Both the position numbers and the translations under genes were made by a program. DNA of 64,000 bases, from NCBI GenBank assembly GCA_903900705.1, contig CAIUOG010000054.1:1-64000 (forward strand), given 5' to 3'. Of this stretch, positions 1-64,000 are shown piece by piece; position 1 is the first letter of the stretch, and each line of letters starts with the position of its first letter. This stretch comes from an uncultured Acidobacteriia bacterium (GTDB taxonomy: Bacteria > Acidobacteriota > Terriglobia > Bryobacterales > Bryobacteraceae). Below the pieces are notes generated by a model. It saw only the letters and a list, made by a program, of their open reading frames with translations, did no database searches and was not told where the DNA came from.

Positions 1-157
1 AGTGAACGCCGTAGGTTTGGTGGCGGTCCGGCGGCACGCGATTTGCTTTGCGCCAGACAATCAGTTTGGAGGCGGACTCGTACTCGCGCTCCGGCGCGCC
101 GCGATGTTCAACGGCGGCCACCTTCGTTTCCGGGAACTCAACAATTTCCACGTTCAT
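1..157 (-). CDS. GyrI-like effector-binding domain protein, N-terminal part (runs off the window edge)
   Basis: The minus strand from an ATG at 155-157 encodes 52 residues before the window ends. They begin MNVEIVEFPETKVAAVEHRG and end VPPDRHQTYGVH. This matches the opening strand and the PP-x-RH-x-TYG segment typical of GyrI-like small-molecule-binding domains (SbmC, or the C-terminal domain of Rob/AraC regulators). An AGGT ribosome-binding site lies 6 bases before the ATG. Because the domain starts at residue 1, this is probably a stand-alone GyrI-like protein rather than an AraC regulator. It is divergent from the esterase gene at 278. The rest of the gene is outside the window, so the ligand is unknown. 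Confidence 0.7.
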   Translation of the reverse strand, partial: MNVEIVEFPETKVAAVEHRGAPEREYESASKLIVWRKANRVPPDRHQTYGVH

Positions 158-277
158 CGAGTTACCTGCGGAAGTGCGATCAACGACCATTATCCAGCCC
201 TGGAGTTCATGACTCGGGACCAGGGGCCTGTTCACGTTTTGTTGCACGCCCGAACGAAATGTGATCTTGTGTTTAAC

Positions 278-1726
278 ATGCAACTCCCAACCTGGCGCGG
301 TCCCGCGCTTGCGGTCCTTGCCGCCGTCGCGGTGACGACGCGCGTCACGGGCCAGAACGCCGTCGACACCAAAACCTGGACCACCGCCGAGGACCATCGG
401 AACATGTTGGAACAGCTGGGCATCCGGGCGCTCCGGCCCGGCCCCAGTGGCGCCGACGCGGCGCCGAACCACGCCAATTACGACGAAGCTCTCGCCAATC
501 CCTATCCGAACCTGCCGGACGTCCTCACACTCCGCAACGGTAAGAAGGTCACTACCGCCCGGACCTGGTGGAATGAGCGCCGTCCGGAGATTGTGGAGGA
601 TTTCGAGCGCGAGGTGCTGGGGCGTGTTCCGAAAAACGCGCCGCGCGTGACGTGGGAGGTCACCAAAACAGCTGAGGCCACGGTTGGCGGGCACCCCGTC
701 ACCGCCCGGCAGTTGCTGGGCCACGTGGATAATTCCGCATACCCCGATATCAAAGTCGACATCCAGATGACCCTGGTGCTGCCCTCGGCGGCCAAAGGGC
801 CAGTACCGGTGATGATGATGTTCGGCGGGCGAGGCATCCCCGAGGTCGCCTTCCCCGCCCCCGTCTTTCCGGGCCGGGGACCCGCACCTGCGTTCACGCC
901 ACCGCCCATGGCGGATCCGCCCGCGCTCGAACAACTGATTGCCGATGGCTGGGGTGTTGCCGGCGTCAATCCTTCCAGCATTCAGGCCGATCATGGCGCG
1001 GGGCTGACGAAGGGCGTAATCGGGCTGGCAAATCAAGGCCGGCCCCGCAAACCTGAAGACTGGGGAGCACTCCGCGCCTGGGCGTGGGGCGCATCACGCG
1101 GTCTGGACTATCTGGAGACGCAGAAGACCGTCAACGCGAAGCAGGTTGGCATTGAAGGCGTCTCCCGGTACGGCAAAGCAGCGCTGGTCACTATGGCGTT
1201 TGACACGCGTTTTGCCGTGGTCCTCATTGGCTCCTCCGGTGAGGGCGGGGCCAAACTTCACCGCCGCAACTGGGGTGAAGCGGTGGAAAATCTTACCGGT
1301 TCCGGCGAATACCACTGGATGGCCGGGAATTTCCTCAAATATGGCGCAGCGGAGGCATCCTTCGGCAGTAAGAATGCGGGCGACATTCCGGTGGACGCCC
1401 ACGAACTGCTTGCGCTCTGTGCGCCCCGGCTGACGTTCATCAGCTATGGCATCCCGGAGAAAGGCGACGCCAAATGGCTCGATCACCAGGGCAGTTTCAT
1501 GGCGGCGGTTGCTGCGCAGCCGGTCTTCCGCCTGCTGGGCGCGAAAGACCTCGGAGTGCGGGAAGATTACCGCATCGCGAAGATGCCGGCTGTCAATGTC
1601 GCGATTCTGGATGGGCAACTTGCCTGGCGGCAACACGACGGAGGACATACCGACGCGCCCAACTGGAAGTACTTCATCCCCTGGGCCGATCAGTTCCTGC
1701 CGCACAGCGCGGCGAAAGCGAATTGA
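278..1726 (+). CDS. Exported CE15-like glucuronyl esterase
   Basis: Alpha/beta-hydrolase of 482 residues resembling carbohydrate esterase family 15. These enzymes hydrolyse ester bonds between glucuronic acid side chains of xylan and lignin alcohols. The nucleophile motif G-V-S-R-Y-G-K places the catalytic serine near residue 296, and the general-base histidine lies in GGHTDAPNW near residue 457. The ATG at 278 is chosen because it opens a hydrophobic export signal ending near TRVTGQ. The frame is open further upstream, but there it runs over the divergent gene. The next gene starts directly after the stop codon. The substrate is inferred from family resemblance; another acyl ester substrate is possible. 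Confidence 0.75.
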   Translation: MQLPTWRGPALAVLAAVAVTTRVTGQNAVDTKTWTTAEDHRNMLEQLGIRALRPGPSGADAAPNHANYDEALANPYPNLPDVLTLRNGKKVTTARTWWNERRPEIVEDFEREVLGRVPKNAPRVTWEVTKTAEATVGGHPVTARQLLGHVDNSAYPDIKVDIQMTLVLPSAAKGPVPVMMMFGGRGIPEVAFPAPVFPGRGPAPAFTPPPMADPPALEQLIADGWGVAGVNPSSIQADHGAGLTKGVIGLANQGRPRKPEDWGALRAWAWGASRGLDYLETQKTVNAKQVGIEGVSRYGKAALVTMAFDTRFAVVLIGSSGEGGAKLHRRNWGEAVENLTGSGEYHWMAGNFLKYGAAEASFGSKNAGDIPVDAHELLALCAPRLTFISYGIPEKGDAKWLDHQGSFMAAVAAQPVFRLLGAKDLGVREDYRIAKMPAVNVAILDGQLAWRQHDGGHTDAPNWKYFIPWADQFLPHSAAKAN

Positions 1727-2509
1727 ATGAGGGTCTTTTTCACCGGGCTGGCAACGGCATCGCTGCTGTGCGCCCAACTAACGCCCGCTGACAGACCCGT
1801 ACCGCGCACCGATCCGAACTCGCAGCTGGCCCATGAACAATTGCTGACTAAACGGACCGTGGGCCGGATCGACGTGTATTTCGAGGGGGATTCCATTACC
1901 CGCCGTTGGGGCGCGACCGACTATCCCCAACTGCTTGAAAACTGGAACCGGCATTTTCACGGCTGGAATGCGGCCGATTTTGGCTGGGGCGCGGACCGGG
2001 TGGAAAACATCCTTTGGCGACTCGAAAGCGGCGAGTTGGATGGCGTGAATCCCCGGGTGATTGTCCTGCTTGCCGGAACGAATAATGTCGGAAATACAGT
2101 GCCGGCGGAGGGCGTTGAGGCGGCGGCGGCAAACGTAACGCGCGGACTCGAAGCAGTGGTTCGCCTGATGCGGGCGAAAGCCCCGGACGCGGTGGTGATT
2201 CTGACCGCCATCTTCCCCCGCAATGACAACATGGCCGTGATGCCGGAGATTGACCGGATCAACGCGAACCTGGCAAGGCTGGCGGACGGGCGGAAGGTGC
2301 GGGTCCTGAATGTGAACAGCCAGCTGGCGGGACCGGACGGAGTGCTGCTGGAAGGCATGATGAACGCCAGGGACAAACTGCATCCCACCGAGAAAGGCTA
2401 TGAGGTCTGGGCTGCGGGACTGGAACCGCTGCTGACCGAAATTCTGGGCCCGCGCGGAAGCGAGGACCACGCACCGCCACCAACAGGCGACCCTTCGGCG
2501 AAGAAATAA
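1727..2509 (+). CDS. Exported SGNH/GDSL hydrolase (PAF-acetylhydrolase IB-like)
   Basis: Protein of 260 residues with an N-terminal signal ending near LLCAQ. SGNH landmarks are in order: G-D-S-I-T with the nucleophile Ser56, G-T-N-N with Asn119, and D-K-L-H with Asp216 and His219. The GWGADRVENILWRL segment is typical of the platelet-activating-factor acetylhydrolase IB branch, whose bacterial members are usually sugar O-acetyl esterases. Its ATG directly follows the TGA of the CE15-like gene, so the two are probably co-translated. Together they suggest removal of ester side groups from plant polysaccharides; the exact substrate cannot be read from the sequence. Confidence 0.8.
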   Translation: MRVFFTGLATASLLCAQLTPADRPVPRTDPNSQLAHEQLLTKRTVGRIDVYFEGDSITRRWGATDYPQLLENWNRHFHGWNAADFGWGADRVENILWRLESGELDGVNPRVIVLLAGTNNVGNTVPAEGVEAAAANVTRGLEAVVRLMRAKAPDAVVILTAIFPRNDNMAVMPEIDRINANLARLADGRKVRVLNVNSQLAGPDGVLLEGMMNARDKLHPTEKGYEVWAAGLEPLLTEILGPRGSEDHAPPPTGDPSAKK

Positions 2510-2588
2510 CGTGAGTGCGCAAAGGCACAACCGGGATTTCCATATCCGGGCGGAGCGCGGCTACACTTGAGGGACCGGGAACCACATC

Positions 2589-3548
2589 ATGCCCCTCACG
2601 ACCGACGAAAAACTGCTGGCGCTGAGCCGGGAAGTTCTGCAGGGTTTTGAAAGAGCGTCTGGCGGAATCCATCCGGGTTTCCGGCCTGCTCATGCGAAAG
2701 GCGTCCTGGTATCGGGCGTTTTCACGCCGGCGTCCGAAGCGGCGGCTTTGACGAGTGCCCCGCACTGCGCGGCACTCTCCACACCCGTTACACTGCGTTT
2801 TTCGAATTTTGCCGGAATTCCAAATGTGCCGGACAATGATCCGCGGGGGGCGAGCCCGCGTGGCTGCGCGATCCGTTTCCATCTGGCCCCGCACGTGCAC
2901 ACCGACATTGTGATGCACTCCATTGATGACTTCCCGGCGCGAACCGTGGCGGAGTTCATGGGCTTTCTCAATGCGCTGCTTGCCACGGAGCCGACGGGAC
3001 CACATCCGAATCCAATTGAGCAGTTCCTCGGTAGCCATCCCGCGGCATTACGCTTTGTGCAGACCCCGAAACCGATTCCCACCAGTTTTGCCAGGGAGTC
3101 GTTCTTCGCGGTCTCCGCGTTTCGGTTCACGTCGTCATCGGGGACAAGCCGGTTCGGCCGTTACCGGATGCTGCCGGAAGCGGGCAATGAGTACCTGGAC
3201 GCTGCGGGAGCAGCGGCGCAGAGCCCGAACTTCCTTTTCGATGAAATTGGCGCGCGCCTCGCCGCCGGGCCTGTGACGTTCCGAATCGCCGTGCAACTGG
3301 CGGACGTTGGCGATACAACGGATGACGCGACCGTGCGCTGGCCGGAAAGCCGCAAACTGGTGGACTTCGGCGAGATCCGCCTCACCGGCGTCTTGCCGGA
3401 TAATGCCTCGGAACAGCAGCACATCATCTTCGATCCGATTCCGCGCGTGGAAGGGATTGAAGCTTCCCCGGATCCTTTGTTCGAACCGCGGGCAAACATT
3501 TATCTGATGTCCGGACGCCGCAGACGGTCAGATCCCGCTACCGGTTGA
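2589..3548 (+). CDS. Small catalase-related peroxidase (SrpA-type)
   Basis: Protein of 319 residues belonging to the minimal catalase-related heme peroxidases, which keep the catalase core but lack the C-terminal extensions. The distal histidine is His35 in RPAHAKG. The core contains LRFSNFAG and NDPRGASPRGCAIRF. The likely proximal heme tyrosine is Tyr305 in EPRANIY near the C-terminus. No signal peptide is visible, so a cytoplasmic location is likely. The family reduces hydrogen or organic peroxides, often with little true catalase activity. It is separated by 79 bases from the upstream SGNH gene and faces the epimerase remnant. Confidence 0.85.
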   Translation: MPLTTDEKLLALSREVLQGFERASGGIHPGFRPAHAKGVLVSGVFTPASEAAALTSAPHCAALSTPVTLRFSNFAGIPNVPDNDPRGASPRGCAIRFHLAPHVHTDIVMHSIDDFPARTVAEFMGFLNALLATEPTGPHPNPIEQFLGSHPAALRFVQTPKPIPTSFARESFFAVSAFRFTSSSGTSRFGRYRMLPEAGNEYLDAAGAAAQSPNFLFDEIGARLAAGPVTFRIAVQLADVGDTTDDATVRWPESRKLVDFGEIRLTGVLPDNASEQQHIIFDPIPRVEGIEASPDPLFEPRANIYLMSGRRRRSDPATG

Positions 3549-3556
3549 GGCCCCGA

Positions 3557-3889
3557 TTACGAGGCTACCAGGACCGGCATCGAATGCTCGGCGGCAAACC
3601 GCAGAACCGCACTGGTGACGGGACGGTTCATTTCCGACTCCGCGACCGGATTGGCCGCGACATGAAAGATTCCGCAGCAGCCCCGCCCCGCGTCCTCCAG
3701 AACTTCCCGGTCATCAGGACGCCCTTCGACGAAGCGGAAGCGGGGCCGCGACAGCAGGTGCCCAAAGCTGTCGAGCGATCCTGTCGCGAGACTGCCGACG
3801 CAGTGCACCGCATGCCCTTTCTCCAGCAGATACTCCGCCAGATGTCCGCCCACGAAGCCCGCACCGCCGGTAATCAGATAAGTTTCCAT
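3557..3889 (-). pseudogene. Truncated NAD-dependent sugar epimerase/dehydratase remnant
   Basis: The reading frame encodes 110 residues that begin with a clear extended-SDR Rossmann start, LITGGAGFVGGHLAEYLLEKGH, and continue through RPRFRFVEG and GIFHVAA. The segment between HVAA and AVLRFAAEH is about a dozen residues shorter than in UDP-glucuronate decarboxylase-type enzymes. The frame stops right after PVLVAS, where intact enzymes continue into the T-S-E-V-Y-G and catalytic Y-x-x-x-K region. The acidic residue that normally ends strand 2 is replaced (CVGSLATG). The catalytic half and substrate domain are absent, so this is very probably a decayed gene. An overlapping plus-strand frame has no recognisable content. 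Confidence 0.7.
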
Positions 3890-4040
3890 CTTCCTGCCTC
3901 TATAAACGCTGTTGAAGCCGGAAACCGCTCAGTTATCCGGCCCGGCCATTCCGTCAATTGATTAGTGGCCGTGAAGGGGAAAATTCTCATCGGGCATTCG
4001 AAATTCCGGTCGGAGCCAGGCACCGTGCTACCATCGGATT

Positions 4041-4242
4041 TTCTGGTAGAGGTGCGGCGGCCATTAGCAGGCGCACGCGATTCCCGCGATCACGGGAGAC
4101 GCGTCTGCAAGGGGTCCTCCGCCGAAATCGGCAAGGCGGATCGGCCTGACCGGTTGGTGAACGGGGCTAAATCCCCGTCACTGTCACTGCAAGGTTATTC
4201 TGTCCAGGACAGATGCCGCCTTCGGTGGAGCGCTATCGGGAC
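4041..4242 (+). promoter_or_regulatory. Lysine riboswitch (L-box) aptamer
   Basis: The untranslated leader before the lysine operon carries the L-box landmarks in order. GGTAGAGGTGCG is at 4045-4056, the conserved CGCCGAA core at about 4115, ACTGTCAC at about 4180-4187, and the closing GGAGCGCTATC at 4227-4237. The P1 helix can be drawn as CTGGTAG at 4043-4049 pairing with CTATCGG at 4233-4239. Lysine binding normally lowers expression of downstream lysine biosynthesis genes, which is what lies here. After P1 only a weak AGTGA/TCACT hairpin with a short T run is visible (about 4243-4267), so termination versus translational control is unresolved. Nothing coding is seen elsewhere in 3890-4303. 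Confidence 0.88.
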
Positions 4243-4303
4243 AGTGAAAACTTCGCCTCTCACTTTCCTGCCTGCGCCATCTCTGCAAGACCGGTCTAAA
4301 TTT

Positions 4304-5326
4304 ATGGACGTCTTTGAGCTGACGCGCACCTTAATCGATATCCCTTCCGTCACCCCGGAAGAACTGCAGGTTGGAAACTACCTTTACGAGTACCTGGAAG
4401 GCTTGTGCCGCCGTTTTGATGGCTGCGTGGAGCGGGCAGAGGTGGAACCCAACCGCTATAACGTCTTTGCCTGTTTCGGCCAGCCCATCGTCACCCTGTC
4501 CACGCACATGGACACCGTTCCGCCGTTCATCCCTTCGCGTGAGGACGACGAATTCATCTGGGGGCGCGGCGCATGTGACACAAAGGGCATTATCGCCTCC
4601 ATGCTCAAAGCGGCGGAAAACCTGCTGGAGCAGGGTACGCGCAATATCGGACTGCTTTTCGTGGTCGGCGAGGAGCGCAACAGCGCCGGGGCGTATCATG
4701 CCGCCGCCAATCCGCGCGGTTCAAAGTACATTATCAACGGCGAGCCGAGTGAGAATCTGCTCGCGCTGGGCTCGAAAGGCGCGCTGCGCTATGAAGTGGT
4801 GGGGCGCGGCAAAATGGCGCATTCCGCCTATCCGGAACTGGGCGAAAGCGCCATCGACAAGCTGCTCGACGCGCTCAACGCCATCCGCAAGGTGGAACTG
4901 CCCGTCGACCCCATCCTGGGCCCCAGCACGCTCAACATCGGCACCATACACGGCGGCCGTGCCCCGAACGTGATTCCCGACGAGGCGCGGGCCGAGATTT
5001 TCATCCGCCTGGTCTGCGACTCCACTGCCACCCGCCGCGCGCTGGAAGCGGCCGTGGGCGACACCGCGGAGCTTAACTTCGTTCTCGAAATTCCCGCCCT
5101 GCATCTGACTCCGGTGGAAGGCGTTCCAACCACCGTCGTCGCATACACGACGGATATCCCGGCCTTTGGCGGCAAGTGGGGACAGCCCCTCCTGCTGGGT
5201 CCCGGCACCATTCACGTCGCGCACACCAAAGACGAGCGCGTCCCGAAACAGCAGTTACTCGAAGCAATTGAACTCTACCAGCGCCTCGTAATTCAGTTAC
5301 AGGCACAAGAAGCGACAGCACAATGA
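4304..5326 (+). CDS. dapE: M20 family metallopeptidase, probable succinyl-diaminopimelate desuccinylase
   Basis: Protein of 340 residues in the DapE/ArgE branch of M20 zinc amidohydrolases. The metal-binding features are T-H-M-D-T-V-P, G-R-G-A-C-D-T-K-G, the catalytic pair in GEERNSAGA, and a late histidine in IHVAHTKDE. GKMAHSAYPELGESAID belongs to the dimerisation lid. DapE removes succinate from N-succinyl-LL-diaminopimelate, which fits the dapD gene in the same operon; an ArgE-like or other deacylase role cannot be excluded from sequence alone. The ATG at 4304 is chosen because the family N-terminus (MDVFELTRTLIDIPSVTPEE) starts there and the frame further upstream runs through the riboswitch. 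No strong ribosome-binding site is visible. The gene overlaps asd by 4 bases. Confidence 0.78.
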   Translation: MDVFELTRTLIDIPSVTPEELQVGNYLYEYLEGLCRRFDGCVERAEVEPNRYNVFACFGQPIVTLSTHMDTVPPFIPSREDDEFIWGRGACDTKGIIASMLKAAENLLEQGTRNIGLLFVVGEERNSAGAYHAAANPRGSKYIINGEPSENLLALGSKGALRYEVVGRGKMAHSAYPELGESAIDKLLDALNAIRKVELPVDPILGPSTLNIGTIHGGRAPNVIPDEARAEIFIRLVCDSTATRRALEAAVGDTAELNFVLEIPALHLTPVEGVPTTVVAYTTDIPAFGGKWGQPLLLGPGTIHVAHTKDERVPKQQLLEAIELYQRLVIQLQAQEATAQ

Positions 5327-6369
5327 CGAAAATTCCCGTAGGTATTCTGGGCGCCACCGGCATGGTGGGACAGCACTTCATTAAGTTTCTCGACGGTCAC
5401 CCGTTGTTTGAACTGGCCTGGCTCGGCGCCAGCGAACGCTCGGCAGGAAAGAAATATACCGATGCGGCCAAGTGGCACCTCGGCGGCAGAGCGCCGGAAT
5501 CCGCCGCCAGGCTGACCGTGGAAGACGCGAAGCCCGGCAACGCGCCGCAGATTCTCTTTTCCGCGATGGATGCCTCCGTCGCCACGGAAATCGAGCAGGC
5601 GTTTGCGAAGGCCGGCCACACGGTGGTTTCGAACTCACGCAACCACCGCATGGACGCCGACGTTCCGCTGCTGGTACCGGAGATCAATGCCGATCACCTC
5701 AACATTCTGCCGCTGCAGAAGCAGTTGCGCGGCTGGAAAGGCCAGATTGTCACGAACCCGAACTGCTCCACCATCGTGTTGACGATGGGCCTTGCGCCGC
5801 TCGCGCAGTTCGGCATCACGCGCATTGTCGCCACCACGCTCCAGGCCGTTTCCGGCGCCGGTTATCCCGGCGTGCCGTCCATGGACATTCTGGGCAACGT
5901 GATCCCGTACATCGGCAACGAAGAAGAGAAGATGCAGGAAGAGACCCAGAAGATCATGGGTTCGTTCGCCGTGGATCGCATCGCCCCGCTCACGGCCAGG
6001 GTGAGCGCGCATTGCAATCGCGTGGCCGTGGTGGACGGGCACACCGTCACGATTTCGGTGGAATTCTCTGCGAAGCCCACGGAAGCCGACATCCGCAACG
6101 CATTCGACACGTTCAGCGCCGTGCCGCAGCAGCTCAATCTGCCCAGCGCGCCGAAGCAGCCCGTGCAGTACATGGTGGAAGCCGACCGGCCCCAGCCGCG
6201 GAAAGACGCCGAACGCGACCGCGGCATGGCCGCCTTCGTGGGCCGTCTTCGCCCCTGCCCCGTCTTCGACTGGAAGTTTGTCGCCCTGGGCCACAACACC
6301 ATTCGGGGAGCCGCCGGAGCCGCCGTTCTCAACGCCGAACTGATGCAGGCACAGGGCCTGCTCGATTAG
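5323..6369 (+). CDS. asd: Aspartate-semialdehyde dehydrogenase
   Basis: Protein of 348 residues that reduces beta-aspartyl phosphate to aspartate semialdehyde with NADPH, the branch-point step to lysine, threonine and methionine. The N-terminal nucleotide-binding motif is GILGATGMVGQ, and the active-site cysteine is Cys148 in TNPNCSTI. Length and the NPNCST form match the archaeal/fungal-type branch rather than the classical enterobacterial one. The start overlaps the previous stop (ATGA), indicating translational coupling. It is followed 24 bases later by the aspartokinase gene, which makes its substrate. Confidence 0.93.
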   Translation: MTKIPVGILGATGMVGQHFIKFLDGHPLFELAWLGASERSAGKKYTDAAKWHLGGRAPESAARLTVEDAKPGNAPQILFSAMDASVATEIEQAFAKAGHTVVSNSRNHRMDADVPLLVPEINADHLNILPLQKQLRGWKGQIVTNPNCSTIVLTMGLAPLAQFGITRIVATTLQAVSGAGYPGVPSMDILGNVIPYIGNEEEKMQEETQKIMGSFAVDRIAPLTARVSAHCNRVAVVDGHTVTISVEFSAKPTEADIRNAFDTFSAVPQQLNLPSAPKQPVQYMVEADRPQPRKDAERDRGMAAFVGRLRPCPVFDWKFVALGHNTIRGAAGAAVLNAELMQAQGLLD

Positions 6370-6393
6370 TCACTACCAACGGACGCAGCCACC

Positions 6394-7764
6394 ATGATTG
6401 TGATGAAATTCGGCGGAACCTCCGTGGAATCCGCCGTTGCTATTGAACGGGTCGCCGGGATCGTAAAGGCCCGCGCCGAACGCCACCCCATCGTGGTGGT
6501 TTCGGCCATGGGCAAGACCACGAATAAACTCCTGGCAATCGCCAACGCCGCCATTGCGGGCCGTCGCGAGGAATACATTCGCCAGATCCATGATCTGCGC
6601 GATTTCCATTCCCGCGAGGCCCGCCAGGTGGTGCCGCTGGCCGAACGCGCCGACCTCGACCGCACCCTGGACGAACACTTTCAGGAACTGACGGAACTCG
6701 TCAAAGGCATCGCCGTGATCGGCGAACTGACCCCGCGCTCCATCGATGCCATTTCGAGCTATGGCGAGAGGCTGTCGAGCTACATCGTGGCGCTGGCCTT
6801 CAATCATTTCGGCCTGCCCGCGGTGCATCTGGATGCGCGAAAAGTGATCGTCACGGACAAGCGGCACACACATGCCGGACCGCTTTTTGCGGAAACCTAT
6901 CGCCGCCTCGAAGCCACAGTCCCGCCGCTTGCCGCCGAAAAGGTGGTCGTGATGGGCGGTTTCATCGGCTCCACCGAAGAGGGCGTCACATCCACGCTGG
7001 GCCGTGGCGGGTCGGACTTCACGGCGTCCATTGTGGGCGCGGGCGTGAATGCCGAAGAGATCCAGATCTGGACCGACGTGGATGGCATGCTCACGGCGGA
7101 CCCGACTATTCTTCCCGGCGGGCATCGCGTCAAGACCATCTCGTTCGCCGAAGCGGCGGAACTGGCTTACTTCGGCGCGAAAGTGCTGCACCCCGCCACG
7201 GTGATTCCGGCCGTGGAACGGAATATCCCGGTGATGATTCTGAATTCCCGCCGCCCGGATGTGCCGGGCACCCGGATCGTGGGCGCGGCCGTGCCGTGTA
7301 AGAACGCGGTCAAGTCCATTGCGTGCAAGCGGAAGATCACGCTGGTCAACATCAATTCCAGCCGTATGTTCATGGCGCACGGTTTTCTGCGCCGCATCTT
7401 TGAGGTCTTTGATCGCTATGAGACGTCCGTCGATATGATTGCGACGAGCGAAGTCAGCGTCTCTCTGACCATTGACAATACGGAACACCTGACGCGCATC
7501 TGCGAGGAACTGGGCGAATTCTCGGAAGTCTCCACCGAACCGGAGCAGGCGATTGTGTGCCTCGTCGGCGAGAATATCCGCTATACGCCGGGCGTGGCGT
7601 CCAAGGTTTTCCATGCGCTCGAAAGCGTCAATATCCGCATGATCTCGCAGGGCGCTTCGCTGTTGAACCTTAGCGTGGTGGTGGCGGAGAAGGATCTGCG
7701 AATTGCGGTGGAAGCGCTGCACTCGGCGTTCTTCGCGGAACTGGATCCGGAGGTATTTGAATAA
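6394..7764 (+). CDS. lysC: Aspartokinase
   Basis: Protein of 456 residues that phosphorylates aspartate, the first step of the aspartate family pathway. The kinase domain starts with MIVMKFGGTSV and contains GRGGSDFTASIV and WTDVDGMLTADP. The C-terminal part carries ACT-like regulatory segments (KITLVNINSSRMF and AIVCLVGENIR), so feedback inhibition by lysine or threonine is likely. Length and layout match monofunctional enzymes related to E. coli LysC and the kinase half of ThrA; there is no homoserine dehydrogenase domain. It sits between asd and dapB, with which it shares one base. Confidence 0.93.
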   Translation: MIVMKFGGTSVESAVAIERVAGIVKARAERHPIVVVSAMGKTTNKLLAIANAAIAGRREEYIRQIHDLRDFHSREARQVVPLAERADLDRTLDEHFQELTELVKGIAVIGELTPRSIDAISSYGERLSSYIVALAFNHFGLPAVHLDARKVIVTDKRHTHAGPLFAETYRRLEATVPPLAAEKVVVMGGFIGSTEEGVTSTLGRGGSDFTASIVGAGVNAEEIQIWTDVDGMLTADPTILPGGHRVKTISFAEAAELAYFGAKVLHPATVIPAVERNIPVMILNSRRPDVPGTRIVGAAVPCKNAVKSIACKRKITLVNINSSRMFMAHGFLRRIFEVFDRYETSVDMIATSEVSVSLTIDNTEHLTRICEELGEFSEVSTEPEQAIVCLVGENIRYTPGVASKVFHALESVNIRMISQGASLLNLSVVVAEKDLRIAVEALHSAFFAELDPEVFE

Positions 7765-8450
7765 TGAAGATCGCCATCGTCGGGTACGGCAAAATGGGCC
7801 GGATTATTGAGCGCATCGCGCTGGAACGCGGCCATGAGATCACGCTGAAGCTTGACGAGTTCAACAACTCGAACTTCGAAGGCATTACGGCGGAGAACCT
7901 GGTGGGCGTGGATGCCGCCATTGACTTCTCCATTCCCGCGGCGGCCGTGCAAAACATCGAGCGGATTTCGGCGCTCGGCGTGAACCTGGTGGTCGGCACC
8001 ACGGGCTGGCTGGAACAGATTGAGCACGTCAGAACGGTGGTCGCCACGGCCGGTACGGGGCTGGTCTGGAGCCCGAATTATTCGGTGGGCGTCAATGCCT
8101 TCTTCCGCATCGTGAAGGAAGCGGCGAAGCTGCTTTCCGGGGCGCCGGAATATGAGGCGTGGGCCTGGGAGATTCACCACTCCGCCAAGAAGGACGCGCC
8201 ATCCGGCACGCTCCTGAAGCTGGTGGACGAGATGCGGAAGTCCGGCTATGACCGCACCATTGACACGGGTTCCAACCGGGCCGGAACCATTGCCGGCACG
8301 CACGAGATCGGCTTCGATTCCGCCGCCGACACCATCACGCTGCGGCACACGGCCCGCAGCCGCGAAGGCTTTGCGCTCGGCGCGGTCAAGGCGGCTGAGT
8401 GGATCGCGGGCAAACAGGGTTTTCACGAATTCAGCGATATTTTGTTTTAA
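7764..8450 (+). CDS. dapB: 4-hydroxy-tetrahydrodipicolinate reductase
   Basis: Protein of 228 residues, slightly shorter than the E. coli enzyme (about 270). It reduces the dapA product with NAD(P)H to tetrahydrodipicolinate. The N-terminal Rossmann motif is VGYGKMGR, and the conserved VGTTGW and SPNYSVGVN segments follow. The substrate-binding and catalytic segment EIHHSAKKDAPSGT is intact. The start shares one base with the lysC stop (TAATG). The shortening is within the range of compact DapB proteins and no motif is missing. Confidence 0.93.
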   Translation: MKIAIVGYGKMGRIIERIALERGHEITLKLDEFNNSNFEGITAENLVGVDAAIDFSIPAAAVQNIERISALGVNLVVGTTGWLEQIEHVRTVVATAGTGLVWSPNYSVGVNAFFRIVKEAAKLLSGAPEYEAWAWEIHHSAKKDAPSGTLLKLVDEMRKSGYDRTIDTGSNRAGTIAGTHEIGFDSAADTITLRHTARSREGFALGAVKAAEWIAGKQGFHEFSDILF

Positions 8451-8478
8451 AGGGTTTCAAATCTCAGGGAGGTGGTAC

Positions 8479-9372
8479 ATGTTTACAGGTTGCGGCACGG
8501 CCATGGTCACGCCATTCCGGCGGGACGGCAGTTTAGACGAAGTCACCATGCGCGCTCTGGTGCGCAGACAGATTGAGCACGGTATTGATTTTCTGGTCCC
8601 CTGCGGGACCACGGGCGAAAGCCCCACGCTGACCCGCGAGGAACATCTGCGCGTGGTCGCGATCACGGTGGAGGAAGCGAAGGGGAAGGTTCCGGTTCTG
8701 GCGGGCGCCGGCGGCTACAACACGCGGGAAGTGATGGAACTGGCGCGCGAGTGCCAGAGCCTCGGCGCGGACGGCATTCTCTCCGTCACCCCGTATTACA
8801 ACAAGCCCACGCAGGAAGGCCTCTACCAGCACTATAAGGCCATCGCGGAAGCCGTCACCGCCCCCATTGTTGTGTACAACGTGCAGGGCCGCACCGGCGT
8901 GAATGTCGAGACCGCCACACTGGCCCGCCTCGCTCAGATTGAAAACATTGTCGGCGTGAAAGAAGCCTCCGGCAATATTTCACAGATGGCCGACGTCATC
9001 CAGCGCGTGCCTGAGGATTTCAGCGTCCTCTCCGGTGATGACGCCATTACGATTCCCCTCATCGCTCTCGGCGGCTGCGGCATTATCTCTGTGGTTTCCA
9101 ACCAGATTCCGCACGTGATGACGGAACTCACCCGCCGCGCCAGCCAGGGTGACTTCGCCGGCGCGCGCGAACTGCAGCGCCGCTTCCTGCCGCTCATGCA
9201 GATCAACTTCGTGGAATCAAACCCCGGCCCCGTGAAATGGGCCATGCACCGCATGGGTCTGCTGGAGCCGAATTTCCGCCTGCCCATGGTACCGCCAACC
9301 GAAGCCAGCCGGGCGAAAATTGAAACTGTGCTCGAAGCAGCCGGACTGCTCGCACCCGCGGGAGTCAACTAA
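8479..9372 (+). CDS. dapA: 4-hydroxy-tetrahydrodipicolinate synthase
   Basis: Protein of 297 residues that condenses pyruvate with aspartate semialdehyde, the committed step to lysine and diaminopimelate. It is a class I aldolase-type TIM barrel with the Schiff-base Lys161 in GVKEASG, the pyruvate-binding [10 protein letters not shown] loop and the catalytic tyrosine in TPYYNKP. The ATG at 8479 is preferred over frames reaching back into dapB because it follows a strong AGGGAGG ribosome-binding site at 8466-8472 and gives the standard family length. It lies 28 bases after dapB and just before dapD. Confidence 0.95.
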
Positions 9373-9373
9373 C

Positions 9374-10225
9374 TTGCCGCAACTCACCTTTCAGCAACAG
9401 ATTGAACAGCTTTTCGACAACAAACCCGCCGAATATACGCCGGAGCACTTCGCTCTTTTCGCCCGTTTCAAAGCCGCTTTGAATGCAGGTGAAATCCGCG
9501 CCGCCGAGCCGGACGCTTCCCAGGCGAGCGGCTGGCGTGTCAACGGCTGGGTGAAAAAGGGCATCCTGCTGGGCTTCCGGATCGGCTCCATTGTCGATAT
9601 GTCGATTGATCCCGCCCGCCAGCCGTTCCTCGATAAATCGACCTATCCGGTCCACCAGTTCAAACCGTCCGATGGCGTTCGCATCGTCCCAGGCGGCTCC
9701 AGTATTCGCGACGGCTGCTATATCGGCAAGGGCGTTACCTGCATGCCCCCCATGTACATCAACGCCGGCGCCTATGTAGGCGACGGCACCATGGTGGATT
9801 CCCATGCGCTGGTGGGCAGCTGCGCGCAGATCGGGAAGAACGTACACATCTCCGCGGCCTCCCAGATTGGTGGCGTGCTGGAACCGGTGGGCGCGCTGCC
9901 GGTGATCGTGGAAGACGATGTCCTGATCGGCGGCAACTGCGGCGTCTACGAAGGTACCGTGGTGAAATCCAAAGCCGTGCTCGGCACCGGCACGATTCTG
10001 AACCGTTCCACGCCGGTCTACGATCTGGTGCGCGGCGAAGTCTATCGCGCAACGGATGAGCAGCCGCTCGTCATTCCCGAAGGGGCGGTGCTGGTGGCCG
10101 GTTCAAGGGCCGTCACCAGCGGGCATGGGAAGGACTGGGGCATTTCCATCTACACCCCCGTCATCGTCAAGTATCGCGACGAGAAGACCGGTACGAAAAT
10201 CCAGCTCGAGGACCTTCTTCGTTAG
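9374..10225 (+). CDS. dapD: Tetrahydrodipicolinate N-succinyltransferase
   Basis: Protein of 283 residues that transfers succinyl from succinyl-CoA to tetrahydrodipicolinate, committing lysine synthesis to the succinylase route. An N-terminal helical region is followed by a left-handed beta-helix of hexapeptide repeats (around [31 protein letters not shown] and the GNCGVYEG region). The best start is TTG at 9374, one base after the dapA stop, because the mature family N-terminus ([13 protein letters not shown]) begins there; an in-frame ATG upstream lies inside dapA. GGGAG in the end of dapA acts as the ribosome-binding site. This is the last gene of the riboswitch operon. No aminotransferase for the step between DapD and DapE is present here. 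Confidence 0.93.
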
Positions 10226-10240
10226 TTCCCGGACCCGCGC

Positions 10241-13200
10241 TCAGAGCGGCTTCCTGCGCTGCCCCCACGTGGGCGGCGCAGGTTCCGTGGAGCGGCGTTC
10301 CACGGGCTTTTCCTTCAACATCCGCAAACCTTCGGCCACGGCGCGTTCAAGCTGCGGATCCCGGCCCCCGATCACATCTTTCGGCCAGTTCTCCACATCC
10401 ACGTCCGGCGCCACGCCTTCGTTCTCCACGGCCCACTTGCCGTCCCTTGAAAAGAAGCCGCCACGCGGCGCAATCATAGTGCCGCCATCCACCAGCACCG
10501 GCGTATCCGCCGTATGCACCAGTCCGCCCCAGGTGCGTTTGCCCACCAGCAGTCCGATCTTTCTCAGCCGGAACATGTAGGGCATGAGATCGCCTCCGGA
10601 ACCCGCCATTTCATTCACGATCATGACCTTCGGGCCCCAGATGCCGGCCGCCGGACTGGTGAACGGATAGCGGTCGCCCGCCACATTATTGAAGTAACCA
10701 TCGAAGTCACGCTGCAGCACGTCAATGATGTAATCGGCCGCGGAGCCACCGCCGTTAAAGCGCTCGTCGATAATGGCGCCCTGCTTATCCTGCTGGGCGA
10801 AGTAGTAACGATTGAAGCTGGCGTAACCGGGCTGGCCCGTATTGGGCAGGTATACGTAAGCGAGCTTGCCGCCCGAAAGCTTTTCGACCATGCGCCGGTT
10901 CTCTTCCACCCAGGCGCGGGTTCGCAGTGTCTGTTCGTTGGCCACCGGCGTCACAGTCACCTGCCGCGCGCCTTCCATAGCCGGGTTGCGGTTGACGGTG
11001 AGCACGGTCTGTCGATCCGCCGTGCCATCCAGCAGCCGGTAGATGTTGTCCGGCGCGCGCAGTTCCACGCCGTTGATGGCGACGATGTAATCGCCCGCCG
11101 AAATATCCACGCCGGGCGCTGCCAACGGGGCCTTCAGGTCCGGATTCCAGCTCTCGTTGTCATAGACGCGCGTAACTTTGTAGCGCCCGTTTTCGATGGT
11201 GAAATCCGCGCCCAGCAGGCCGCCGGGCGACGAGGGCAGCGCCGGAATGTCGCCACCGCGCACATAGGAGTGGCCGATGGAGATCTCGGCGCCCATGGTG
11301 TCGAGCAGGTAGTTCAGGTCGGCGCGATGGTTCACATGGGGCAGCAGTTGCCCGTACATTTCCTTCATGTGCAGCCAGTCTGCACCGTGCATGTTCGGCA
11401 CATAGAGGTAGTCGCGCTGATTCCGCCAGCCTTCGTAGAAGATCTGCCGGAACTCCTCTTTCGGTTCAAGGTACATGCGGAGCGTGGCGGCTACCAGACC
11501 CTGGCCCGCTGCGGGAGGCAGCTTGTCCGCGTCCACCAGATAGAGGCTGGGGCGCGGGGCCGCGCCGCGTCCGGCGGGCGTATCGGCGCGGTAGACCAGC
11601 TTGTGGCCATCAGCGCTCACGTCGTAAGCCCCGACCGCCGGCACAAAGGGCGAGACTTTCCGGTCACTCAGGCGGAAGCGGCGCAGCGCGAAGGAGGCAG
11701 CCGCCTCCTCCCCGCCCGCGCCGGCTTCGAGGTAGTACACGGTTCCCGCCACTCCGGAGCGCAACTGGGAATACCTGCGCTCCGGTACGGCGGCAACGGC
11801 CAGGATGCGCTTCTGGATGCCTTCAAAATCAATCTGGACCGGGACGGGCTCCCGGGAGCCTGCTGCGCCGGCCGCGGCAGCGCCCTTTTCCTCATCGCTC
11901 TCCGGCAGCAGCGGGCTGGGGTCGCTCTTCTTCAGGATGGCCAGGTACAGCCCGAAATTCTCGTTGTGCTCGTAGCTCGTCATATCGAGCCACTGCGACT
12001 GCAAGCCGAGGTTCGTCGAAGCAAAGAACCACAGGTACTTGCCGCTCGCGTCCCACGCGGGCCAGACCGCGTCCGCCAGCCCGTCGGTCACCTGCCGGGA
12101 CTCCCCGGTTTCCACGTTGCTGATGAAGATCGCATGGTACATCGAGCGCAGGCGGCTGGCATACGCAACCCATTTGGAATCGGGACTCCAGACCGGATTC
12201 AGTGTGCGCGTGGGCACCATCCAGGGATCATTGCCGATCACTTTCGCTTTACCGGTGGCAATATCCAGAACCCACACCTTCAGGTTTGTGTCGCTATAGA
12301 GCAGCTTCTTCGAATCGGGCGACCAGGAGGCGGTGTAGTAGTGGTTCGGGTGTTCGAGCGCGATCTCGCGCGCCGGCGTCAGACCGTCCTGCGCCTCTAT
12401 CACAAGGCGGTACTCGCCGGACCGGTCGCTGAACCACGAGATGAATCTTCCATCGGGCGACCAGGCCGGTTCATGCTCGGCGGAACCGCTCGAATGGCTC
12501 AGATTTCGCACGTCGCCCTTCTCAGCCGGAATAGTGAAAATCTCCCCGCGCGCTTCCACCAGAATTCGCTTTGCGGTGGGCGAGAGATGGAGGTTGCTCA
12601 TGCGGCTGGTGACGTCTTCCCAGCGCGGCATCATCCACGGGAAGTCGCCGGTGGAGGTGATGTTGACCACATGCTCGCGCCCGGTTTTCGGGTCGAGTTC
12701 ATGCACATAGCCGGCCTGTTCGAACACCATCACGCCAGAGCCGGTATCGAGCGTCTTCACGTCGAAGTCGGTAAATTTCGTCACCTGCGCGAGTTTCTTC
12801 GTTTTGGTATCGAATGACCACACGTTGGCAATGCCATCGCGGTCTGAAATGAAGTAAACGGTGTCGCCGAGCCAGGCGGGATCCATATCTTTCGAATCGG
12901 TCCACGGTGGCGAGATCAGGTCGAAGGTCTTGAGATCCACAATCCAGATGGGTCTGTTCTGGCCGCCGCGATAGTTGCGGCGCTCCTCGTCCCAGGAGTT
13001 GTTCATGCGGTAGGCGACGTGAGTCCCGTCGGCGGAGATTTTGCCCTGATAAGCGCGCGGCAGGGGCAAGGGCTGTTCCACGCCGCCCTCGGCCGGAACG
13101 GTCCAGAAGCGGGGCGCCGCGGTGGGGGCGGCGGAGGCGCGGGCGGAGGCGAAGATGATGTTCTTTCCGTCCGGAGTCCAGCCCTGCACGGTATCCGCGC

Positions 13201-13525
13201 CAGGATGCCAGGTGAGGCGCTTCGGCTCGCCGCCCTCCGCCGGAATCACCCAGGCATCCACATTGCCCGCATATTCGGCGCTGAAGGCCAGCCACTTTCC
13301 GTCCGGCGAGAAGTGCGGATTGGTGGCCTGCCCCTGAAAGGTTGTCAGACGGCGGGCCACCCCGCCGGAACGCCCGACCGTCCAGATGTTACCCGCATAA
13401 GCAAAAGCAATCTGCGTCGCGCTGACCGTTGGCATGCGCAGCAGCCTGGTGGAGGATGTGTCAGCGGCGTGCAGCGCCGGGGCGGATAACAGGAAGCAGA
13501 GGGAGAGCACGACGCGACTGGTCAT
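10241..13525 (-). CDS. Tricorn-type protease homolog (beta-propeller, PDZ, S41 peptidase), exported
   Basis: Protein of 1,094 residues with an N-terminal signal (LSLCFLLSAPALHA). The first half is a TolB/WD40-like propeller region with repeated DG-KWLAFSAEYAG-type blades. A PDZ-like segment (PGVDISAGDYIVAINGVEL) comes before a C-terminal S41 peptidase domain with the nucleophile in NEMAGSGGD and the downstream GKRTWGGLV loop. Tricorn itself degrades peptides in archaea; bacterial homologs with signal peptides are thought to process peptides in the periplasm. It converges on dapD with a 15-base gap and diverges from the TonB receptor gene. Substrate is unknown. Confidence 0.88.
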   Translation of the reverse strand: MTSRVVLSLCFLLSAPALHAADTSSTRLLRMPTVSATQIAFAYAGNIWTVGRSGGVARRLTTFQGQATNPHFSPDGKWLAFSAEYAGNVDAWVIPAEGGEPKRLTWHPGADTVQGWTPDGKNIIFASARASAAPTAAPRFWTVPAEGGVEQPLPLPRAYQGKISADGTHVAYRMNNSWDEERRNYRGGQNRPIWIVDLKTFDLISPPWTDSKDMDPAWLGDTVYFISDRDGIANVWSFDTKTKKLAQVTKFTDFDVKTLDTGSGVMVFEQAGYVHELDPKTGREHVVNITSTGDFPWMMPRWEDVTSRMSNLHLSPTAKRILVEARGEIFTIPAEKGDVRNLSHSSGSAEHEPAWSPDGRFISWFSDRSGEYRLVIEAQDGLTPAREIALEHPNHYYTASWSPDSKKLLYSDTNLKVWVLDIATGKAKVIGNDPWMVPTRTLNPVWSPDSKWVAYASRLRSMYHAIFISNVETGESRQVTDGLADAVWPAWDASGKYLWFFASTNLGLQSQWLDMTSYEHNENFGLYLAILKKSDPSPLLPESDEEKGAAAAGAAGSREPVPVQIDFEGIQKRILAVAAVPERRYSQLRSGVAGTVYYLEAGAGGEEAAASFALRRFRLSDRKVSPFVPAVGAYDVSADGHKLVYRADTPAGRGAAPRPSLYLVDADKLPPAAGQGLVAATLRMYLEPKEEFRQIFYEGWRNQRDYLYVPNMHGADWLHMKEMYGQLLPHVNHRADLNYLLDTMGAEISIGHSYVRGGDIPALPSSPGGLLGADFTIENGRYKVTRVYDNESWNPDLKAPLAAPGVDISAGDYIVAINGVELRAPDNIYRLLDGTADRQTVLTVNRNPAMEGARQVTVTPVANEQTLRTRAWVEENRRMVEKLSGGKLAYVYLPNTGQPGYASFNRYYFAQQDKQGAIIDERFNGGGSAADYIIDVLQRDFDGYFNNVAGDRYPFTSPAAGIWGPKVMIVNEMAGSGGDLMPYMFRLRKIGLLVGKRTWGGLVHTADTPVLVDGGTMIAPRGGFFSRDGKWAVENEGVAPDVDVENWPKDVIGGRDPQLERAVAEGLRMLKEKPVERRSTEPAPPTWGQRRKPL

Positions 13526-13618
13526 TTGATAAGCGAATATAGCATCCCGGGCATGGGGGAAACCTCCGGATTGCTACCATCAAGTTACAAATCGCTGTAT
13601 CAGGGAGTTATAAAACAC

Positions 13619-16600
13619 ATGCTTATTAACCGCATTGGCCTATTTCTAATACTTCTCGCGATGCCGGTGTTCGCCCAGGATTCGGGCACCATTTCCGGCA
13701 CCGTAACCGATGGCTCCGGCGCGGGCGTTCCAGGCGCGGCCGTTTCATTCACCTCCACCGAACGCCATGTTCTGGTCCGCGCCACCGCCACAGACGGCAG
13801 TGGCAACTACACCGCGCCGGCGCTTCCCGTCGGCACCTATTCCGTTCGCGTGGAAGCCAAAGCTTTTAAGGCCGCCATCCGCGAGGATGTGGTTCTCAAC
13901 GTGACCGATTCGCTGACCGTCAGCTTCCGTCTGGAAGTGGGCGACGTCACGCAGACGGTAACGGTGGAGGCGCCCTCCACGCAGGTGGAACTGCAGAACG
14001 GCTCCGCGCAGGGCACCACCATCAATGGCACGCAGATCCGCGAACTGGCGCTCGTGACGCGGAACTACGAGCAACTGGTGGCTCTGATGCCCGGCGTCAG
14101 TTCGGCATCCGTTGACCAGTTGTATGTCGGCACTTCCCTGCCCTCCGGTCAGACCGCCACCATCCCGTTCGCCATCAATGGCGCGCGGAACTCGTCAAAT
14201 GCCTGGCTGGTGGATGGCGCGGACAACGTGGATCGCGGTTCCAACCAGACGCTGCTGAATACGCCCAGCATTGACGCCATTGCCGAATTCAAAGTGCAGC
14301 GCAGCGGCTATTCCGCCGAAGCGGGCCGGGCCGGCGGCGCGCAGATTCAGGTGGTCACCAAGTCCGGAACCTCCGCGTTCCGCGGCGATGTGTATGAGTT
14401 CTTCCGCAACGACAAACTGGCGGCGAACAACTTCTACAACAACGCCACCCTCGTGAATCCCGGGCCCGATGGCAAAGCGAGGGTTGCGCCGCTTCGTTAT
14501 AACGATTTCGGCTGGACCCTCGGCGGCCCGCTCTACATTCCGAACCACTACAACAAAGACAGGAACAAGACCTTCTTCTTCGTGTCTGAAGAGTTCCGTC
14601 GCGTGATCACCTATGCGACCGGTACCGCAACCGTGCCCACCGCCGCACAGGCCGCCGGGAATTTCACCACGCCGGTCTGCGTGGCCTATACGGGCAGCAC
14701 CTGTAACCAGACCGCGACGAACATCAGCGCATTCAACCCGGTGGCGAAGCAGTATCTGCAGGACATCTATTCGCACATCGCGCTGCCCACCGGTACCAAC
14801 ACGCTGGTTTCCCTCTTCCGCAACGTCTACAACTTCGAGCAGGAACTCTACAAAATCGACCACAATTTCGGCCCGAAGCTGCAGGTTTCCGCCCGTTTCC
14901 TCCGCGACCAGATTCCAACCGTGGAACCGCAGGGCCTCTTCTCGCTGGGCTCTTCGATTCCGAATATCGGCATCACCAGCACGAACGCGCCAGGACACAA
15001 CTGGAACTTCCACGCCACCTCGGCGCTTTCACCCACCTGGGTAAACGAAGCGGGCTACAGCTACTCGTTTGGCGCGATTCTGAGCGATCCCACCGGCTAC
15101 ATCAACTCGAAGGCTTCAACCGACATCAAGACCAATCTGCCCTTCCCGGTCACGCTGTCCCTGGTGCCGACGCTGGCCTTCTCCGGCGGCACGTCGATCC
15201 TCGGCTATGGCCCTTACCGCGACTACAACCGGAACCATAACCTGTTCGACAACATGACGAAGATCCTGGGCAGCCACACGCTGCGTTTTGGCGGGAGCTT
15301 CAACTACTACCAGAAGACGGAGAACGCGGCCACCGGCAACCAGGGCACGTTCAACTTCACCCCGGCCAGCGTGCCCACCGGCACGTCGACCTTCGCGCAG
15401 TCCTTCGCGAACTTCCTGCTGGGCAACGTGGCCACCTTCACGCAGTCTTCTGAAGACGTCACGCCCGATATCCGCGCCAAACAGTGGGAAATCTATGGGC
15501 AGGATGACTGGCGCATTCTGCCGAACCTGACCATCAACATCGGTATCCGGTATTCGCACTTCGCCGAACCGATTGACGCGAAGCATGAACTGACCACCTT
15601 CAACCCGGGCCTCTACAGCGCCGCGGCCGCGCCCACGCTGACCGCCGGTGGCCTGCTGCCTTCCAACGCGCAAAACTACCTGAACGGCATTGTGATTAAC
15701 GGCCAGAACTCGCCGTTCGGCCAGAAGGTGGGCAGTTCGGATTCCCGCAACGTCGCCCCTCGCTTCGGCATTGCCTGGGACCCGTTCGGCACCGGCAAGA
15801 CTTCCATCCGGTCCGGCTACGGCCTGTTCTATGACGCCACGCTGTACGGCACATTCGAACAGAATATCTTCGCTAATCCGCCTTATGTGAATGCGATTTC
15901 CATCTCCAACGTTTCGCTCGACAACCCGGCGGCCGGCACTGCGGCAATCAGCACCACGCCCAAAGCGTTGCGTGGCACGCCGACGCAGTTCAGCACGCCT
16001 TACATGCAGCAGTGGAGCTTTGAGGCACAGCGCCAGATCCGTCCGGACTTCCTGCTGAGCGTGGCCTATGTCGGTTCCAAAGGTACGCACCTGCTCGGCA
16101 TCGTGGACCTCAATCAGATCCAGCCGAACTTCGCGTACACCTCCGGCTTTGCGCCCACCACCACGAACTATACGTCGAGCGCCGCGGAACTGCCGCTGAA
16201 TAACCTGCGGCCGTACAAGGGTTACAACGCGATTAACGTGGTGGAGCCGTGGTTCACGTCGAACTACAATTCGCTGCAGATCTTCACGCAGAAGCGGTTC
16301 AGGGGTGAGAACCAGATCTCGGCCTCATACACCTGGTCGAAGAACATGACGGACAATGGCAGCGACCGTTCCAACGCGCCGCAGAATACTTACAATTTTG
16401 CAAAGGGCGAGTATGGTCCGGCCACGTTCGACCGCAAGCAGGTGCTGAATCTCAACGGCATCTACCTGCTGCCGTTCTTTGCCGCACAGAAGGGTCTTGT
16501 GGGGAAAACACTGGGCGGATGGCAGGCTTCCACCATCGCCAGCTTCTATTCCGGTCTGCCCTACACGGTCACCACGTCGAGTTCCGATCCGGCTGCGCTC

Positions 16601-16984
16601 GGGCTGATCGGTTCAAGCGCCTCCAGCGCGCGCCCCGACCTGCTCTGCGATCCGTACGCAGGCTGGACCAGCACACGCGCCTCGTGGTTCAACACGGCCT
16701 GCTTTATCAATCCGCCCGCCGGTCAGCATCACGTGGGCAACGAAGGCCGCGCGGTGCTGCGTGGACCGGGCTTCCAGGGCTGGAGCATGTCGCTCTCGAA
16801 GAACGTGAAGTTCGGACCCGAGAACCGCTATCGCTTCCAGCTGCGCGGCGAGGCCTCCAACGTGTTTAACCACACGAACCCGAGCCTCTTCGGCTCCACC
16901 AACAACACCAGCTCGCTGTTCGGGACCATCACGGGCTACCGCGACCCCCGCATCATCCAGCTGGGCGCAAAGCTGTATTTTTGA
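13619..16984 (+). CDS. TonB-dependent receptor with N-terminal carboxypeptidase-regulatory-like domain
   Basis: Outer-membrane protein of 1,121 residues of the Oar-like type abundant in Acidobacteriota. A signal peptide (IGLFLILLAMPVFAQ) is followed by a CarboxypepD_reg-like beta-sandwich (TISGTVTDGSGAGVPGA), a plug with AINGARNSSNAWLVDGADN, and a long beta-barrel with aromatic strand motifs such as RFGGSFNYYQ and ISASYTWSKNMTD. The C-terminus ends in LGAKLYF, a typical barrel end. The ATG at 13619 is chosen because the signal peptide starts there; the frame is open upstream without export features. It probably imports a carbohydrate or peptide ligand; no SusD partner is adjacent. Confidence 0.9.
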   Translation: MLINRIGLFLILLAMPVFAQDSGTISGTVTDGSGAGVPGAAVSFTSTERHVLVRATATDGSGNYTAPALPVGTYSVRVEAKAFKAAIREDVVLNVTDSLTVSFRLEVGDVTQTVTVEAPSTQVELQNGSAQGTTINGTQIRELALVTRNYEQLVALMPGVSSASVDQLYVGTSLPSGQTATIPFAINGARNSSNAWLVDGADNVDRGSNQTLLNTPSIDAIAEFKVQRSGYSAEAGRAGGAQIQVVTKSGTSAFRGDVYEFFRNDKLAANNFYNNATLVNPGPDGKARVAPLRYNDFGWTLGGPLYIPNHYNKDRNKTFFFVSEEFRRVITYATGTATVPTAAQAAGNFTTPVCVAYTGSTCNQTATNISAFNPVAKQYLQDIYSHIALPTGTNTLVSLFRNVYNFEQELYKIDHNFGPKLQVSARFLRDQIPTVEPQGLFSLGSSIPNIGITSTNAPGHNWNFHATSALSPTWVNEAGYSYSFGAILSDPTGYINSKASTDIKTNLPFPVTLSLVPTLAFSGGTSILGYGPYRDYNRNHNLFDNMTKILGSHTLRFGGSFNYYQKTENAATGNQGTFNFTPASVPTGTSTFAQSFANFLLGNVATFTQSSEDVTPDIRAKQWEIYGQDDWRILPNLTINIGIRYSHFAEPIDAKHELTTFNPGLYSAAAAPTLTAGGLLPSNAQNYLNGIVINGQNSPFGQKVGSSDSRNVAPRFGIAWDPFGTGKTSIRSGYGLFYDATLYGTFEQNIFANPPYVNAISISNVSLDNPAAGTAAISTTPKALRGTPTQFSTPYMQQWSFEAQRQIRPDFLLSVAYVGSKGTHLLGIVDLNQIQPNFAYTSGFAPTTTNYTSSAAELPLNNLRPYKGYNAINVVEPWFTSNYNSLQIFTQKRFRGENQISASYTWSKNMTDNGSDRSNAPQNTYNFAKGEYGPATFDRKQVLNLNGIYLLPFFAAQKGLVGKTLGGWQASTIASFYSGLPYTVTTSSSDPAALGLIGSSASSARPDLLCDPYAGWTSTRASWFNTACFINPPAGQHHVGNEGRAVLRGPGFQGWSMSLSKNVKFGPENRYRFQLRGEASNVFNHTNPSLFGSTNNTSSLFGTITGYRDPRIIQLGAKLYF

Positions 16985-16991
16985 GTCCCGG

Positions 16992-17933
16992 TCAGTCGAC
17001 GAGCGATTCGAACTTCTGAATCGTTTCGAGTATGGCCTCGCGGAGCGGCGTGCGGGGAATTGCACCGACCGTTTTCACCAGCGCCTCGTCGCTCATCCGG
17101 TATGCCACCGGTACCTCTGGCCCTTCCACGGAAATCAACTCCGTCGAGCCGGGCCGGATCTCATCAAGCAGCAGCCGGAGAGCCTCCATCTCAATCACTT
17201 CGCCGCGCAGGTTGAACACATGCGCGCCCGCGGTACCGCTGAAGAGGCACTGGATAAAAATATCCGCTACATCGCGCACATACTGCAGATCCATGTGGCC
17301 CGAGAGGCGAATCTGAAAGGGCTGCTTCCGCGCCACGGCGCGCATCGCAAGCGTGGGGTCGGCGGTGAGGCCGGCGTCGCGACCGGGGCCGAAGACGGTC
17401 CAGGGGCGCAGACCGATGCTGGAAATCCCGTCGCTCGCATAGAAGTTCCGCGCGTTCGCTTCGTTGGCGGCCTTGAAAACGCCGTAGTGGGTGGAAGGCT
17501 TCAGAGGCATATCCTCCGTCAGCGGCCCTTCCCCGTACTCGTCGGTAGGCCCCCAGACGGCGGAAGAACTGGCATAGACAATGGGAACGGGGCGGCCGGA
17601 ATCACGCACGCCTTCGAAAATATTGAGCGTGCCGATCACGTTGATCATGCCGCCCGCCACCGGGTTCTTCTGGCAGAACGGCATCAGTACGGCGGCCAGA
17701 TGAACAATGTGGGTGAAGGCGCCTTCGGCAATCAGTCTTTTGACGGCTTCAGTGTCTTCGATACGGCCGATGCGGCGGTCCACTTTCGCAACCAGGTCGG
17801 GGCTGGATATCATCTCCAGACGCGCCGTGGAATCGTTGCTGTCGAAGGTGACCACCTCGTGATCCTGTTCCACCAGACGGCGCACCACCCACGCCCCGAT
17901 ACAACCCTGCGCACCCGTTACCAGCACTCTCAT
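16992..17933 (-). CDS. NAD(P)-dependent epimerase/dehydratase (extended SDR)
   Basis: Protein of 313 residues with an intact extended-SDR architecture. The nucleotide-binding start is VLVTGAQGCIGAWVVRRL, with an acidic residue after strand 2 (TFDSND). Substrate-site serines lie in YASSSAVWG, and the catalytic tyrosine and lysine in THYGVFKAANE. The end of the protein is a substrate-specific domain (PRTPLREAILETIQ). The ATG at 17933 is chosen because the Rossmann strand starts there, although the frame is open upstream. It converges on the TonB receptor gene with a 7-base gap. The sugar substrate cannot be assigned from sequence. Confidence 0.85.
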   Translation of the reverse strand: MRVLVTGAQGCIGAWVVRRLVEQDHEVVTFDSNDSTARLEMISSPDLVAKVDRRIGRIEDTEAVKRLIAEGAFTHIVHLAAVLMPFCQKNPVAGGMINVIGTLNIFEGVRDSGRPVPIVYASSSAVWGPTDEYGEGPLTEDMPLKPSTHYGVFKAANEANARNFYASDGISSIGLRPWTVFGPGRDAGLTADPTLAMRAVARKQPFQIRLSGHMDLQYVRDVADIFIQCLFSGTAGAHVFNLRGEVIEMEALRLLLDEIRPGSTELISVEGPEVPVAYRMSDEALVKTVGAIPRTPLREAILETIQKFESLVD

Positions 17934-17967
17934 AAGTTCAACACGCGATAATACAGTACGGACTTTT

Positions 17968-19590
17968 ATGAAGACGCTCTGGGTACTCTTCGCGGCGGTG
18001 GCCGCATATGGCCAGATGGCCGATCTGGCGGTCACAAACGCGCGCATCTACACGGTCAATCCGAAGCAGCCAAAGGCATCCGCCCTGGCCGTGCGCGGAG
18101 GAAAGATCGTCGCGGTGGGGGACGATGTTTCGAAGCTGATCGGGCCGGGCACCAGAGTGATCGACGCGAAGTCGGCGACCATGATTCCGGGCCTGATCGA
18201 TTCGCACGGACACGTGGAAGGGCTGGGCTCGTTTCTCGAAAACCTGAATCTGCGGGGCGTGGCCTCTGAGCAGGAGATCGCCGACAAAGTGCGGGAAGCG
18301 GCGAAGACGGCGAGGCCCGGCGAGTGGATTCTGGGCCGCGCCTGGGACCAGAATCTTTTCCCCACGAAGGACTTCCCTTCCTCCGCGTCCATCACGGCCG
18401 CGGCGCCGAACAACCCGGTTTCCCTCACCCGTGTGGATGGCCACGCCAGCTGGGTGAACCAGAAAGCGATGGAGATTGCTGACCTGAACGCGGCCACCAA
18501 AGACCCCGATGGCGGCAAGATTCTGCGCGATGCAAACGGCAAGCCCACGGGCGTTCTGATCGATCGCGCCCGAGCCCTGGTGGACCGGAAGATTCCGGCC
18601 GCAACCGCGGATCAGGTGGAGCGCCGCATTCAGCGCGCGCTCGAAGAATGCGCGCGGCTGGGGATCACGACCGTGCATGACGCCGGTGTCGGCGCAGCTG
18701 GTATAGACGCTTATCATGCGCTGGCAAAGGCCGGCAAAATGCCGATTCGCAGCTACGTAATGATCGGCGGCGTGGGCCCCCTGCTCGATTCGTGGCTCGC
18801 GAAAGGCCCGGAAATCGGGGAGTATCTGACCATCCGCAGCATCAAGCTGGTGGCCGACGGCGCGCTGGGCTCCCGCGGCGCGGCCATGCTGGAGCCCTAT
18901 TCCGATGAGCCGGGCAACAAGGGACTGCTGATCGTGAAACAGGACACGATCCGCGAGGTTTCGGAAAAGGCGCTGGCGCGCGGCTTCCAGGTCAACACGC
19001 ACGCCATCGGCGACGCGGCAAACCGGGCGGCTCTGGACGCGTATGGCGCGGTGCTGCGCGGGACCAACGACAAGCGCTTCCGCGTGGAACATGCGCAAAT
19101 TATCGCGCCCTCGGATTTTGAGAAATTCCGGAAATATTCCGTGCTGGCGTCGATGCAGGCCACGCACGCGACCAGCGACATGCCGTGGGCCGCCACGCGC
19201 ATCGGTCCGGAGCGCATCCGGGGCGCTTATGCCTGGCAGACCCTGCTGAAGCTGGGAGTTCACCTGCCAAACGGTTCGGATTTCCCGGTGGAGAATCCGA
19301 GCCCCCTCTGGGGACTGTATTCCGCTATTTCACGGCAGGATCACAGCGGCATGCCCATCGGCGGCTGGTTTCCCGATCAGCGCCTTTCGCGGGAGGAAGC
19401 GCTGAAAAGCTGGACCATCGAAGGCGCGTATGCGGCATTCGAAGAAAACTCCAAAGGCTCCCTCGAACCCGGCAAACTGGCGGATTTCATTCTGCTGTCC
19501 GACGACGTAATGACCATGCCGCTGGCGGATATCTGGAAGACGCAGGTGAAGCTGACCGTGGTCGGCGGGAAGATCGTCCACCAGCAATGA
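17968..19590 (+). CDS. Exported amidohydrolase family 3 protein (YtcJ-like)
   Basis: Protein of 540 residues starting with a short signal (LWVLFAAVAAYGQ). The metal site includes H-x-H in IDSHGHVEGLG, a later histidine in VNTHAIGDAANRAALDAY, VEHAQII, and the aspartate of PNGSDFPVENPSPLWG. The order matches YtcJ-type amidohydrolases, whose members hydrolyse N-acyl amino acids, formamides or related amides. It is followed by a small exported protein whose start overlaps its stop. The substrate is not predictable, and an extracytoplasmic location is inferred from the signal. Confidence 0.85.
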   Translation: MKTLWVLFAAVAAYGQMADLAVTNARIYTVNPKQPKASALAVRGGKIVAVGDDVSKLIGPGTRVIDAKSATMIPGLIDSHGHVEGLGSFLENLNLRGVASEQEIADKVREAAKTARPGEWILGRAWDQNLFPTKDFPSSASITAAAPNNPVSLTRVDGHASWVNQKAMEIADLNAATKDPDGGKILRDANGKPTGVLIDRARALVDRKIPAATADQVERRIQRALEECARLGITTVHDAGVGAAGIDAYHALAKAGKMPIRSYVMIGGVGPLLDSWLAKGPEIGEYLTIRSIKLVADGALGSRGAAMLEPYSDEPGNKGLLIVKQDTIREVSEKALARGFQVNTHAIGDAANRAALDAYGAVLRGTNDKRFRVEHAQIIAPSDFEKFRKYSVLASMQATHATSDMPWAATRIGPERIRGAYAWQTLLKLGVHLPNGSDFPVENPSPLWGLYSAISRQDHSGMPIGGWFPDQRLSREEALKSWTIEGAYAAFEENSKGSLEPGKLADFILLSDDVMTMPLADIWKTQVKLTVVGGKIVHQQ

Positions 19591-20099
19591 TGGCTTTGCT
19601 TGCGCTGCTGCTGGCGGCTATTCCCACAACAAACGCGATTCCCACGCCACAGGCCATGCGGCTGGAACCGGGCGACTACCGCTGGGTCCCGTTCACCGTG
19701 AAGCAGATTCCCACGGAGGCGGACTGCAAATTTGAAGTGCTGCAGGGCGGACCGACCGTGCAGCTGGAACTGCTGCCAATGGGTGAATTCCGGGCGTTCA
19801 GCCGTGGCAAAGAGCACGAGACGCTGGCGGTTTCGCCGCAATCGATGAAAGGCGCTTTCCGGCGCATGATCGACCGGCCCGGCCAGTATGCGGTGGTGCT
19901 GAAGAACAGCTCCAAAACCGAAGCCGTTACCGTATCGCTCGAGTTCAGTACCGATCTGAACCCGAACGCGAACGTGGTCGCGCAGGAACTGCCGCCACAC
20001 AAGCGCCTGACCGTGATTCTCATCAGCTTCGGCGTGTTCTTTGGGATGGTGAGCTGGTCTGGTGTCCAGCTGATTCGGGGCCTTAAGTCAGGGCGTTGA
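19587..20099 (+). CDS. Exported membrane-anchored protein of unknown function
   Basis: I do not recognise this protein of 170 residues. It has an N-terminal signal (MALLALLLAAIPTTNA), a central beta-rich region (residues about 25-130, with VQLELLPMGEFRAF and GQYAVVLKNSS) and one C-terminal transmembrane helix (LTVILISFGVFFGMVSW). This layout suggests a periplasmic domain tethered to the inner membrane. The ATG overlaps the TGA of the upstream amidohydrolase, so co-translation and a linked role are likely; a second ATG follows immediately. The 3-prime end overlaps the convergent permease gene by 17 bases. Confidence 0.7.
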   Translation: MMALLALLLAAIPTTNAIPTPQAMRLEPGDYRWVPFTVKQIPTEADCKFEVLQGGPTVQLELLPMGEFRAFSRGKEHETLAVSPQSMKGAFRRMIDRPGQYAVVLKNSSKTEAVTVSLEFSTDLNPNANVVAQELPPHKRLTVILISFGVFFGMVSWSGVQLIRGLKSGR

Positions 20100-21381
20100 T
20101 CGCGAGCACAATCCCGAAGCCCACCAGGCCGGAAATCAGCTTCAGTACCGTCCATGTTTTCAGCGTTTGTTGCACCGTGAGCCCGAAATACTGGTTCACA
20201 ATCCAGAAGCCCGCATCGTTCACGATGGAGAGCGATGTGCCGCCACAGCAGAGCGAGAGATACATCAGGTCCGGGCGGTACCCCGGCATGACCTTCACGA
20301 TGGGCGCCAGGATGCCGGCCGCGGTGATGATGGAAACTGTTGCCGAACCCTGCGCCACGCGCAAAACCGCAGCCATCAGGAAGGCCACAATTAAGGGGGA
20401 AATGTGAGTCGCGGCAAGCATCTTTCCCGCCATGGCGCCGGCGCCGGTATCAACGATGATCTGCTTCATCGCGCCACCCGCGCCCATGATCAGCAGCAAA
20501 GATGCCGTAGGGCCCAGAGACTTGTTGGCGAGCGTGGTGATCTGATCGCGGCTCAGGCCGCGGGCCGTGCCGAGCAGCAGCATCGCGCCCACCAGCGTGA
20601 CCAGCAGCGCCGAAAACGGATGCCCCAGCAGCCCGAGGATTTCGTTCTTCGGCCAGATGGTGGCCAGCAGAATCAGGATCACCGGCAGCGTGAGCAGCAG
20701 CGTCACGACGAAGACGGAGGGCGGATTCTTCACCTGTTCCGGCGCTTCGGGGGCGGAGGCGGGAATCGGCACCGTGATGCGATGGGCGATCCACTGGCCG
20801 TACCACATGCCGCTGATGAGAGTCATGGGAATGGAGAGCAGAACGCCGTAGAGAATCGCGTGGCCGAGGTCCGCGCCCAGCAACTGCGCGGCGGCGGCAG
20901 GGGCCGGATGCGGGGGCACCAGGGAGTGCAGGATGGTCAGCGGGGCCGTCATCGCGAGGCCGTAGACCAGCAGAGAACGCTTTCCTTCCCGGGTCAGGCT
21001 GTAAACCAGCGGCACCAGAATAATGAAGCCCACTTCAAAGAATATGGGCATCCCGACCAGAAAGGCCGCCACCATCAGAGCCCACGCCGCGCGCTCCTGA
21101 CCGAACTTCGAAATCAGCCAGTCCGCCAGTGCCCGGCCGCCGCCGGAATGTTCCAGATACGCGCCGATCATCGCGCCCAGACCCAACACCACCGCAATGA
21201 AACCCAACGCGTCTCCAAAGCCCGCCTGAATGGACTTCAGCACCACGGCGGGCTTCATGCCGGCGGCCAGTCCCATGGCGAACGCGGAAAGCAGCATGGC
21301 GAGGAAGGCATGCATGCGCACCGCCAGAATCAGGAAAATCAGCAGGGCAACGGCAGCGAAGGCGAGAAGGATGAGATGCAA
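20083..21381 (-). CDS. GntP family gluconate:H+ symporter-like permease
   Basis: Integral membrane protein of 432 residues with about 12 hydrophobic segments. Landmarks of the GntP family include GLGAMIGAYLEHSGGGRALAD, FLVGMPIFFEVGFIILVPL, HSLVPPHPAPAAAA and the C-terminal CCGGTSLSIVNDAGFWIVNQYFG. GntP proteins import gluconate or related sugar acids such as idonate or glycerate with protons. It is divergent from the amidohydrolase gene at 21442 and convergent with the small exported protein. The exact sugar acid is not evident; no gluconate kinase or dehydratase is nearby. Confidence 0.9.
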   Translation of the reverse strand: MHLILLAFAAVALLIFLILAVRMHAFLAMLLSAFAMGLAAGMKPAVVLKSIQAGFGDALGFIAVVLGLGAMIGAYLEHSGGGRALADWLISKFGQERAAWALMVAAFLVGMPIFFEVGFIILVPLVYSLTREGKRSLLVYGLAMTAPLTILHSLVPPHPAPAAAAQLLGADLGHAILYGVLLSIPMTLISGMWYGQWIAHRITVPIPASAPEAPEQVKNPPSVFVVTLLLTLPVILILLATIWPKNEILGLLGHPFSALLVTLVGAMLLLGTARGLSRDQITTLANKSLGPTASLLLIMGAGGAMKQIIVDTGAGAMAGKMLAATHISPLIVAFLMAAVLRVAQGSATVSIITAAGILAPIVKVMPGYRPDLMYLSLCCGGTSLSIVNDAGFWIVNQYFGLTVQQTLKTWTVLKLISGLVGFGIVLAINALT

Positions 21382-21441
21382 GGACTCATCCTCTCATGAG
21401 GGGTGGGGTCATGCAACTGGAATGCGGTATAAACTGTCGGA

Positions 21442-22731
21442 TTGAGACTCGCCGCACTGTTCCTGCTTCCGGTTTGTCTGGCTGCCCAGACGAAGTACGA
21501 CCTGCTTCTGAAGAACGGCCATCTGATCGACGCGAAGAATCATATCGACGCGGTGCGCGACGTGGCCATCAAAGATCATAAAATCGCCGCTGTGGAGGCC
21601 GCGATTCCCGCTGCGTCCGCCGGAAAAACCATCGATCTGAAGGGCCTTTACATCACGCCGGGTCTGGTGGACATCCATGTTCACGTCTACGCCGGAACCG
21701 GCCTCAAAGGGGCGTATTCCGGTGATCTCAGCGTCTACCCCGATGGCTACACCTTCCGCAATGGGGTCACGACCGTGGTGGATGCGGGCAGTTCCGGATG
21801 GCGTAATTTCCCGGACTTTCTGGACCGCGTGATTACGCGCTCGAAGACGCGCGTGCTGGCGTTTATCAACATCGTCGGCCTCGGCATGAGCGGCGGAAAC
21901 ACGGAGCAGGACACGAACGATATGGACGCGAAGGCCACGGCGTCCCGGGCCAAAGAGCACCCGGACGTGATCGTCGGCATCAAGACCGCGCATTATGCCG
22001 GGCCGGAGTGGATCCCGGTCGATCGCGCTCTCGAAGCCGCCGCGTCCGCAGGCATCCCGCTGATGGTGGATTTCGGGGTCTTCCGCCCGGAACGCCCTTA
22101 TCAGGAGCTGGTACTCAAAAAACTGCGCCCCGGCGATATTTCCACGCATATGTACTTAGACATGGTGCCGATGCTCGATGACCAGCAAAAGCTTCTGCCC
22201 TACCTGCCGGAGGCCCGCAAGCGGGGCGTCCTGTTCGACGTGGGCCATGGCGGCGGCAGCCTGCTCTTCCGGCAGGCGGTACCGGCTCTGCAACAGGGCT
22301 GGATTCCGGATTCCATCTCGACTGACCTGCACGTCAGCAGCGCGGCCGGTGGCATGAAAGACATGCTGAATGTGATGTCGAAGTTCCTCAACATGGGGCA
22401 GTCTCTGAGCACGGTCATTGCGGAATCCACGTGGAAGCCCGCGCAGGAAATTCACCGCGAAGAGTTCGGGCAAATGAGTGTTGGCGCGGTGGCGGATATC
22501 GCCGTACTGAAGCTGGAGCGCGGCCGGTTCGGGTTCATCGATTCCTATGGCGCAAAGCTCAACGGCACACAGAAACTGTCCTGCGAACTGACCATTAAGG
22601 ATGGCCGCGTGGTGTATGACCTGAACGGGCTTTCGCGCGACGACTGGAAGACGCTCCATAAGAACTACAAGGCCCAGGGCGCGGACGTCTGGGACGGTAC
22701 GCTGAATTCAACGGTTCGAAATCGCAAGTAA
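21442..22731 (+). CDS. Exported amidohydrolase/deacetylase-type metallohydrolase
   Basis: Protein of 429 residues with a short signal (LAALFLLPVCLAAQ). The urease-superfamily metal site is visible as VDIHVHVYAG, the lysine that is usually carbamylated in VGIKTAHYAG, histidines in STHMYLDM and DVGHGGG, and the aspartate in STDLHVSS. It resembles the EF_0837/AHA_3915-type family of predicted deacetylases of acylated amino acids. The start is TTG at 21442: a TAA lies in frame just upstream and the signal begins there. Two further exported proteins follow in the same direction, probably as one operon. Confidence 0.85.
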   Translation: MRLAALFLLPVCLAAQTKYDLLLKNGHLIDAKNHIDAVRDVAIKDHKIAAVEAAIPAASAGKTIDLKGLYITPGLVDIHVHVYAGTGLKGAYSGDLSVYPDGYTFRNGVTTVVDAGSSGWRNFPDFLDRVITRSKTRVLAFINIVGLGMSGGNTEQDTNDMDAKATASRAKEHPDVIVGIKTAHYAGPEWIPVDRALEAAASAGIPLMVDFGVFRPERPYQELVLKKLRPGDISTHMYLDMVPMLDDQQKLLPYLPEARKRGVLFDVGHGGGSLLFRQAVPALQQGWIPDSISTDLHVSSAAGGMKDMLNVMSKFLNMGQSLSTVIAESTWKPAQEIHREEFGQMSVGAVADIAVLKLERGRFGFIDSYGAKLNGTQKLSCELTIKDGRVVYDLNGLSRDDWKTLHKNYKAQGADVWDGTLNSTVRNRK

Positions 22732-22745
22732 GCAGGAGAGAAGAT

Positions 22746-23918
22746 ATGGATCGCCGGAAGTTTTTATCTGTTGCCGCCTCAGCGCCCGTGGTGGTTCCCG
22801 CCGTGATGGTTCCCGCTGTGGTCGCACCCTTTTGCGGACCGGTCTTCGGCGCCTCGCCCAATGCGTTCCCCAGGTATAAAACGGTCACGCGCTATAAGCC
22901 GCAGACCGTGCCGGGCATGCCGGGGCGGTACCCTGGCCAGGTGTTCAAGGTCAGCGCCGAAAACTCCATCGACACGACAACGGAAAAAATTAACGTTCCG
23001 GTGATGAAGGAAATGATTGCGCAGGGCATGCGCGGTCTTACCGGCATGAAGGACGAGCGGGACTCCTGGCGATCGTTTTTCGACCCGGCAGACATCGTCG
23101 GCATCAAGGTGAACTGCTCCGGCGCGCCGCTGGTGATGTCGAGCCCGGAAGTGGTGGCGGAGATTTGCCGCAACCTGATGAGCGTGGGGGTTCCGGCGAA
23201 GAATATCTGGGTCTACGAACGTTTCCCCGAACAGATGGCAACCGTGAAATACGAGGACTACGTGCCGGCGGGAGTGAATGTGGACGGCATCGAGAAGACG
23301 CGCCAGTCGATCCTCGGCTATGACCCATCGACTTACGTTGAAGTCGATTTCTTTGGCGAGGATGACACGCGTTCCATGCTGGTCCGCCACGTCACGCAGC
23401 GGTTCACAAAAATCATCAACGTGCCGAATATGAAAGACCACGGCGCGTCGGGCGTCACGGGTTGCCTGAAGAACATCGCGTACGGCAACTTTTCGAACGT
23501 GGCTCGCTCGCACCAGTTCTCGAAGACGAATACGCTGTCGTTCATCGGCACGCTCGCGTCCACGGAACCGCTGCGGTCGAAGGTGACGCTGAACATCATG
23601 GACGGCCTGCGCGGAGTCTGGCATGGCGGACCGTTCCTGCATGACAAGAAGTTCCGCTTCTATCCGAAGCAGATGATGTTCGGCACAGACCCGGTCGCCA
23701 TGGACCGGCTGCTGCTCGACGTGGTGGAAGCCAGGCGCAAACAGGAAGGTGCGATCTCCGTGTGGGACCGCTCCGCCGCCAATGTCCGCCCAGGCTTTGA
23801 TAAAGACCCGAACGCCAACAACTTTGTGCGCGAACCGGGCCACATCGAGTTTGCGGCGGCGTTGGGCCTGGGCACTTATGACGTGAAGAAGATCCAGCTG
23901 AAGGCGGTTACGATCTGA
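22746..23918 (+). CDS. DUF362 domain protein with probable Tat signal
   Basis: Protein of 390 residues starting MDRRKFLSVAASAP, a twin-arginine-like export signal followed by a hydrophobic stretch. The body matches the DUF362 fold: FDPADIVGIKVNC, MSSPEVVAEICRNLMSVGVPAKNIWVYE (split as a Rossmann-like unit), and FTKIINVPNMKDHGASGVTGCLKN, whose NVPNMKDH-type segment is the family hallmark. No [4Fe-4S] cysteine cluster is visible. The biochemical function of DUF362 is not established. It is preceded 14 bases upstream by the deacetylase-like gene and shares one base with the next gene, so export and joint action are likely. Confidence 0.8.
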   Translation: MDRRKFLSVAASAPVVVPAVMVPAVVAPFCGPVFGASPNAFPRYKTVTRYKPQTVPGMPGRYPGQVFKVSAENSIDTTTEKINVPVMKEMIAQGMRGLTGMKDERDSWRSFFDPADIVGIKVNCSGAPLVMSSPEVVAEICRNLMSVGVPAKNIWVYERFPEQMATVKYEDYVPAGVNVDGIEKTRQSILGYDPSTYVEVDFFGEDDTRSMLVRHVTQRFTKIINVPNMKDHGASGVTGCLKNIAYGNFSNVARSHQFSKTNTLSFIGTLASTEPLRSKVTLNIMDGLRGVWHGGPFLHDKKFRFYPKQMMFGTDPVAMDRLLLDVVEARRKQEGAISVWDRSAANVRPGFDKDPNANNFVREPGHIEFAAALGLGTYDVKKIQLKAVTI

Positions 23919-24712
23919 TGCTCTTACTGGTTGCGGCGGCCCTGCCCGCCTTGTTGGGGAATCAGACCCCGCCGGCGGGTTGCATCGCGTTGTCCGGTCC
24001 CAAAGTCAATTACCGTCCCAACGTGGCGCGGGCAACCTCCAGCCCGTGGGTGGATTCCAACGCCTGGCGGTTTGCGCGCGATCCGCAGGGCAAATTCTGC
24101 ATCGCGGCAGATGGCAAACTCTCCGCCCTCGCCGCCGCCGAAGCCTTTGCCTACGGGGTGACGGCTTTCATCAAAACCGCCGCTGATGGAACAGGCCCCT
24201 TCGGCAGGATGCTCGACTTTCTGCGCGCTCTGCCAGCGGCCGATTATCCCGTGATGGCGAATATCGGAGTCGTGGATGATCGCAGTCCGCAATCCGGCGA
24301 ACTGATGAACCTGTTGTCCCGCCGGAATCTGCTCTATCGGGTGGAGAAAGCCGCCGACCCCCGACTGCCGGTTAACGTGATCAAAGTGGAAGCGGGCGAT
24401 CCCAGCAAACAGGCCTATCAGATTCGGCAGGATTTGACCGATGAAAAACGCCTGCTGCGGGTTTATGGCTCCGAGGTGGTGATCGGACGGCTCACGGGCG
24501 ACGGCGCCCATGCCCGCGTGCATCTGGTGAATTACTCACAGCGGCCTGTGACCGGATTGCGCGTGCGCGTCCTGGGAAACTATCCCAAATCAAAGGCTTA
24601 TATTTTTGGCGCGGACGGCGCGAAGCTTTCGGACTTCAGCTCAGACGCGGAAGCGACGGAATTCACCGTGGTGGAGATGAACGAATACGCGGTGATTGAC
24701 CTCGCGAAATAG
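23918..24712 (+). CDS. Exported protein of unknown function
   Basis: I do not recognise this 264-residue protein. It has a short N-terminal signal (LLLVAAALPALLG), a middle region resembling an alpha/beta domain (residues about 60-150, including FIKTAADGTGPFGRMLDFLRALPAADYPVMANIGVV in two parts), and a C-terminal beta-rich segment (RLTGDGAHARVHLVNYSQRPVTG onward) like the small sandwich that ends many glycoside hydrolases. The start overlaps the DUF362 stop (TGATG). The combination suggests a carbohydrate-related or peptide-processing role, but this is a guess from layout only. Confidence 0.65.
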   Translation: MLLLVAAALPALLGNQTPPAGCIALSGPKVNYRPNVARATSSPWVDSNAWRFARDPQGKFCIAADGKLSALAAAEAFAYGVTAFIKTAADGTGPFGRMLDFLRALPAADYPVMANIGVVDDRSPQSGELMNLLSRRNLLYRVEKAADPRLPVNVIKVEAGDPSKQAYQIRQDLTDEKRLLRVYGSEVVIGRLTGDGAHARVHLVNYSQRPVTGLRVRVLGNYPKSKAYIFGADGAKLSDFSSDAEATEFTVVEMNEYAVIDLAK

Positions 24713-24754
24713 GCTGCGATCCAAAGACTCCGAAGGCCGGGGATAATAGAGCGA

Positions 24755-26440
24755 ATGAGTTCCTCCGCCACCCAGCAGACACCCCAGCACACGGCTCAGT
24801 CCGGCCTCAGCCAGTCCAGGCTCGAATCGCTTCTCGAATCCGCGAAGCTGCTCAGTTCCCACCTGAATCTCGACCAGTTGCTGGGCCACCTGCTGCGCAC
24901 AGCGATGGGGCGCTATCTGATTACGCGCGGGGTAGTGGCCATCCGGACTGAAGCTGGTTGCCGGGTGGAGGTTTCGCGCGGGTGCGCGGCCCTGAAGAAG
25001 GGCTCAGATTTTACCCCGGAAGCCTCCCTGGCCGCCGGCCTGGAACTGGTCTTCGATATTGGCGCGGCGGAAGCCCCCATCGGCACGCTTGCGCTCGGCA
25101 AACCGGCACGCGGCCCGCTGGACGCCGAAGAGACGGACTTCATCCGGGCGCTGCTTGGCCTCGCCGCCAGCGTCATCGCCAACGCGCTCTCCCACGGCGA
25201 AAGCGTGTCGCTTAACCAGGAACTCGATCAGAAAGTACAGGAACTGCGCGCGCTGCTCGACCTGGTGCGCGGGCTTGCCGCAACGCTCGATCCGGAGGAA
25301 GTGGCCCGCCTGCTGCTGCTCACTTTTTCAGGTCGCTGGGCTGTCACCAAATCCGGCATCGCTGCGTGGAAGGAAGGCCATCCGCCGGTCCTGCGCCAGC
25401 GCGGGCTGAAGCTTGATGCCCTGGAGCACCAGCGCGAAGCGATCGGAGCCCTGCCGGACGCCTCCGTGCTGATGGCGGAACAGGCCGCGCGGTTCGGACT
25501 GCCCGCAGGTTCCATGATCATGCCCGTGCGCTCCGGCGGCGAAACCTGCGGCGCGGTGGTGTGCGGTCCCCGCATGCTGGGCGCGGCATACACGAATGAC
25601 GACCTCGAATTCGGCGCGGGCCTTGTTGCCCAGGCCGCGGTCGCGCTCGACAACTCGTGGCACTTCCGGGACACCATCGGCAAGAAGCAGATGGAAAAGG
25701 AACTCGCGCTCGCCGCGAGCATCCAGACCGAACTGTTCCCCAAGCAACTGGCGAAGCTCTTCGCCACCGACGTCGCCGCGCGGAATCGCCAGGCAAAGCA
25801 GGTGGGCGGCGATTATTACGACGTCATCCACATGCCGTCTTCGCATCCCACCGAAGAACATCTGGTCTGCGTGGTCGATATCTCCGGAAAAGGCATTTTC
25901 GCTTCCCTGCTGATGAGCAATATCCAGGCGACCCTGCGCGCCCTGGTGTTCCGCGAGAACTCGCTCCCCATCGTGGCGCAGACCGCCAACGACCTGCTTT
26001 ACGCCACCACGCCGTCCAACCGTTACGCCACCGCGCTGCTGCTGATTTACGAAGCCTCCACCGGCGCGTGCCGCTGGGTGAACTGCGGCCATACGGACGG
26101 CATTATTCTCCGGGCCAATGGCGACGTGGAGATGCTGGCCTGCAGCGGCATTGCTCTGGGTCTCTTCCCTGCCCGCACCTACGAGGAACAGACCTTCGAA
26201 CTCCGCGCCGGCGACCTGCTGGCGATCTATTCCGACGGAGTCACGGACGCGCAGAATGAAGCGGAAGAGGACTTCGGGACAGACCGCCTGGTGGACGTCC
26301 TCAAACAGCACGGTTCCCTGCCCGCGGCCGATGTGGTGGAACGCGTCTTCGAGGCGATCGACGATTTTGCCGGCAGTGCCCCGCAGTTCGATGACATTAC
26401 CATGATGGTTATGAAACGCGGGGCCGGAAACATGGCATAA
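24755..26440 (+). CDS. SpoIIE/PP2C-type phosphatase with GAF-like sensor region
   Basis: Soluble protein of 561 residues. The first about 300 residues form two GAF-like units (LLESAKLLSSHLNLDQLLGHLLRT and RALLDLVRGLAATLDPEEVARLL are typical GAF entry helices). The C-terminal PP2C-like domain is complete: QTELFPKQL, VGGDYYDV, VVDISGKG, CGHTDG, IYSDGVTDAQNE and FDDITMMV. Proteins of this kind (RsbU, RsbP) dephosphorylate STAS-domain antagonists to release a sigma factor. It is the first of three phosphatases that lead to a STAS gene and an HATPase gene in the same direction, so it probably feeds signals into that switch. Confidence 0.88.
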   Translation: MSSSATQQTPQHTAQSGLSQSRLESLLESAKLLSSHLNLDQLLGHLLRTAMGRYLITRGVVAIRTEAGCRVEVSRGCAALKKGSDFTPEASLAAGLELVFDIGAAEAPIGTLALGKPARGPLDAEETDFIRALLGLAASVIANALSHGESVSLNQELDQKVQELRALLDLVRGLAATLDPEEVARLLLLTFSGRWAVTKSGIAAWKEGHPPVLRQRGLKLDALEHQREAIGALPDASVLMAEQAARFGLPAGSMIMPVRSGGETCGAVVCGPRMLGAAYTNDDLEFGAGLVAQAAVALDNSWHFRDTIGKKQMEKELALAASIQTELFPKQLAKLFATDVAARNRQAKQVGGDYYDVIHMPSSHPTEEHLVCVVDISGKGIFASLLMSNIQATLRALVFRENSLPIVAQTANDLLYATTPSNRYATALLLIYEASTGACRWVNCGHTDGIILRANGDVEMLACSGIALGLFPARTYEEQTFELRAGDLLAIYSDGVTDAQNEAEEDFGTDRLVDVLKQHGSLPAADVVERVFEAIDDFAGSAPQFDDITMMVMKRGAGNMA

Positions 26441-26456
26441 TGAGCCGATCCGGACC

Positions 26457-28883
26457 ATGCTGGAAGTCATCCTGAAAGCGCTGTTTCCGAATGAGCCGCC
26501 GTCGAGTGTCCGGCGGCGCATCAGCACGTTCGCCATCCTGTTTTTCCCGGCGGCGCTCGCAGCGGGCCTGATTCTGCTGTATCACAACACGCCGCCAACG
26601 CCTGTGCCCGTCACAACGACTCGCGACAGCAGCGTGCGGGCGGCGCGCCGTTTCCTCCTTTCCCGAGGCGTCGACACCGAAGGCTGGGACGTGACCACGA
26701 ACTTCAGCACGGATGACAGCAAGCTGAAATTCCTCAACGCCAAACCGGAACGGATCAAGGCCTGGAACTACGCGCCGCCGGTCTACGGCACCGTCAGGCT
26801 GCGGGACCCGAAGAAAGGTCGATCCGCCGGGGTCTATGTTTCGCTGGATAACAAGATTCTGGGTTTCAACATCGAGAAGGCTGGTCTCCCCGGAACCAGT
26901 GCGACTCTGACAGACGCAGCCGCGCTGCAACTGGCGAAGTCAGGACTGCCGCAGGGAATCCCGTTCGCCGAACCGGGTGTGGAAAGAAACACAGTGGGGG
27001 GCCAGGAAGAGCGTACATACTCCTTCCATTCCGCCGCGATTCCACAGGCCGGCATCGCCACCGAAGTCACGCTGCTGGGCGACAGGGTAGTCCGCATCAG
27101 CTCAACGCTCTCGCCCGACGAGGAGCAGGACGGGACGCCCGGTGAGCACCTCCAGGCGGCGCTGAACGTCCTCGGGATCTGCTTTCTCTGCATTGTTTCC
27201 GTCTTCAGTTTCTATCGTTACGCCAACCGTATGATCCAGCAGGAGGTGTCCCACAGCCGCAGCATTATCGTGGCTCTGCTGTGCAGCGTTTTCTGCGTCC
27301 TGATCGGCTTCAACGCGGTGGTGAACAGTGATTCGGTGGAGATTCCCGTAGCTATGGTGGTGGCCATCTTCGCTGTCCTCGGTGTTTTCGGCGGAGGCCT
27401 GCTTGCCGCCGCCTATGGCAGCGGTGAAGGCGATGTTCGCGAGGCCTACCCGGGCAAGCTCACCTCACTGGACACACTGCTTACCGGACATATCTTCTCG
27501 CGAAACGTCGGGCTTGCAATCCTGATTGGCCTCGTTTGCGCAAGCTGGCTGCTGCTGGCGATGGGCATTCTGACCACTCCATTCCGCACCACCTTCCCGC
27601 AGGGCTCGGCCAGCATGGCGGGCTCATTGGTCCGGCTCGGCTGGCTCATGCCGATGGTGGTGTACAGCCTGCTGGCGCTCTCCTTTTCCGCCGCTGGTCT
27701 GCTGCAGCCCCTTGCGTTCGCGCATCGGTACCTGGCCCACAGACCGCGTCTGCGGCTTCCCTTCCTGCTGGTCTGCGCCGCACTGGTCTCCATGCTGCGA
27801 ACGCACTCCGGGTCCGCCACGGAGTTTCTCCTCGAAACCGCCGTATTTGTGGGCGCGCTGCTGATTCCGTTCTTTGCGCTCGATCTGTTCGCGGCGCTGG
27901 TCTGCATCGGCTCGTTGTCGGCCTTCCTCGGCGTTGTCGAGAGCGTGGTGGCGGCGCCCGGCTACTCGGAAATCTCGGTCGTTATCCACGCACTGACTAC
28001 CCTCGGCCTGTTCGCCTTCGCTATCGTGAGCATCCAAAAGGGCCGGGAGTATTCCGATGAGCAGGTCCGCCCCCTGTACGCGCGGCATATTGCGGAGCGC
28101 AAGTCGCTCGAAGCGGAGGTTTCGGCCGCCCGTGAGGCGCAGTTACGGCTGCTGCCGGAAGCCGTGCCGGACTATGCCGGGCTGCACATCTCCGCAGCCT
28201 GCATTCCAGCCGAAACCGTAGGCGGCGACTTCTACGATTTCTTCCTGCTGGGCGACGGGCGGCTCGGCATCTTTATCGCCGAGGGCAATAACCGGGGTCT
28301 GGCGGCCGCTCTGACCATCGCGCTGGCGAAGGGCTACCTCATGCACTGCGTGGAACGATACAGGGAACCGGTGGAGATCCTTTCTCACCTCGAAACCGCC
28401 CTCGCGTCAATCTTTGCGGCCGGTGGCGCTTCAGCCACAGGCATCACCGACTTCGCCTTCGCTTCCGTCGACCCGGTGGCGGGTGAAATCCGCTACGCGC
28501 GGACCGGTGTCTACCCCAAAGTGGTGGTTGTCTCGGAAATCGCCGCCGCGGCCACCGAACGAATGGCGCCGGTGCGAGGCAGGAGTTCTCCTCTGGTCGA
28601 AGGTCGGGCGCGGCTGGAACCCGGCGACCATGTGGTGCTCTTCACCGATGGCATTGGCCGGCGGCTGGCCCTCGGGAACAGGAAGCCGGAGCAGTTCATA
28701 ACGTCAGCCGCCGCGCGCTTCAAGGGCAAAGATCCGGCGGGCAACCCGGCTGAGGCCTTTCGGGATCACTGCATGGAGGCCACCAAAGCGTCCCTGGAAC
28801 CAGATGATCTGACGATGGTGGTGATCCGGGTCGCTTCGCGCGCACAGGCCGAAGGCTCCACCGCTCTGGGGGTGGTCGCATGA
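26457..28883 (+). CDS. Membrane SpoIIE-like phosphatase with degenerate catalytic motifs
   Basis: Protein of 808 residues: an N-terminal membrane helix, an extracytoplasmic region to about residue 230, several membrane helices (about 235-530), then a SpoIIE-like domain. The first metal motif VGGDFYD (about 588-594) and the final D-D-L-T (783-786) are kept. Other consensus positions are changed: D-V-S-G-K-G is EGNNRG (609-614), A-G-H-N-P is TGVYP (683-687), and the S-D-G-x-T-E-A loop reads TDGIGRR (730-736). The protein may be weakly active or a non-catalytic sensor. It resembles the next gene in layout, suggesting tandem duplication, and overlaps it by 4 bases. Confidence 0.85.
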   Translation: MLEVILKALFPNEPPSSVRRRISTFAILFFPAALAAGLILLYHNTPPTPVPVTTTRDSSVRAARRFLLSRGVDTEGWDVTTNFSTDDSKLKFLNAKPERIKAWNYAPPVYGTVRLRDPKKGRSAGVYVSLDNKILGFNIEKAGLPGTSATLTDAAALQLAKSGLPQGIPFAEPGVERNTVGGQEERTYSFHSAAIPQAGIATEVTLLGDRVVRISSTLSPDEEQDGTPGEHLQAALNVLGICFLCIVSVFSFYRYANRMIQQEVSHSRSIIVALLCSVFCVLIGFNAVVNSDSVEIPVAMVVAIFAVLGVFGGGLLAAAYGSGEGDVREAYPGKLTSLDTLLTGHIFSRNVGLAILIGLVCASWLLLAMGILTTPFRTTFPQGSASMAGSLVRLGWLMPMVVYSLLALSFSAAGLLQPLAFAHRYLAHRPRLRLPFLLVCAALVSMLRTHSGSATEFLLETAVFVGALLIPFFALDLFAALVCIGSLSAFLGVVESVVAAPGYSEISVVIHALTTLGLFAFAIVSIQKGREYSDEQVRPLYARHIAERKSLEAEVSAAREAQLRLLPEAVPDYAGLHISAACIPAETVGGDFYDFFLLGDGRLGIFIAEGNNRGLAAALTIALAKGYLMHCVERYREPVEILSHLETALASIFAAGGASATGITDFAFASVDPVAGEIRYARTGVYPKVVVVSEIAAAATERMAPVRGRSSPLVEGRARLEPGDHVVLFTDGIGRRLALGNRKPEQFITSAAARFKGKDPAGNPAEAFRDHCMEATKASLEPDDLTMVVIRVASRAQAEGSTALGVVA

Positions 28884-31282
28884 ACCGGCGCTGGTTCACC
28901 GCCGGGCTGGCCTTCCTCGCCGGCACACTCTGGCTGCTGTGGGCCTTTCCTCGCTTTCACCCCTCCACCCGCCTCGGCCTTCGCTATGACCGCCAACAGT
29001 ATCTCGCCAGGGCGCGCGGCTTCGCTGCCGCCAATGGCATTTCCACGAAGGACTGGAAGGGCTACGCGGTCGCTGAAACGCTGATCCGGAATCAGGAACT
29101 CCAGATCAGCATGCCCGGCAGCAGAATGGCGAAAGCGTTCCCCGATGCGCAGATCAAGACCAACTTCCTGCCAGCCTCCGGCTCCGGCGCGACCGTCACG
29201 CTGCGCCCCGATGGCCGCCCCCTCGGGTGGAAGCTCCCGGTACCGGATGCCGCTTCAAAAGCCACGCCCAAAGACGAAGGCCGCAAGGCGGATGTCCACA
29301 AGCTGATGGAGAACATGACCGGTGACAGCGTCAGTGATTTCACCCTGATGGCGGACGGAGTCGCCGGAGACGACGGCATGGGCTATAAATGGCGGGAGGG
29401 CGGCGCCGCCATCGGGAATCCCCGCGTGGATCTCGAAATCATCTCGAAGAACGGCATCATCTGGGAAGCGAAATCGGACTATCAGATACCGGAGTCCATC
29501 TCGCGTCAGTTCAAAGCAAATACGCCTCTGAAGATCACGGCTGTCGTGATCTGGTCGATCGCGCTTTTCCTCGGAATCCTGATTCCGGTGGCGCGTGAGG
29601 GCGGCGGTCCCACCGCGAGAGCCCTGAAAGACCGCGTGCCCATGTGGCTCAGCGGTTGTGCCGCTCTGACGGTACTGCTGTCAACGCTCATCGAATGGGA
29701 TGACGAGATGGTGAGGGCAACCGGAGCTTCCGGGCTGGCGAATGAGATCATCTCGATGATCCTCGTGCCGGTATTCATCGGCCTGATGTTCAACATTGTA
29801 ATCGCCGGCACCGTGCTCAGCGCCCGCATGCATCCACTGAAGGTTCGCGGCTTTCGTTTACTCGGTACCCGGGCTTTCTTCAGCACCACCACGGCAACGG
29901 AATTACTGGGAGGCGGTCTGTTCGGACCCCTCCTGGCCGGTCTCCCGCTGCTGCTCAGCGCCGTGTTGCACCTTCCCCTTTTTCAGGGTTACGACGATGG
30001 CCTGCTGCTCAACGAAGCCGCCGTTCCGGCTGCTCTGCTGAGCATGATTTCCCAGCAACTCCTCGGTGTGATCGCCTTTCTGGGGCTGATGATGCCCCTC
30101 GCCATCCGGTTCAGTTCGGGCCGTAAGACGCAGAAAGCAAAAGCCTGGCTGCAGCCAGCGCTGATGATGCTCTTCGCCGTCCTGACGTTCGCCATGCTGC
30201 AGTCGCCGTTTCGCGGAGCCGAGGGCGCGAATGTTCTGGCGGCTGCCCTCAGCGGACTAACCACCATCTATCTCTACTTCCGGTTCGGCATGCTGGGCGC
30301 GCTTGCCGCGCAGGCCTCGGCCAAACTCTTCACCTCGGCGGGCGCACTGCTGGTACAGCCGGCGGCGGGGCTGCAGTCGTCCGGTTGGGGCATTGTGGCG
30401 GCCGGGTTCGGGCTGGGAATCGTTCTGCTCGTGGCCTCGATCAAGGCGCCCGAAGCCGTCGCGGAACTGTACGGAGAATCCGGGGCGAAGATGCAGACGC
30501 GTTCCCGGCGCGAGGAACTACTGGCGGAATTCAACGTGGCCCGCTCGGCGCAGCAGCAGATGCTGCCGGCAAAGCCGCCGGTGCTGGCGGGCTACACAAT
30601 TGCCGCCTCCTGTGACCCCGCCAAAGAGGTTGGCGGGGACCTCTATGATTTTTTGCGCCTTTCCGATGGCCGCTGGGGCATCGGCGTAGCCGACGTCTCC
30701 GGCAAAGGCGTCCCGGCGGCGCTCTACATGACCCTGACGAAGGGGTTGCTTTGCGCGGCGGCGCAGGATTCCGGTGATCCCCGGCAAATCCTCGGCTCCG
30801 TCAACAAGCACCTGCGGACCGTTACGAAAAAGAAGATGTTCGTCACCATGGCGATGGGCGTTCTGGAGCCCGAAGCCCGCACGCTGGAGTACGTCCGCGC
30901 CGGCCACAACCCCGTGGTGTGGCGCAGACACGCGCTGGGCGAGACCAGATGGCTCGGCGGACCCGGTATCGGTCTCGGCATCGCGGGACCTGCGCTGTTC
31001 GCGAAAACGCTGGCGGCGGAGACCATCGAACTGGAACCGGGCGATGCCCTCGTCTTTTATTCCGACGGCCTGACCGAAGCCATGAACGAAGAACTGGAGC
31101 AGTTCGGTGAGGACCGTCTCGCCGCGGCGGTGGAACGCGCCGACGGCTTACACGCGGAAGCCACGCGCGATAGCATACTGAAGGAAGTGAGTGCGTTTCT
31201 GAAGGGCGGGCATTCGCAGGACGATCTCACGATCGCCGTTCTGCGGGTGAATCCGGAAATCGGTTCAGACGGGAGAATATAA
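28880..31282 (+). CDS. Membrane SpoIIE/PP2C-type phosphatase with intact catalytic domain
   Basis: Protein of 800 residues with one N-terminal membrane helix, an extracytoplasmic region (about 30-200), a bundle of membrane helices (about 215-520), and a cytoplasmic SpoIIE domain. All motifs are canonical: QQQMLPAKPP, VGGDLYDF, VADVSGKGVPAAL, RAGHNPVVW, FYSDGLTEAMNE and QDDLTIAV. It should dephosphorylate a STAS-type protein; the STAS gene starts 3 bases after its stop. The layout parallels the preceding gene, but the motifs lost there are intact here. The sensed signal is unknown. Confidence 0.9.
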   Translation: MNRRWFTAGLAFLAGTLWLLWAFPRFHPSTRLGLRYDRQQYLARARGFAAANGISTKDWKGYAVAETLIRNQELQISMPGSRMAKAFPDAQIKTNFLPASGSGATVTLRPDGRPLGWKLPVPDAASKATPKDEGRKADVHKLMENMTGDSVSDFTLMADGVAGDDGMGYKWREGGAAIGNPRVDLEIISKNGIIWEAKSDYQIPESISRQFKANTPLKITAVVIWSIALFLGILIPVAREGGGPTARALKDRVPMWLSGCAALTVLLSTLIEWDDEMVRATGASGLANEIISMILVPVFIGLMFNIVIAGTVLSARMHPLKVRGFRLLGTRAFFSTTTATELLGGGLFGPLLAGLPLLLSAVLHLPLFQGYDDGLLLNEAAVPAALLSMISQQLLGVIAFLGLMMPLAIRFSSGRKTQKAKAWLQPALMMLFAVLTFAMLQSPFRGAEGANVLAAALSGLTTIYLYFRFGMLGALAAQASAKLFTSAGALLVQPAAGLQSSGWGIVAAGFGLGIVLLVASIKAPEAVAELYGESGAKMQTRSRREELLAEFNVARSAQQQMLPAKPPVLAGYTIAASCDPAKEVGGDLYDFLRLSDGRWGIGVADVSGKGVPAALYMTLTKGLLCAAAQDSGDPRQILGSVNKHLRTVTKKKMFVTMAMGVLEPEARTLEYVRAGHNPVVWRRHALGETRWLGGPGIGLGIAGPALFAKTLAAETIELEPGDALVFYSDGLTEAMNEELEQFGEDRLAAAVERADGLHAEATRDSILKEVSAFLKGGHSQDDLTIAVLRVNPEIGSDGRI

Positions 31283-31285
31283 CGG

Positions 31286-31651
31286 GTGGCAACAAATTTC
31301 ACGGTACAGCGGAGCACCACCGGCAACATCGTCGTGCTGGCTCTGAACGGCTTTCTCGACGCCCACACCGCGCCGGAGTTTGAGAAGGTGGTGCAGCAGG
31401 AGTTCGATGGGGGCAACGTGCGCCTCATTGCCGATTGCGGCGAGCTGACGTATATTTCGTCCGCCGGCCTGGGCGTTTTCATGAGCTTTATTGAGGATAT
31501 CCGGGAAGCCGGCGGCGATCTGAAGATCTGCAATCTGGCGCCGAAGGTCGCACAGGTGTTTGAAATCCTCGGCTTCGATTCCATCTTTGAGATGGTGCCC
31601 GCGGTGGCAGACGCCGTGAAGGGTTTTGAAAATCCCGCCAAAGAGGTCTGA
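31286..31651 (+). CDS. Anti-sigma factor antagonist (STAS domain)
   Basis: Protein of 121 residues forming a single STAS domain of the SpoIIAA/RsbV type. The expected phosphorylation site lies in YISSAGLGVF, where a serine next to the conserved S-A-G-L turn is phosphorylated by the partner kinase. The start is GTG at 31286, three bases after the phosphatase stop, with GGGAGA upstream. Dephosphorylated STAS protein binds the anti-sigma kinase and frees its target. It is flanked by phosphatases upstream and by the HATPase gene 5 bases downstream, so partner choice is well supported by position. Confidence 0.92.
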   Translation: MATNFTVQRSTTGNIVVLALNGFLDAHTAPEFEKVVQQEFDGGNVRLIADCGELTYISSAGLGVFMSFIEDIREAGGDLKICNLAPKVAQVFEILGFDSIFEMVPAVADAVKGFENPAKEV

Positions 31652-31656
31652 ACCAC

Positions 31657-32091
31657 ATGCCATCGATCGAGCGCACATTTTCACTGCAGGTGCCCTCCAA
31701 CACGGAGAATCTCGCGATGATTCGCGACTTCGTGAATGGCATCGGCACCCGTGCGGGCCTCCCCGCGGCTGACGTGGCAAAGATTGAACTGGCCGTGGAT
31801 GAGGCGTGCGCCAACGTCATCGAACACGCTTACGGACCGGAAGTCACCAAAGAGGTGACCGTCAAAGCAACCATCGACGAGGAAACCGTGCAGATTGAGG
31901 TTGTCGACACCGGCAAGGGCTTCGACCCCGGGCTGATTTCGCAGAAGAATCTGGAACAACTGGTGGCCGAACGGAAGAACGGCGGGCTGGGCATGCGCCT
32001 CATGAAGACGTTGATGGACGAGGTTCACTATGAAGTGATCCCCGGCCAGAAGAACGAACTGCGGATGGTGAAACGGCTAAAAAAATGGTGA
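31657..32091 (+). CDS. Anti-sigma regulatory factor, HATPase serine kinase (RsbW-like)
   Basis: Protein of 144 residues with a single GHKL ATPase domain. The N box is ELAVDEACANVIEHAY and the G1 box is DTGKGFDP; NGGLGMRLM supplies the G2-type lid. RsbW/SpoIIAB-type proteins phosphorylate the STAS antagonist and hold a sigma factor or another target inactive. No sigma factor gene is adjacent, so the output target is elsewhere. The C-terminal end lies in a 20-base tandem duplication that changes the stop position and adds a final tryptophan. Confidence 0.9.
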   Translation: MPSIERTFSLQVPSNTENLAMIRDFVNGIGTRAGLPAADVAKIELAVDEACANVIEHAYGPEVTKEVTVKATIDEETVQIEVVDTGKGFDPGLISQKNLEQLVAERKNGGLGMRLMKTLMDEVHYEVIPGQKNELRMVKRLKKW

Positions 32092-32104
32092 AACGGCTGA
32101 AAAA
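32065..32104 (+). repeat. 20-base direct tandem duplication at the end of the HATPase gene
   Basis: The 20 bases starting ATGGTGAAACGGCT at 32065 are repeated at 32085 with one difference (CTA versus CTG). Because 20 is not a multiple of three, the second copy is read in another frame. The gene now ends K-K-W with a TGA inside copy two, while the older end (M-V-K-R-L-K-K then TAA) is still visible in copy two. Confidence 0.8.
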
Positions 32105-32108
32105 ATAA

Positions 32109-32134
32109 GGCCGGCCGGAGGGTTCCGGCCGGCC
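32109..32134. terminator. Bidirectional GC hairpin between convergent genes
   Basis: A perfect 10-base-pair stem, GGCCGGCCGG with CCGGCCGGCC, encloses the 6-base loop AGGGTT. It lies between the stop of the anti-sigma gene and the stop of aspS, which face each other. No T run follows on either strand, so it may act as a weak or factor-assisted terminator for both. Confidence 0.6.
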
Positions 32135-32156
32135 CGATTAAGCAGTCCCCGAATCG

Positions 32157-33929
32157 TTACGCCTTTTTCGGCGGCTGTACCACAGCGATATGCAGTTCTT
32201 TCAGCTGCTGCGGGCGCACCGTGTTCGGCGCGTTCATCATCAGATCTTCCGCGTTCTGGTTCATCGGGAACATGATGACTTCACGGATATTCGGCTCATC
32301 CGCCAGCAGCATCACGATGCGGTCGATACCCGGCGCAATTCCCCCGTGCGGTGGCGCGCCGTACTTCAGCGCATTGATCAAAGCCTTGAAGCGCTCATTC
32401 ACTTCATCCTGACCGTAGCCGGCGATCTCAAAAGCCCGGTACATGATGGAAGGCTGGTGGTTCCGGATCGCGCCGGAAGACAGCTCATAGCCGTTGCAGA
32501 CAATGTCGTACTGGAAGGCCTTGATGGTCAGCGGGTCCTGATTGTTGAGCGCATCCAGACCACCCTGCGGCATCGAGAACGGGTTGTGGCTGAAGGCGAT
32601 CTTGCCGGTCTCCTCGTCGAGTTCATACATCGGGAAATCGACAATCCAGCAGAAACGGTACACGTTCTCTTCGAGCAGGTTGAGCTGTCGGCCCAGCGAA
32701 TCGCGCAGGCCGCTGAGGATCTTGCACATCTTCGGCTTATCGGTATCCGCCAGGATAATGATGGCGTCTCCGGTCTCCGAACTCGTGTTCGCAATCAGCT
32801 GCGCCGTGCTCTCGGGCGTGAGGAACTTCGCGACAGGCCCTTTCAGAGAGCCGTCCGCTTCCACAGTGAGCCACGCGAGGCCCGCCGCTCCACCGGCCTT
32901 GGCCTGTTCTTCCAGCTTGTCCCAGAACGAGCGCGAGCGGTCAGAGGTTTGCGGCAGGCGGATGGCGCGGACGGTTTTCCCGGCAAACGCGCGGAAACCG
33001 GAATTCGCGAACATCTCGCTCAGGTCCACGATTACGAGCGGATTGCGAAGGTCCGGCTTGTCGTTGCCATACTTCAGCATGGCGTCCGCATAGGTGATGC
33101 GCGGGAACGGAGCCTGCGTGATGGTCCGGGTGGGGGCGTATTCCGCAAACAGCCCGGTCATCAGCTTCTCAAGCGCGGCGAAAACATCGTCCTGCGTGAC
33201 AAAGCTCATCTCCACGTCAAGCTGGTAAAACTCGCCCGGCGAACGGTCGGCACGGGCATCTTCGTCGCGGTAGCAGGGGGCAATCTGGAAGTACCGGTCA
33301 AAGCCGGACACCATGATGATCTGCTTGAACATCTGCGGCGCCTGGGGCAGCGCATAAAACTTGCCGGGATGGCGGCGGGCCGGCACCAGGAAGTCGCGCG
33401 CGCCTTCGGGGCTGCTGGCCGTGAGGGTCGGCGTCTGGAATTCAAAAAAGCCCAGATCCACCATGCGCCGCCGGATGCTGGCGATAATGCGCGAACGCAA
33501 CAGAATATTCGCGTGCATCTTTGACTTCCGCAGATCGAGGAAACGATACGTCAGGCGCAGTTCCTCGGGAACCTGCAGTTCCGGGAAGATCGAAAAGGGC
33601 AGCGGTTCGGTGGCGCCCAGAATCTCGGCATCCGTGATTCGGACTTCGATCTCGCCGGTCGGCATGGCCGGATTGATCGCGCCATCTTCACGCGCCACCA
33701 CCTTGCCATCCACCCGGATCACCGTCTCTTTGGGGAGCGCGGAAACCGTCTCATATGCCGGGGAGCCCGGTTCCAGCACCAGTTGGGTAACGCCGTAATG
33801 ATCGGCCAGATCGATGAAATAAACCCCACCGTGATCGCGGCGATTGCGCAGCCATCCTGAAAGACGGACTTCCGTCCCGGTCTGCGCGCTTCGCAGTTCG
33901 CCGCATGTGTGAGTTCTGTACCTGTGCAC
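32157..33929 (-). CDS. aspS: Aspartyl-tRNA synthetase
   Basis: Class II synthetase of 590 residues, the usual length of bacterial AspRS. An N-terminal OB-fold anticodon-binding domain ([32 protein letters not shown]) is followed by the catalytic core with motif 2 in [20 protein letters not shown] and motif 3 in [13 protein letters not shown]. The bacterial GAD insertion lies between them. The C-terminal [15 protein letters not shown] is a bacterial AspRS signature. Whether it is discriminating for tRNA-Asp or also charges tRNA-Asn cannot be decided by eye. It lies downstream of hisS on the same strand, 67 bases away. Confidence 0.95.
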
Positions 33930-33996
33930 TTTGCCTCGCTGAAATGGGGTAGACCGCCGGGCGAATGTGCCGACGGTCGATTACTTCGGTAACTTC

Positions 33997-35226
33997 CTAT
34001 TGTATTCTCTGCAGTAATTGCTCGCGGTTCACCAGCTGTTGCTCGCCGGACTTCATGTCCTTCAGCGAGTACTGCCCGGCCGCAATCTCGTCATCCCCCA
34101 GGATCACGACAAAGCGCGCGCCCAGCTTATTTGCCAGTTCCATCGCCCGCTTGAGCTTCCCGCCCGCCAGCACTTCCACCGATGTGCCGCCGCGACGGAT
34201 ATCCCGCGCCAGCGCGCCCGCGTGCTTCAGGGCGGCCTCGCCCAGCGGGGCGAGGAACACGTCCAGAGGCGCATCCTGCGTCTGGTCCACCGTCATCACC
34301 AGCCGGTCTTCTCCAATCGAAAAGCCGATGCCCGGCGAGTGCACGTTCGAACCAATCGACTCCGCCAGACCGTCGTAACGCCCGCCGCCCAGCACCGAAT
34401 TCTGCGAGCCCAGATTGCCGTGCGTCACCTCGAAGGTGGTGCGCATGTAGTAATCCAGACCGCGCACCAGACGGGGCTTCACTTCGTAGGCAATGGAGCG
34501 GTCGTCCAAAAAGCCCTTTACCGCCGCAAAATGGGGCGCGCAGACCTCACAGAGACTGTCGAGAATCGATGGCAACTGGTCAATCGCCGGCTGATCTTCC
34601 GGAATCTTGCAGTCCAGCACGCGCAGCGGATTGGTCTCCGCCCGCCGCTGACAATCGCCGCACAAGCCCGGCGCAACCGGCTTCAAAGCTTCAGTCAGCT
34701 TTTCCACAAACTTTGGACGGCAGTTGGGGCAGCCCACGGAATTGATCAGCAGCGTGAAGCCGCTCAACCCGCACCGGGACAACATTTCCACCACCATCTC
34801 GATCACTTCCGCATCGGTGAACGGCGAGTCCGAACCAATGGCCTCCGCGCCGATCTGGAAGAACTGGCGATAGCGACCCTTCTGTGGACGTTCGCGCCGG
34901 AACATCGGCCCGATGTAGTAGAGCTTCTGCACGCCGGGACGCTGGTCCAGCCGGTGCTCAATGTAGGCGCGAATCACCGACGCCGTGTTTTCCGGGCGAA
35001 GCGTGAGCGAAGTGCCGTGGTCGTCGAAGGTGTACATCTCCTTCGACACGATATCGGTTTCCGTACCCACGCCACGGGCGAAAAGCTGCGTTTCTTCAAG
35101 GATGGGCGTGCGGATTTCCTGGTAGTTGTAAGCGCGGAAGACCTCACGCGCAATACGCTCCACGCGGTTCCAGACTGCGGTATCGGGAGGAAGAAGGTCC
35201 CGTGTTCCTTTTACGGCTCGAATCAT
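33997..35226 (-). CDS. hisS: Histidyl-tRNA synthetase
   Basis: Class II synthetase of 409 residues. Motif 1 follows RAVKGTRDLLPPDTAVW, motif 2 is YYIGPMFRRERPQKGRYRQF, and the HisRS-specific motifs appear as LVRGLDYYMRTTFEV and GGGRYDGL. The C-terminal anticodon-binding domain includes GTSVEVLAGGKLKRAMELANK. It attaches histidine to its tRNA in the cytoplasm. The pairing of hisS with aspS on one strand is common in bacteria and suggests shared transcription. Confidence 0.95.
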   Translation of the reverse strand: MIRAVKGTRDLLPPDTAVWNRVERIAREVFRAYNYQEIRTPILEETQLFARGVGTETDIVSKEMYTFDDHGTSLTLRPENTASVIRAYIEHRLDQRPGVQKLYYIGPMFRRERPQKGRYRQFFQIGAEAIGSDSPFTDAEVIEMVVEMLSRCGLSGFTLLINSVGCPNCRPKFVEKLTEALKPVAPGLCGDCQRRAETNPLRVLDCKIPEDQPAIDQLPSILDSLCEVCAPHFAAVKGFLDDRSIAYEVKPRLVRGLDYYMRTTFEVTHGNLGSQNSVLGGGRYDGLAESIGSNVHSPGIGFSIGEDRLVMTVDQTQDAPLDVFLAPLGEAALKHAGALARDIRRGGTSVEVLAGGKLKRAMELANKLGARFVVILGDDEIAAGQYSLKDMKSGEQQLVNREQLLQRIQ

Positions 35227-35329
35227 TAGAAGGGGAATTCCGATGCTATCACGAAGGGGAGTTTAGTGGCCTATCCCCATGATTGCTTTGGAGATATGTG
35301 AAAGCGTTCGCGGCTCGGAAAAATACAAA

Positions 35330-35352
35330 ACCCCGCTCCAGGAGAGCGGGGT
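35330..35352 (-). terminator. Rho-independent terminator after the OPT transporter gene
   Basis: A 9-base-pair stem, ACCCCGCTC with GAGCGGGGT, surrounds the loop CAGGA. Read on the minus strand it is followed by TTTTGTATTTTT, a good termination tract. It lies about 140 bases beyond the stop of the minus-strand transporter gene and before hisS, so it should end the yqeY-OPT transcript. The remainder of 35227-35490 shows no gene that I can support. Confidence 0.75.
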
Positions 35353-35490
35353 CTGTAAATCCACCCGGAGTAGAAAGGGACGATCGCTTATGATCATCTC
35401 GCTTCTTGTCTCAATGGGCTGACGCTTTTTCTTGCGCTGATCAGGAAACGCCGATGGAAGCTGAAATTCGCAACGCCTCCCGGAGTCCCC

Positions 35491-37524
35491 TCACCCAAAC
35501 GCAGCCGGCGGCGGCGGATCTTCCGGCCGGCCCGCATTCGAGAGCGGCACATAAATCAGCGTAAGAGCCAGAATCGCCAGCACCACCAGCCCCGCCGTGT
35601 AAGACGGCACCTTAAACAGCTCCGGAATCTTAATATCGAAGAAGTTGAAGGTCGCCGTCACCAATCCCATCAGCGCCTCGCCCGCAATCAGCCCGGAGGC
35701 CGCCAGCACCCCCACGCTTTCAATCCGGATCTTCTGCGCCTCATTCATTTCCCGGCGTTTCGCCAGCGTATCGGTCACCCAACGGACCATCCCGCCCACA
35801 AAGATGGCAAACGTCGTACCGATCGGCAGATACATGCCGATCGCCACCAGCATCGGGCTCTTCACACCGATCATGATCATCGCGATTCCCATCAGAATCC
35901 CGCAGATAATCAGCGGCCAGGCCATATCGCCACCCACAATTCCCTGCGAGAGCGACGCCATCAGCCCCGCCTGCGGCGCCGGAAGCGCCTTATCGCCAAA
36001 GCCGATGCCGCCCGCGTTAATGTTGCCCTGGTGCAGCACCAGCAACGGGAAGTACATGACGGCGCTTGCCAGCACCACCGCAATCAACTCCACAATCTGA
36101 ATGCTGCGGGGCGTCCCGCCCAGAAGGTAGCCGACCTTGAAATCCTGCAGCAGCTCACCCGAAACCGCGCTCGACACACAGACCACCGCCGCCACTCCCA
36201 GCACCGCAATCACTCCGCCCGTGCCCTTTACGCCCAGCGCCACCATCAGCAGCGCGGCAATAATCACGGTCGAAAGGGTGAGTCCGGAAATCGGATTGTT
36301 CGACGAACCGATCACCCCCACCAGGTAGCCCGAAACGGTGGCGAAACAGAAACCCACCACCAGCATCACGACCGCCGCCACGCTGCCAGCCACAATGCCG
36401 CCCGAAAGCCAGGAGTAAAGCACGATCATCAGCCCAAACACCACGAAGATGCCGGCCAGCACTACGCGCGAACTCATGTAGCGTTCCGTGCGCGCCGTCG
36501 TTTCCGCCGGCGCGGCGCCGGTTTTCATCTCCTGAAAAGCGCGGGCCAGGCCCGCAAACAGCGACTTCCGCATCTTGAAGAGCGTGTAGGAAGCGCCCGT
36601 CAGCATACCGCCCACCGCAATGGGACGAACAATAAACCGCCAGACGGAATTCGCAATCGCCAGCCACGATTCATCGGTCGCGCCCGGCGGCAGAAACGCC
36701 TGCAGCTGCGGTCCCAGGAAATACATCAGCAGCGGGATCAGCAGCCCCCAGGCAATAATGCTGCCGGAGAAGTTCAGGGCCGAAAGCGTTGGCCCGATCA
36801 CGTAGCCCACGCCGATGTAGGCGGGGCTCACGGTTGGCCCGGAAAATACCGTCACGCCGCCCGTGGCGAGGAAATTCTTTGACCCGGGCGCACCCATCCG
36901 GAGCGAGGTCTTGCCCAGATTTCCCACGTGGATGAACCAGTCTTTATCGGTGGCAAACCCGTTGAAAGCGCCCGCCAGAAAGATGCCCGCGCCCATCGCC
37001 ATGTTGTAGAACAGGAACTTCGCCGCCTGGGCGCCCATCTGCCCGGCCTTGTGAATCTGCGAAGCCGCCACCGACTCCGGGAATGGCAGGTCCGGATCTT
37101 CCACCAGCACCCGCCGCACCAGCGACACAAACAAAACGCCCAGAATACTGCCGATCATCATCAGAGCTGTGGATTTCCAGTACGCCGTGCCCGGCGAGAA
37201 ATCCATCCACGAATGCGAGATCACAAACGCCGGGATCGTGAAAATCGCGCCCGCCGCCACAGACTCCCCGATGGAACCGGCCGTTCGCGCAATGTTCTCT
37301 TCGAGAATCGACCCCTTGAACAACCGCAGCACCGCCATGCCAATCACGGCCGCCGGATACGTGGCCGCAATCGTCTGGCCCGCGCGCAGGCCCAGGTAGG
37401 CATTCGCCGCCCCCAGCACCACGCACATCACCAGCCCCAGCAGCACCGCCCGCAGCGTGAATTCCTTCATCTGCACGTTTGGCGGAACAAACGGCTTGTG
37501 TTCGTGCGGCTTTTGAGGCGTCAT
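35491..37524 (-). CDS. OPT family oligopeptide transporter
   Basis: Integral membrane protein of 677 residues with about 14-16 hydrophobic segments. OPT landmarks include the entry helix LGAANAYLGLRAGQTIAATYPAAV (in two parts), SIGESVAAGAIFTIPAFVI, VGYVIGPTLSALNFSG and SNNPISGLT. The family moves oligopeptides or metal chelates into the cell by proton coupling. Length is usual for bacterial members. The gene overlaps the upstream yqeY gene by 4 bases. The substrate cannot be assigned, though uptake of peptides would fit the peptidases nearby. Confidence 0.9.
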   Translation of the reverse strand: MTPQKPHEHKPFVPPNVQMKEFTLRAVLLGLVMCVVLGAANAYLGLRAGQTIAATYPAAVIGMAVLRLFKGSILEENIARTAGSIGESVAAGAIFTIPAFVISHSWMDFSPGTAYWKSTALMMIGSILGVLFVSLVRRVLVEDPDLPFPESVAASQIHKAGQMGAQAAKFLFYNMAMGAGIFLAGAFNGFATDKDWFIHVGNLGKTSLRMGAPGSKNFLATGGVTVFSGPTVSPAYIGVGYVIGPTLSALNFSGSIIAWGLLIPLLMYFLGPQLQAFLPPGATDESWLAIANSVWRFIVRPIAVGGMLTGASYTLFKMRKSLFAGLARAFQEMKTGAAPAETTARTERYMSSRVVLAGIFVVFGLMIVLYSWLSGGIVAGSVAAVVMLVVGFCFATVSGYLVGVIGSSNNPISGLTLSTVIIAALLMVALGVKGTGGVIAVLGVAAVVCVSSAVSGELLQDFKVGYLLGGTPRSIQIVELIAVVLASAVMYFPLLVLHQGNINAGGIGFGDKALPAPQAGLMASLSQGIVGGDMAWPLIICGILMGIAMIMIGVKSPMLVAIGMYLPIGTTFAIFVGGMVRWVTDTLAKRREMNEAQKIRIESVGVLAASGLIAGEALMGLVTATFNFFDIKIPELFKVPSYTAGLVVLAILALTLIYVPLSNAGRPEDPPPPAAFG

Positions 37525-37970
37525 GCGAGTCTGGCCTTTACTTTCTCACTCAGGACTTTCCCGTCCACGGTCTTGCCGGCAAGCTTCGCCTGGGCGGCTT
37601 TGATCACCAGGCCCATCTGCTTTGCCGAAGTGGCGCCGGTCTCGGCTACCGCGGCGTCTACAGCCGCGTCCATATCGGCATCGGATGCGAAGGCGGGAAG
37701 GTAGCTTTCAATAATCAGCCGCTCGGCCTCTTCTTTCACGGCCAGCTCTTCGCGCCCGCCGGTCCGGAACATCTCGGCGGATTCCACCCGCTGCTTCACC
37801 AGACTCTTCAGAATCTGCTGTTCGGCGGCTTCCGTCAGGGGCTTCGAAGGATCCACCACGGCGGCCTTCTGGAGGGCGGTTTTGACCATCCGGACGACCC
37901 CTAAACGCAGCTCATCCTTCGCCTTCATGGCTGCCACAAGGTCTTTCTGTAACTGGTCGAGTAAAGGCAT
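37521..37970 (-). CDS. GatB/YqeY domain protein
   Basis: Protein of 149 residues matching YqeY, the stand-alone tRNA-binding helical domain related to the C-terminus of GatB. Typical features are the N-terminal MPLLDQLQKDLVAAMKAKDE, LRLGVVRMVKTAL, and the C-terminal GKTVDGKVLSEKVKARL. A role in amidotransferase-linked tRNA handling is often proposed but not proven. It is translationally coupled to the OPT gene (ATGA overlap) and divergent from the aminotransferase gene, with only 34 bases for two promoters. Confidence 0.9.
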   Translation of the reverse strand: MPLLDQLQKDLVAAMKAKDELRLGVVRMVKTALQKAAVVDPSKPLTEAAEQQILKSLVKQRVESAEMFRTGGREELAVKEEAERLIIESYLPAFASDADMDAAVDAAVAETGATSAKQMGLVIKAAQAKLAGKTVDGKVLSEKVKARLA

Positions 37971-38004
37971 GTCTTTGATATTGTAAAGACTTTACTTCCT
38001 TCTC

Positions 38005-39165
38005 ATGTATATTCGCAAGCAACGTTTGCTGACGCCAGGCCCCACCCCGTTGTACCCGCCGGCTCTGCACGCCATGATGGCGTCGGACCTCCACCATCGC
38101 ACCGAGGAGTTCCGCAACGTTTACAAGTCCGCTCTCGCCGGTCTGAAACAGGTTTACGGCGCCCCCGGCGACGTTCTTTGCATGGCCGCCTCCGGCTCCG
38201 GCGCCATGGACGCCTCCGTCTCCAATCTCTTTTCCGCCGGTGACAAAGTCATTGTTTGCACCGCCGGCAAGTTCGGCGAACGCTGGGTGGAAATCGTGCG
38301 CGCCTACGGCCTTGACGCGACCGTGCTCGAAGCTCCCTACGGTGATGTGGTCACGCCGGACCGCCTCGAAGCCGCGCTCAAGGCCGAACCCGCCACCCGC
38401 GGCGTCTTCGTGCAGGGCTCGGAAAGCTCCACCGGCGCACAGCATGACGTGGAGGCCATGGGCAAACTCGTCGCCGCTACGGATGCGATTTTCGTGGTCG
38501 ATGCAATCACTGGCCTCGGCACCATGCCTCTCGATATCGAAGGCTGGGGACTCGACGTCGTGATTGGCGGCTCCCAGAAAGCCTTCATGATCCCGCCCGG
38601 TCTGGCTTTCGTCTCGCTCACCGAGAAGGCCTGGAATCACGCCAAAACCGCCACCCTGCCCCACTACTACTTCGACTTCAGGAAGGAAAAGAAGAACGGC
38701 GACATCGGCGAATCCACCTGGACCCCGGCAACTTCACTCATCCTCGCGCTCAACGAAGCGCTCAAATATGTGAACAGCATCGGCATGGCGAATCTGGTGG
38801 CAAACGCCCAGTTGCTGGCGCACGCCACGCGCGAAGCCTCCCGGGAACTCGGTCTGCAACTCTTTTCCTCTCGTCCCGGCAGCGCCGTCACGGCCATTCG
38901 GCCACCCGCTGGTATGGATTCGGGCGTCATCGTCAAAGGCTACAAGCAGAAGTTCGCCGCCGTCATCACCGGTGGCCAGGGCAGCATGAAGAACGAACTC
39001 TTCCGCCTGGCGCATCTTGGCTACTTCGACTTCCCCGATCTGTTCAGCGTCATCGCCGAACTCGAACTCATCCTCCGCGCCAACGGTTACCCCGTCGAAC
39101 TGGGTCGGGGCGTGGCCGCTGTCCAACGCGTTTACGAACAGGCTTCCGCTACGAAAACAGCATGA
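38005..39165 (+). CDS. Class V aminotransferase, probable phosphoserine or alanine-glyoxylate aminotransferase
   Basis: PLP enzyme of 386 residues. The pyruvate/phosphoserine-type start is RLLTPGPTPLYP, the PLP aspartate is in FVVDAITGLG, and the Schiff-base lysine is in GGSQKAFMIPPG. The sequence looks like the alanine-glyoxylate/serine-pyruvate subgroup rather than classical SerC. It overlaps serA by 4 bases, so the best reading is that it serves serine biosynthesis by converting phosphohydroxypyruvate to phosphoserine, as described for some organisms without SerC. A glyoxylate aminotransferase role remains possible. Confidence 0.82.
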   Translation: MYIRKQRLLTPGPTPLYPPALHAMMASDLHHRTEEFRNVYKSALAGLKQVYGAPGDVLCMAASGSGAMDASVSNLFSAGDKVIVCTAGKFGERWVEIVRAYGLDATVLEAPYGDVVTPDRLEAALKAEPATRGVFVQGSESSTGAQHDVEAMGKLVAATDAIFVVDAITGLGTMPLDIEGWGLDVVIGGSQKAFMIPPGLAFVSLTEKAWNHAKTATLPHYYFDFRKEKKNGDIGESTWTPATSLILALNEALKYVNSIGMANLVANAQLLAHATREASRELGLQLFSSRPGSAVTAIRPPAGMDSGVIVKGYKQKFAAVITGGQGSMKNELFRLAHLGYFDFPDLFSVIAELELILRANGYPVELGRGVAAVQRVYEQASATKTA

Positions 39166-40739
39166 ACATCGTCATCGCAGAACCCCTCGCACAGGCCGCC
39201 ATCGACTTCCTGAAGTCCCGCCCGGGCTGGAACGTGATCGTTTCGAACCCACGGGAATACACGCAACACCTCGCGAACGCCGAAGCCCTGCTGGTGCGCA
39301 GCGCGGTTCGCGTGACCGAGTGGGTGATCAAACAGGCGCCGAAGCTCCGCGTCATCGGGCGCGCCGGTGCGGCGGTTGATAATGTCGACCTCGCGGCGGC
39401 CACCGCGGCGGGCGTTCTGGTGATGAATACGCCCGGCGGCAACGCGGCTTCGGCGGCGGAACACACCATCGCCCTCATGCTCTCCATGGCGCGGCATATC
39501 CCGCAGGCCAATGCCTCCACCAAAGCCGGAAAGTGGGAGTACAGGAAGTTCCTGGGCAGCGAATTGCGCGGCAAAACCCTGGGTGTTATCGGTCTGGGCA
39601 GCGTGGGCCGCGAAGTGGTCAAACGGGCGCGTGCCTTTGAAATGCGGGTGGTTGCGCATGACCCCTACGTCACCCCCCAACTCGCCAAAGACGCGGGCGT
39701 GGAACTGGTGCCTCTGGCCGACCTCTACCAGCGCAGTGATTACCTCACGGTCCACGTCTCACTCACCGCCGAAACCCACAACATCCTGAACAAAGAAGCT
39801 TTCGCGCAAATGAAACGTGGCGCGCGCATCGTCAATTGCGCGCGCGGCGAACTGGTGGATGAAGCCGCCCTGCTCGAAGCTCTCCAGTCCGGCCAACTCG
39901 CCGGCGCCGCGCTGGACGTCTTCGAAGAAGAGCCCGCCGGCCCCGGCAATCCGCTCTTCGCCATCGACACCCTGCTCGCCACACCCCACATTGGCGGCGC
40001 GACGGAAGAAGCGCAGGAAATCGTGGGACTTCGCATCGCCGAACAGGTGGTCGAATACCTGCAAAACGACGTCGCCATCAACGCGGTCAACATCCCTTCC
40101 CTTTCCGCCGAACAATACCGCTCCGCCGCGCCCTTCATCGATCTCGCGGAAAAACTGGGCATTCTCGCCGCCTATCTCTCCACCGGCAACCCGAAACTTC
40201 TCCGCCTGACCTATTTCGGGCGCGTCGCCGACATGAACACCATCCTGCTCCGCAATGCCGGTCTGGCGGGTGCGCTGAATCGCTCCGCTGCCATCAAAGC
40301 CAACGTGGTGAACAGCAGGCAACTGGCGGCGGACCGCGGCTGGAGCGTGGCGGAGGTCCACGACAAAACCCTCGCGCACGCCGAATCCATTCGTGTCGAA
40401 CTCGAGACCGATGCCGGAATCACCGCCGTCGAAGGCGCCGTCGTGATGGGCAAACCGCGCCTGATGCACGTGGACGGCATTTACTGCGAAGCCCCGCTGA
40501 ATGGCCCGCTGGTCTGCGTCGAGAGTACCGATTGCCCCGGCGTAGTGGGACATCTGGGCACCGTGCTCGGCTCGAACAACATCAACATCACCAACTTCTC
40601 GCTGGGCCGCAGCGAATCCGGGAAGCCCTTCGAAGCCATCTCGATCATCTCGACCGGCTCCGTGGTTCCCCAAAGCGTCCTCGATCAGATCACAGCCAAC
40701 CCGGCCGTGAAACTGGCCCGCTCTGTCGTGATTTCGTAA
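39162..40739 (+). CDS. serA: D-3-phosphoglycerate dehydrogenase
   Basis: Protein of 525 residues, the long form of SerA. It oxidises 3-phosphoglycerate to phosphohydroxypyruvate with NAD, the first step of serine synthesis. The N-terminal catalytic and Rossmann domains include LGVIGLGSVGREVVKRA, NCARGELVDEAALLEAL and the catalytic histidine in LLATPHIGGATEEAQ. An intervening ASB-like domain and a C-terminal ACT domain (VCVESTDCPGVVGHLGTVLGSNNINITNF in parts) suggest feedback control by serine. It is translationally coupled to the upstream aminotransferase gene. Confidence 0.94.
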   Translation: MNIVIAEPLAQAAIDFLKSRPGWNVIVSNPREYTQHLANAEALLVRSAVRVTEWVIKQAPKLRVIGRAGAAVDNVDLAAATAAGVLVMNTPGGNAASAAEHTIALMLSMARHIPQANASTKAGKWEYRKFLGSELRGKTLGVIGLGSVGREVVKRARAFEMRVVAHDPYVTPQLAKDAGVELVPLADLYQRSDYLTVHVSLTAETHNILNKEAFAQMKRGARIVNCARGELVDEAALLEALQSGQLAGAALDVFEEEPAGPGNPLFAIDTLLATPHIGGATEEAQEIVGLRIAEQVVEYLQNDVAINAVNIPSLSAEQYRSAAPFIDLAEKLGILAAYLSTGNPKLLRLTYFGRVADMNTILLRNAGLAGALNRSAAIKANVVNSRQLAADRGWSVAEVHDKTLAHAESIRVELETDAGITAVEGAVVMGKPRLMHVDGIYCEAPLNGPLVCVESTDCPGVVGHLGTVLGSNNINITNFSLGRSESGKPFEAISIISTGSVVPQSVLDQITANPAVKLARSVVIS

Positions 40740-40740
40740 A

Positions 40741-41274
40741 TTACTTCGCCGCTTCGGCCACGGTCTTCAGCTGCGAAAGGCCTTTCTCGAAATCCGGTCC
40801 GATCATCTTGTCCATGCTGGAGAAAAGGGCAATCGCCTTCAGAGCGAAATTGTTTTGCCCCGTCATCGTCCACGATACGGAACTGCCCGCGCCGTCGGGC
40901 CGAATTGAAAGTTCGGTCCGGCTGCTCGATTCATAGGGCTTGGTGAAGGCGAGATCGATGCTCACCTTGTGGTCCGTATCGCTCCCGGCGATCTTCATCA
41001 TCCCCTCGCCCGCCGCCGCATTGCCGGCCCACTTGTACACCGCGCCCACACCGGCGGCGGGCCCTTCATACGTCTTTTTCATTGCCGGGTCGAGCTTCTC
41101 CCAGGGCGACCACTTCGCCCAGTTGTGGAAATCATTGACCTGCGCGAAAACCACCCCCGGAGCCGCCGCAATACTTGTCGAACGGACCACCGTATAGGTC
41201 GCCGGCTGCATTGCAATCAGGACGACCACAATCCCCACGGCGATCAGAAATGCCACCAGAATCTTCAGAATCAT
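40741..41274 (-). CDS. Membrane-anchored SRPBCC family protein
   Basis: Protein of 177 residues with one N-terminal membrane helix (ILVAFLIAVGIVVVLIAM), followed by a START/SRPBCC-like domain: TSIAAAPGVVFAQVNDFHNWAKWSPWEK is the typical polyketide-cyclase entry, and the last helix is FEKGLSQLKTVAEA. Such domains bind hydrophobic ligands, but no ligand is known for this group. The stop lies one base after the serA stop, convergent with it. Confidence 0.8.
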   Translation of the reverse strand: MILKILVAFLIAVGIVVVLIAMQPATYTVVRSTSIAAAPGVVFAQVNDFHNWAKWSPWEKLDPAMKKTYEGPAAGVGAVYKWAGNAAAGEGMMKIAGSDTDHKVSIDLAFTKPYESSSRTELSIRPDGAGSSVSWTMTGQNNFALKAIALFSSMDKMIGPDFEKGLSQLKTVAEAAK

Positions 41275-41278
41275 ACGG

Positions 41279-41971
41279 TCAGAATCTCCGCCCCACCTGG
41301 AAATCAGCGCGACAACCCCGGTCTACCCAGATGCCGCGTTCATCAAAACCCCAGCTCACATTAAGCCGGCACTCGCCTTCGCCCTGCGGCCGGAGCAACA
41401 ATGCCCCCCGGCTCGTGTTGGCCTCACAAAAGCGGCGGCGGCCATCGGAGGCGCACGAAATCACTTCCGTCTCCCAGCGCCGTTCCCGGTCGTCCCGGTA
41501 ATCCCGCCGCTCCGGCTCGCGCACAGAGTCCGGATAGGCGGGGCGCACGCCCACCTGCCTGTCCGGGCCCGCCTCGCGCCATGTCAGTTCGAACCGGTAG
41601 AGATCCCGGCCCCCCTTCGAATCTTCGATCCGCACCGCCGCAACACCCCGGTTTTGTCGCGGATCACCCGCCAGCGTCACACGCCCCCGGCCATCGATGC
41701 CCCGGAACCGAAAATCCACGGGCTCCGCAGGCAGTGGCTGGTTGCATTCCAGACGCCGCCATTCCGCCGGTTGCCCCGACAATGTCAACAACCGACCGCT
41801 GTCACGCGTGATTTCCACCACCGCGACACCGTCAACATCCACCTCAACCAGGCATCGCCCGGCGTCACCCCTGGCCCCGGTCATCGAGGCCCGGAACGCC
41901 CGCTCCACATTCTGTGCCGAGGCACTCACGGCCAGCACAAATGCCGCCGCCAGAACTATCCTTTGCATCAT
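41279..41971 (-). CDS. Exported protein of unknown function
   Basis: I do not recognise this protein of 230 residues. It has an N-terminal signal (IVLAAAFVLAVSASAQ) and a beta-rich body with paired repeats of the kind RVTLAGDPRQNRGVAAVRIED and YRFELTWREAG, rich in Arg and Asp. The C-terminal part contains three cysteines (SCASD, FCEAN, GCRAD), which could form disulfides after export. The ATG at 41971 follows GGAGGGG by 6 bases; a second ATG is next to it. It ends 4 bases before the SRPBCC gene on the same strand. Confidence 0.6.
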   Translation of the reverse strand: MMQRIVLAAAFVLAVSASAQNVERAFRASMTGARGDAGRCLVEVDVDGVAVVEITRDSGRLLTLSGQPAEWRRLECNQPLPAEPVDFRFRGIDGRGRVTLAGDPRQNRGVAAVRIEDSKGGRDLYRFELTWREAGPDRQVGVRPAYPDSVREPERRDYRDDRERRWETEVISCASDGRRRFCEANTSRGALLLRPQGEGECRLNVSWGFDERGIWVDRGCRADFQVGRRF

Positions 41972-42004
41972 CGTTATCCCCTCCGCCACTTGATCATACG
42001 CCAA

Positions 42005-42742
42005 TTAATCTGCCTCAACGAAACGCGTGGAGGGCAAAGCGGCGCGAAGTTTCGCCATCCCTTCCGGCGTCACACCGGTGTAGTTCACGTTCAGTTCTTT
42101 CAGCCCGGTCATACCGCTCAGCACCGGGATACTCGCGTCGGTCACCGAACAACGCGAAAGCCAGACAACTTCCAGATTCCGCAGGCCCACGATCGCCGCC
42201 ACACCCTCGTCGGTCACCATATGAGCGCAGATATCGATATGCCGAAGGGTTGGAATACCCGCCATCGCCGTCATGCCTTCGTCGGTTATCCGCGGGCCCA
42301 GCCAGAGCGTTTCGAGCGGTAATCCGGCCAGCAACTTCACACCGGCGTCCGTCAGCCCCGTCATGTGGATCTCCACCTTGCGGAGCGTCGGAAACCTGGC
42401 TAAGGTAGCCGCGCAGGCATCACCCACAAACCGGCTGCCTTCCAGACGGATATCGCGCAAAGGCAAGCCTTCGAGCGGACTGAAATCGCCCCGAATCCCC
42501 GTATAGGGCAGGATCAGCGTATCCAGCGCCCGCATGTTCCGCAAATAAAGCAACACCCCGTCGTCGATCGGCATCTCCCCCAGACACAAATGACGCAGCC
42601 CGGTCAGCCGGCTCAGCGGCTCCAGATCGGCATTGCGAACCGCACCACCCCAGATCACCAGATGCTCCAGCGCCGGCATTTCCGCCAGGCCCTCAAGGAA
42701 TCCGGGCCGAAGGTCGCCGCCCGAAATTTCCACCTTATTCAT
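42005..42742 (-). CDS. Leucine-rich-repeat protein
   Basis: Protein of 245 residues built of about nine irregular LRR units of 22-25 residues, such as LTGLRHLCLGEMPIDDGVLLYL, GLTDAGVKLLAGLPLETLWLG and NLEVVWLSRCSVTDASIPVLSG. The pattern with TD-GV turns matches the cysteine-containing/ribonuclease-inhibitor-like LRR subtype found in many soil bacteria. No signal peptide or enzyme domain is visible, so protein binding is the likely role. The ATG at 42742 overlaps the last 8 bases of lon, which makes translational coupling to lon likely; the frame is open further into lon but without a plausible start context. Confidence 0.78.
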   Translation of the reverse strand: MNKVEISGGDLRPGFLEGLAEMPALEHLVIWGGAVRNADLEPLSRLTGLRHLCLGEMPIDDGVLLYLRNMRALDTLILPYTGIRGDFSPLEGLPLRDIRLEGSRFVGDACAATLARFPTLRKVEIHMTGLTDAGVKLLAGLPLETLWLGPRITDEGMTAMAGIPTLRHIDICAHMVTDEGVAAIVGLRNLEVVWLSRCSVTDASIPVLSGMTGLKELNVNYTGVTPEGMAKLRAALPSTRFVEAD

Positions 42743-45122
42743 GAAAAGCCAGCCGCATGACGTCATCCATGGTGCGTGCATAGTGGATCTTCATGTCGCC
42801 CAACTGCTCCGCCTTCAGATCTTCCTTCACATTGACCTCGTTCTCGGCGGGCAGGATCACTTCGGTCACGCCACAGCGTTTCGCCGCCAGGACCTTCTCT
42901 TTAATGCCCCCCACCGGCAACACCAGCCCCGCCAGAGTAATTTCGCCGGTCATGGCGAGCCTTTCCCGGACGCATTTCCCCGTCAGAATCGAAAGCAGCG
43001 CCGTCGCCATCGTCACGCCCGCGGAGGGACCATCCTTGGGAATCGCCCCCGCCGGAACATGGACGTGGATATCGGTCGTCTTGAAAACTTCCGGATCAAT
43101 CCCCAGCTGCGGCGCATTGGAGCGAACCCACGTCAGCGCCGCCTGCACCGATTCCTGCATCACCGAACCCAATTGTCCGGTCATCGTCAGACCCTTGCCT
43201 CCGCCCGGCATCTTCCCGGCTTCAATGAACAGGACATCTCCGCCCACCGGAGTCCACGCCAGCCCGACCGCCACACCCGGCCGCTGCGTCCGCTCCGCCA
43301 CCTCGGTTTCCGGACGGTAGCGCGGAGCACCCAGGAATTCCTCCACCAGCGCCGGCGTCACTTCGGCTACGGAATCGCGCCCTTCCGCATAGCGGCGGGC
43401 CACCTTGCGGCACACCGTCCCGATCTCGCGCTCCAGGCTGCGCACTCCCGCTTCCCTCGTGTAATGACGCACCAGGAACCGGACCGCATCTTCCGCGAAC
43501 GCGAGCGGTCTGTCGTCGTCCAGTCCGTTCTCAGTCTTTTGCCGCGGAATCAGATAACGGAAGGCGATAATCACCTTTTCGTGTTCCGTATAACCCTGCA
43601 ACTGGATGATTTCCATCCGATCACGCAGCGCGTCCGGAATCGTGTCCAGCATGTTCGCGGTGGTTATGAAAAGGACGCGCGAAAGGTCGAACGGCTGGTC
43701 GAGATAGTTATCCCGGAACGTGGAGTTCTGCTCCGGATCCAGCACCTCCAGCAGTGCCGCCGAGGGATCGCCCCGGAAGTCCTTCCCCAGTTTGTCGACT
43801 TCATCCAGAATGAAAACCGGATCGTTCGAACCCGCGCGCTTCAGCGCCTGGATGATCTGCCCCGGCAGCGACCCGATGTAAGTCCGCCGGTGCCCGCGAA
43901 TTTCCGCCTCATCGTGCATCCCCCCCATCGAGATCCGCTGAAACTTCCGCCCCAGAGCCCGTGCAATCGACCGGCCCAGCGAAGTCTTCCCCACACCGGG
44001 CGGCCCGGCAAAGCAAAGAATCGGACCCTTCAGCTTCGGTTTCAGCTGCATCACGGCCAGAAAATCGAGAATGCGGTCTTTTACCTTTTCGAGGTCGTAG
44101 TGGTCCTCGTCCAGAATCTCCGCGGCGCGCTGCACATTCACCGCCTCGCCGCCCGAGACATTCCACGGCAAAGACGTCATCCATTCCAGCCACGTGCGCG
44201 CCACGTTGTGCTCCGGCGACATCGGGGGAATCTTTGAGAACCGCAGCAGTTCCTTCAGCGCCTCCTGCTTCACCGTCTCCGGCATGCCCGCGGCCTCGAT
44301 CTTCTCCCGGAACTCTTCGGTCTCCTGCTCCCGCTCGTCCCCTTCCCCGAGTTCCTGCTGAATCGCCTTCAACTGCTCCCGCAGGTAGAACTCCCTCTGG
44401 TTCCGGGTGAGCTGCCCCTGCACCTGCGACTGGATCTTCTGCCGCAGTTCCAGTAACTCCACCTCGCGCGCCAGTTGCTGGTTGATAAACTCCAGCCGGG
44501 TCCGCGCCACGCTCTGTTCAAGGACAGACTGCCGTTCCGCGTGGCTCAGGTTCGGCAGGTTGCCGGCAATGAAATCCGCCAGCCTCCCGATCTCCGCAAT
44601 ATTCCCTGCCGCCGCCGATACGTCGTCCGAGATATTGGGGCTGGCGGAAATGATCTGCGTAAACTCGCTCAGCACGTTCTGGCGCAACGCCGTCAGTTCC
44701 GGTGTCATCTCGGGCTCAATCTCCGGCAACCGTTCGAGCCGGGCCTTCATGTAGGGTTCGGTCGTCGTGTATTCAAGAATCCGCATCCGGGACAACCCCT
44801 CGCAAAACAGCAACTGTCCCTCGCGAAGCCGGACAATTTTATGGATGATGGCGACGGTCCCGGTCTGGTACAACTCTCCCGGCGTCGGGTCGTCCGTGCG
44901 CGGATCGATCTGCGAAACCACCCCGATCAGGCGGTTTTCCCCCAGCGATTCCACCAGTGCCACCGAAACCGGCCTGCCCACACTGAGCGGCAACAGCGAA
45001 TTCGGGAACAGCACCGTGTCCCGGACGGCGAGAATCGGCAATTCCTCGGGGACCGGTGACTCCGGCGTCGGCTCGACTACGGGTTCTTCAGCGGACTCGA
45101 TCCCCAAAACCTCTTCAGTCAT
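42735..45122 (-). CDS. lon: ATP-dependent protease Lon
   Basis: Protein of 795 residues, the usual Lon length. The N-terminal substrate-recognition domain starts LPILAVRDTVLFPNSLLPLSVG, followed by a coiled coil. The AAA+ module has Walker A GPPGVGKTS and Walker B FILDEVDK. The C-terminal protease domain has the catalytic serine in KDGPSAGVTMA and the lysine in VGGIKEKVLAAKR. It degrades misfolded and regulatory proteins in the cytoplasm. It shares its last bases with the LRR gene, an uncommon neighbour. Confidence 0.96.
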   Translation of the reverse strand: MTEEVLGIESAEEPVVEPTPESPVPEELPILAVRDTVLFPNSLLPLSVGRPVSVALVESLGENRLIGVVSQIDPRTDDPTPGELYQTGTVAIIHKIVRLREGQLLFCEGLSRMRILEYTTTEPYMKARLERLPEIEPEMTPELTALRQNVLSEFTQIISASPNISDDVSAAAGNIAEIGRLADFIAGNLPNLSHAERQSVLEQSVARTRLEFINQQLAREVELLELRQKIQSQVQGQLTRNQREFYLREQLKAIQQELGEGDEREQETEEFREKIEAAGMPETVKQEALKELLRFSKIPPMSPEHNVARTWLEWMTSLPWNVSGGEAVNVQRAAEILDEDHYDLEKVKDRILDFLAVMQLKPKLKGPILCFAGPPGVGKTSLGRSIARALGRKFQRISMGGMHDEAEIRGHRRTYIGSLPGQIIQALKRAGSNDPVFILDEVDKLGKDFRGDPSAALLEVLDPEQNSTFRDNYLDQPFDLSRVLFITTANMLDTIPDALRDRMEIIQLQGYTEHEKVIIAFRYLIPRQKTENGLDDDRPLAFAEDAVRFLVRHYTREAGVRSLEREIGTVCRKVARRYAEGRDSVAEVTPALVEEFLGAPRYRPETEVAERTQRPGVAVGLAWTPVGGDVLFIEAGKMPGGGKGLTMTGQLGSVMQESVQAALTWVRSNAPQLGIDPEVFKTTDIHVHVPAGAIPKDGPSAGVTMATALLSILTGKCVRERLAMTGEITLAGLVLPVGGIKEKVLAAKRCGVTEVILPAENEVNVKEDLKAEQLGDMKIHYARTMDDVMRLAFHE

Positions 45123-45150
45123 TGCCTCCAGCTTAGCCGAACCGGCGGCG

Positions 45151-45990
45151 CTAACGGGCAGCGGGGTAGCACCCCAGAACGCGGAGCATATCCGCCAGTT
45201 CGCCCAGGTGATTCAGAGCGTTGCGGGAAGCCTTGTCCTCCACATGACCCAGAAAATCGAGATAGAAAAGGTACTCCCACGGCTTGCCGCGAAGCGGCCT
45301 CGACTCAATCTTCGTCATATTGAGGTCGCGCAGGGCGAAAGCGCTGAGGCACTTAAAAAGCGCTCCCGGAACGTTCTTAACCGTAAATACTACAGAAGTT
45401 TTGTACTTATTCGTCTGGATTGGCGCTTCCGGCGCAACATTTCCAGGGCGTTCCAATAAGAAGAATCTGGTGTAATTCGCGCGATCATCTTCAATCGACT
45501 TTTTCAGAATCTTCGCGCCGTAGATCTCCGCGGCGGTGCCGGAAGCAATCGCGGCGGCGTCTTTCAGACCCTCTTCTATCACCATTTTTACGCTGCCGGC
45601 GGTGTCGTAAAACGGTATTTTCTGACACCCTGGATTGGCCTCCAGAAAGTGTCTGCACTGATTCAGTGCAACAGGATGGGAGTAAATCCTGCGTACGGCG
45701 GAGAAGCGTACTCCCGGCGGTGCAATCAGGTTATGTACGATCCGAACGAAGGTTTCTCCGCGAATAACCAGATCAAAACGAAGAAGGTGATCATAGTTTT
45801 CGTGAATAGATCCATGTAAAGTGTTCTCTATAGGGATCACAGCGGCATCGCACTTTCCGTTTACCACGGATTCAAACACGTCCTGAAAGGCTGGCAGAGG
45901 TACCGGTGTGGCCTCCTCCCCCGCCAAAGACATCGCGGCCACCTGACTGAATGCGCCAAGCTCACCCTGAAATGACACACTGCGCTTCAT
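45151..45990 (-). CDS. pheA: Prephenate dehydratase
   Basis: Protein of 279 residues without a chorismate mutase domain. It converts prephenate to phenylpyruvate for phenylalanine synthesis. The catalytic region holds VSFQGELGAFSQ, DAAVIPIENTLHGSIHENYD and the essential NYTRFFLL. The C-terminal ACT domain contains KIESRPLRGKPWEYLFY, the usual ESRP phenylalanine-binding signature, so feedback inhibition is expected. Chorismate mutase is supplied by the separate gene at 60331. The start overlaps the ubiX stop (ATGA). Confidence 0.94.
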   Translation of the reverse strand: MKRSVSFQGELGAFSQVAAMSLAGEEATPVPLPAFQDVFESVVNGKCDAAVIPIENTLHGSIHENYDHLLRFDLVIRGETFVRIVHNLIAPPGVRFSAVRRIYSHPVALNQCRHFLEANPGCQKIPFYDTAGSVKMVIEEGLKDAAAIASGTAAEIYGAKILKKSIEDDRANYTRFFLLERPGNVAPEAPIQTNKYKTSVVFTVKNVPGALFKCLSAFALRDLNMTKIESRPLRGKPWEYLFYLDFLGHVEDKASRNALNHLGELADMLRVLGCYPAAR

Positions 45991-46634
45991 TCTTCCTCCT
46001 GTTCGTTTTCATGCCCGGAACCCTGCGCCCCGCGCTCCGGCGACGACCGCCGCGAAGCAGCCAAATCATTCAAAGCAGGGCCATTCCATCGCCGGATCGA
46101 CTCATCCGGCACACCCAGCAGATCCAGCATCCGATCGACCGTCGAGTCCACCAGATCCTCGATCGTCTGCGGCCTGTTATAGAAGCCTGGAATCGGGGGA
46201 GCCACAATCGCGCCCATTTCGGTCAGCGCGGTCATAGTGCGGAGATGTCCCAGATGAAACGGTGTCTCCCGCACCATCAGAATCAGGCGCCGACGCTCTT
46301 TGAGGACCACGTCCGCCGCCCGGATCATCAGATTGGAACTGATTCCATTGGCAATAGCCGACATCGTATGGATGGAACAGGGGGCAATCACCATCCCGTC
46401 GGTCCGGAAAGAACCACTCGCGATGGGGGCCGAAATATCCTCGAGCGGCCACGAATAGTGGGCCAACGCCTTCAGGTCCGCTCCCAGCCGGCCCGTCTCC
46501 AGATAAAGAGTCTTTTCGCCCGCCCGGCTCAACACCAGATGGATCTCCAGACCCTCTCGGCGGCGAAGCCGCTCCAGAAGCCGGAGTGGGTAAATTGCCC
46601 CGCTCGCTCCGGTAACACCAACAATTATCTTCAG
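45987..46634 (-). CDS. ubiX: Flavin prenyltransferase UbiX
   Basis: Protein of 215 residues that prenylates FMN to make the cofactor of UbiD-type decarboxylases. The start region IIVGVTGASGAIYPLRLLERL is the family flavin-binding opening, and MVIAPCSIHTMSAIANGISSNLM, RETPFHLGHLRTM and PPIPGFYNRPQTIEDLVD follow. The only sensible start is CTG at 46632-46634: a TAA lies in frame two codons before it, and GGAG sits 6 bases upstream. A charged tail (GHENEQEEE) follows the core. No ubiD is in the window. It is translationally coupled to pheA. Confidence 0.9.
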   Translation of the reverse strand: MKIIVGVTGASGAIYPLRLLERLRRREGLEIHLVLSRAGEKTLYLETGRLGADLKALAHYSWPLEDISAPIASGSFRTDGMVIAPCSIHTMSAIANGISSNLMIRAADVVLKERRRLILMVRETPFHLGHLRTMTALTEMGAIVAPPIPGFYNRPQTIEDLVDSTVDRMLDLLGVPDESIRRWNGPALNDLAASRRSSPERGAQGSGHENEQEEE

Positions 46635-46685
46635 ACTTTACTCCTGTTCCTGACATCCCCGCCGCGCCGGGCCACAAATTCGCCC

Positions 46686-46728
46686 GGCCAGACGCCCTGA
46701 ACCTGTTCCATTTTTGGAACATCTGGCC
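46686..46728. promoter_or_regulatory. Nested inverted repeat, candidate operator
   Basis: TGTTCCA at 46704-46710 and TGGAACA at 46715-46721 form a perfect 7-base inverted repeat around TTTT. It is enclosed by a second pair, GGCCAGA at 46686-46692 and TCTGGCC at 46722-46728, directly abutting on the right and 11 bases away on the left. The site lies between ubiX and the XRE-type regulator, just upstream of the regulator promoter. A dyad of GTTC/GAAC type fits binding by a dimeric repressor; self-binding by the adjacent regulator is inference. Confidence 0.55.
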
Positions 46729-46737
46729 AGGAATTTA

Positions 46738-46767
46738 TTGAACTGAGAACAACATGGGCGCTATAAT
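46738..46767 (+). promoter_or_regulatory. Sigma-70-type promoter of the XRE/S24-like regulator gene
   Basis: TTGAAC at 46738-46743 and a perfect TATAAT at 46762-46767 are separated by 18 bases. The predicted start of transcription is about 60 bases before the regulator ATG at 46832. It is the best consensus promoter I noticed in the intergenic regions I inspected. Confidence 0.7.
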
Positions 46768-46831
46768 CCCGTAAGAAGGGGCTGACGCGCATCCGGCGCC
46801 CGCCATCCACATCCAGAGACAGGATCATAAC

Positions 46832-47608
46832 ATGGAGGACGCGGGGCAGCGGCTGCGGCGGGCCAGAGAAAGACTGGATCTCAGAGTGCGCGATGTCGAG
46901 ATCGCCAGCCAAAAGATCGCCGAGCGCCACAACAATAAAGAATTCATTGTCATGATCAGCCGCCTCTCGGATATCGAGAACCACGGCACCCTTCCCTCCA
47001 TCTACCGCCTCTACTCTCTCTGCTGCATCTATCGCCTTGATCTCCATGAAGTTCTGGGCTGGTTCGGCGTCCCGGTGGCCTCCCTCGCCTCCGACGCCGG
47101 CATGATCCCCATCGGGAAAACGCACTCCGTGGACTTTGACCCCGACGCCGCCGAAGTCCTCCTGCCCATCTCGCTCAACCCCGGCGTCGACCTGAAACGG
47201 ACCTTCTTTGTCAGTGAGGTCGTGCAGCGCTGGGGAAAACTTCCCCTCGCGCTCGTCAGCGGCGCCGATATCCGCCGCTACCGCTACGGCTTTGTCGGAA
47301 CAGACGACTGGAGCATGAGCCCCGCCGTTCCCGCCGGCTCGCTTTTGGTTATTGACGACACGAAACGCCGGATTCAACTCAACGGCTGGCGAAACCAGTC
47401 CGAGCGCCCGATTTACTTTCTGCAGAACCGTGAAGGATTTTACTGCCGCTGGTGCAGCGTTAAAGACGGGATTGTCAGCCTGATTCCGGATCCTTCGTCG
47501 GATGCCCCGGTGCTTTCGTTTCCCGTGGACGAGATCGATGTGATCGGTCAGGTTGTCGGCCTTGCCCTTAGTCTGGATCCCGAGAAGCGACGCCGTAATC
47601 GGCCCTGA
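46832..47608 (+). CDS. XRE-family regulator with LexA/S24-like C-terminal domain
   Basis: Protein of 258 residues. Residues about 5-75 form an XRE-type helix-turn-helix (GQRLRRARERLDLRVRDVE, then ISRLSDIENHGTLPSIYRLYSL). The C-terminal about 100 residues resemble the S24/LexA fold: DWSMSPAVPAGSLLVID aligns with the G-D-S-M region and keeps a serine at about residue 161. Where LexA-type proteins carry the catalytic lysine, this protein reads YCRWC (about 204-208), so self-cleavage is doubtful and ligand sensing is more likely. It is preceded by a strong promoter and an inverted repeat. Its 3-prime end overlaps the convergent gene by 41 bases. Confidence 0.72.
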   Translation: MEDAGQRLRRARERLDLRVRDVEIASQKIAERHNNKEFIVMISRLSDIENHGTLPSIYRLYSLCCIYRLDLHEVLGWFGVPVASLASDAGMIPIGKTHSVDFDPDAAEVLLPISLNPGVDLKRTFFVSEVVQRWGKLPLALVSGADIRRYRYGFVGTDDWSMSPAVPAGSLLVIDDTKRRIQLNGWRNQSERPIYFLQNREGFYCRWCSVKDGIVSLIPDPSSDAPVLSFPVDEIDVIGQVVGLALSLDPEKRRRNRP

Positions 47609-48041
47609 GCAACTCCAGCACGACGCTCAGATCGGAATAAAACAGCTTTCGCTCCACGTCTCTCGATTCCGTCGGAACCCACACCGCATAAGGCTCCAGC
47701 GAAAGCCACGTCGAAATAATCTCCCGCTTATCTCCCTCCAAACCGGCCAGATACTCTTCCAGTTCAGCTTTCTGCCGATCGAGCTCGTAGCAAAGCCACT
47801 CCTGAAACACCTCCAGATGGCTGTGCCGCAGAAGCTTATCGGTCTCCACCGCACCCACCCGCTCGGCGAGACCGAAATGTTCATAGATTCCCGTGTTGGT
47901 GTTGCGCAGGGAGGCCAGATAGGAGAGCCGCCCGATCATGGCCGGAATCGCCGACAGCGTTCGCCGCCAGGATTCGTTGAGGGCCGCCGCCTTGCTTGGA
48001 GTCATAGGGCTGGGGTCATATTCGACAATAGAATTGTACAA
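47568..48041 (-). CDS. Conserved-looking helical protein of unknown function
   Basis: I do not recognise this protein of 157 residues. It is predicted to be mainly helical, with an acidic, coiled-coil-like centre (FQEWLCYELDRQKAELEEYLAGLEGDK in two parts) and aromatic-rich flanks (SYLASLRNTNTGIYEHFGL; WLSLEPYAVWVP). No signal or membrane segment is visible. An in-frame ATG at 48005 (MTPSKAAALNESW) is an alternative start. It converges on the XRE/S24-like regulator with a 41-base overlap of coding ends, so antisense interference between the two transcripts is possible. Confidence 0.6.
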   Translation of the reverse strand: MYNSIVEYDPSPMTPSKAAALNESWRRTLSAIPAMIGRLSYLASLRNTNTGIYEHFGLAERVGAVETDKLLRHSHLEVFQEWLCYELDRQKAELEEYLAGLEGDKREIISTWLSLEPYAVWVPTESRDVERKLFYSDLSVVLELLRADYGVASRDPD

Positions 48042-48260
48042 CCAAAGGCGATCAGCCTCCTACTACATCCGTCGCAAGCCTAACAAACAGAAACGCTTCC
48101 GGATTCCCGCCGCCATTAAGCCCGGAAGGAAAATGCGGATCGTTCCGGATACCAGACTTTTTTGGTATTTTGAGCACATCCTGCGCATAGTTTCCTAGAC
48201 TTCTTGTAGACCCTTCGCCGGGCCGACAGAAACGTAAACTTCCTTTTGGAGCCTGAAACC

Positions 48261-48371
48261 ATGCGCAAATTCATCATGATCGTCACCCTCGCCGTCACCT
48301 ACCTGGCAGCCACCGGATCGGCCAAGATTCCCCCGCCCCATTGCGACCCCAACTGCCCCTGGGTCAAGTAA
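48261..48371 (+). CDS. 36-residue exported peptide with C-x3-C motif
   Basis: A short frame starts with ATG at 48261 and ends with TAA at 48369-48371. GGAG lies 10 bases upstream. Residues 1-21 are a compact signal peptide: basic MRK, hydrophobic FIMIVTLAVTYLA, then ATGSA as a cleavage site. The mature part would be the 15-residue KIPPPHCDPNCPWVK, with a proline run, one His, two Cys spaced C-x3-C and one Trp. This composition suggests a disulfide-bridged or metal-binding peptide. I know no family for it. The next gene, 185 bases downstream, is a membrane protein in the same direction. Confidence 0.6.
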   Translation: MRKFIMIVTLAVTYLAATGSAKIPPPHCDPNCPWVK

Positions 48372-48556
48372 TCGTTCAGGTCGCTGCACACCGGACCTCA
48401 CTGAGACCGGGCCGAAGGTCCCGGCGACAGCCAGGAAATGTCATTTTCCTGCGTCCATCGTTCCGCCTGAAACGCTGTGTCTGAGTGCCACGTCGTGGCG
48501 TACATTCAGTCCACCCGTTGATGTTACGATCAAGAACGTTGAGTGGCGCGTAAGCA

Positions 48557-49315
48557 ATGACTTCGGAAAAACTCCTCATGGTGTTGCATGCGGGCGCGGC
48601 GGCGGCAGCCGCCGCCCGTATGCTGCAACTTGGACTTGCGAAGCGCCAGACAGCCATCTTTTGCTTTCTTCTGCTGACTGCGGTCTCCAACGCCGTGGTC
48701 GCGACGATTCCATTCGAATCGAAGACTTACTTCTATAGTTATTTGTTCATCCAGCCGCTGACGGTTTTCGTTGAGGCCTGCGTTGTCCGTGAACTGTTCT
48801 CCCTGACCATGACTTCCTGGCCAGGCATCCGCGCTGCCGCGCTTCGCATGATGTACTGGACAATCTCGGCTTCCATCGCGGTTTCTCTCCTGCTCACCGC
48901 GCTGTTCTGGGGCGGGGGCGCTAACGGACGCAGCAACTTGTTTTACATTCTTCTGATTGAGCGCGCCTCCCAGTTTGGCCTTGCGGCAGTCGTAATCTCA
49001 CTGCTCCTTTTCCTGTCCCATTTCCCGCTTCAGCTTCCGCGCAACATTACTGTATCGAGTTACTTTTTCGGCAGCGTCTTTCTGGTGGAGGCTGCCGACA
49101 GGCTGATCGCCACAATATCCCCCCACCTCTTCTCCGCGCAGGCGGAAATGGGAACTCTGATTGTTCTCTGCGTGTTGTTTACAGGCTGGGCCGCTATGCT
49201 TCGCAAACACGAGGCCGTGCCCGCGCAGGTTCGCTTTGAATATCCCGCGGACCGCGAACTGTTGATCCAGCTGGAACATCTGAACCGCACCCTGTCCGGC
49301 GTCGGAAGACGGTAA
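48557..49315 (+). CDS. Polytopic membrane protein of unknown function
   Basis: I cannot assign a function to this 252-residue protein. About six or seven membrane helices are visible (for example MVLHAGAAAAAAARML, TAIFCFLLLTAVSNAVVA, FIQPLTVFVEACVV, SASIAVSLLLTALFW, AAVVISLLLFL and MGTLIVLCVLFTGWAAML). A basic and charged cytoplasmic tail of about 35 residues (ADRELLIQLEHLNRTLSG) follows. No transport or enzyme motif is apparent. It lies between the small exported peptide and another small membrane-anchored protein. Confidence 0.7.
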   Translation: MTSEKLLMVLHAGAAAAAAARMLQLGLAKRQTAIFCFLLLTAVSNAVVATIPFESKTYFYSYLFIQPLTVFVEACVVRELFSLTMTSWPGIRAAALRMMYWTISASIAVSLLLTALFWGGGANGRSNLFYILLIERASQFGLAAVVISLLLFLSHFPLQLPRNITVSSYFFGSVFLVEAADRLIATISPHLFSAQAEMGTLIVLCVLFTGWAAMLRKHEAVPAQVRFEYPADRELLIQLEHLNRTLSGVGRR

Positions 49316-49337
49316 TAGCCCGTATTTTTTAAATAAC

Positions 49338-49367
49338 TTGCAATAGACCCGAAAGATCGGGTATTCT
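49338..49367 (+). promoter_or_regulatory. Sigma-70-type promoter with palindromic spacer
   Basis: TTGCAA at 49338-49343 and TATTCT at 49362-49367 are separated by 18 bases. The spacer holds ACCCG at 49347-49351 and CGGGT at 49358-49362, a small dyad that reaches into the -10 box. It precedes the small protein gene at 49400 by about 30 bases. Confidence 0.45.
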
Positions 49368-49399
49368 CAAAGACAATTCAATACTGGAAGGTGCTGGAC

Positions 49400-49903
49400 A
49401 TGGTTTTGTTCGCGTCGTTGCTGATTCTGATCGTAAGTGGCATGCTTGCCTTGCATTTGTACACGAGGCTCCGATACGTTCAGGCGATGGCCCTCAGCTC
49501 CGCGCCGCTGCCCGCCGAAGGTCGTTACCGCCCGATGCTGCGCCTCCTGTCAGCGAATGACATTGAGCTGGTCGCCTCCAACAAAGCTCTCTGTAACAAG
49601 CTTCGGAAACAGCGCCTTTCGCTGCTGCAGGACTACCTCGGCTGCCTGACAAAGGACTATGGCCGTCTTCTCGCTGGCCTGCGCGCGTCCATGGTGGCCT
49701 CCAACGTGGATCGGCCCGATCTCGCCGACGCGCTGGCAAAGAACCAGATGCTCTTCGTCATCGCGGTCTGTCGCATTGAATATCGCATCTGGCTCTATCG
49801 TTTCGGCATCGGAACGATCGATGTTTCGGGTCTGGTGAACGCCATCGATGCGCTTCGCGCGCAGGTTGTCGTCCTCCGGCCGGCGATGCAGGCTGCGAGA
49901 TAA
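49400..49903 (+). CDS. Membrane-anchored protein of unknown function
   Basis: I do not recognise this 167-residue protein. It has one N-terminal membrane helix (LFASLLILIVSGMLALHLY) followed by a basic, helical cytoplasmic domain with two similar amphipathic parts (KLRKQRLSLLQDYLGCLTKDYGRLLAGLR in parts and VCRIEYRIWLYRFGIG). The ATG at 49400 follows GGAAGG by 8 bases; a GTG at 49391 in the same frame overlaps that ribosome-binding site and is less likely. It has its own promoter at 49338-49367. Confidence 0.65.
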   Translation: MVLFASLLILIVSGMLALHLYTRLRYVQAMALSSAPLPAEGRYRPMLRLLSANDIELVASNKALCNKLRKQRLSLLQDYLGCLTKDYGRLLAGLRASMVASNVDRPDLADALAKNQMLFVIAVCRIEYRIWLYRFGIGTIDVSGLVNAIDALRAQVVVLRPAMQAAR

Positions 49904-49909
49904 GTTCCC

Positions 49910-50695
49910 TTACAAATCGGCTTCACTCGCCAGACTGGCGAGAATTCCAGCGGCATACTCCGGGTATGCCGCTTTTATTTTGAGCGCCCCCCGAATTCCT
50001 TCTCCGCTCACGCTCCGCCCACTGGTCTGAATTGCGGGCGCCGGATTACCCTTCCCCTGCACGCCAAGCAGCCGAACGCACCAATCCGTGATGTTATCTG
50101 TTGTCGCAGGCAGATGGTCCGCCAGCGGCCAGGCGCCGGTCAACTCGGAAAAGACTCCCGCTTCCAGCACCGCTGCCAGGTCGTCCACATGCACACGGCT
50201 CACCAACCCGGCGCCCGCGGCACGGGGAGCCTTGCCGTCCCGTACCCGCAGATGGATTCCCCGCCCCGGCCCATAAATTGCCGCCGGACGGATAATCAGC
50301 GTAGACCAGTCCTGGGAACGCAGCCAGTTTTCCTCTTCCACCCGCCGTAAACCCTTCTCTTCATTGGGCGAAATGACCGAGTCCGAATCCACAAATGTCT
50401 GCGGACCATAAACACTGGTAGAAGAAATGTAAAGAACCCGGCGCGGCCGCAGCGCGGAAATATACTCACGAAGGTGGCTATTTTCCGGCTCCGGCAAGGG
50501 AGGAATTGTGTGAACAATCACCGACCCGCGCGGCAGAAATTCATCGGGCTTATTCCCGTATTCCGCCAATCGAAGACCAATTGACGCCAAAGCGGAATAC
50601 CGGGAAATGCGGCGTGCCGAGGCAAAAACAGGGGTTCCACGCAGCAAAAGTCGCCGCGCCAGCCGGCAGGTTGTGAAGCCCAGCCCCATCAGCAC
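49910..50695 (-). CDS. NAD(P)-binding epimerase-like protein (extended/atypical SDR)
   Basis: Protein of about 261 residues with a Rossmann start VLMGLGFTTCRLARRLLLRG, the strand IVHTIPPLP, a serine-rich active region YISSTSVYG and the tail of an extended SDR (IIRPAAIYGPGRG, RVHVDDLAAVLEAG). The residues after SVYG resemble YeeZ-like atypical SDRs, in which the Y-x-x-x-K pair is not obvious. The start is uncertain: GTG at 50695 keeps the first beta strand, ATG at 50689 would cut into it, and the frame is open into the upstream propeller gene. It lies just after that gene on the same strand. Confidence 0.68.
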   Translation of the reverse strand: MLMGLGFTTCRLARRLLLRGTPVFASARRISRYSALASIGLRLAEYGNKPDEFLPRGSVIVHTIPPLPEPENSHLREYISALRPRRVLYISSTSVYGPQTFVDSDSVISPNEEKGLRRVEEENWLRSQDWSTLIIRPAAIYGPGRGIHLRVRDGKAPRAAGAGLVSRVHVDDLAAVLEAGVFSELTGAWPLADHLPATTDNITDWCVRLLGVQGKGNPAPAIQTSGRSVSGEGIRGALKIKAAYPEYAAGILASLASEADL

Positions 50696-50714
50696 GACGG
50701 GGCCGGGTCCGGAA

Positions 50715-51749
50715 TCAAACGCGGCGGAGCTTGGTAACCCGTCCAACCTCAACCCATTCCACAACGTAAATATCGCCCTTATGGTCGAAGCAGGCGCCGT
50801 GCGGCGCCACAAACTTGCCCGGCGTAAACTTGTCGCGCGTCATGGTCCGCGTCTTCTTCCATTCGCTGGCCGAGTCGTCACCCAGGTGTTCAATCACCTT
50901 GTTGTTTTTGTCAAGCAGCGTGACGCGAGCCCCCAGATCCGGAATCACCGTATCGCCCGTCTTGTGGAAGGTGTTGAAATGACAGGGCTGATTCGTGCCG
51001 TCGATAAAATCGACATGCTTGCCGTCAAGCGTAAACCGCTGAATCCGGTTGTTGCCGCGATCCGCCACCGTCAGGATCGGGTCCTTGCCGCGCGTGTCCA
51101 CGATGATGCCGTGCGGACAGTTCAGCTTCCCGGCCTCTTTTCCCAGACCGCCGAACGTCCGGATGTACTCGCCCTTGCTGTTGTACTGGCAGATGTAGCT
51201 GGAACCATAGCCGTCGCCCACATAGATGTCGCCGTTCGGGGCAATCGCCAGATTCGTCGGGCTGTATTTGATCTTTTTCCCGTCCGCGCCCGGCTTGTAG
51301 GCGTCCGACTTTTCCGGATAGCCGATGCTCCAGACCTGCTCGCCCTTCAGCGTGGTCTTGGCCACCGTGGCGCGCTTCGTGTCGCAAAGGTAAAGAAACT
51401 CTTCTTTGCCTTCCTTATGGATATGCAGACCATGTGCCCCGCCCATGTAATCCGCGCCCCAGCTGGTGACGAACTTGCCCTTGCCATCGAACACGACCAT
51501 CGCGTTGTGGCTGGTGCTGGCCTTGTTGACGGTGTGGTGGATATAGATATGACCCTGCGCGTCCTCACAAACGCCGTGGGTATTGCCATAGGCGATGTCC
51601 TGCGGCAGTTCACCCCAGTCGTGGGTCACCTCATAGGTGTGAGCTCCGGAGCCGATGACCGGCTTTTTCGTGCCGGATTTATTGCCGGCTCCCAGGATCA
51701 TCGGCACAGCAAGGCCGGTGACAAACGTACGGCGGGTGGTTTCACGCAT
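50715..51749 (-). CDS. Exported NHL-repeat beta-propeller protein
   Basis: Protein of 344 residues starting MRETTRRTFVTGLAVPMILG, a Tat-type signal. The body carries about six NHL/SMP-30-like blades, for example NTHGVCEDAQGHIYIHHTV, PTNLAIAPNGDIYVGDGYGSS, CPHGIIVDTRGKDPILTVADRGNNRIQRF (in parts) and APHGACFDHKGDIYVVEWV. Such propellers occur in lactonases, lyases and peptidyl-glycine-type enzymes and also act as scaffolds; no catalytic set could be assigned. It is followed on the same strand by the SDR-like gene, whose coding start lies within about 20 bases of its stop. Confidence 0.8.
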   Translation of the reverse strand: MRETTRRTFVTGLAVPMILGAGNKSGTKKPVIGSGAHTYEVTHDWGELPQDIAYGNTHGVCEDAQGHIYIHHTVNKASTSHNAMVVFDGKGKFVTSWGADYMGGAHGLHIHKEGKEEFLYLCDTKRATVAKTTLKGEQVWSIGYPEKSDAYKPGADGKKIKYSPTNLAIAPNGDIYVGDGYGSSYICQYNSKGEYIRTFGGLGKEAGKLNCPHGIIVDTRGKDPILTVADRGNNRIQRFTLDGKHVDFIDGTNQPCHFNTFHKTGDTVIPDLGARVTLLDKNNKVIEHLGDDSASEWKKTRTMTRDKFTPGKFVAPHGACFDHKGDIYVVEWVEVGRVTKLRRV

Positions 51750-51779
51750 GGGTATGAATTTATCATATTCCCCGCAATA

Positions 51780-53417
51780 TCAGAGCAGTTCCCGCTCGAT
51801 GGACCGCACGATGCCGCCCGGCTCCGCCAGCCCCGCCGCGACCATGGCGTTCGCCCTCGCCTGCGTATCCGCCACCGCGTACATGCGGAATTCGTCGGCA
51901 TTTCCGGAAGGCCGGAAATGGGCGACTTCGCCATTCCGGAAGATGATGCGCACACCATCGGTATAGTCCAGCCGCTCGATGCCGCTGAAGCTGTCCTCCG
52001 GTTTGAAGAACTTCTCCAGCTGCCGGATAATCGTCGCCACCGCCTCCGAGTCCTGCGCCGTCAGCAGTTCCACGATCCGGAGCCCGTTCGCCCGGGGGAA
52101 GTTCCGCAGCAGCGCGGCCCGGCTGAAACGCGGCGGCAAGGTGTCGAATAACTCAGGCAGAGACAGCCCCTTCTCCTGCGCCGAAAACAGCACGCCCAGA
52201 ATCGGCAGAATCGCGTCGCGCGTCGCCAACGCCGTGAGTGTGTGACCATTCCGAGTCACATCCGACCCCAACAGGAAGCCGCCATTCGCCTCCCAGCCGC
52301 AAACCGTTTTCCGCCCCTTCGCACGCGCCACCGCCATCCCGGCAATCACAAAAGGCGAACCGATGCGCGTTTTGGGCTCCAGGGCTCCCGAAAGAGGACC
52401 CCGGTCAATCGCGTCATTACAACTGATCGGCACCACCACGGCGTCCGCGCCCAGGTACTCCGCCACCACCATGCCCACTAAATCGCCGGCGAAAAAACGA
52501 ACCCATTTCTCTTCAATTCCGAGGATCAGCGGCCGGTCGCTATCTCCGTCTGTCGAAACAACCGCCCAGACCGGACCCGAGCGAAGCGCTTCGTCGGCCA
52601 GCCCCTGCATCACACTAAGCTGTTGATCATCAATGGCTTCCGTGTCGATCGCCACGAAGCTTTCACTCCGGCCGCGGACCGTCACCTCCGCCCCGAGCCG
52701 CTGCAACACTTCGACCAGCAGATCGCGCCCCACGGCCGAATGCTGGTAGACCAGAATCCGCCGGCCCTCCAGAGTCGTGCCGGCGAAGAACTCGCAGTAC
52801 CGGTCGATGTAAGCCTGCCGCGCCGCGCCGTCCACCGGCGGCAGCTCCTGATGGCCCGCCTTCAGCATCCCCCACGCATCGAATGCCGAGTCCGCCGCCG
52901 GCTGTCCGTAAAACCGTTCCCGAGTTGCCGCCACCCGCTCCCCGATGGGCGCTTCGCTCGTCTTCATCAATTCCCCGATGGACGTATTCAGCTTGTGGCC
53001 ATTCAGATCAAACGGGATGTGGCTGCCTGTGACCATGATGCTGCCCCGCCCCCGCGCCAGCGCGTAGCAGGTCAGCGCGGGCGTCGGGATGGCCCCCAGA
53101 TTCACCGGCATCATCCCGGCATCGCGCACCGCCTGCACCACGGCCTGGCAGAGTTCGCCGCGCCCGTGAGCCCCGCCAACCGAATTCGCCGGATCAAACC
53201 GCGTGGAACTGGGGCGCAGATCATGGGCGAAATAGAACTCTTCGCCCCGGGCAATCCCCCCTTCCGCCCGGGTAAGCGACTGCAGGTATTCGAGTTCCCC
53301 GGTCACGTTCAGGTAAACTTCCAGTTGCGTGAGATCGATCACCCGTCCCCGCCGGCCACTGGTGCCGAAACGCAGGACGACGGGTTCGTAAGCGAGAGTT
53401 GAGCGCAGGTTAGACAA
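51780..53417 (-). CDS. Phosphohexomutase (phosphoglucomutase/phosphomannomutase family)
   Basis: Alpha-D-phosphohexomutase of about 545 residues. The N-terminal FGTSGRRGRVIDL opens domain 1, the phosphoserine loop is in MVTGSHIPFDLNG, the metal-binding loop is STDGDSDRP, and the sugar-binding loop is WEANGGFLLGSD. The end has the phosphate-binding FRPSGNADEFRMY. It interconverts hexose 1- and 6-phosphates, probably for envelope sugar synthesis. The start is placed at TTG 53415-53417, which gives SNLRSTLAYEPVVLRFGTSG; an ATG further upstream (53486) would add a hydrophobic stretch and run over the divergent gene at 53446. Confidence 0.82.
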   Translation of the reverse strand: MSNLRSTLAYEPVVLRFGTSGRRGRVIDLTQLEVYLNVTGELEYLQSLTRAEGGIARGEEFYFAHDLRPSSTRFDPANSVGGAHGRGELCQAVVQAVRDAGMMPVNLGAIPTPALTCYALARGRGSIMVTGSHIPFDLNGHKLNTSIGELMKTSEAPIGERVAATRERFYGQPAADSAFDAWGMLKAGHQELPPVDGAARQAYIDRYCEFFAGTTLEGRRILVYQHSAVGRDLLVEVLQRLGAEVTVRGRSESFVAIDTEAIDDQQLSVMQGLADEALRSGPVWAVVSTDGDSDRPLILGIEEKWVRFFAGDLVGMVVAEYLGADAVVVPISCNDAIDRGPLSGALEPKTRIGSPFVIAGMAVARAKGRKTVCGWEANGGFLLGSDVTRNGHTLTALATRDAILPILGVLFSAQEKGLSLPELFDTLPPRFSRAALLRNFPRANGLRIVELLTAQDSEAVATIIRQLEKFFKPEDSFSGIERLDYTDGVRIIFRNGEVAHFRPSGNADEFRMYAVADTQARANAMVAAGLAEPGGIVRSIERELL

Positions 53418-53445
53418 TACGAAGAGAAGTATAGCGAGAGGGAAA

Positions 53446-54276
53446 ATGAGAATCGACGCCCACCAGCACTTCTGGGACATCACCAAACTGGACTACCCCT
53501 GGATGCCCCCTGGCGAATCCGTGCTGCGCCGCAACTACCTGCCGGCCGACCTCGCTCCCATCCTCGAACAACACAATTTCGATGGCGCCGTGGTGGTGCA
53601 GGCCAATGTGGTGATGGAAGAAACCTGGTGGCTGCTGGACCTCGCCGCTCAGAATGAGATCATCCGGGGCGTGGTCGCCTGGGTGGATCTGACCGATCCC
53701 GGCGTCGGGCACGTTCTCGACCAGTGCCAGCGGCACCCGAAATTCAAGGGCGTCCGCCACATCGTGCACGATGAACCCGATCTCCACTGGCTGCTTCGGC
53801 CGGACGTCCTCAACGGCCTGCGGGAACTGGCCCGACGCGATATCCCCTACGATCTGCTGCTGCGCCCGCCCCATCTGCCGCTGATCCCCGAACTCGCCAG
53901 CCAGGTTCCGGGTCTGCGCATGGTGATTGATCACATCTCCAAGCCCCTGATCGCATCTCATGTGATGGAGCCATGGGCCGCCGATATCGAGCGCGTCTCG
54001 CGGATTCCCGGCATGCACTGCAAACTCTCCGGCATGATCACCGAAGCGGACCACCAGAACTGGACCCCGGCCGACCTCACGCCCTACGTCCGGCACATTC
54101 TGCGGCTCTTCCCGCCGGAGCGCCTGATGTTCGGCAGCGACTGGCCCGTCTGTCTGCTCGCCGGCTCCTGGAAGAAAGTACTGGCCGGCTTCACACAGGC
54201 CTGCGGCCCCATACCGCAGCCGGAACGCGAAAAAATACTCGGCGAAACCGCCACGAAATTCTATAACCTCTCATGA
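53446..54276 (+). CDS. Amidohydrolase family 2 protein (sugar lactonase-like)
   Basis: TIM-barrel protein of 276 residues. The start RIDAHQHFWD is the H-x-H motif of the lactonase-type subgroup, with further metal or catalytic residues in GVRHIVHDE, VIDHISKP and FGSDWPVCL. The layout resembles L-fuconolactonase, L-rhamnonolactonase and related enzymes that open sugar-acid lactones. No signal peptide is present, so it acts in the cytoplasm. It overlaps glpD by 4 bases. The specific lactone is unknown. Confidence 0.85.
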   Translation: MRIDAHQHFWDITKLDYPWMPPGESVLRRNYLPADLAPILEQHNFDGAVVVQANVVMEETWWLLDLAAQNEIIRGVVAWVDLTDPGVGHVLDQCQRHPKFKGVRHIVHDEPDLHWLLRPDVLNGLRELARRDIPYDLLLRPPHLPLIPELASQVPGLRMVIDHISKPLIASHVMEPWAADIERVSRIPGMHCKLSGMITEADHQNWTPADLTPYVRHILRLFPPERLMFGSDWPVCLLAGSWKKVLAGFTQACGPIPQPEREKILGETATKFYNLS

Positions 54277-55667
54277 CGACAGACCGCCGCAAAGCGAATC
54301 TCGAAAGACTGCGCCAGGAACCGTTCGACGTTCTGATAGTGGGAGGGGGCATCAATGGCGCAGGCATTGCGCGCGATCTGATGCTCCGCGAGGCGGGCCT
54401 CCGGGTCGCGCTGGTCGAGAAGCATCATTTCTCGTCGGGAACCAGCGGGAAGAACTCCCAACTGATCCACGGCGGCCTGCGCTATCTGAAGTACTTCGAC
54501 TTCGGTCTGGTAAGCGACGCGCTGCATGAGCGCGCCACGCTGCTGAAGATCGCGCCCGGGCTGGTGGAACCGCTCGAATTTCTGATCCCCTGCTACGGCC
54601 CGTATGACCGGGCATTTTATGGCGCGGGGCTGCTGCTCTATGACGCCCTCGCCGGCTCCCGGAATATCGGCCATCACCGCGCTCTCAGCGCCGAGGCCAC
54701 CCGGAAGCTGGAACCGCATCTTGCCGCCGAAGGCCTGCGCGCCGGGCTGCTCTTCTTCGACGGCAAGGTCCACTCGGCCCGCCTCGTGATCGAGAACATT
54801 CTGGATGCCGAGGCGCGCGGCGCATGCGTTACGAACTACACGGCCGTCCGCTGGGATGCCGACGGCATTACGGCGCGGGACATGCTCTCCGGCGAAACCT
54901 TCCCCGTGCGTGCGCGCAGGATCGTGAACGCCACCGGCGCCTGGTCATCCGGCGCGCCGCTGCGCCTCGTGCGCGGCTCCCACCTGATCTATCCACGCAT
55001 CCAGCAGGGAAGCGAGGCCATTGCGTATTTCGATGAACAGGGGCGCATCATCTTCCTGATTCCCTGGGGCGAAAACAACGACCTCACGCTGGTCGGCACC
55101 ACCGATATCGACCACCAGACCGGGCCGGACGCCGTCCGCATCTCAGACTCCGAGCGTGAGTATCTCCAGGCTATTGTGCGCCGGCTCTATCCCGACTTCC
55201 GCGGCGAACCGCTCACCAGCTATAGCTCGCTGCGCCCGCTCATCGCGGAATCCGGTCGCTCCGCCACCGCCACCAGCCGCGAACACCGCATCTGGGAGAC
55301 GGCGGACGGGGTGCTGCACATCTCGGGCGGCAAGTACACCACGTACCGCGAGATGAGCGAGGAATTGGTGGACACGCTGCTGCGGGACATCGCGCCGGGC
55401 CGGGACCTGCCCTGTCGCACGGCGTCGACCGTCCTGAACGTCCTCACGCCGCCGAAGGCTATGCCCGCGCGCGTGCGGATGGCGGTGGAGCGCGAGTTCG
55501 CCCGCAAACTGCGGGACATACTCTACGTCAGCACCTATTGGGGACATGAGCGGCACATGGATCGCGCCTGGCTGGAACCCATCGCGCGGGAGGCCGCCGG
55601 ATTACTGGGCTGGAGCGAGGCGGAGACAGAGGCCGAAATTCAGTACTGCCTGGAGAATCAGGGCTGA
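54273..55667 (+). CDS. glpD: FAD-dependent glycerol-3-phosphate dehydrogenase
   Basis: Protein of 464 residues, a little shorter than E. coli GlpD. The FAD-binding start is VLIVGGGINGAGIARDLMLR, followed by SSGTSGKNSQLIHGGLRYL, RIVNATGAWS and the substrate-binding region LVGTTDIDHQTGPDAVR. GGKYTTYREMSE is a typical C-terminal signature. It oxidises glycerol 3-phosphate at the inner membrane and feeds electrons to quinones. The start overlaps the lactonase-like gene (ATGA). No glpK or glpF is nearby. Confidence 0.92.
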   Translation: MTTDRRKANLERLRQEPFDVLIVGGGINGAGIARDLMLREAGLRVALVEKHHFSSGTSGKNSQLIHGGLRYLKYFDFGLVSDALHERATLLKIAPGLVEPLEFLIPCYGPYDRAFYGAGLLLYDALAGSRNIGHHRALSAEATRKLEPHLAAEGLRAGLLFFDGKVHSARLVIENILDAEARGACVTNYTAVRWDADGITARDMLSGETFPVRARRIVNATGAWSSGAPLRLVRGSHLIYPRIQQGSEAIAYFDEQGRIIFLIPWGENNDLTLVGTTDIDHQTGPDAVRISDSEREYLQAIVRRLYPDFRGEPLTSYSSLRPLIAESGRSATATSREHRIWETADGVLHISGGKYTTYREMSEELVDTLLRDIAPGRDLPCRTASTVLNVLTPPKAMPARVRMAVEREFARKLRDILYVSTYWGHERHMDRAWLEPIAREAAGLLGWSEAETEAEIQYCLENQG

Positions 55668-55677
55668 GCAGGGCTGT

Positions 55678-56085
55678 TTAGTTTTCGGTGGGTATTTTTT
55701 CGGCGTGGTCTACCACGAGAGTCTCGACCGGCAGTTTTCGCGCCGCCAGGTTTAGGCCCAAATCCTTTAAGGCGGAAAAGGCGGAATTTGTCTGATCGTC
55801 AGCAGGATTTGCGCCGCTCTCATCCAGTTCATGCCGGGCCGATTTTAGCCGTTGAAAGCCTGCAAGGTCTTCCGGCGAAACATCCAGTGAGATGTTGTAA
55901 AGGCCGGTTAAACCGGTCCGATTCAGAACGGGCCGGTCCAGAAACGCGGAAAGCATGTTGGCCAGAGAACTCAGTGTTTTCGCCTCCATGTGGCCGTTGG
56001 TGGCGAACCGGGTTCTGTCCGCGCTGGCGGGGTCAGCGTCCTCCGCGGGCTTGAGCTCGAAATCTCCACCGTTTGGGGCGTCGAG
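55678..56085 (-). pseudogene. Remnant of a TIGR03435-family protein (C-terminal domain)
   Basis: The minus-strand frame ending at 55678 encodes the end of an acidobacterial TIGR03435 protein: GGDFELKPAED, RFATNGHMEAKTLSSLANML, FLDRPVLNRTGLTGLYNISLDVSPEDL and the closing LPVETLVVDHAEKIPTEN. These match the conserved C-terminal half of this family in order. The upstream half, with its signal peptide and FEVASIKP-type start, is missing; the frame meets a stop at about 56160 and the preceding sequence is unrelated. The first in-frame ATG (55989) has no clear ribosome-binding site. It lies at the edge of the restriction-modification island, so insertion of the island may have removed the rest. Confidence 0.7.
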
Positions 56086-56178
56086 GTGAAATTGAGCAGT
56101 TTTCCACCTTCTTCGCGCACATTGAAGAGCACGGGAAAACCAAGGTCGTTCTTCGCCGGATCAGGGGTAGCCCGATGG

Positions 56179-56832
56179 TTAGTCCTGGTCGTCTTGTTCT
56201 GTGGTACCAGCATCGGGGACGAGCGGAACATCCCGACCCGCGAAAAAATCTCTCAACCGCGCGACGAGAATGGAGGTCCTCATTTCTCCGGCTGCGAGTT
56301 TATCCGCGAACTGCCTGCCAGGATGCAGCACATCCCATGATGAGCGGTACTGCGTTGAGCGGCGCATGCCCGGATCTTTGTTTCCAAATCCGTCGATGAC
56401 CAGATTCCAGATCGGCTTGAATTGCTCGATCATCATGTTTTCGCCAAGCGGTATCCAAATGTCATCGACCACGAGGGAGCGAAAACAGAAGTCGGCCAGA
56501 TTCAGATTATTTGCCTCGTCGATGGACGCCGCATGCTGCCGAAGCCGGTCCCGAAGCGCCCTGCCCTTCGAAGCGTCGAAGGCGAGGCCGCCTTTGCGCG
56601 CACCTTTCGGCGCAGCCTTGCCGACATAAATGGGCTGCGCGAAAATACCGTTCTGATTCTTTGTCGCGACCGGTAAATAGGGTTCAAAAGTACCCGAGTA
56701 GTAGATCGCGTAAACCCCTGCGCCAGGGAGATCGGCGACGTTCTGAAGCGGCGCGACAGGACTGAGCAGGAGGGCCTCGGCAACGCTCCGACCCAGATTC
56801 ATTTTGTCGAGAGGATTGTAGGGTCCGCTCAT
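56179..56832 (-). CDS. Eco29kI-like GIY-YIG restriction endonuclease
   Basis: Protein of 217 residues, close to the length of Eco29kI. GIY-YIG landmarks are present: GVYAIYYSG (Tyr41), PIYVGKA (Tyr69), RDRLRQH (Arg96 and His100), and GENMMIEQFKPIWN, which supplies the metal-binding glutamate (about 136) and an asparagine. Eco29kI cuts CCGCGG; whether this enzyme has that specificity is not visible. The ATG at 56832 follows the methyltransferase stop by one base, which decides the start over an open upstream frame. Codons look less GC-biased than in the host genes around. Confidence 0.85.
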   Translation of the reverse strand: MSGPYNPLDKMNLGRSVAEALLLSPVAPLQNVADLPGAGVYAIYYSGTFEPYLPVATKNQNGIFAQPIYVGKAAPKGARKGGLAFDASKGRALRDRLRQHAASIDEANNLNLADFCFRSLVVDDIWIPLGENMMIEQFKPIWNLVIDGFGNKDPGMRRSTQYRSSWDVLHPGRQFADKLAAGEMRTSILVARLRDFFAGRDVPLVPDAGTTEQDDQD

Positions 56833-56833
56833 C

Positions 56834-58012
56834 TTAGCCTTCAGACTTGAGGGAGAGCAGCGTCCTGGCAACCGAATTAGCGACAACCTCCGCCAGGCGC
56901 ACCGGTACCGCGTTGCCCAGTTGGCGCATCGCCTCCGTCCATGCGCCTCGAAAGATGTAATCATCCGGGAACGTTTGCAGGCGCGCGGCTTCACGGACCG
57001 TGAAATACCGCAGGGAGCCATCGGGCCGCGCGAGCATATTCTCCCCACCCGGTACGCCATGATCTCCGGCCTTGAGGGTCTTGGCGGGCTCATCCAGGGG
57101 ACTACCGGTATGGCCGGGATAGCTGCGCGCGCCCGGGTTAAACCGATGATTCGGAATCGTATTACCGGGGAACTTTTCGGGATCGGGCAAGTCGCTGATG
57201 GCGTCTCTGACCGTGAGCCAGGGAACCACCTGGTCCCCGAAGAGATCGCCGCGTCTCACTTTTTCGACACGGGCGCCGAGACGCTCTTCGAGATTGGGGC
57301 GGTCTTTTTTCGCGACCCGGTGCCTTTCCCAGTAGTCGCCCGTGATCCATTTCGCCTTTATCAGGGCATCCTCCGAATGCGTTTCCTGTGGAAAGCTCCA
57401 TTCGACGCCAAGATCCGCGCGGAAACCAACGATCAGCACTCGCTCCCGCTTTTGAGGTACCCCGTAGTCTGCCGCGTTCAGCAATTCAGAAACAACGTGG
57501 TACTCTGATCGGCCCCGGCTGGACGTTTCCTGCTTTTCGAGCCGCCTGCAATGATCGCGCCACGCTTCGTCTTTCTTCCGCAGAATGCCCGGGTAGCTGA
57601 GTTGCAGTCGAATGTACTCAAAGTAAGTCGCGAATGTCTCGCGCTTTAGCCCTTTGACATTTTCAAAAATAAACGCCTTCGGGCGAAGTTCGCGGACCGC
57701 GCGCACGGCCTCGGGGAACATATCGCGCTCATCCATGTAGCCCTTATGTTTGCCACCCATGGAAAACGGTTGACACGGGGGTCCCCCGGAGACGACCATG
57801 ATGTCACCGCGAAGCGTGTCGTAGAGGAACTCGCGCACATCCATCTCATGCAGGGGCCACTGATCCACGTGGCGCGCATGATGTCGCTGATTCTCTCTGA
57901 AGGTTTCGCATGCGTCGGAATTCCATTCAATCACCGCCGCGTGATTAAATCCGGCCTTGGCCATTCCGATAGCCATGCCTCCCGCGCCGGCGAACAGTTC
58001 AACACTCCGCAT
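56834..58012 (-). CDS. DNA (cytosine-5)-methyltransferase
   Basis: Protein of 392 residues with the m5C methyltransferase motifs in order: I FAGAGGMAIG (residues 7-16), IV GGPPCQPFS with catalytic Cys80, VI FENVKG (116-121), VIII PQKRERVLIVGFR, and X GNAVPVRLAEVVANSV near the C-terminus. The variable region between VIII and IX is the target-recognition part. It should protect host DNA from the adjacent nuclease. It overlaps vsr by 14 bases and ends one base before the nuclease gene, a tight three-gene operon. The paired Vsr repairs T:G mismatches from deaminated m5C. Confidence 0.92.
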   Translation of the reverse strand: MRSVELFAGAGGMAIGMAKAGFNHAAVIEWNSDACETFRENQRHHARHVDQWPLHEMDVREFLYDTLRGDIMVVSGGPPCQPFSMGGKHKGYMDERDMFPEAVRAVRELRPKAFIFENVKGLKRETFATYFEYIRLQLSYPGILRKKDEAWRDHCRRLEKQETSSRGRSEYHVVSELLNAADYGVPQKRERVLIVGFRADLGVEWSFPQETHSEDALIKAKWITGDYWERHRVAKKDRPNLEERLGARVEKVRRGDLFGDQVVPWLTVRDAISDLPDPEKFPGNTIPNHRFNPGARSYPGHTGSPLDEPAKTLKAGDHGVPGGENMLARPDGSLRYFTVREAARLQTFPDDYIFRGAWTEAMRQLGNAVPVRLAEVVANSVARTLLSLKSEG

Positions 58013-58412
58013 CGAGAAATCTCCTCACCACTCTTTTCAGTCCCTCAGCGTTCCGCAGTTCGCATTCCCAGATGGTCAGCACCTTCCAACCCTCCCGAGC
58101 AAGCGCCTTCCTGTTTCTATCGTCCCTTTCGCGATTTCCCTCCAGCTTGGGGCCCCAGAATTCCGGTCTGGACTTTGGCATGCGCGCGAGCCCACAGTCT
58201 CGGTGCCGATGCCAGAAACAGCCATGAACGAAGATAACCTTCCGCCGCGGGCGGAACACGAGATCGGGACAACCGGGCAAGTCGCGCGCATGCAGGCGGT
58301 AACGATAACCGAGCGAGAACACCAGCTTTCTGACGGTGAGTTCGGGACGGGAATCCTTCGCGCGGACGCGCGCCATAACTTGTGATCGTTCGGACTTCGA
58401 GATAGAGTCCAA
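57999..58412 (-). CDS. vsr: Very short patch repair endonuclease
   Basis: Protein of 137 residues matching Vsr: VMARVRAKDSRPELTVRKL at the N-terminus, then YRLHARDLPGCPDLVF with the catalytic aspartate, VIFVHGCFWHRHRDCG with the zinc and active-site His/Cys residues, and GWKVLTIWECEL. Vsr nicks next to T:G mismatches that arise by deamination of 5-methylcytosine. The start is TTG at 58412, preceded by GGGGAG. It is the first gene of the island and overlaps the methyltransferase gene, so repair and methylation are made together. Confidence 0.9.
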   Translation of the reverse strand: MDSISKSERSQVMARVRAKDSRPELTVRKLVFSLGYRYRLHARDLPGCPDLVFRPRRKVIFVHGCFWHRHRDCGLARMPKSRPEFWGPKLEGNRERDDRNRKALAREGWKVLTIWECELRNAEGLKRVVRRFLDAEC

Positions 58413-58497
58413 AAAGCCCAGCTCCCCTGCACCAGAACTTAATTATGCACCGCGCCCGCAGCGCGCGCAGGGTAGCGGCCGCAACACCAGCGCACCC

Positions 58498-59310
58498 TTA
58501 CGATTTCTCCCGAAGGCCCCGCGCAAACGAACTCCCGCGCCCGAATTCCGTCTCGAAATCCGCCCGCAGTGCCTGCAGCTTCCCGATATACGCATCCAGC
58601 GCCGCGCCAATCGCCGGCGCGTTCGTCTGCAGAATATCGCCCCAAAGCTCATACGAGCTCATCGCCAGACGAGTCATATCCATCAGACCCGGGCCGGCCA
58701 CCTGCGCCGAATCCGGAGCCTGATCTTGCAGAACCGCCGCCAGCGCCGTGGAGGCCAGTTGTGGCAGGTGCGAACTCCAGCCTACCAGCCGGTCATGCTG
58801 CGCCGCATCGAGAATGATCTCCCGCGCCCCGAACAAACCAAGCCATTTGCGGAAAACGCGCGCAGTCGGGTGATCCGGTTCGCCGGTCAGAACCCAGGGG
58901 CGTCCGCGAAACAACTCCGCATCGGCCGCCGCCGCGCCACGCAGTTCCTTGCCGGCCATAGGATGCCCGCCCAGAAACGTGCAGCCCGCAAGACTCCGCG
59001 CCGCCTCTTCCGCGATCACCTGCTTCGTGCTGCCCGCGTCCGTCACCAACGTATCCCGGCGCACTATCGGACCCAGTTGCCGCATGGTTTCGAGGATGCC
59101 GAAGATCGGCTGCGAAAGGAAGATCAGGTCCGCCGTGGCCGCCGCCTCTTCCAGCGTTACCCCGCCGTCAATCGCGCCGCGTTCGAGCGCCTGGTCCAGA
59201 CTGCGCTGCGAACTCACGCCAACAATGCTGCCCGGATACCCCGCCTTACGCAACGCCAGACCAAACGAGCCGCCGATCAGGCCGACGCCCACGATCGCGA
59301 CTTTCCGCAT
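58498..59310 (-). CDS. tyrA: Prephenate dehydrogenase
   Basis: Protein of 270 residues that oxidises prephenate to 4-hydroxyphenylpyruvate with NAD(P) for tyrosine synthesis; a preference for arogenate cannot be excluded. The Rossmann start is VAIVGVGLIGGSFGLAL, followed by DLIFLSQPIFGIL, TLVTDAGSTKQ and FLGGHPMAGKE, the substrate-binding histidine segment. There is no ACT domain. It is the last gene of the aromatic operon on this strand and shares one base with the DAHP synthase stop (TAATG). Confidence 0.92.
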   Translation of the reverse strand: MRKVAIVGVGLIGGSFGLALRKAGYPGSIVGVSSQRSLDQALERGAIDGGVTLEEAAATADLIFLSQPIFGILETMRQLGPIVRRDTLVTDAGSTKQVIAEEAARSLAGCTFLGGHPMAGKELRGAAAADAELFRGRPWVLTGEPDHPTARVFRKWLGLFGAREIILDAAQHDRLVGWSSHLPQLASTALAAVLQDQAPDSAQVAGPGLMDMTRLAMSSYELWGDILQTNAPAIGAALDAYIGKLQALRADFETEFGRGSSFARGLREKS

Positions 59311-60323
59311 TAAACGCTCCGGCCGACCGCCGTCGCAATCAGACGCAGTTGCCCCATCAGTTCATTCAGCTGCGCCGGGTACATCGACTGCGCGCCGTCG
59401 CTCATCGCATGGTCCGGATCGTGATGCACTTCCATCAGCAACCCGTCAGCACCCGCCGCCACTGCGGCGCGCGCCATGGGAGGCACCAGATCCCGGCGTC
59501 CGGTGCCGTGCGAGGGGTCCGCAATCACCGGCAGATGCGACAGCTTCTGCAGCACCGGAATGGCGGAGACGTCGAAGGTGTTGCGGGTATAAGTCTCGAA
59601 GGTCCGGATGCCGCGCTCGCACAGCATCACGTCATAGTTCCCGCCGGACATGATGTATTCGGCGGAGAGCAACAGTTCTTCCACGGTGGCCGCGATGCCG
59701 CGCTTCAGCAGCACCGGCTTGCGAATCTTCCCCAGCGCCCGCAGCAGATTGAAGTTCTGCATGTTGCGCGCGCCAATCTGCAGAATGTCGGAGTACTGCG
59801 AGAGCAGCGGAATCTGCTCCTTCTCCATCACTTCGCTGATCACCAGCAACCCGCGCCGGTCCGCCGCCGCGCGCATGATCTGCAAGCCCTCTTCGCCCAT
59901 GCCCTGAAAGCTATAGGGGGACGAACGGGGCTTAAACGCACCACCGCGAATCACCTTCGCACCGGCATCGGCCACAATATCGGCCGAACGCTCAATCTGC
60001 TCCTGGCTTTCCACGCTGCACGGGCCCGCCATCACCACCACCTGCGAGCCGCCGATCTCAACGTCCTTGATCCGGATGACGGTGCCCTGCGGCCGGAAAG
60101 CCCGGCTCACCAGCTTATACGGCGATACGATGCGATGGACTTCCTTCACCCCGTCCATCTGCTCCACCACCGCGGTATCGAAACTGTCTTTCCCGCCGAC
60201 GCCGCCCAGCACGGTGTGAATGGTCCCCGTCGAGCGGTGTACGTCGAATCCGTCCTCAATCAGGCGATCGATAATCTTCTGGACCTGGGCTTCCGTGGCC
60301 CCCTGCTGCATCACAACAAGCAT
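59310..60323 (-). CDS. aroF: 3-deoxy-7-phosphoheptulonate (DAHP) synthase, type I-beta
   Basis: Protein of 337 residues that condenses phosphoenolpyruvate with erythrose 4-phosphate, the first step of the shikimate pathway. An N-terminal ferredoxin-like regulatory domain ([21 protein letters not shown], residues about 1-70) comes before the catalytic barrel with [32 protein letters not shown] and [14 protein letters not shown]. This layout is that of the Thermotoga-type enzyme. It lies between chorismate mutase and tyrA, so a physical or regulatory link with chorismate mutase is possible. Confidence 0.93.
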
Positions 60324-60330
60324 TGATTTC

Positions 60331-60633
60331 TTATGAACCTTTTTCTTCCATGCGGACCTTCTGCACGCGTCGCATTTCGTCTATAATCCGCTCGAAAATA
60401 CGTTTCACGGCATCGTCCGGCAGAGGCCCTTTGTTATTCGACGTCACGTTCAGAAAAACCAGTTCCTCACGCTTCGGCTCGTAAATCGCCATCTGCGACT
60501 CTTTTTTGATTCGACCCACCTGTTCGACGATGGAAGTCCTTTCATTCAGCAACTCCACCAGCCGGCGGTCTACGTCATCGATGCGCTCGCGGCAATGGGC
60601 GAGAGCGCTTAAGGGATCACCTGACATCGACAT
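60331..60633 (-). CDS. Chorismate mutase, AroQ type
   Basis: Protein of 100 residues forming a single AroQ helical domain. It rearranges chorismate to prephenate, which then goes to tyrA (next but one) and pheA (at 45 kb). Typical segments are [29 protein letters not shown] and [11 protein letters not shown] in order, with the active-site Arg and Lys residues in them. No dehydratase or dehydrogenase is fused. It starts 15 bases after trpA and ends 7 bases before the DAHP synthase gene. Confidence 0.9.
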
Positions 60634-60648
60634 TTAAGATATCGCGGC

Positions 60649-61437
60649 CTATGCCGCCGGGCCCGCCAACGGACCGCAGAGATCCCGCAGGAAGCCTTCG
60701 AGTTTGCTGGAATCGGAGTGAATCTGCCGTACAATCGCGCTGCCCACCACCACCGCTTCCACCTTGCCCGCGAGCGACGCCACATGCGCCGGTGTGGAGA
60801 TGCCGAAGCCCATGGCGAGGGGCAGTTTCGTAATGGCGCGCATGCGGTCCACCAGCGGCATGGCGGAGGACGAAATATTGTCCTGCTCGCCGGTGATGCC
60901 GGTGCGCGAAACCAGATAAATGAAGCCGCTCGAATACTCCGCCACCAGTTTCAGGCGTGCGTCCGTACTGGTGGGCGCGGCGAGGAACACCGTATCGAGG
61001 CCCGCGTCTCGCATCACCTTCACGTACTCGCCGGCCTCTTCCACGCTCACGTCCGTCAGCAGGCAGCCGTCAATGCCGGCAGCCTTCGCGTCCTTCGCCA
61101 GACGTTCAAACCCGTAGCGAAGCGCGGGGTTCAGGTAGGTAAAGAGCAGCAGCGGTATCTGCGAGGTCTGCCGGATCTCCGCGGCAATCGCCAGCACCCG
61201 CGCGAGGTTGGTGCCGGCTTTGATGGCGCGGTCGCCCGCCTGCTGAATCACGGGGCCATCGGCAATCGGGTCGGAGAACGGCACGCCGAGTTCAATCAGA
61301 TCCGCTCCGGCCCGTTCCATAGAGGCCACGAAGCCCGCCGTCGATTCCGGATTCGGGTCGCCCGCCGTCAGGTACGCAATCATGCCGGTGCGGTTTTCCG
61401 CCCGGAGCCTTTCAAATAACTGAGCGATGCGGGTCAC
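60649..61437 (-). CDS. trpA: Tryptophan synthase alpha chain
   Basis: Protein of 262 residues that cleaves indole-3-glycerol phosphate to indole, which is channelled to TrpB. The catalytic glutamate is in [19 protein letters not shown] and the catalytic aspartate in [15 protein letters not shown]. Phosphate binding is by [11 protein letters not shown] and VVVGSAIV. The start overlaps the trpB stop by 4 bases, as expected for subunits of one complex. Confidence 0.95.
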
Positions 61438-62633
61438 GCCTGGTCCATTTCCTTCAGATTTTCTCTGTAGATGTCGATATCTTTGTCGCCGCGGCCAGAG
61501 AGGTTCACGATGAAAATCTCGCCGGGGTGCTCGGGCGCAATGCGAATCGCCTCCGCCACCGCGTGCGCCGATTCGAGCGCCGGAATAATGCCTTCCGTGC
61601 GACTCAGCGTCACCGCGGCCGCAATCGCCTGGTCGTCCCCGCAGGAGCGATACTCGGCTCGGCCCAGGTCATGCAGCCAGGCATGTTCCGGCCCCACCGA
61701 GGCATAATCCAAGCCGGCCGACACAGAGTGCGTCAGCGCGATCTGCCCATCCTCATCCTGCAGCAGATAGCTGCGTGTCCCCTGCAGCACGCCGGGCGAA
61801 CCGCCGGAGAAGCGCGCCGCGTGCAACCCGAGTTCCGCGCCGCTGCCGCCGGCCTCCACGCCGATCAGTCGCACGCCGTCATCCTCAATAAACGGATGGA
61901 AGAGACCGATCGCGTTGCTGCCGCCGCCCACGCAGGCAATGGCGACATCCGGCAGACGGCCTTCCGCCTCCAGAATCTGCTCGCGCGCTTCCTGGCCGAT
62001 CACGCGATGGAAATCGCGCACCATCGCCGGATAGGGATGCGCGCCCAGGGCCGAACCGAGCAGGTAATGCGTGTGCGAAACGTTCGTCACCCAGTCCCGC
62101 ATGGCTTCGCTGATGGCGTCTTTGAGAGTCCGGCTGCCGGAGGTGACGGGGACAACGGTCGCGCCCAGCAGGCGCATGCGGAAGACGTTGAGGCGCTGCC
62201 GCCGCATGTCTTCCTCGCCCATGTAAACGGTGCAATCGAGCCCGAACAGCGCGCAGACCGTGGCCGTGGCAACGCCATGCTGACCGGCGCCGGTTTCGGC
62301 GATAATCCGCTTCTTCCCCATGCGCCGGGCGAGGAGGGCCTGGCCGAGGCAGTTATTGATCTTGTGCGCGCCGGTGTGCAGCAGATCTTCGCGCTTGATG
62401 TAGATCTTTGCGCCGCCCAGTTGCGCCGATAGCCGTTTGGCAAAGTAAAGCGGCGTGGGGCGGCCCGCGTAGGTCTTCAGCAGGTGATCCAGTTCGGCGT
62501 GAAAGGCCGGGTCCAGCCGGGCCTCCGCGTAGACATTCTGCAGTTCTTCGAGCGGCGACATCAGAACTTCGGGAACGTAACGTCCGCCGTAGGGTCCGAA
62601 ATGCCCCCCTGCATCGGGTTGAGTAGAGATCAT
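61434..62633 (-). CDS. trpB: Tryptophan synthase beta chain
   Basis: PLP enzyme of 399 residues that joins indole and serine to tryptophan. The start [14 protein letters not shown] is typical, the PLP lysine is in [26 protein letters not shown] forms the catalytic loop, and [14 protein letters not shown] binds the PLP phosphate. It is a TrpB1-type sequence, consistent with the adjacent trpA. It overlaps trpF upstream (ATGA) and trpA downstream. Confidence 0.96.
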
Positions 62634-63208
62634 TGGTTGAGAGCTGCCTTAATAAACGATTTCATTCGGGCGTGGTCTTTCCGGCCCGGCGAGGCTTCCA
62701 CGCCTGACGCGATATCCACGCCCCAGGGCTGCGCGCTTTCGATTGCCGCCCGCACGTTTTCCGGCGTCAGACCGCCCGCCAGAACCACCGGTTTCGAAAC
62801 CGCGGCCGCCAGCGGCCAGTCGAACGCGCGGCCCGAACCGGGTCCATCGAGCAACAGCGCCTCGGCCGGATAATCGGGGATCGCCGTCATCTCCGGCAGC
62901 ACGCGAAACGCCTTCCAGACCCGGATGCCCTGGCCGGGATGCGCTTCCGGAGTCTCGCTGCCGTGCAACTGAGCGACATCGAGCCCCAGTTCCGCCGTCA
63001 GGTGTTCGATCCGCGCCGGGGCTTCGTCCACGTACACGCCCACCTTCCAGATGTTCGCGGGAACCTCGCCGATCCACTCCGCCAGAGCCTCCGGACGGAC
63101 GGACCGGGGACTTCGGTCATAAAAGATAAACCCCAGCGCCCGCGCGCCGAACTCCACCGCGGCGAGCGCATCCTCGCGATTCGTAATGCCGCAGATCTTC
63201 ACGAACAT
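62630..63208 (-). CDS. trpF: Phosphoribosylanthranilate isomerase
   Basis: TIM-barrel protein of 192 residues. The start [13 protein letters not shown] carries the catalytic cysteine. The family segments [11 protein letters not shown] and [11 protein letters not shown], and the end [18 protein letters not shown] with the catalytic aspartate in this strand, are intact. It isomerises phosphoribosylanthranilate for the TrpC reaction. It shares one base with trpC upstream and overlaps trpB downstream. Confidence 0.95.
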
Positions 63209-63993
63209 CAGGCCACCAGTTCCCGCAGGGCCCGCGTCGCGTCCCCTGATTTCACCAGATGCTCGCCCACCAGGAACGCGTCAAATCCCGCTGCCATCAG
63301 TTGACGGACGTCGGCGGCATGGAAAATCCCGCTCTCGCTGACCTTCGTGACCCCGGCGGGAATGCGCGGGGCAAGTTCCACGGAGGTATCGAGCGAGACA
63401 TGGAAAGTGCGCAGATCCCGGTTGTTGATGCCGATGATTTCCGCGCCGGACTTCACGGCAAGGTCCACCTCGGCAGCGTCATGCGCTTCCACCAGTGCCG
63501 CCAAGCCGAAACTCGCCGCCAGTTCGCGGTAATCGCGCAGTTGCGCCTCGTCCAGAATCGCGACAATAAGCAAAATCGCGTCCGCGCCGTGGGCCGCCGC
63601 TTCCACCACGTGATACTCGGAAACCGTGAAATCCTTGCGGATCACCGGCAGGGAGCAGGCGGCGCGGGCGGCATGAAGGTCGGCCAGACTGCCCTGAAAG
63701 AAGTCCCGGTCCGTGAGCACGGAAAGCGCCACCGCGCCACCCTGTTCGTAGCGGACGGCGAGTTCGGCCGGCCGGAAGTCTTCCACCAGGACGCCTTTGC
63801 TGGGCGAGGCCTTCTTGATTTCCGAGATCACAGCGGGCCGTTTGGAGCGCAGGGCGGCGGCGAAATCGCGGCGATTGGCGCGCGCGGCTTCGGCCATTTC
63901 GCGCAAAACGGGGAGCGGAACAGAGGCCTCCCGCAGCTCCTCGCGTTTGCGGGAGACAATACGGGCCAGGATGTCCGGTGTCGCGGGGGTCAA
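63208..63993 (-). CDS. trpC: Indole-3-glycerol phosphate synthase
   Basis: TIM-barrel protein of 261 residues that closes the indole ring. The start ILARIVSRKREEL is typical; VISEIKKASPSKG carries the catalytic lysine, LPVIRKDFTVSEYHVVEA and IIGINNRDLRTF follow, and VSESGIF and FLVGEHLVKSGD bind phosphate. The start is TTG at 63991-63993, because a TGA lies in frame two codons upstream. It is the first gene of this operon inside the window; further trp genes may lie beyond the edge. Confidence 0.93.
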   Translation of the reverse strand: MTPATPDILARIVSRKREELREASVPLPVLREMAEAARANRRDFAAALRSKRPAVISEIKKASPSKGVLVEDFRPAELAVRYEQGGAVALSVLTDRDFFQGSLADLHAARAACSLPVIRKDFTVSEYHVVEAAAHGADAILLIVAILDEAQLRDYRELAASFGLAALVEAHDAAEVDLAVKSGAEIIGINNRDLRTFHVSLDTSVELAPRIPAGVTKVSESGIFHAADVRQLMAAGFDAFLVGEHLVKSGDATRALRELVA

Positions 63994-64000
63994 AATTCAT

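Follow-up and report, generated by a model that had tools for sequence, protein, structure and literature searches.

What does a phosphatase with altered catalytic motifs do in an operon that encodes two other phosphatases of the same type? To address this question, we analyzed five co-directional genes, P1-P2-P3-P4-P5, at positions 24755-32091 on the plus strand of a 64,000-nucleotide stretch of DNA (the window) from an uncultured Acidobacteriia bacterium. Gene order, loss of metal ligands, duplication, purifying selection, gene pairing and the split in conservation between protein surfaces were all obtained by computation. A gap of 16 nt separates P1 from P2, P2 and P3 overlap by 4 nt (ATGA), and gaps of 3 nt and 5 nt precede P4 and P5, respectively.

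24755..26440, plus strand: P1, soluble GAF and SpoIIE-type (PP2C/PPM) phosphatase, 561 aa, four metal Asp present
26457..28883, plus strand: P2, 808-aa membrane protein and candidate pseudophosphatase, with a predicted periplasmic domain, an Rce1/CPBP-related membrane domain, a helical linker and a degenerate SpoIIE domain
28880..28883, plus strand: overlap of the P2 stop and the P3 start, 4-nt ATGA
28880..31282, plus strand: P3, 800-aa membrane SpoIIE phosphatase with intact catalytic residues and a membrane domain lacking the CPBP EExxxR motif
31286..31651, plus strand: P4, STAS anti-anti-sigma-type protein with a YISSAGL phosphosite
31657..32091, plus strand: P5, RsbW/SpoIIAB-like HATPase_c_2 kinase with an E...N N-box

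Pfam and NCBIfam models recognized GAF and SpoIIE domains in P1, SpoIIE domains behind long N-terminal parts in P2 and P3, a STAS/anti-sigma antagonist domain in P4 and an RsbW/SpoIIAB-type HATPase in P5. The SpoIIE scores were 157 bits for P1, 60 for P2 and 159 for P3 (cut-off 25), and the host genome contains 15 SpoIIE matches. The layout of three SpoIIE proteins, one STAS protein and one HATPase that an earlier note had read from the DNA was borne out by these domains, with exact ORF coordinates. Encoded together are a PPM phosphatase, a STAS protein with a phosphorylatable Ser and an RsbW-like kinase, the components of a partner switch, as in the RsbU/RsbV/RsbW and SpoIIE/SpoIIAA/SpoIIAB systems of Bacillus. 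Because the YISSAGL of P4 and the E...N box of P5 were each kept in 30/30 copies, both proteins look competent. The locus also shares the linker, the switch helices and the conserved STAS Ser phosphosite with the Bacillus RsbU/SpoIIE switches. It differs from them in having three phosphatases, one of them degenerate, in its CPBP-related membrane inputs and in that no adjacent sigma factor gene was found.

We began with the metal site of P2. In B. subtilis SpoIIE, D628, D746 and D795 are the manganese ligands at M1, while D610, D628 and the carbonyl of G629 form the M2 position (PMC3517971). Aligned to SpoIIE, the window P2 has D591, E609, D731 and D783 at the four side-chain positions, and G610 is the counterpart of G629. 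Scored in this way, three of the four Asp are kept and the fourth is Glu.

28227..28229, plus strand: P2 D591 (SpoIIE D610 position), ligand kept, Asp in 41/41 copies
28281..28283, plus strand: P2 E609 (SpoIIE D628 position), replaces the bridging Asp; E, S, Q, G or D in relatives
28647..28649, plus strand: P2 D731 (SpoIIE D746 position), kept in the window; N, E, K, R, C, G or S in half of the copies
28803..28805, plus strand: P2 D783 (SpoIIE D795 position), kept in the window; S, E, A, Q or R in 16/39 copies

The motifs reported for the middle protein in the earlier note (GGDFYD, EGNNRG, TGVYP, TDGIGRR and DDLT) were all read correctly, and stand in context as GGD591FYD, AE609GNNRG, TGVYP, TD731GIGRR and PD783D784LT. 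Calling them eroded was right in that the substitutions are real and too strong for the window copy, in which they are mild. Taken alone, the window P2 would make only a weak case for lost catalysis. A sequencing or assembly error was considered for the window P2 and rejected, because an orthologue from the same genus (L156, 57% identical) carries AEGNNRG and TDGLGRR at the matching places.

The relatives make the case. Among complete copies from the family loci, all four ligands were present in 32/32 P1 and 38/38 P3 proteins and in only 2/39 P2 proteins; the other 37 had lost at least one metal Asp. The bridging Asp at the D628 position was E, S, Q or G in most P2 copies, whereas the Asp of GGD and the second Asp of DDLT were unchanged, and a P2-specific motif around AEGGNxGLASALT was common to the copies. 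Five P2 copies from outside the class, in three further families of the phylum (f83, f22 and f99), were also degenerate, that of L245 almost completely. By the four metal Asp, P1 and P3 belong with the active SpoIIE/RsbU phosphatases and P2 does not. The proposal that the middle paralog is non-catalytic is thus probably right, on the strength of ligand loss across its relatives rather than of the window copy, whose own inactivity would follow from theirs. Alternatively, P2 might have remained a phosphatase that uses metal differently, with Glu in place of Asp, and has a lower or different activity. Since the window copy keeps three of the four ligands with Glu as the fourth and two distant copies keep all four, weak activity is conceivable, and the D-E-D-D pattern of the window recurs in 16/39 copies. 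However, many orthologues at the same place in the gene order carry N, K, E, S, C or G at D746 and one of S, E, A, Q and R at D795, the L245 copy has lost nearly all motifs, and constraint on the docking loops and the active-site columns is weaker in P2 than in P3 (see below), making residual catalysis unlikely. One of the two P2 copies with all four metal Asp lies at L183 (G317:C2, 5330-10115), where P2 is open and P3 is broken by an in-frame TAG that leaves only its C-terminal part open.

To place P2 relative to P3, we compared the two proteins directly. Their profiles aligned over 739 columns, nearly the full length, at 100% probability, indicating that the shared layout is real. In a careful maximum-likelihood tree with a closer outgroup, the P2 copies formed one clade (100/99) and the P3 copies another (89/93), and the two were sisters; this tree replaced an earlier quick one in which P3 was unresolved around P2. 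Outside the two clades fell single-copy membrane SpoIIE proteins with canonical motifs from the same phylum (L246, L247 and L249). We conclude that the two arose by one duplication before the cassette spread, in agreement with the earlier suggestion that the membrane proteins are duplicates. The stem leading to P2 was 1.17 changes per column and that leading to P3 was 0.36.

P2 has longer branches than P3, which could point to a pseudogene in decay or to misassembly. At G393:C82 (6261-10228), both genes contain stops, a TGA and two TAG in P2 and a TAG in P3; this pair seems to be decaying, unless the assembly is poor. However, dN/dS of the P2 phosphatase domain was 0.04-0.25 in unsaturated pairs, and in the more distant pair of the window and L156 it was 0.22 for P2 compared to 0.12 for P3. 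This purifying selection argues that P2 is not a decaying gene. With its open frame, its matching same-genus orthologue and its retention across several families, decay or misassembly is refuted for the window P2 and scarcely credible for P2 in general.

If P2 is maintained and has lost catalysis, the surfaces that are kept should indicate what it does. SpoIIE and RsbU are activated by dimerization through a helical linker and an alpha1/alpha2 switch (PMC5468089, PMC12143880), and their STAS substrates dock on three loops, the switch-loop, the flap and the alpha3/4 loop (PMC11418112). We compared column entropy over the same 37 loci for P2 and P3. In the helical linker (P2 residues 540-572; 28074..28172, plus strand), alpha1 and alpha2, the entropy of P2 minus that of P3 was -0.19, 0.20 and 0.04 bits, no difference. 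By contrast, P2 had higher entropy than P3 in the D628 loop (0.77 bits), the switch-loop (1.52), the flap (0.81), the SDG region (0.77) and the alpha3/4 loop (1.49). The DDLT segment was relaxed as well, all relaxed segments lying at 0.5-1.5 bits, and the flap was partly deleted. Interface columns differed from active-site and docking columns with a Mann-Whitney p = 7e-8, a value that is indicative, as columns share a phylogeny. In the N-terminal part the direction was reversed: dN was lower in P2 than in P3 in 8/8 independent pairs, and P2 had more near-invariant positions.

This split is the pattern that would be expected of a regulatory dimer partner, and not of a substrate trap or a residual enzyme. 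A substrate trap or decoy would bind P4 or P4~P without turnover and so inhibit the switch. PPM pseudophosphatases may retain substrate binding after losing catalysis (PHLPP2, PMC12002173), and the fold of P2 appears to be kept in the predicted structure. However, a protein that traps the same P4 would be expected to retain its docking loops, and few parts of P2 are more relaxed than these, which exceed P3 by 0.8-1.5 bits; we therefore regard a trap as quite improbable. The earlier note had left open whether the paralog became a sensor or an inhibitor. Our data favor the sensor, because the membrane part of P2 is more constrained than that of P3, the dimer and switch surfaces are kept and the docking loops are relaxed; of the inhibitor, the substrate-trapping form is disfavored. 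We read the pattern as a division of labor that would place sensing in P2 and catalysis in P3, while the conserved linker and helices could instead serve P2 homodimers or folding.

We next asked how P2 and P3 are distributed. When the N-terminal part of P2 was used as the query against 237 family genomes, 43 gave strong matches (E below 1e-20). Strong P2 and P3 matches fell in the same family genomes, and the sole P2 without P3 (G291) was at a contig edge. We read forty loci of 8-15 kb from relatives, and the order P1-P2-P3-P4-P5 was identical in most of them. P2 and P3 also occur in genomes of families f83, f22 and f99, most of which have P4, P5 and P1 nearby in another order; in these genomes P1, P4 and P5 shift position and P2 and P3 remain adjacent. 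In seven loci (L173, L174, L180, L181, L184, L188 and L195), a P2-P3 pair occurred with no match to P1, P4 or P5 in the stretch read; two of them, L174 and L180, belong to genomes assembled into 2-3 contigs. In 35/37 pairs, the sequence allows an overlap of exactly 4 nt (NTGA) between the stop of P2 and the start of P3. Within the limits of draft contigs, P2 and P3 were never clearly apart, unpaired copies lying at contig edges. The conserved unit is P2-P3. A mirror-tree analysis of the phosphatase parts did not reveal clear P2-P3 co-divergence beyond shared history (partial r 0.18), and a search of genome contigs for related loci returned domain-level SpoIIE relatives and no orthologues. At L173, L174 and L180, all from one genus, the pair sits between genes that by eye are cytochrome-domain-like and DUF1501-type-like, a setting constant in the three genomes.

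The constant adjacency and the 4-nt overlap, even in loci without the rest of the module, make P3 the likely partner of P2. They also bear on whether P2 could be a homodimeric receptor whose pseudophosphatase domain acts on a partner other than P3, as an adaptor in the manner of E. coli RssB. In RssB, an inactive domain of the same family does serve as an adaptor (PMC12143880), which sets a precedent, and like P2 RssB retains linker and switch control. Against such an adaptor stands the pairing with P3, and we judge it decidedly improbable. The two proteins also differ: RssB, which serves ClpXP as an adaptor, carries a receiver domain and a PPM domain truncated at its C terminus, whereas P2 is a membrane protein with a whole fold that is encoded beside an active paralogue. 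When RssB-type features were looked for in P2, no receiver domain matched, the C-terminal DDLT strand was present and the PPM domain was not truncated.

To learn more about the membrane part, we searched with the P2 N-terminal profile. It matched proteins from the same phylum that are Rce1-like (CPBP) by Pfam and have YcdB/YcdC-repeat domains, among them L215 over positions 3-530 (E 2e-39).

26514..28061, plus strand: P2 periplasmic and membrane module, relative of YcdB/YcdC-repeat and Rce1-like proteins, without EExxxR or FxxxH

The Pfam Rce1-like model did not match P2 or P3 themselves, and the relation to CPBP/Rce1 accordingly rests on the profile match. By this match, P2 and P3 are related in their periplasmic and membrane parts, over ~530 positions, to type II CAAX proteins of this kind, from which they differ in being fused to a phosphatase domain and in their motifs: EExxxR was found in 0/38 P2 and 0/37 P3 copies, and FxxxH was missing at the aligned place in P2 copies. 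The membrane domains of P2 and P3 are thus relatives of CPBP/Rce1-like proteases without the protease motif. AlphaFold2 models built from orthologue alignments had mean pLDDT values of 85.6 (P2) and 86.8 (P3) and the same layout of a first helix, an alpha/beta domain that is probably periplasmic, a helical membrane part, a linker helix and a PP2C domain. The PP2C fold was kept in both models, and Foldseek matched the C-terminal domains of both to structures of RssB, SpoIIE and SiaA. The fold, together with its Pfam score, places P2 within the SpoIIE-type PP2C/PPM family. Across the class, proteins of ~1100-1200 aa (L216-L225, for example L217 and L220) seemingly contain two successive YcdB/YcdC-repeat and Rce1-like modules, and EExxxR and FxxxH are present in the first module copy.

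Our model for the locus is a partner switch in which P2 is a pseudophosphatase receptor subunit that controls P3 through a heteromeric dimer, to which we assign a probability of about 0.6. The kinase P5 would phosphorylate P4, and P4 would be dephosphorylated by P1, in response to a soluble GAF input, and by P3, in response to a membrane input. P2, an old paralogue of P3, would have lost catalysis and retained the helical linker and the alpha1/alpha2 switch helices. Probably produced by coupled translation, P2 and P3 would most likely form one heteromeric receptor, to which P2 would contribute the better-conserved periplasmic and membrane sensing part. Across the dimer interface, P2 would then set the active or inactive position of the P3 switch helices. 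The elements that we infer are the physical association of P2 with P3, the signal, the sign of the control and the downstream target of P5. A fuller version has slightly less than an even chance of being right: in this two-subunit receptor phosphatase, P2 would combine the sensor with a dead phosphatase domain, P3 would combine catalysis with a drifting sensor, and the signal would pass across a pseudo/active PPM heterodimer from membrane domains of intramembrane-protease descent.

Partner-switch phosphatases are thought to be controlled by dimerization. If the model is correct, a conserved pair with one dead protomer is a natural test of whether one half of a dimer switches the other, and P2-P3 would inform how several inputs join in partner switches. 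P2 would be a widespread PPM pseudophosphatase of bacteria whose fold is complete, and a case in which a dead protease-type domain and a dead phosphatase domain were reused together as a receptor. In the literature searched, which lay mostly outside subscription journals, we did not find a published description of such a dead/active PPM pair. The iRhoms and PHLPP2 follow the common principle of a dead enzyme kept for regulation, although these are animal proteins and not homologous as systems. Finally, P1 has the tandem GAF and PPM phosphatase layout of RsbZ, a likeness of layout only.

We also looked for a target of P5. Among recurrent neighbors of the cassette, sought as a candidate target, none occurred in >8 loci and none was recognized as a sigma factor; in the host genome, the SigBFG model gave matches below its cut-off only. 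The stop codon of P5 lies within a tandem duplication of ~20 nt (32066-32110). The last residues of P5 are MVKRLKKW, and the second repeat unit, just behind, encodes MVKRLKK followed by a stop. Farther along the window, adjoining minus-strand frames at 56834-58412 resemble by eye a DNA cytosine methyltransferase and a Vsr-like mismatch endonuclease. Minus-strand frames at 60649-63993, also assigned by eye, resemble part of a tryptophan operon beside chorismate mutase/DAHP synthase-like frames.
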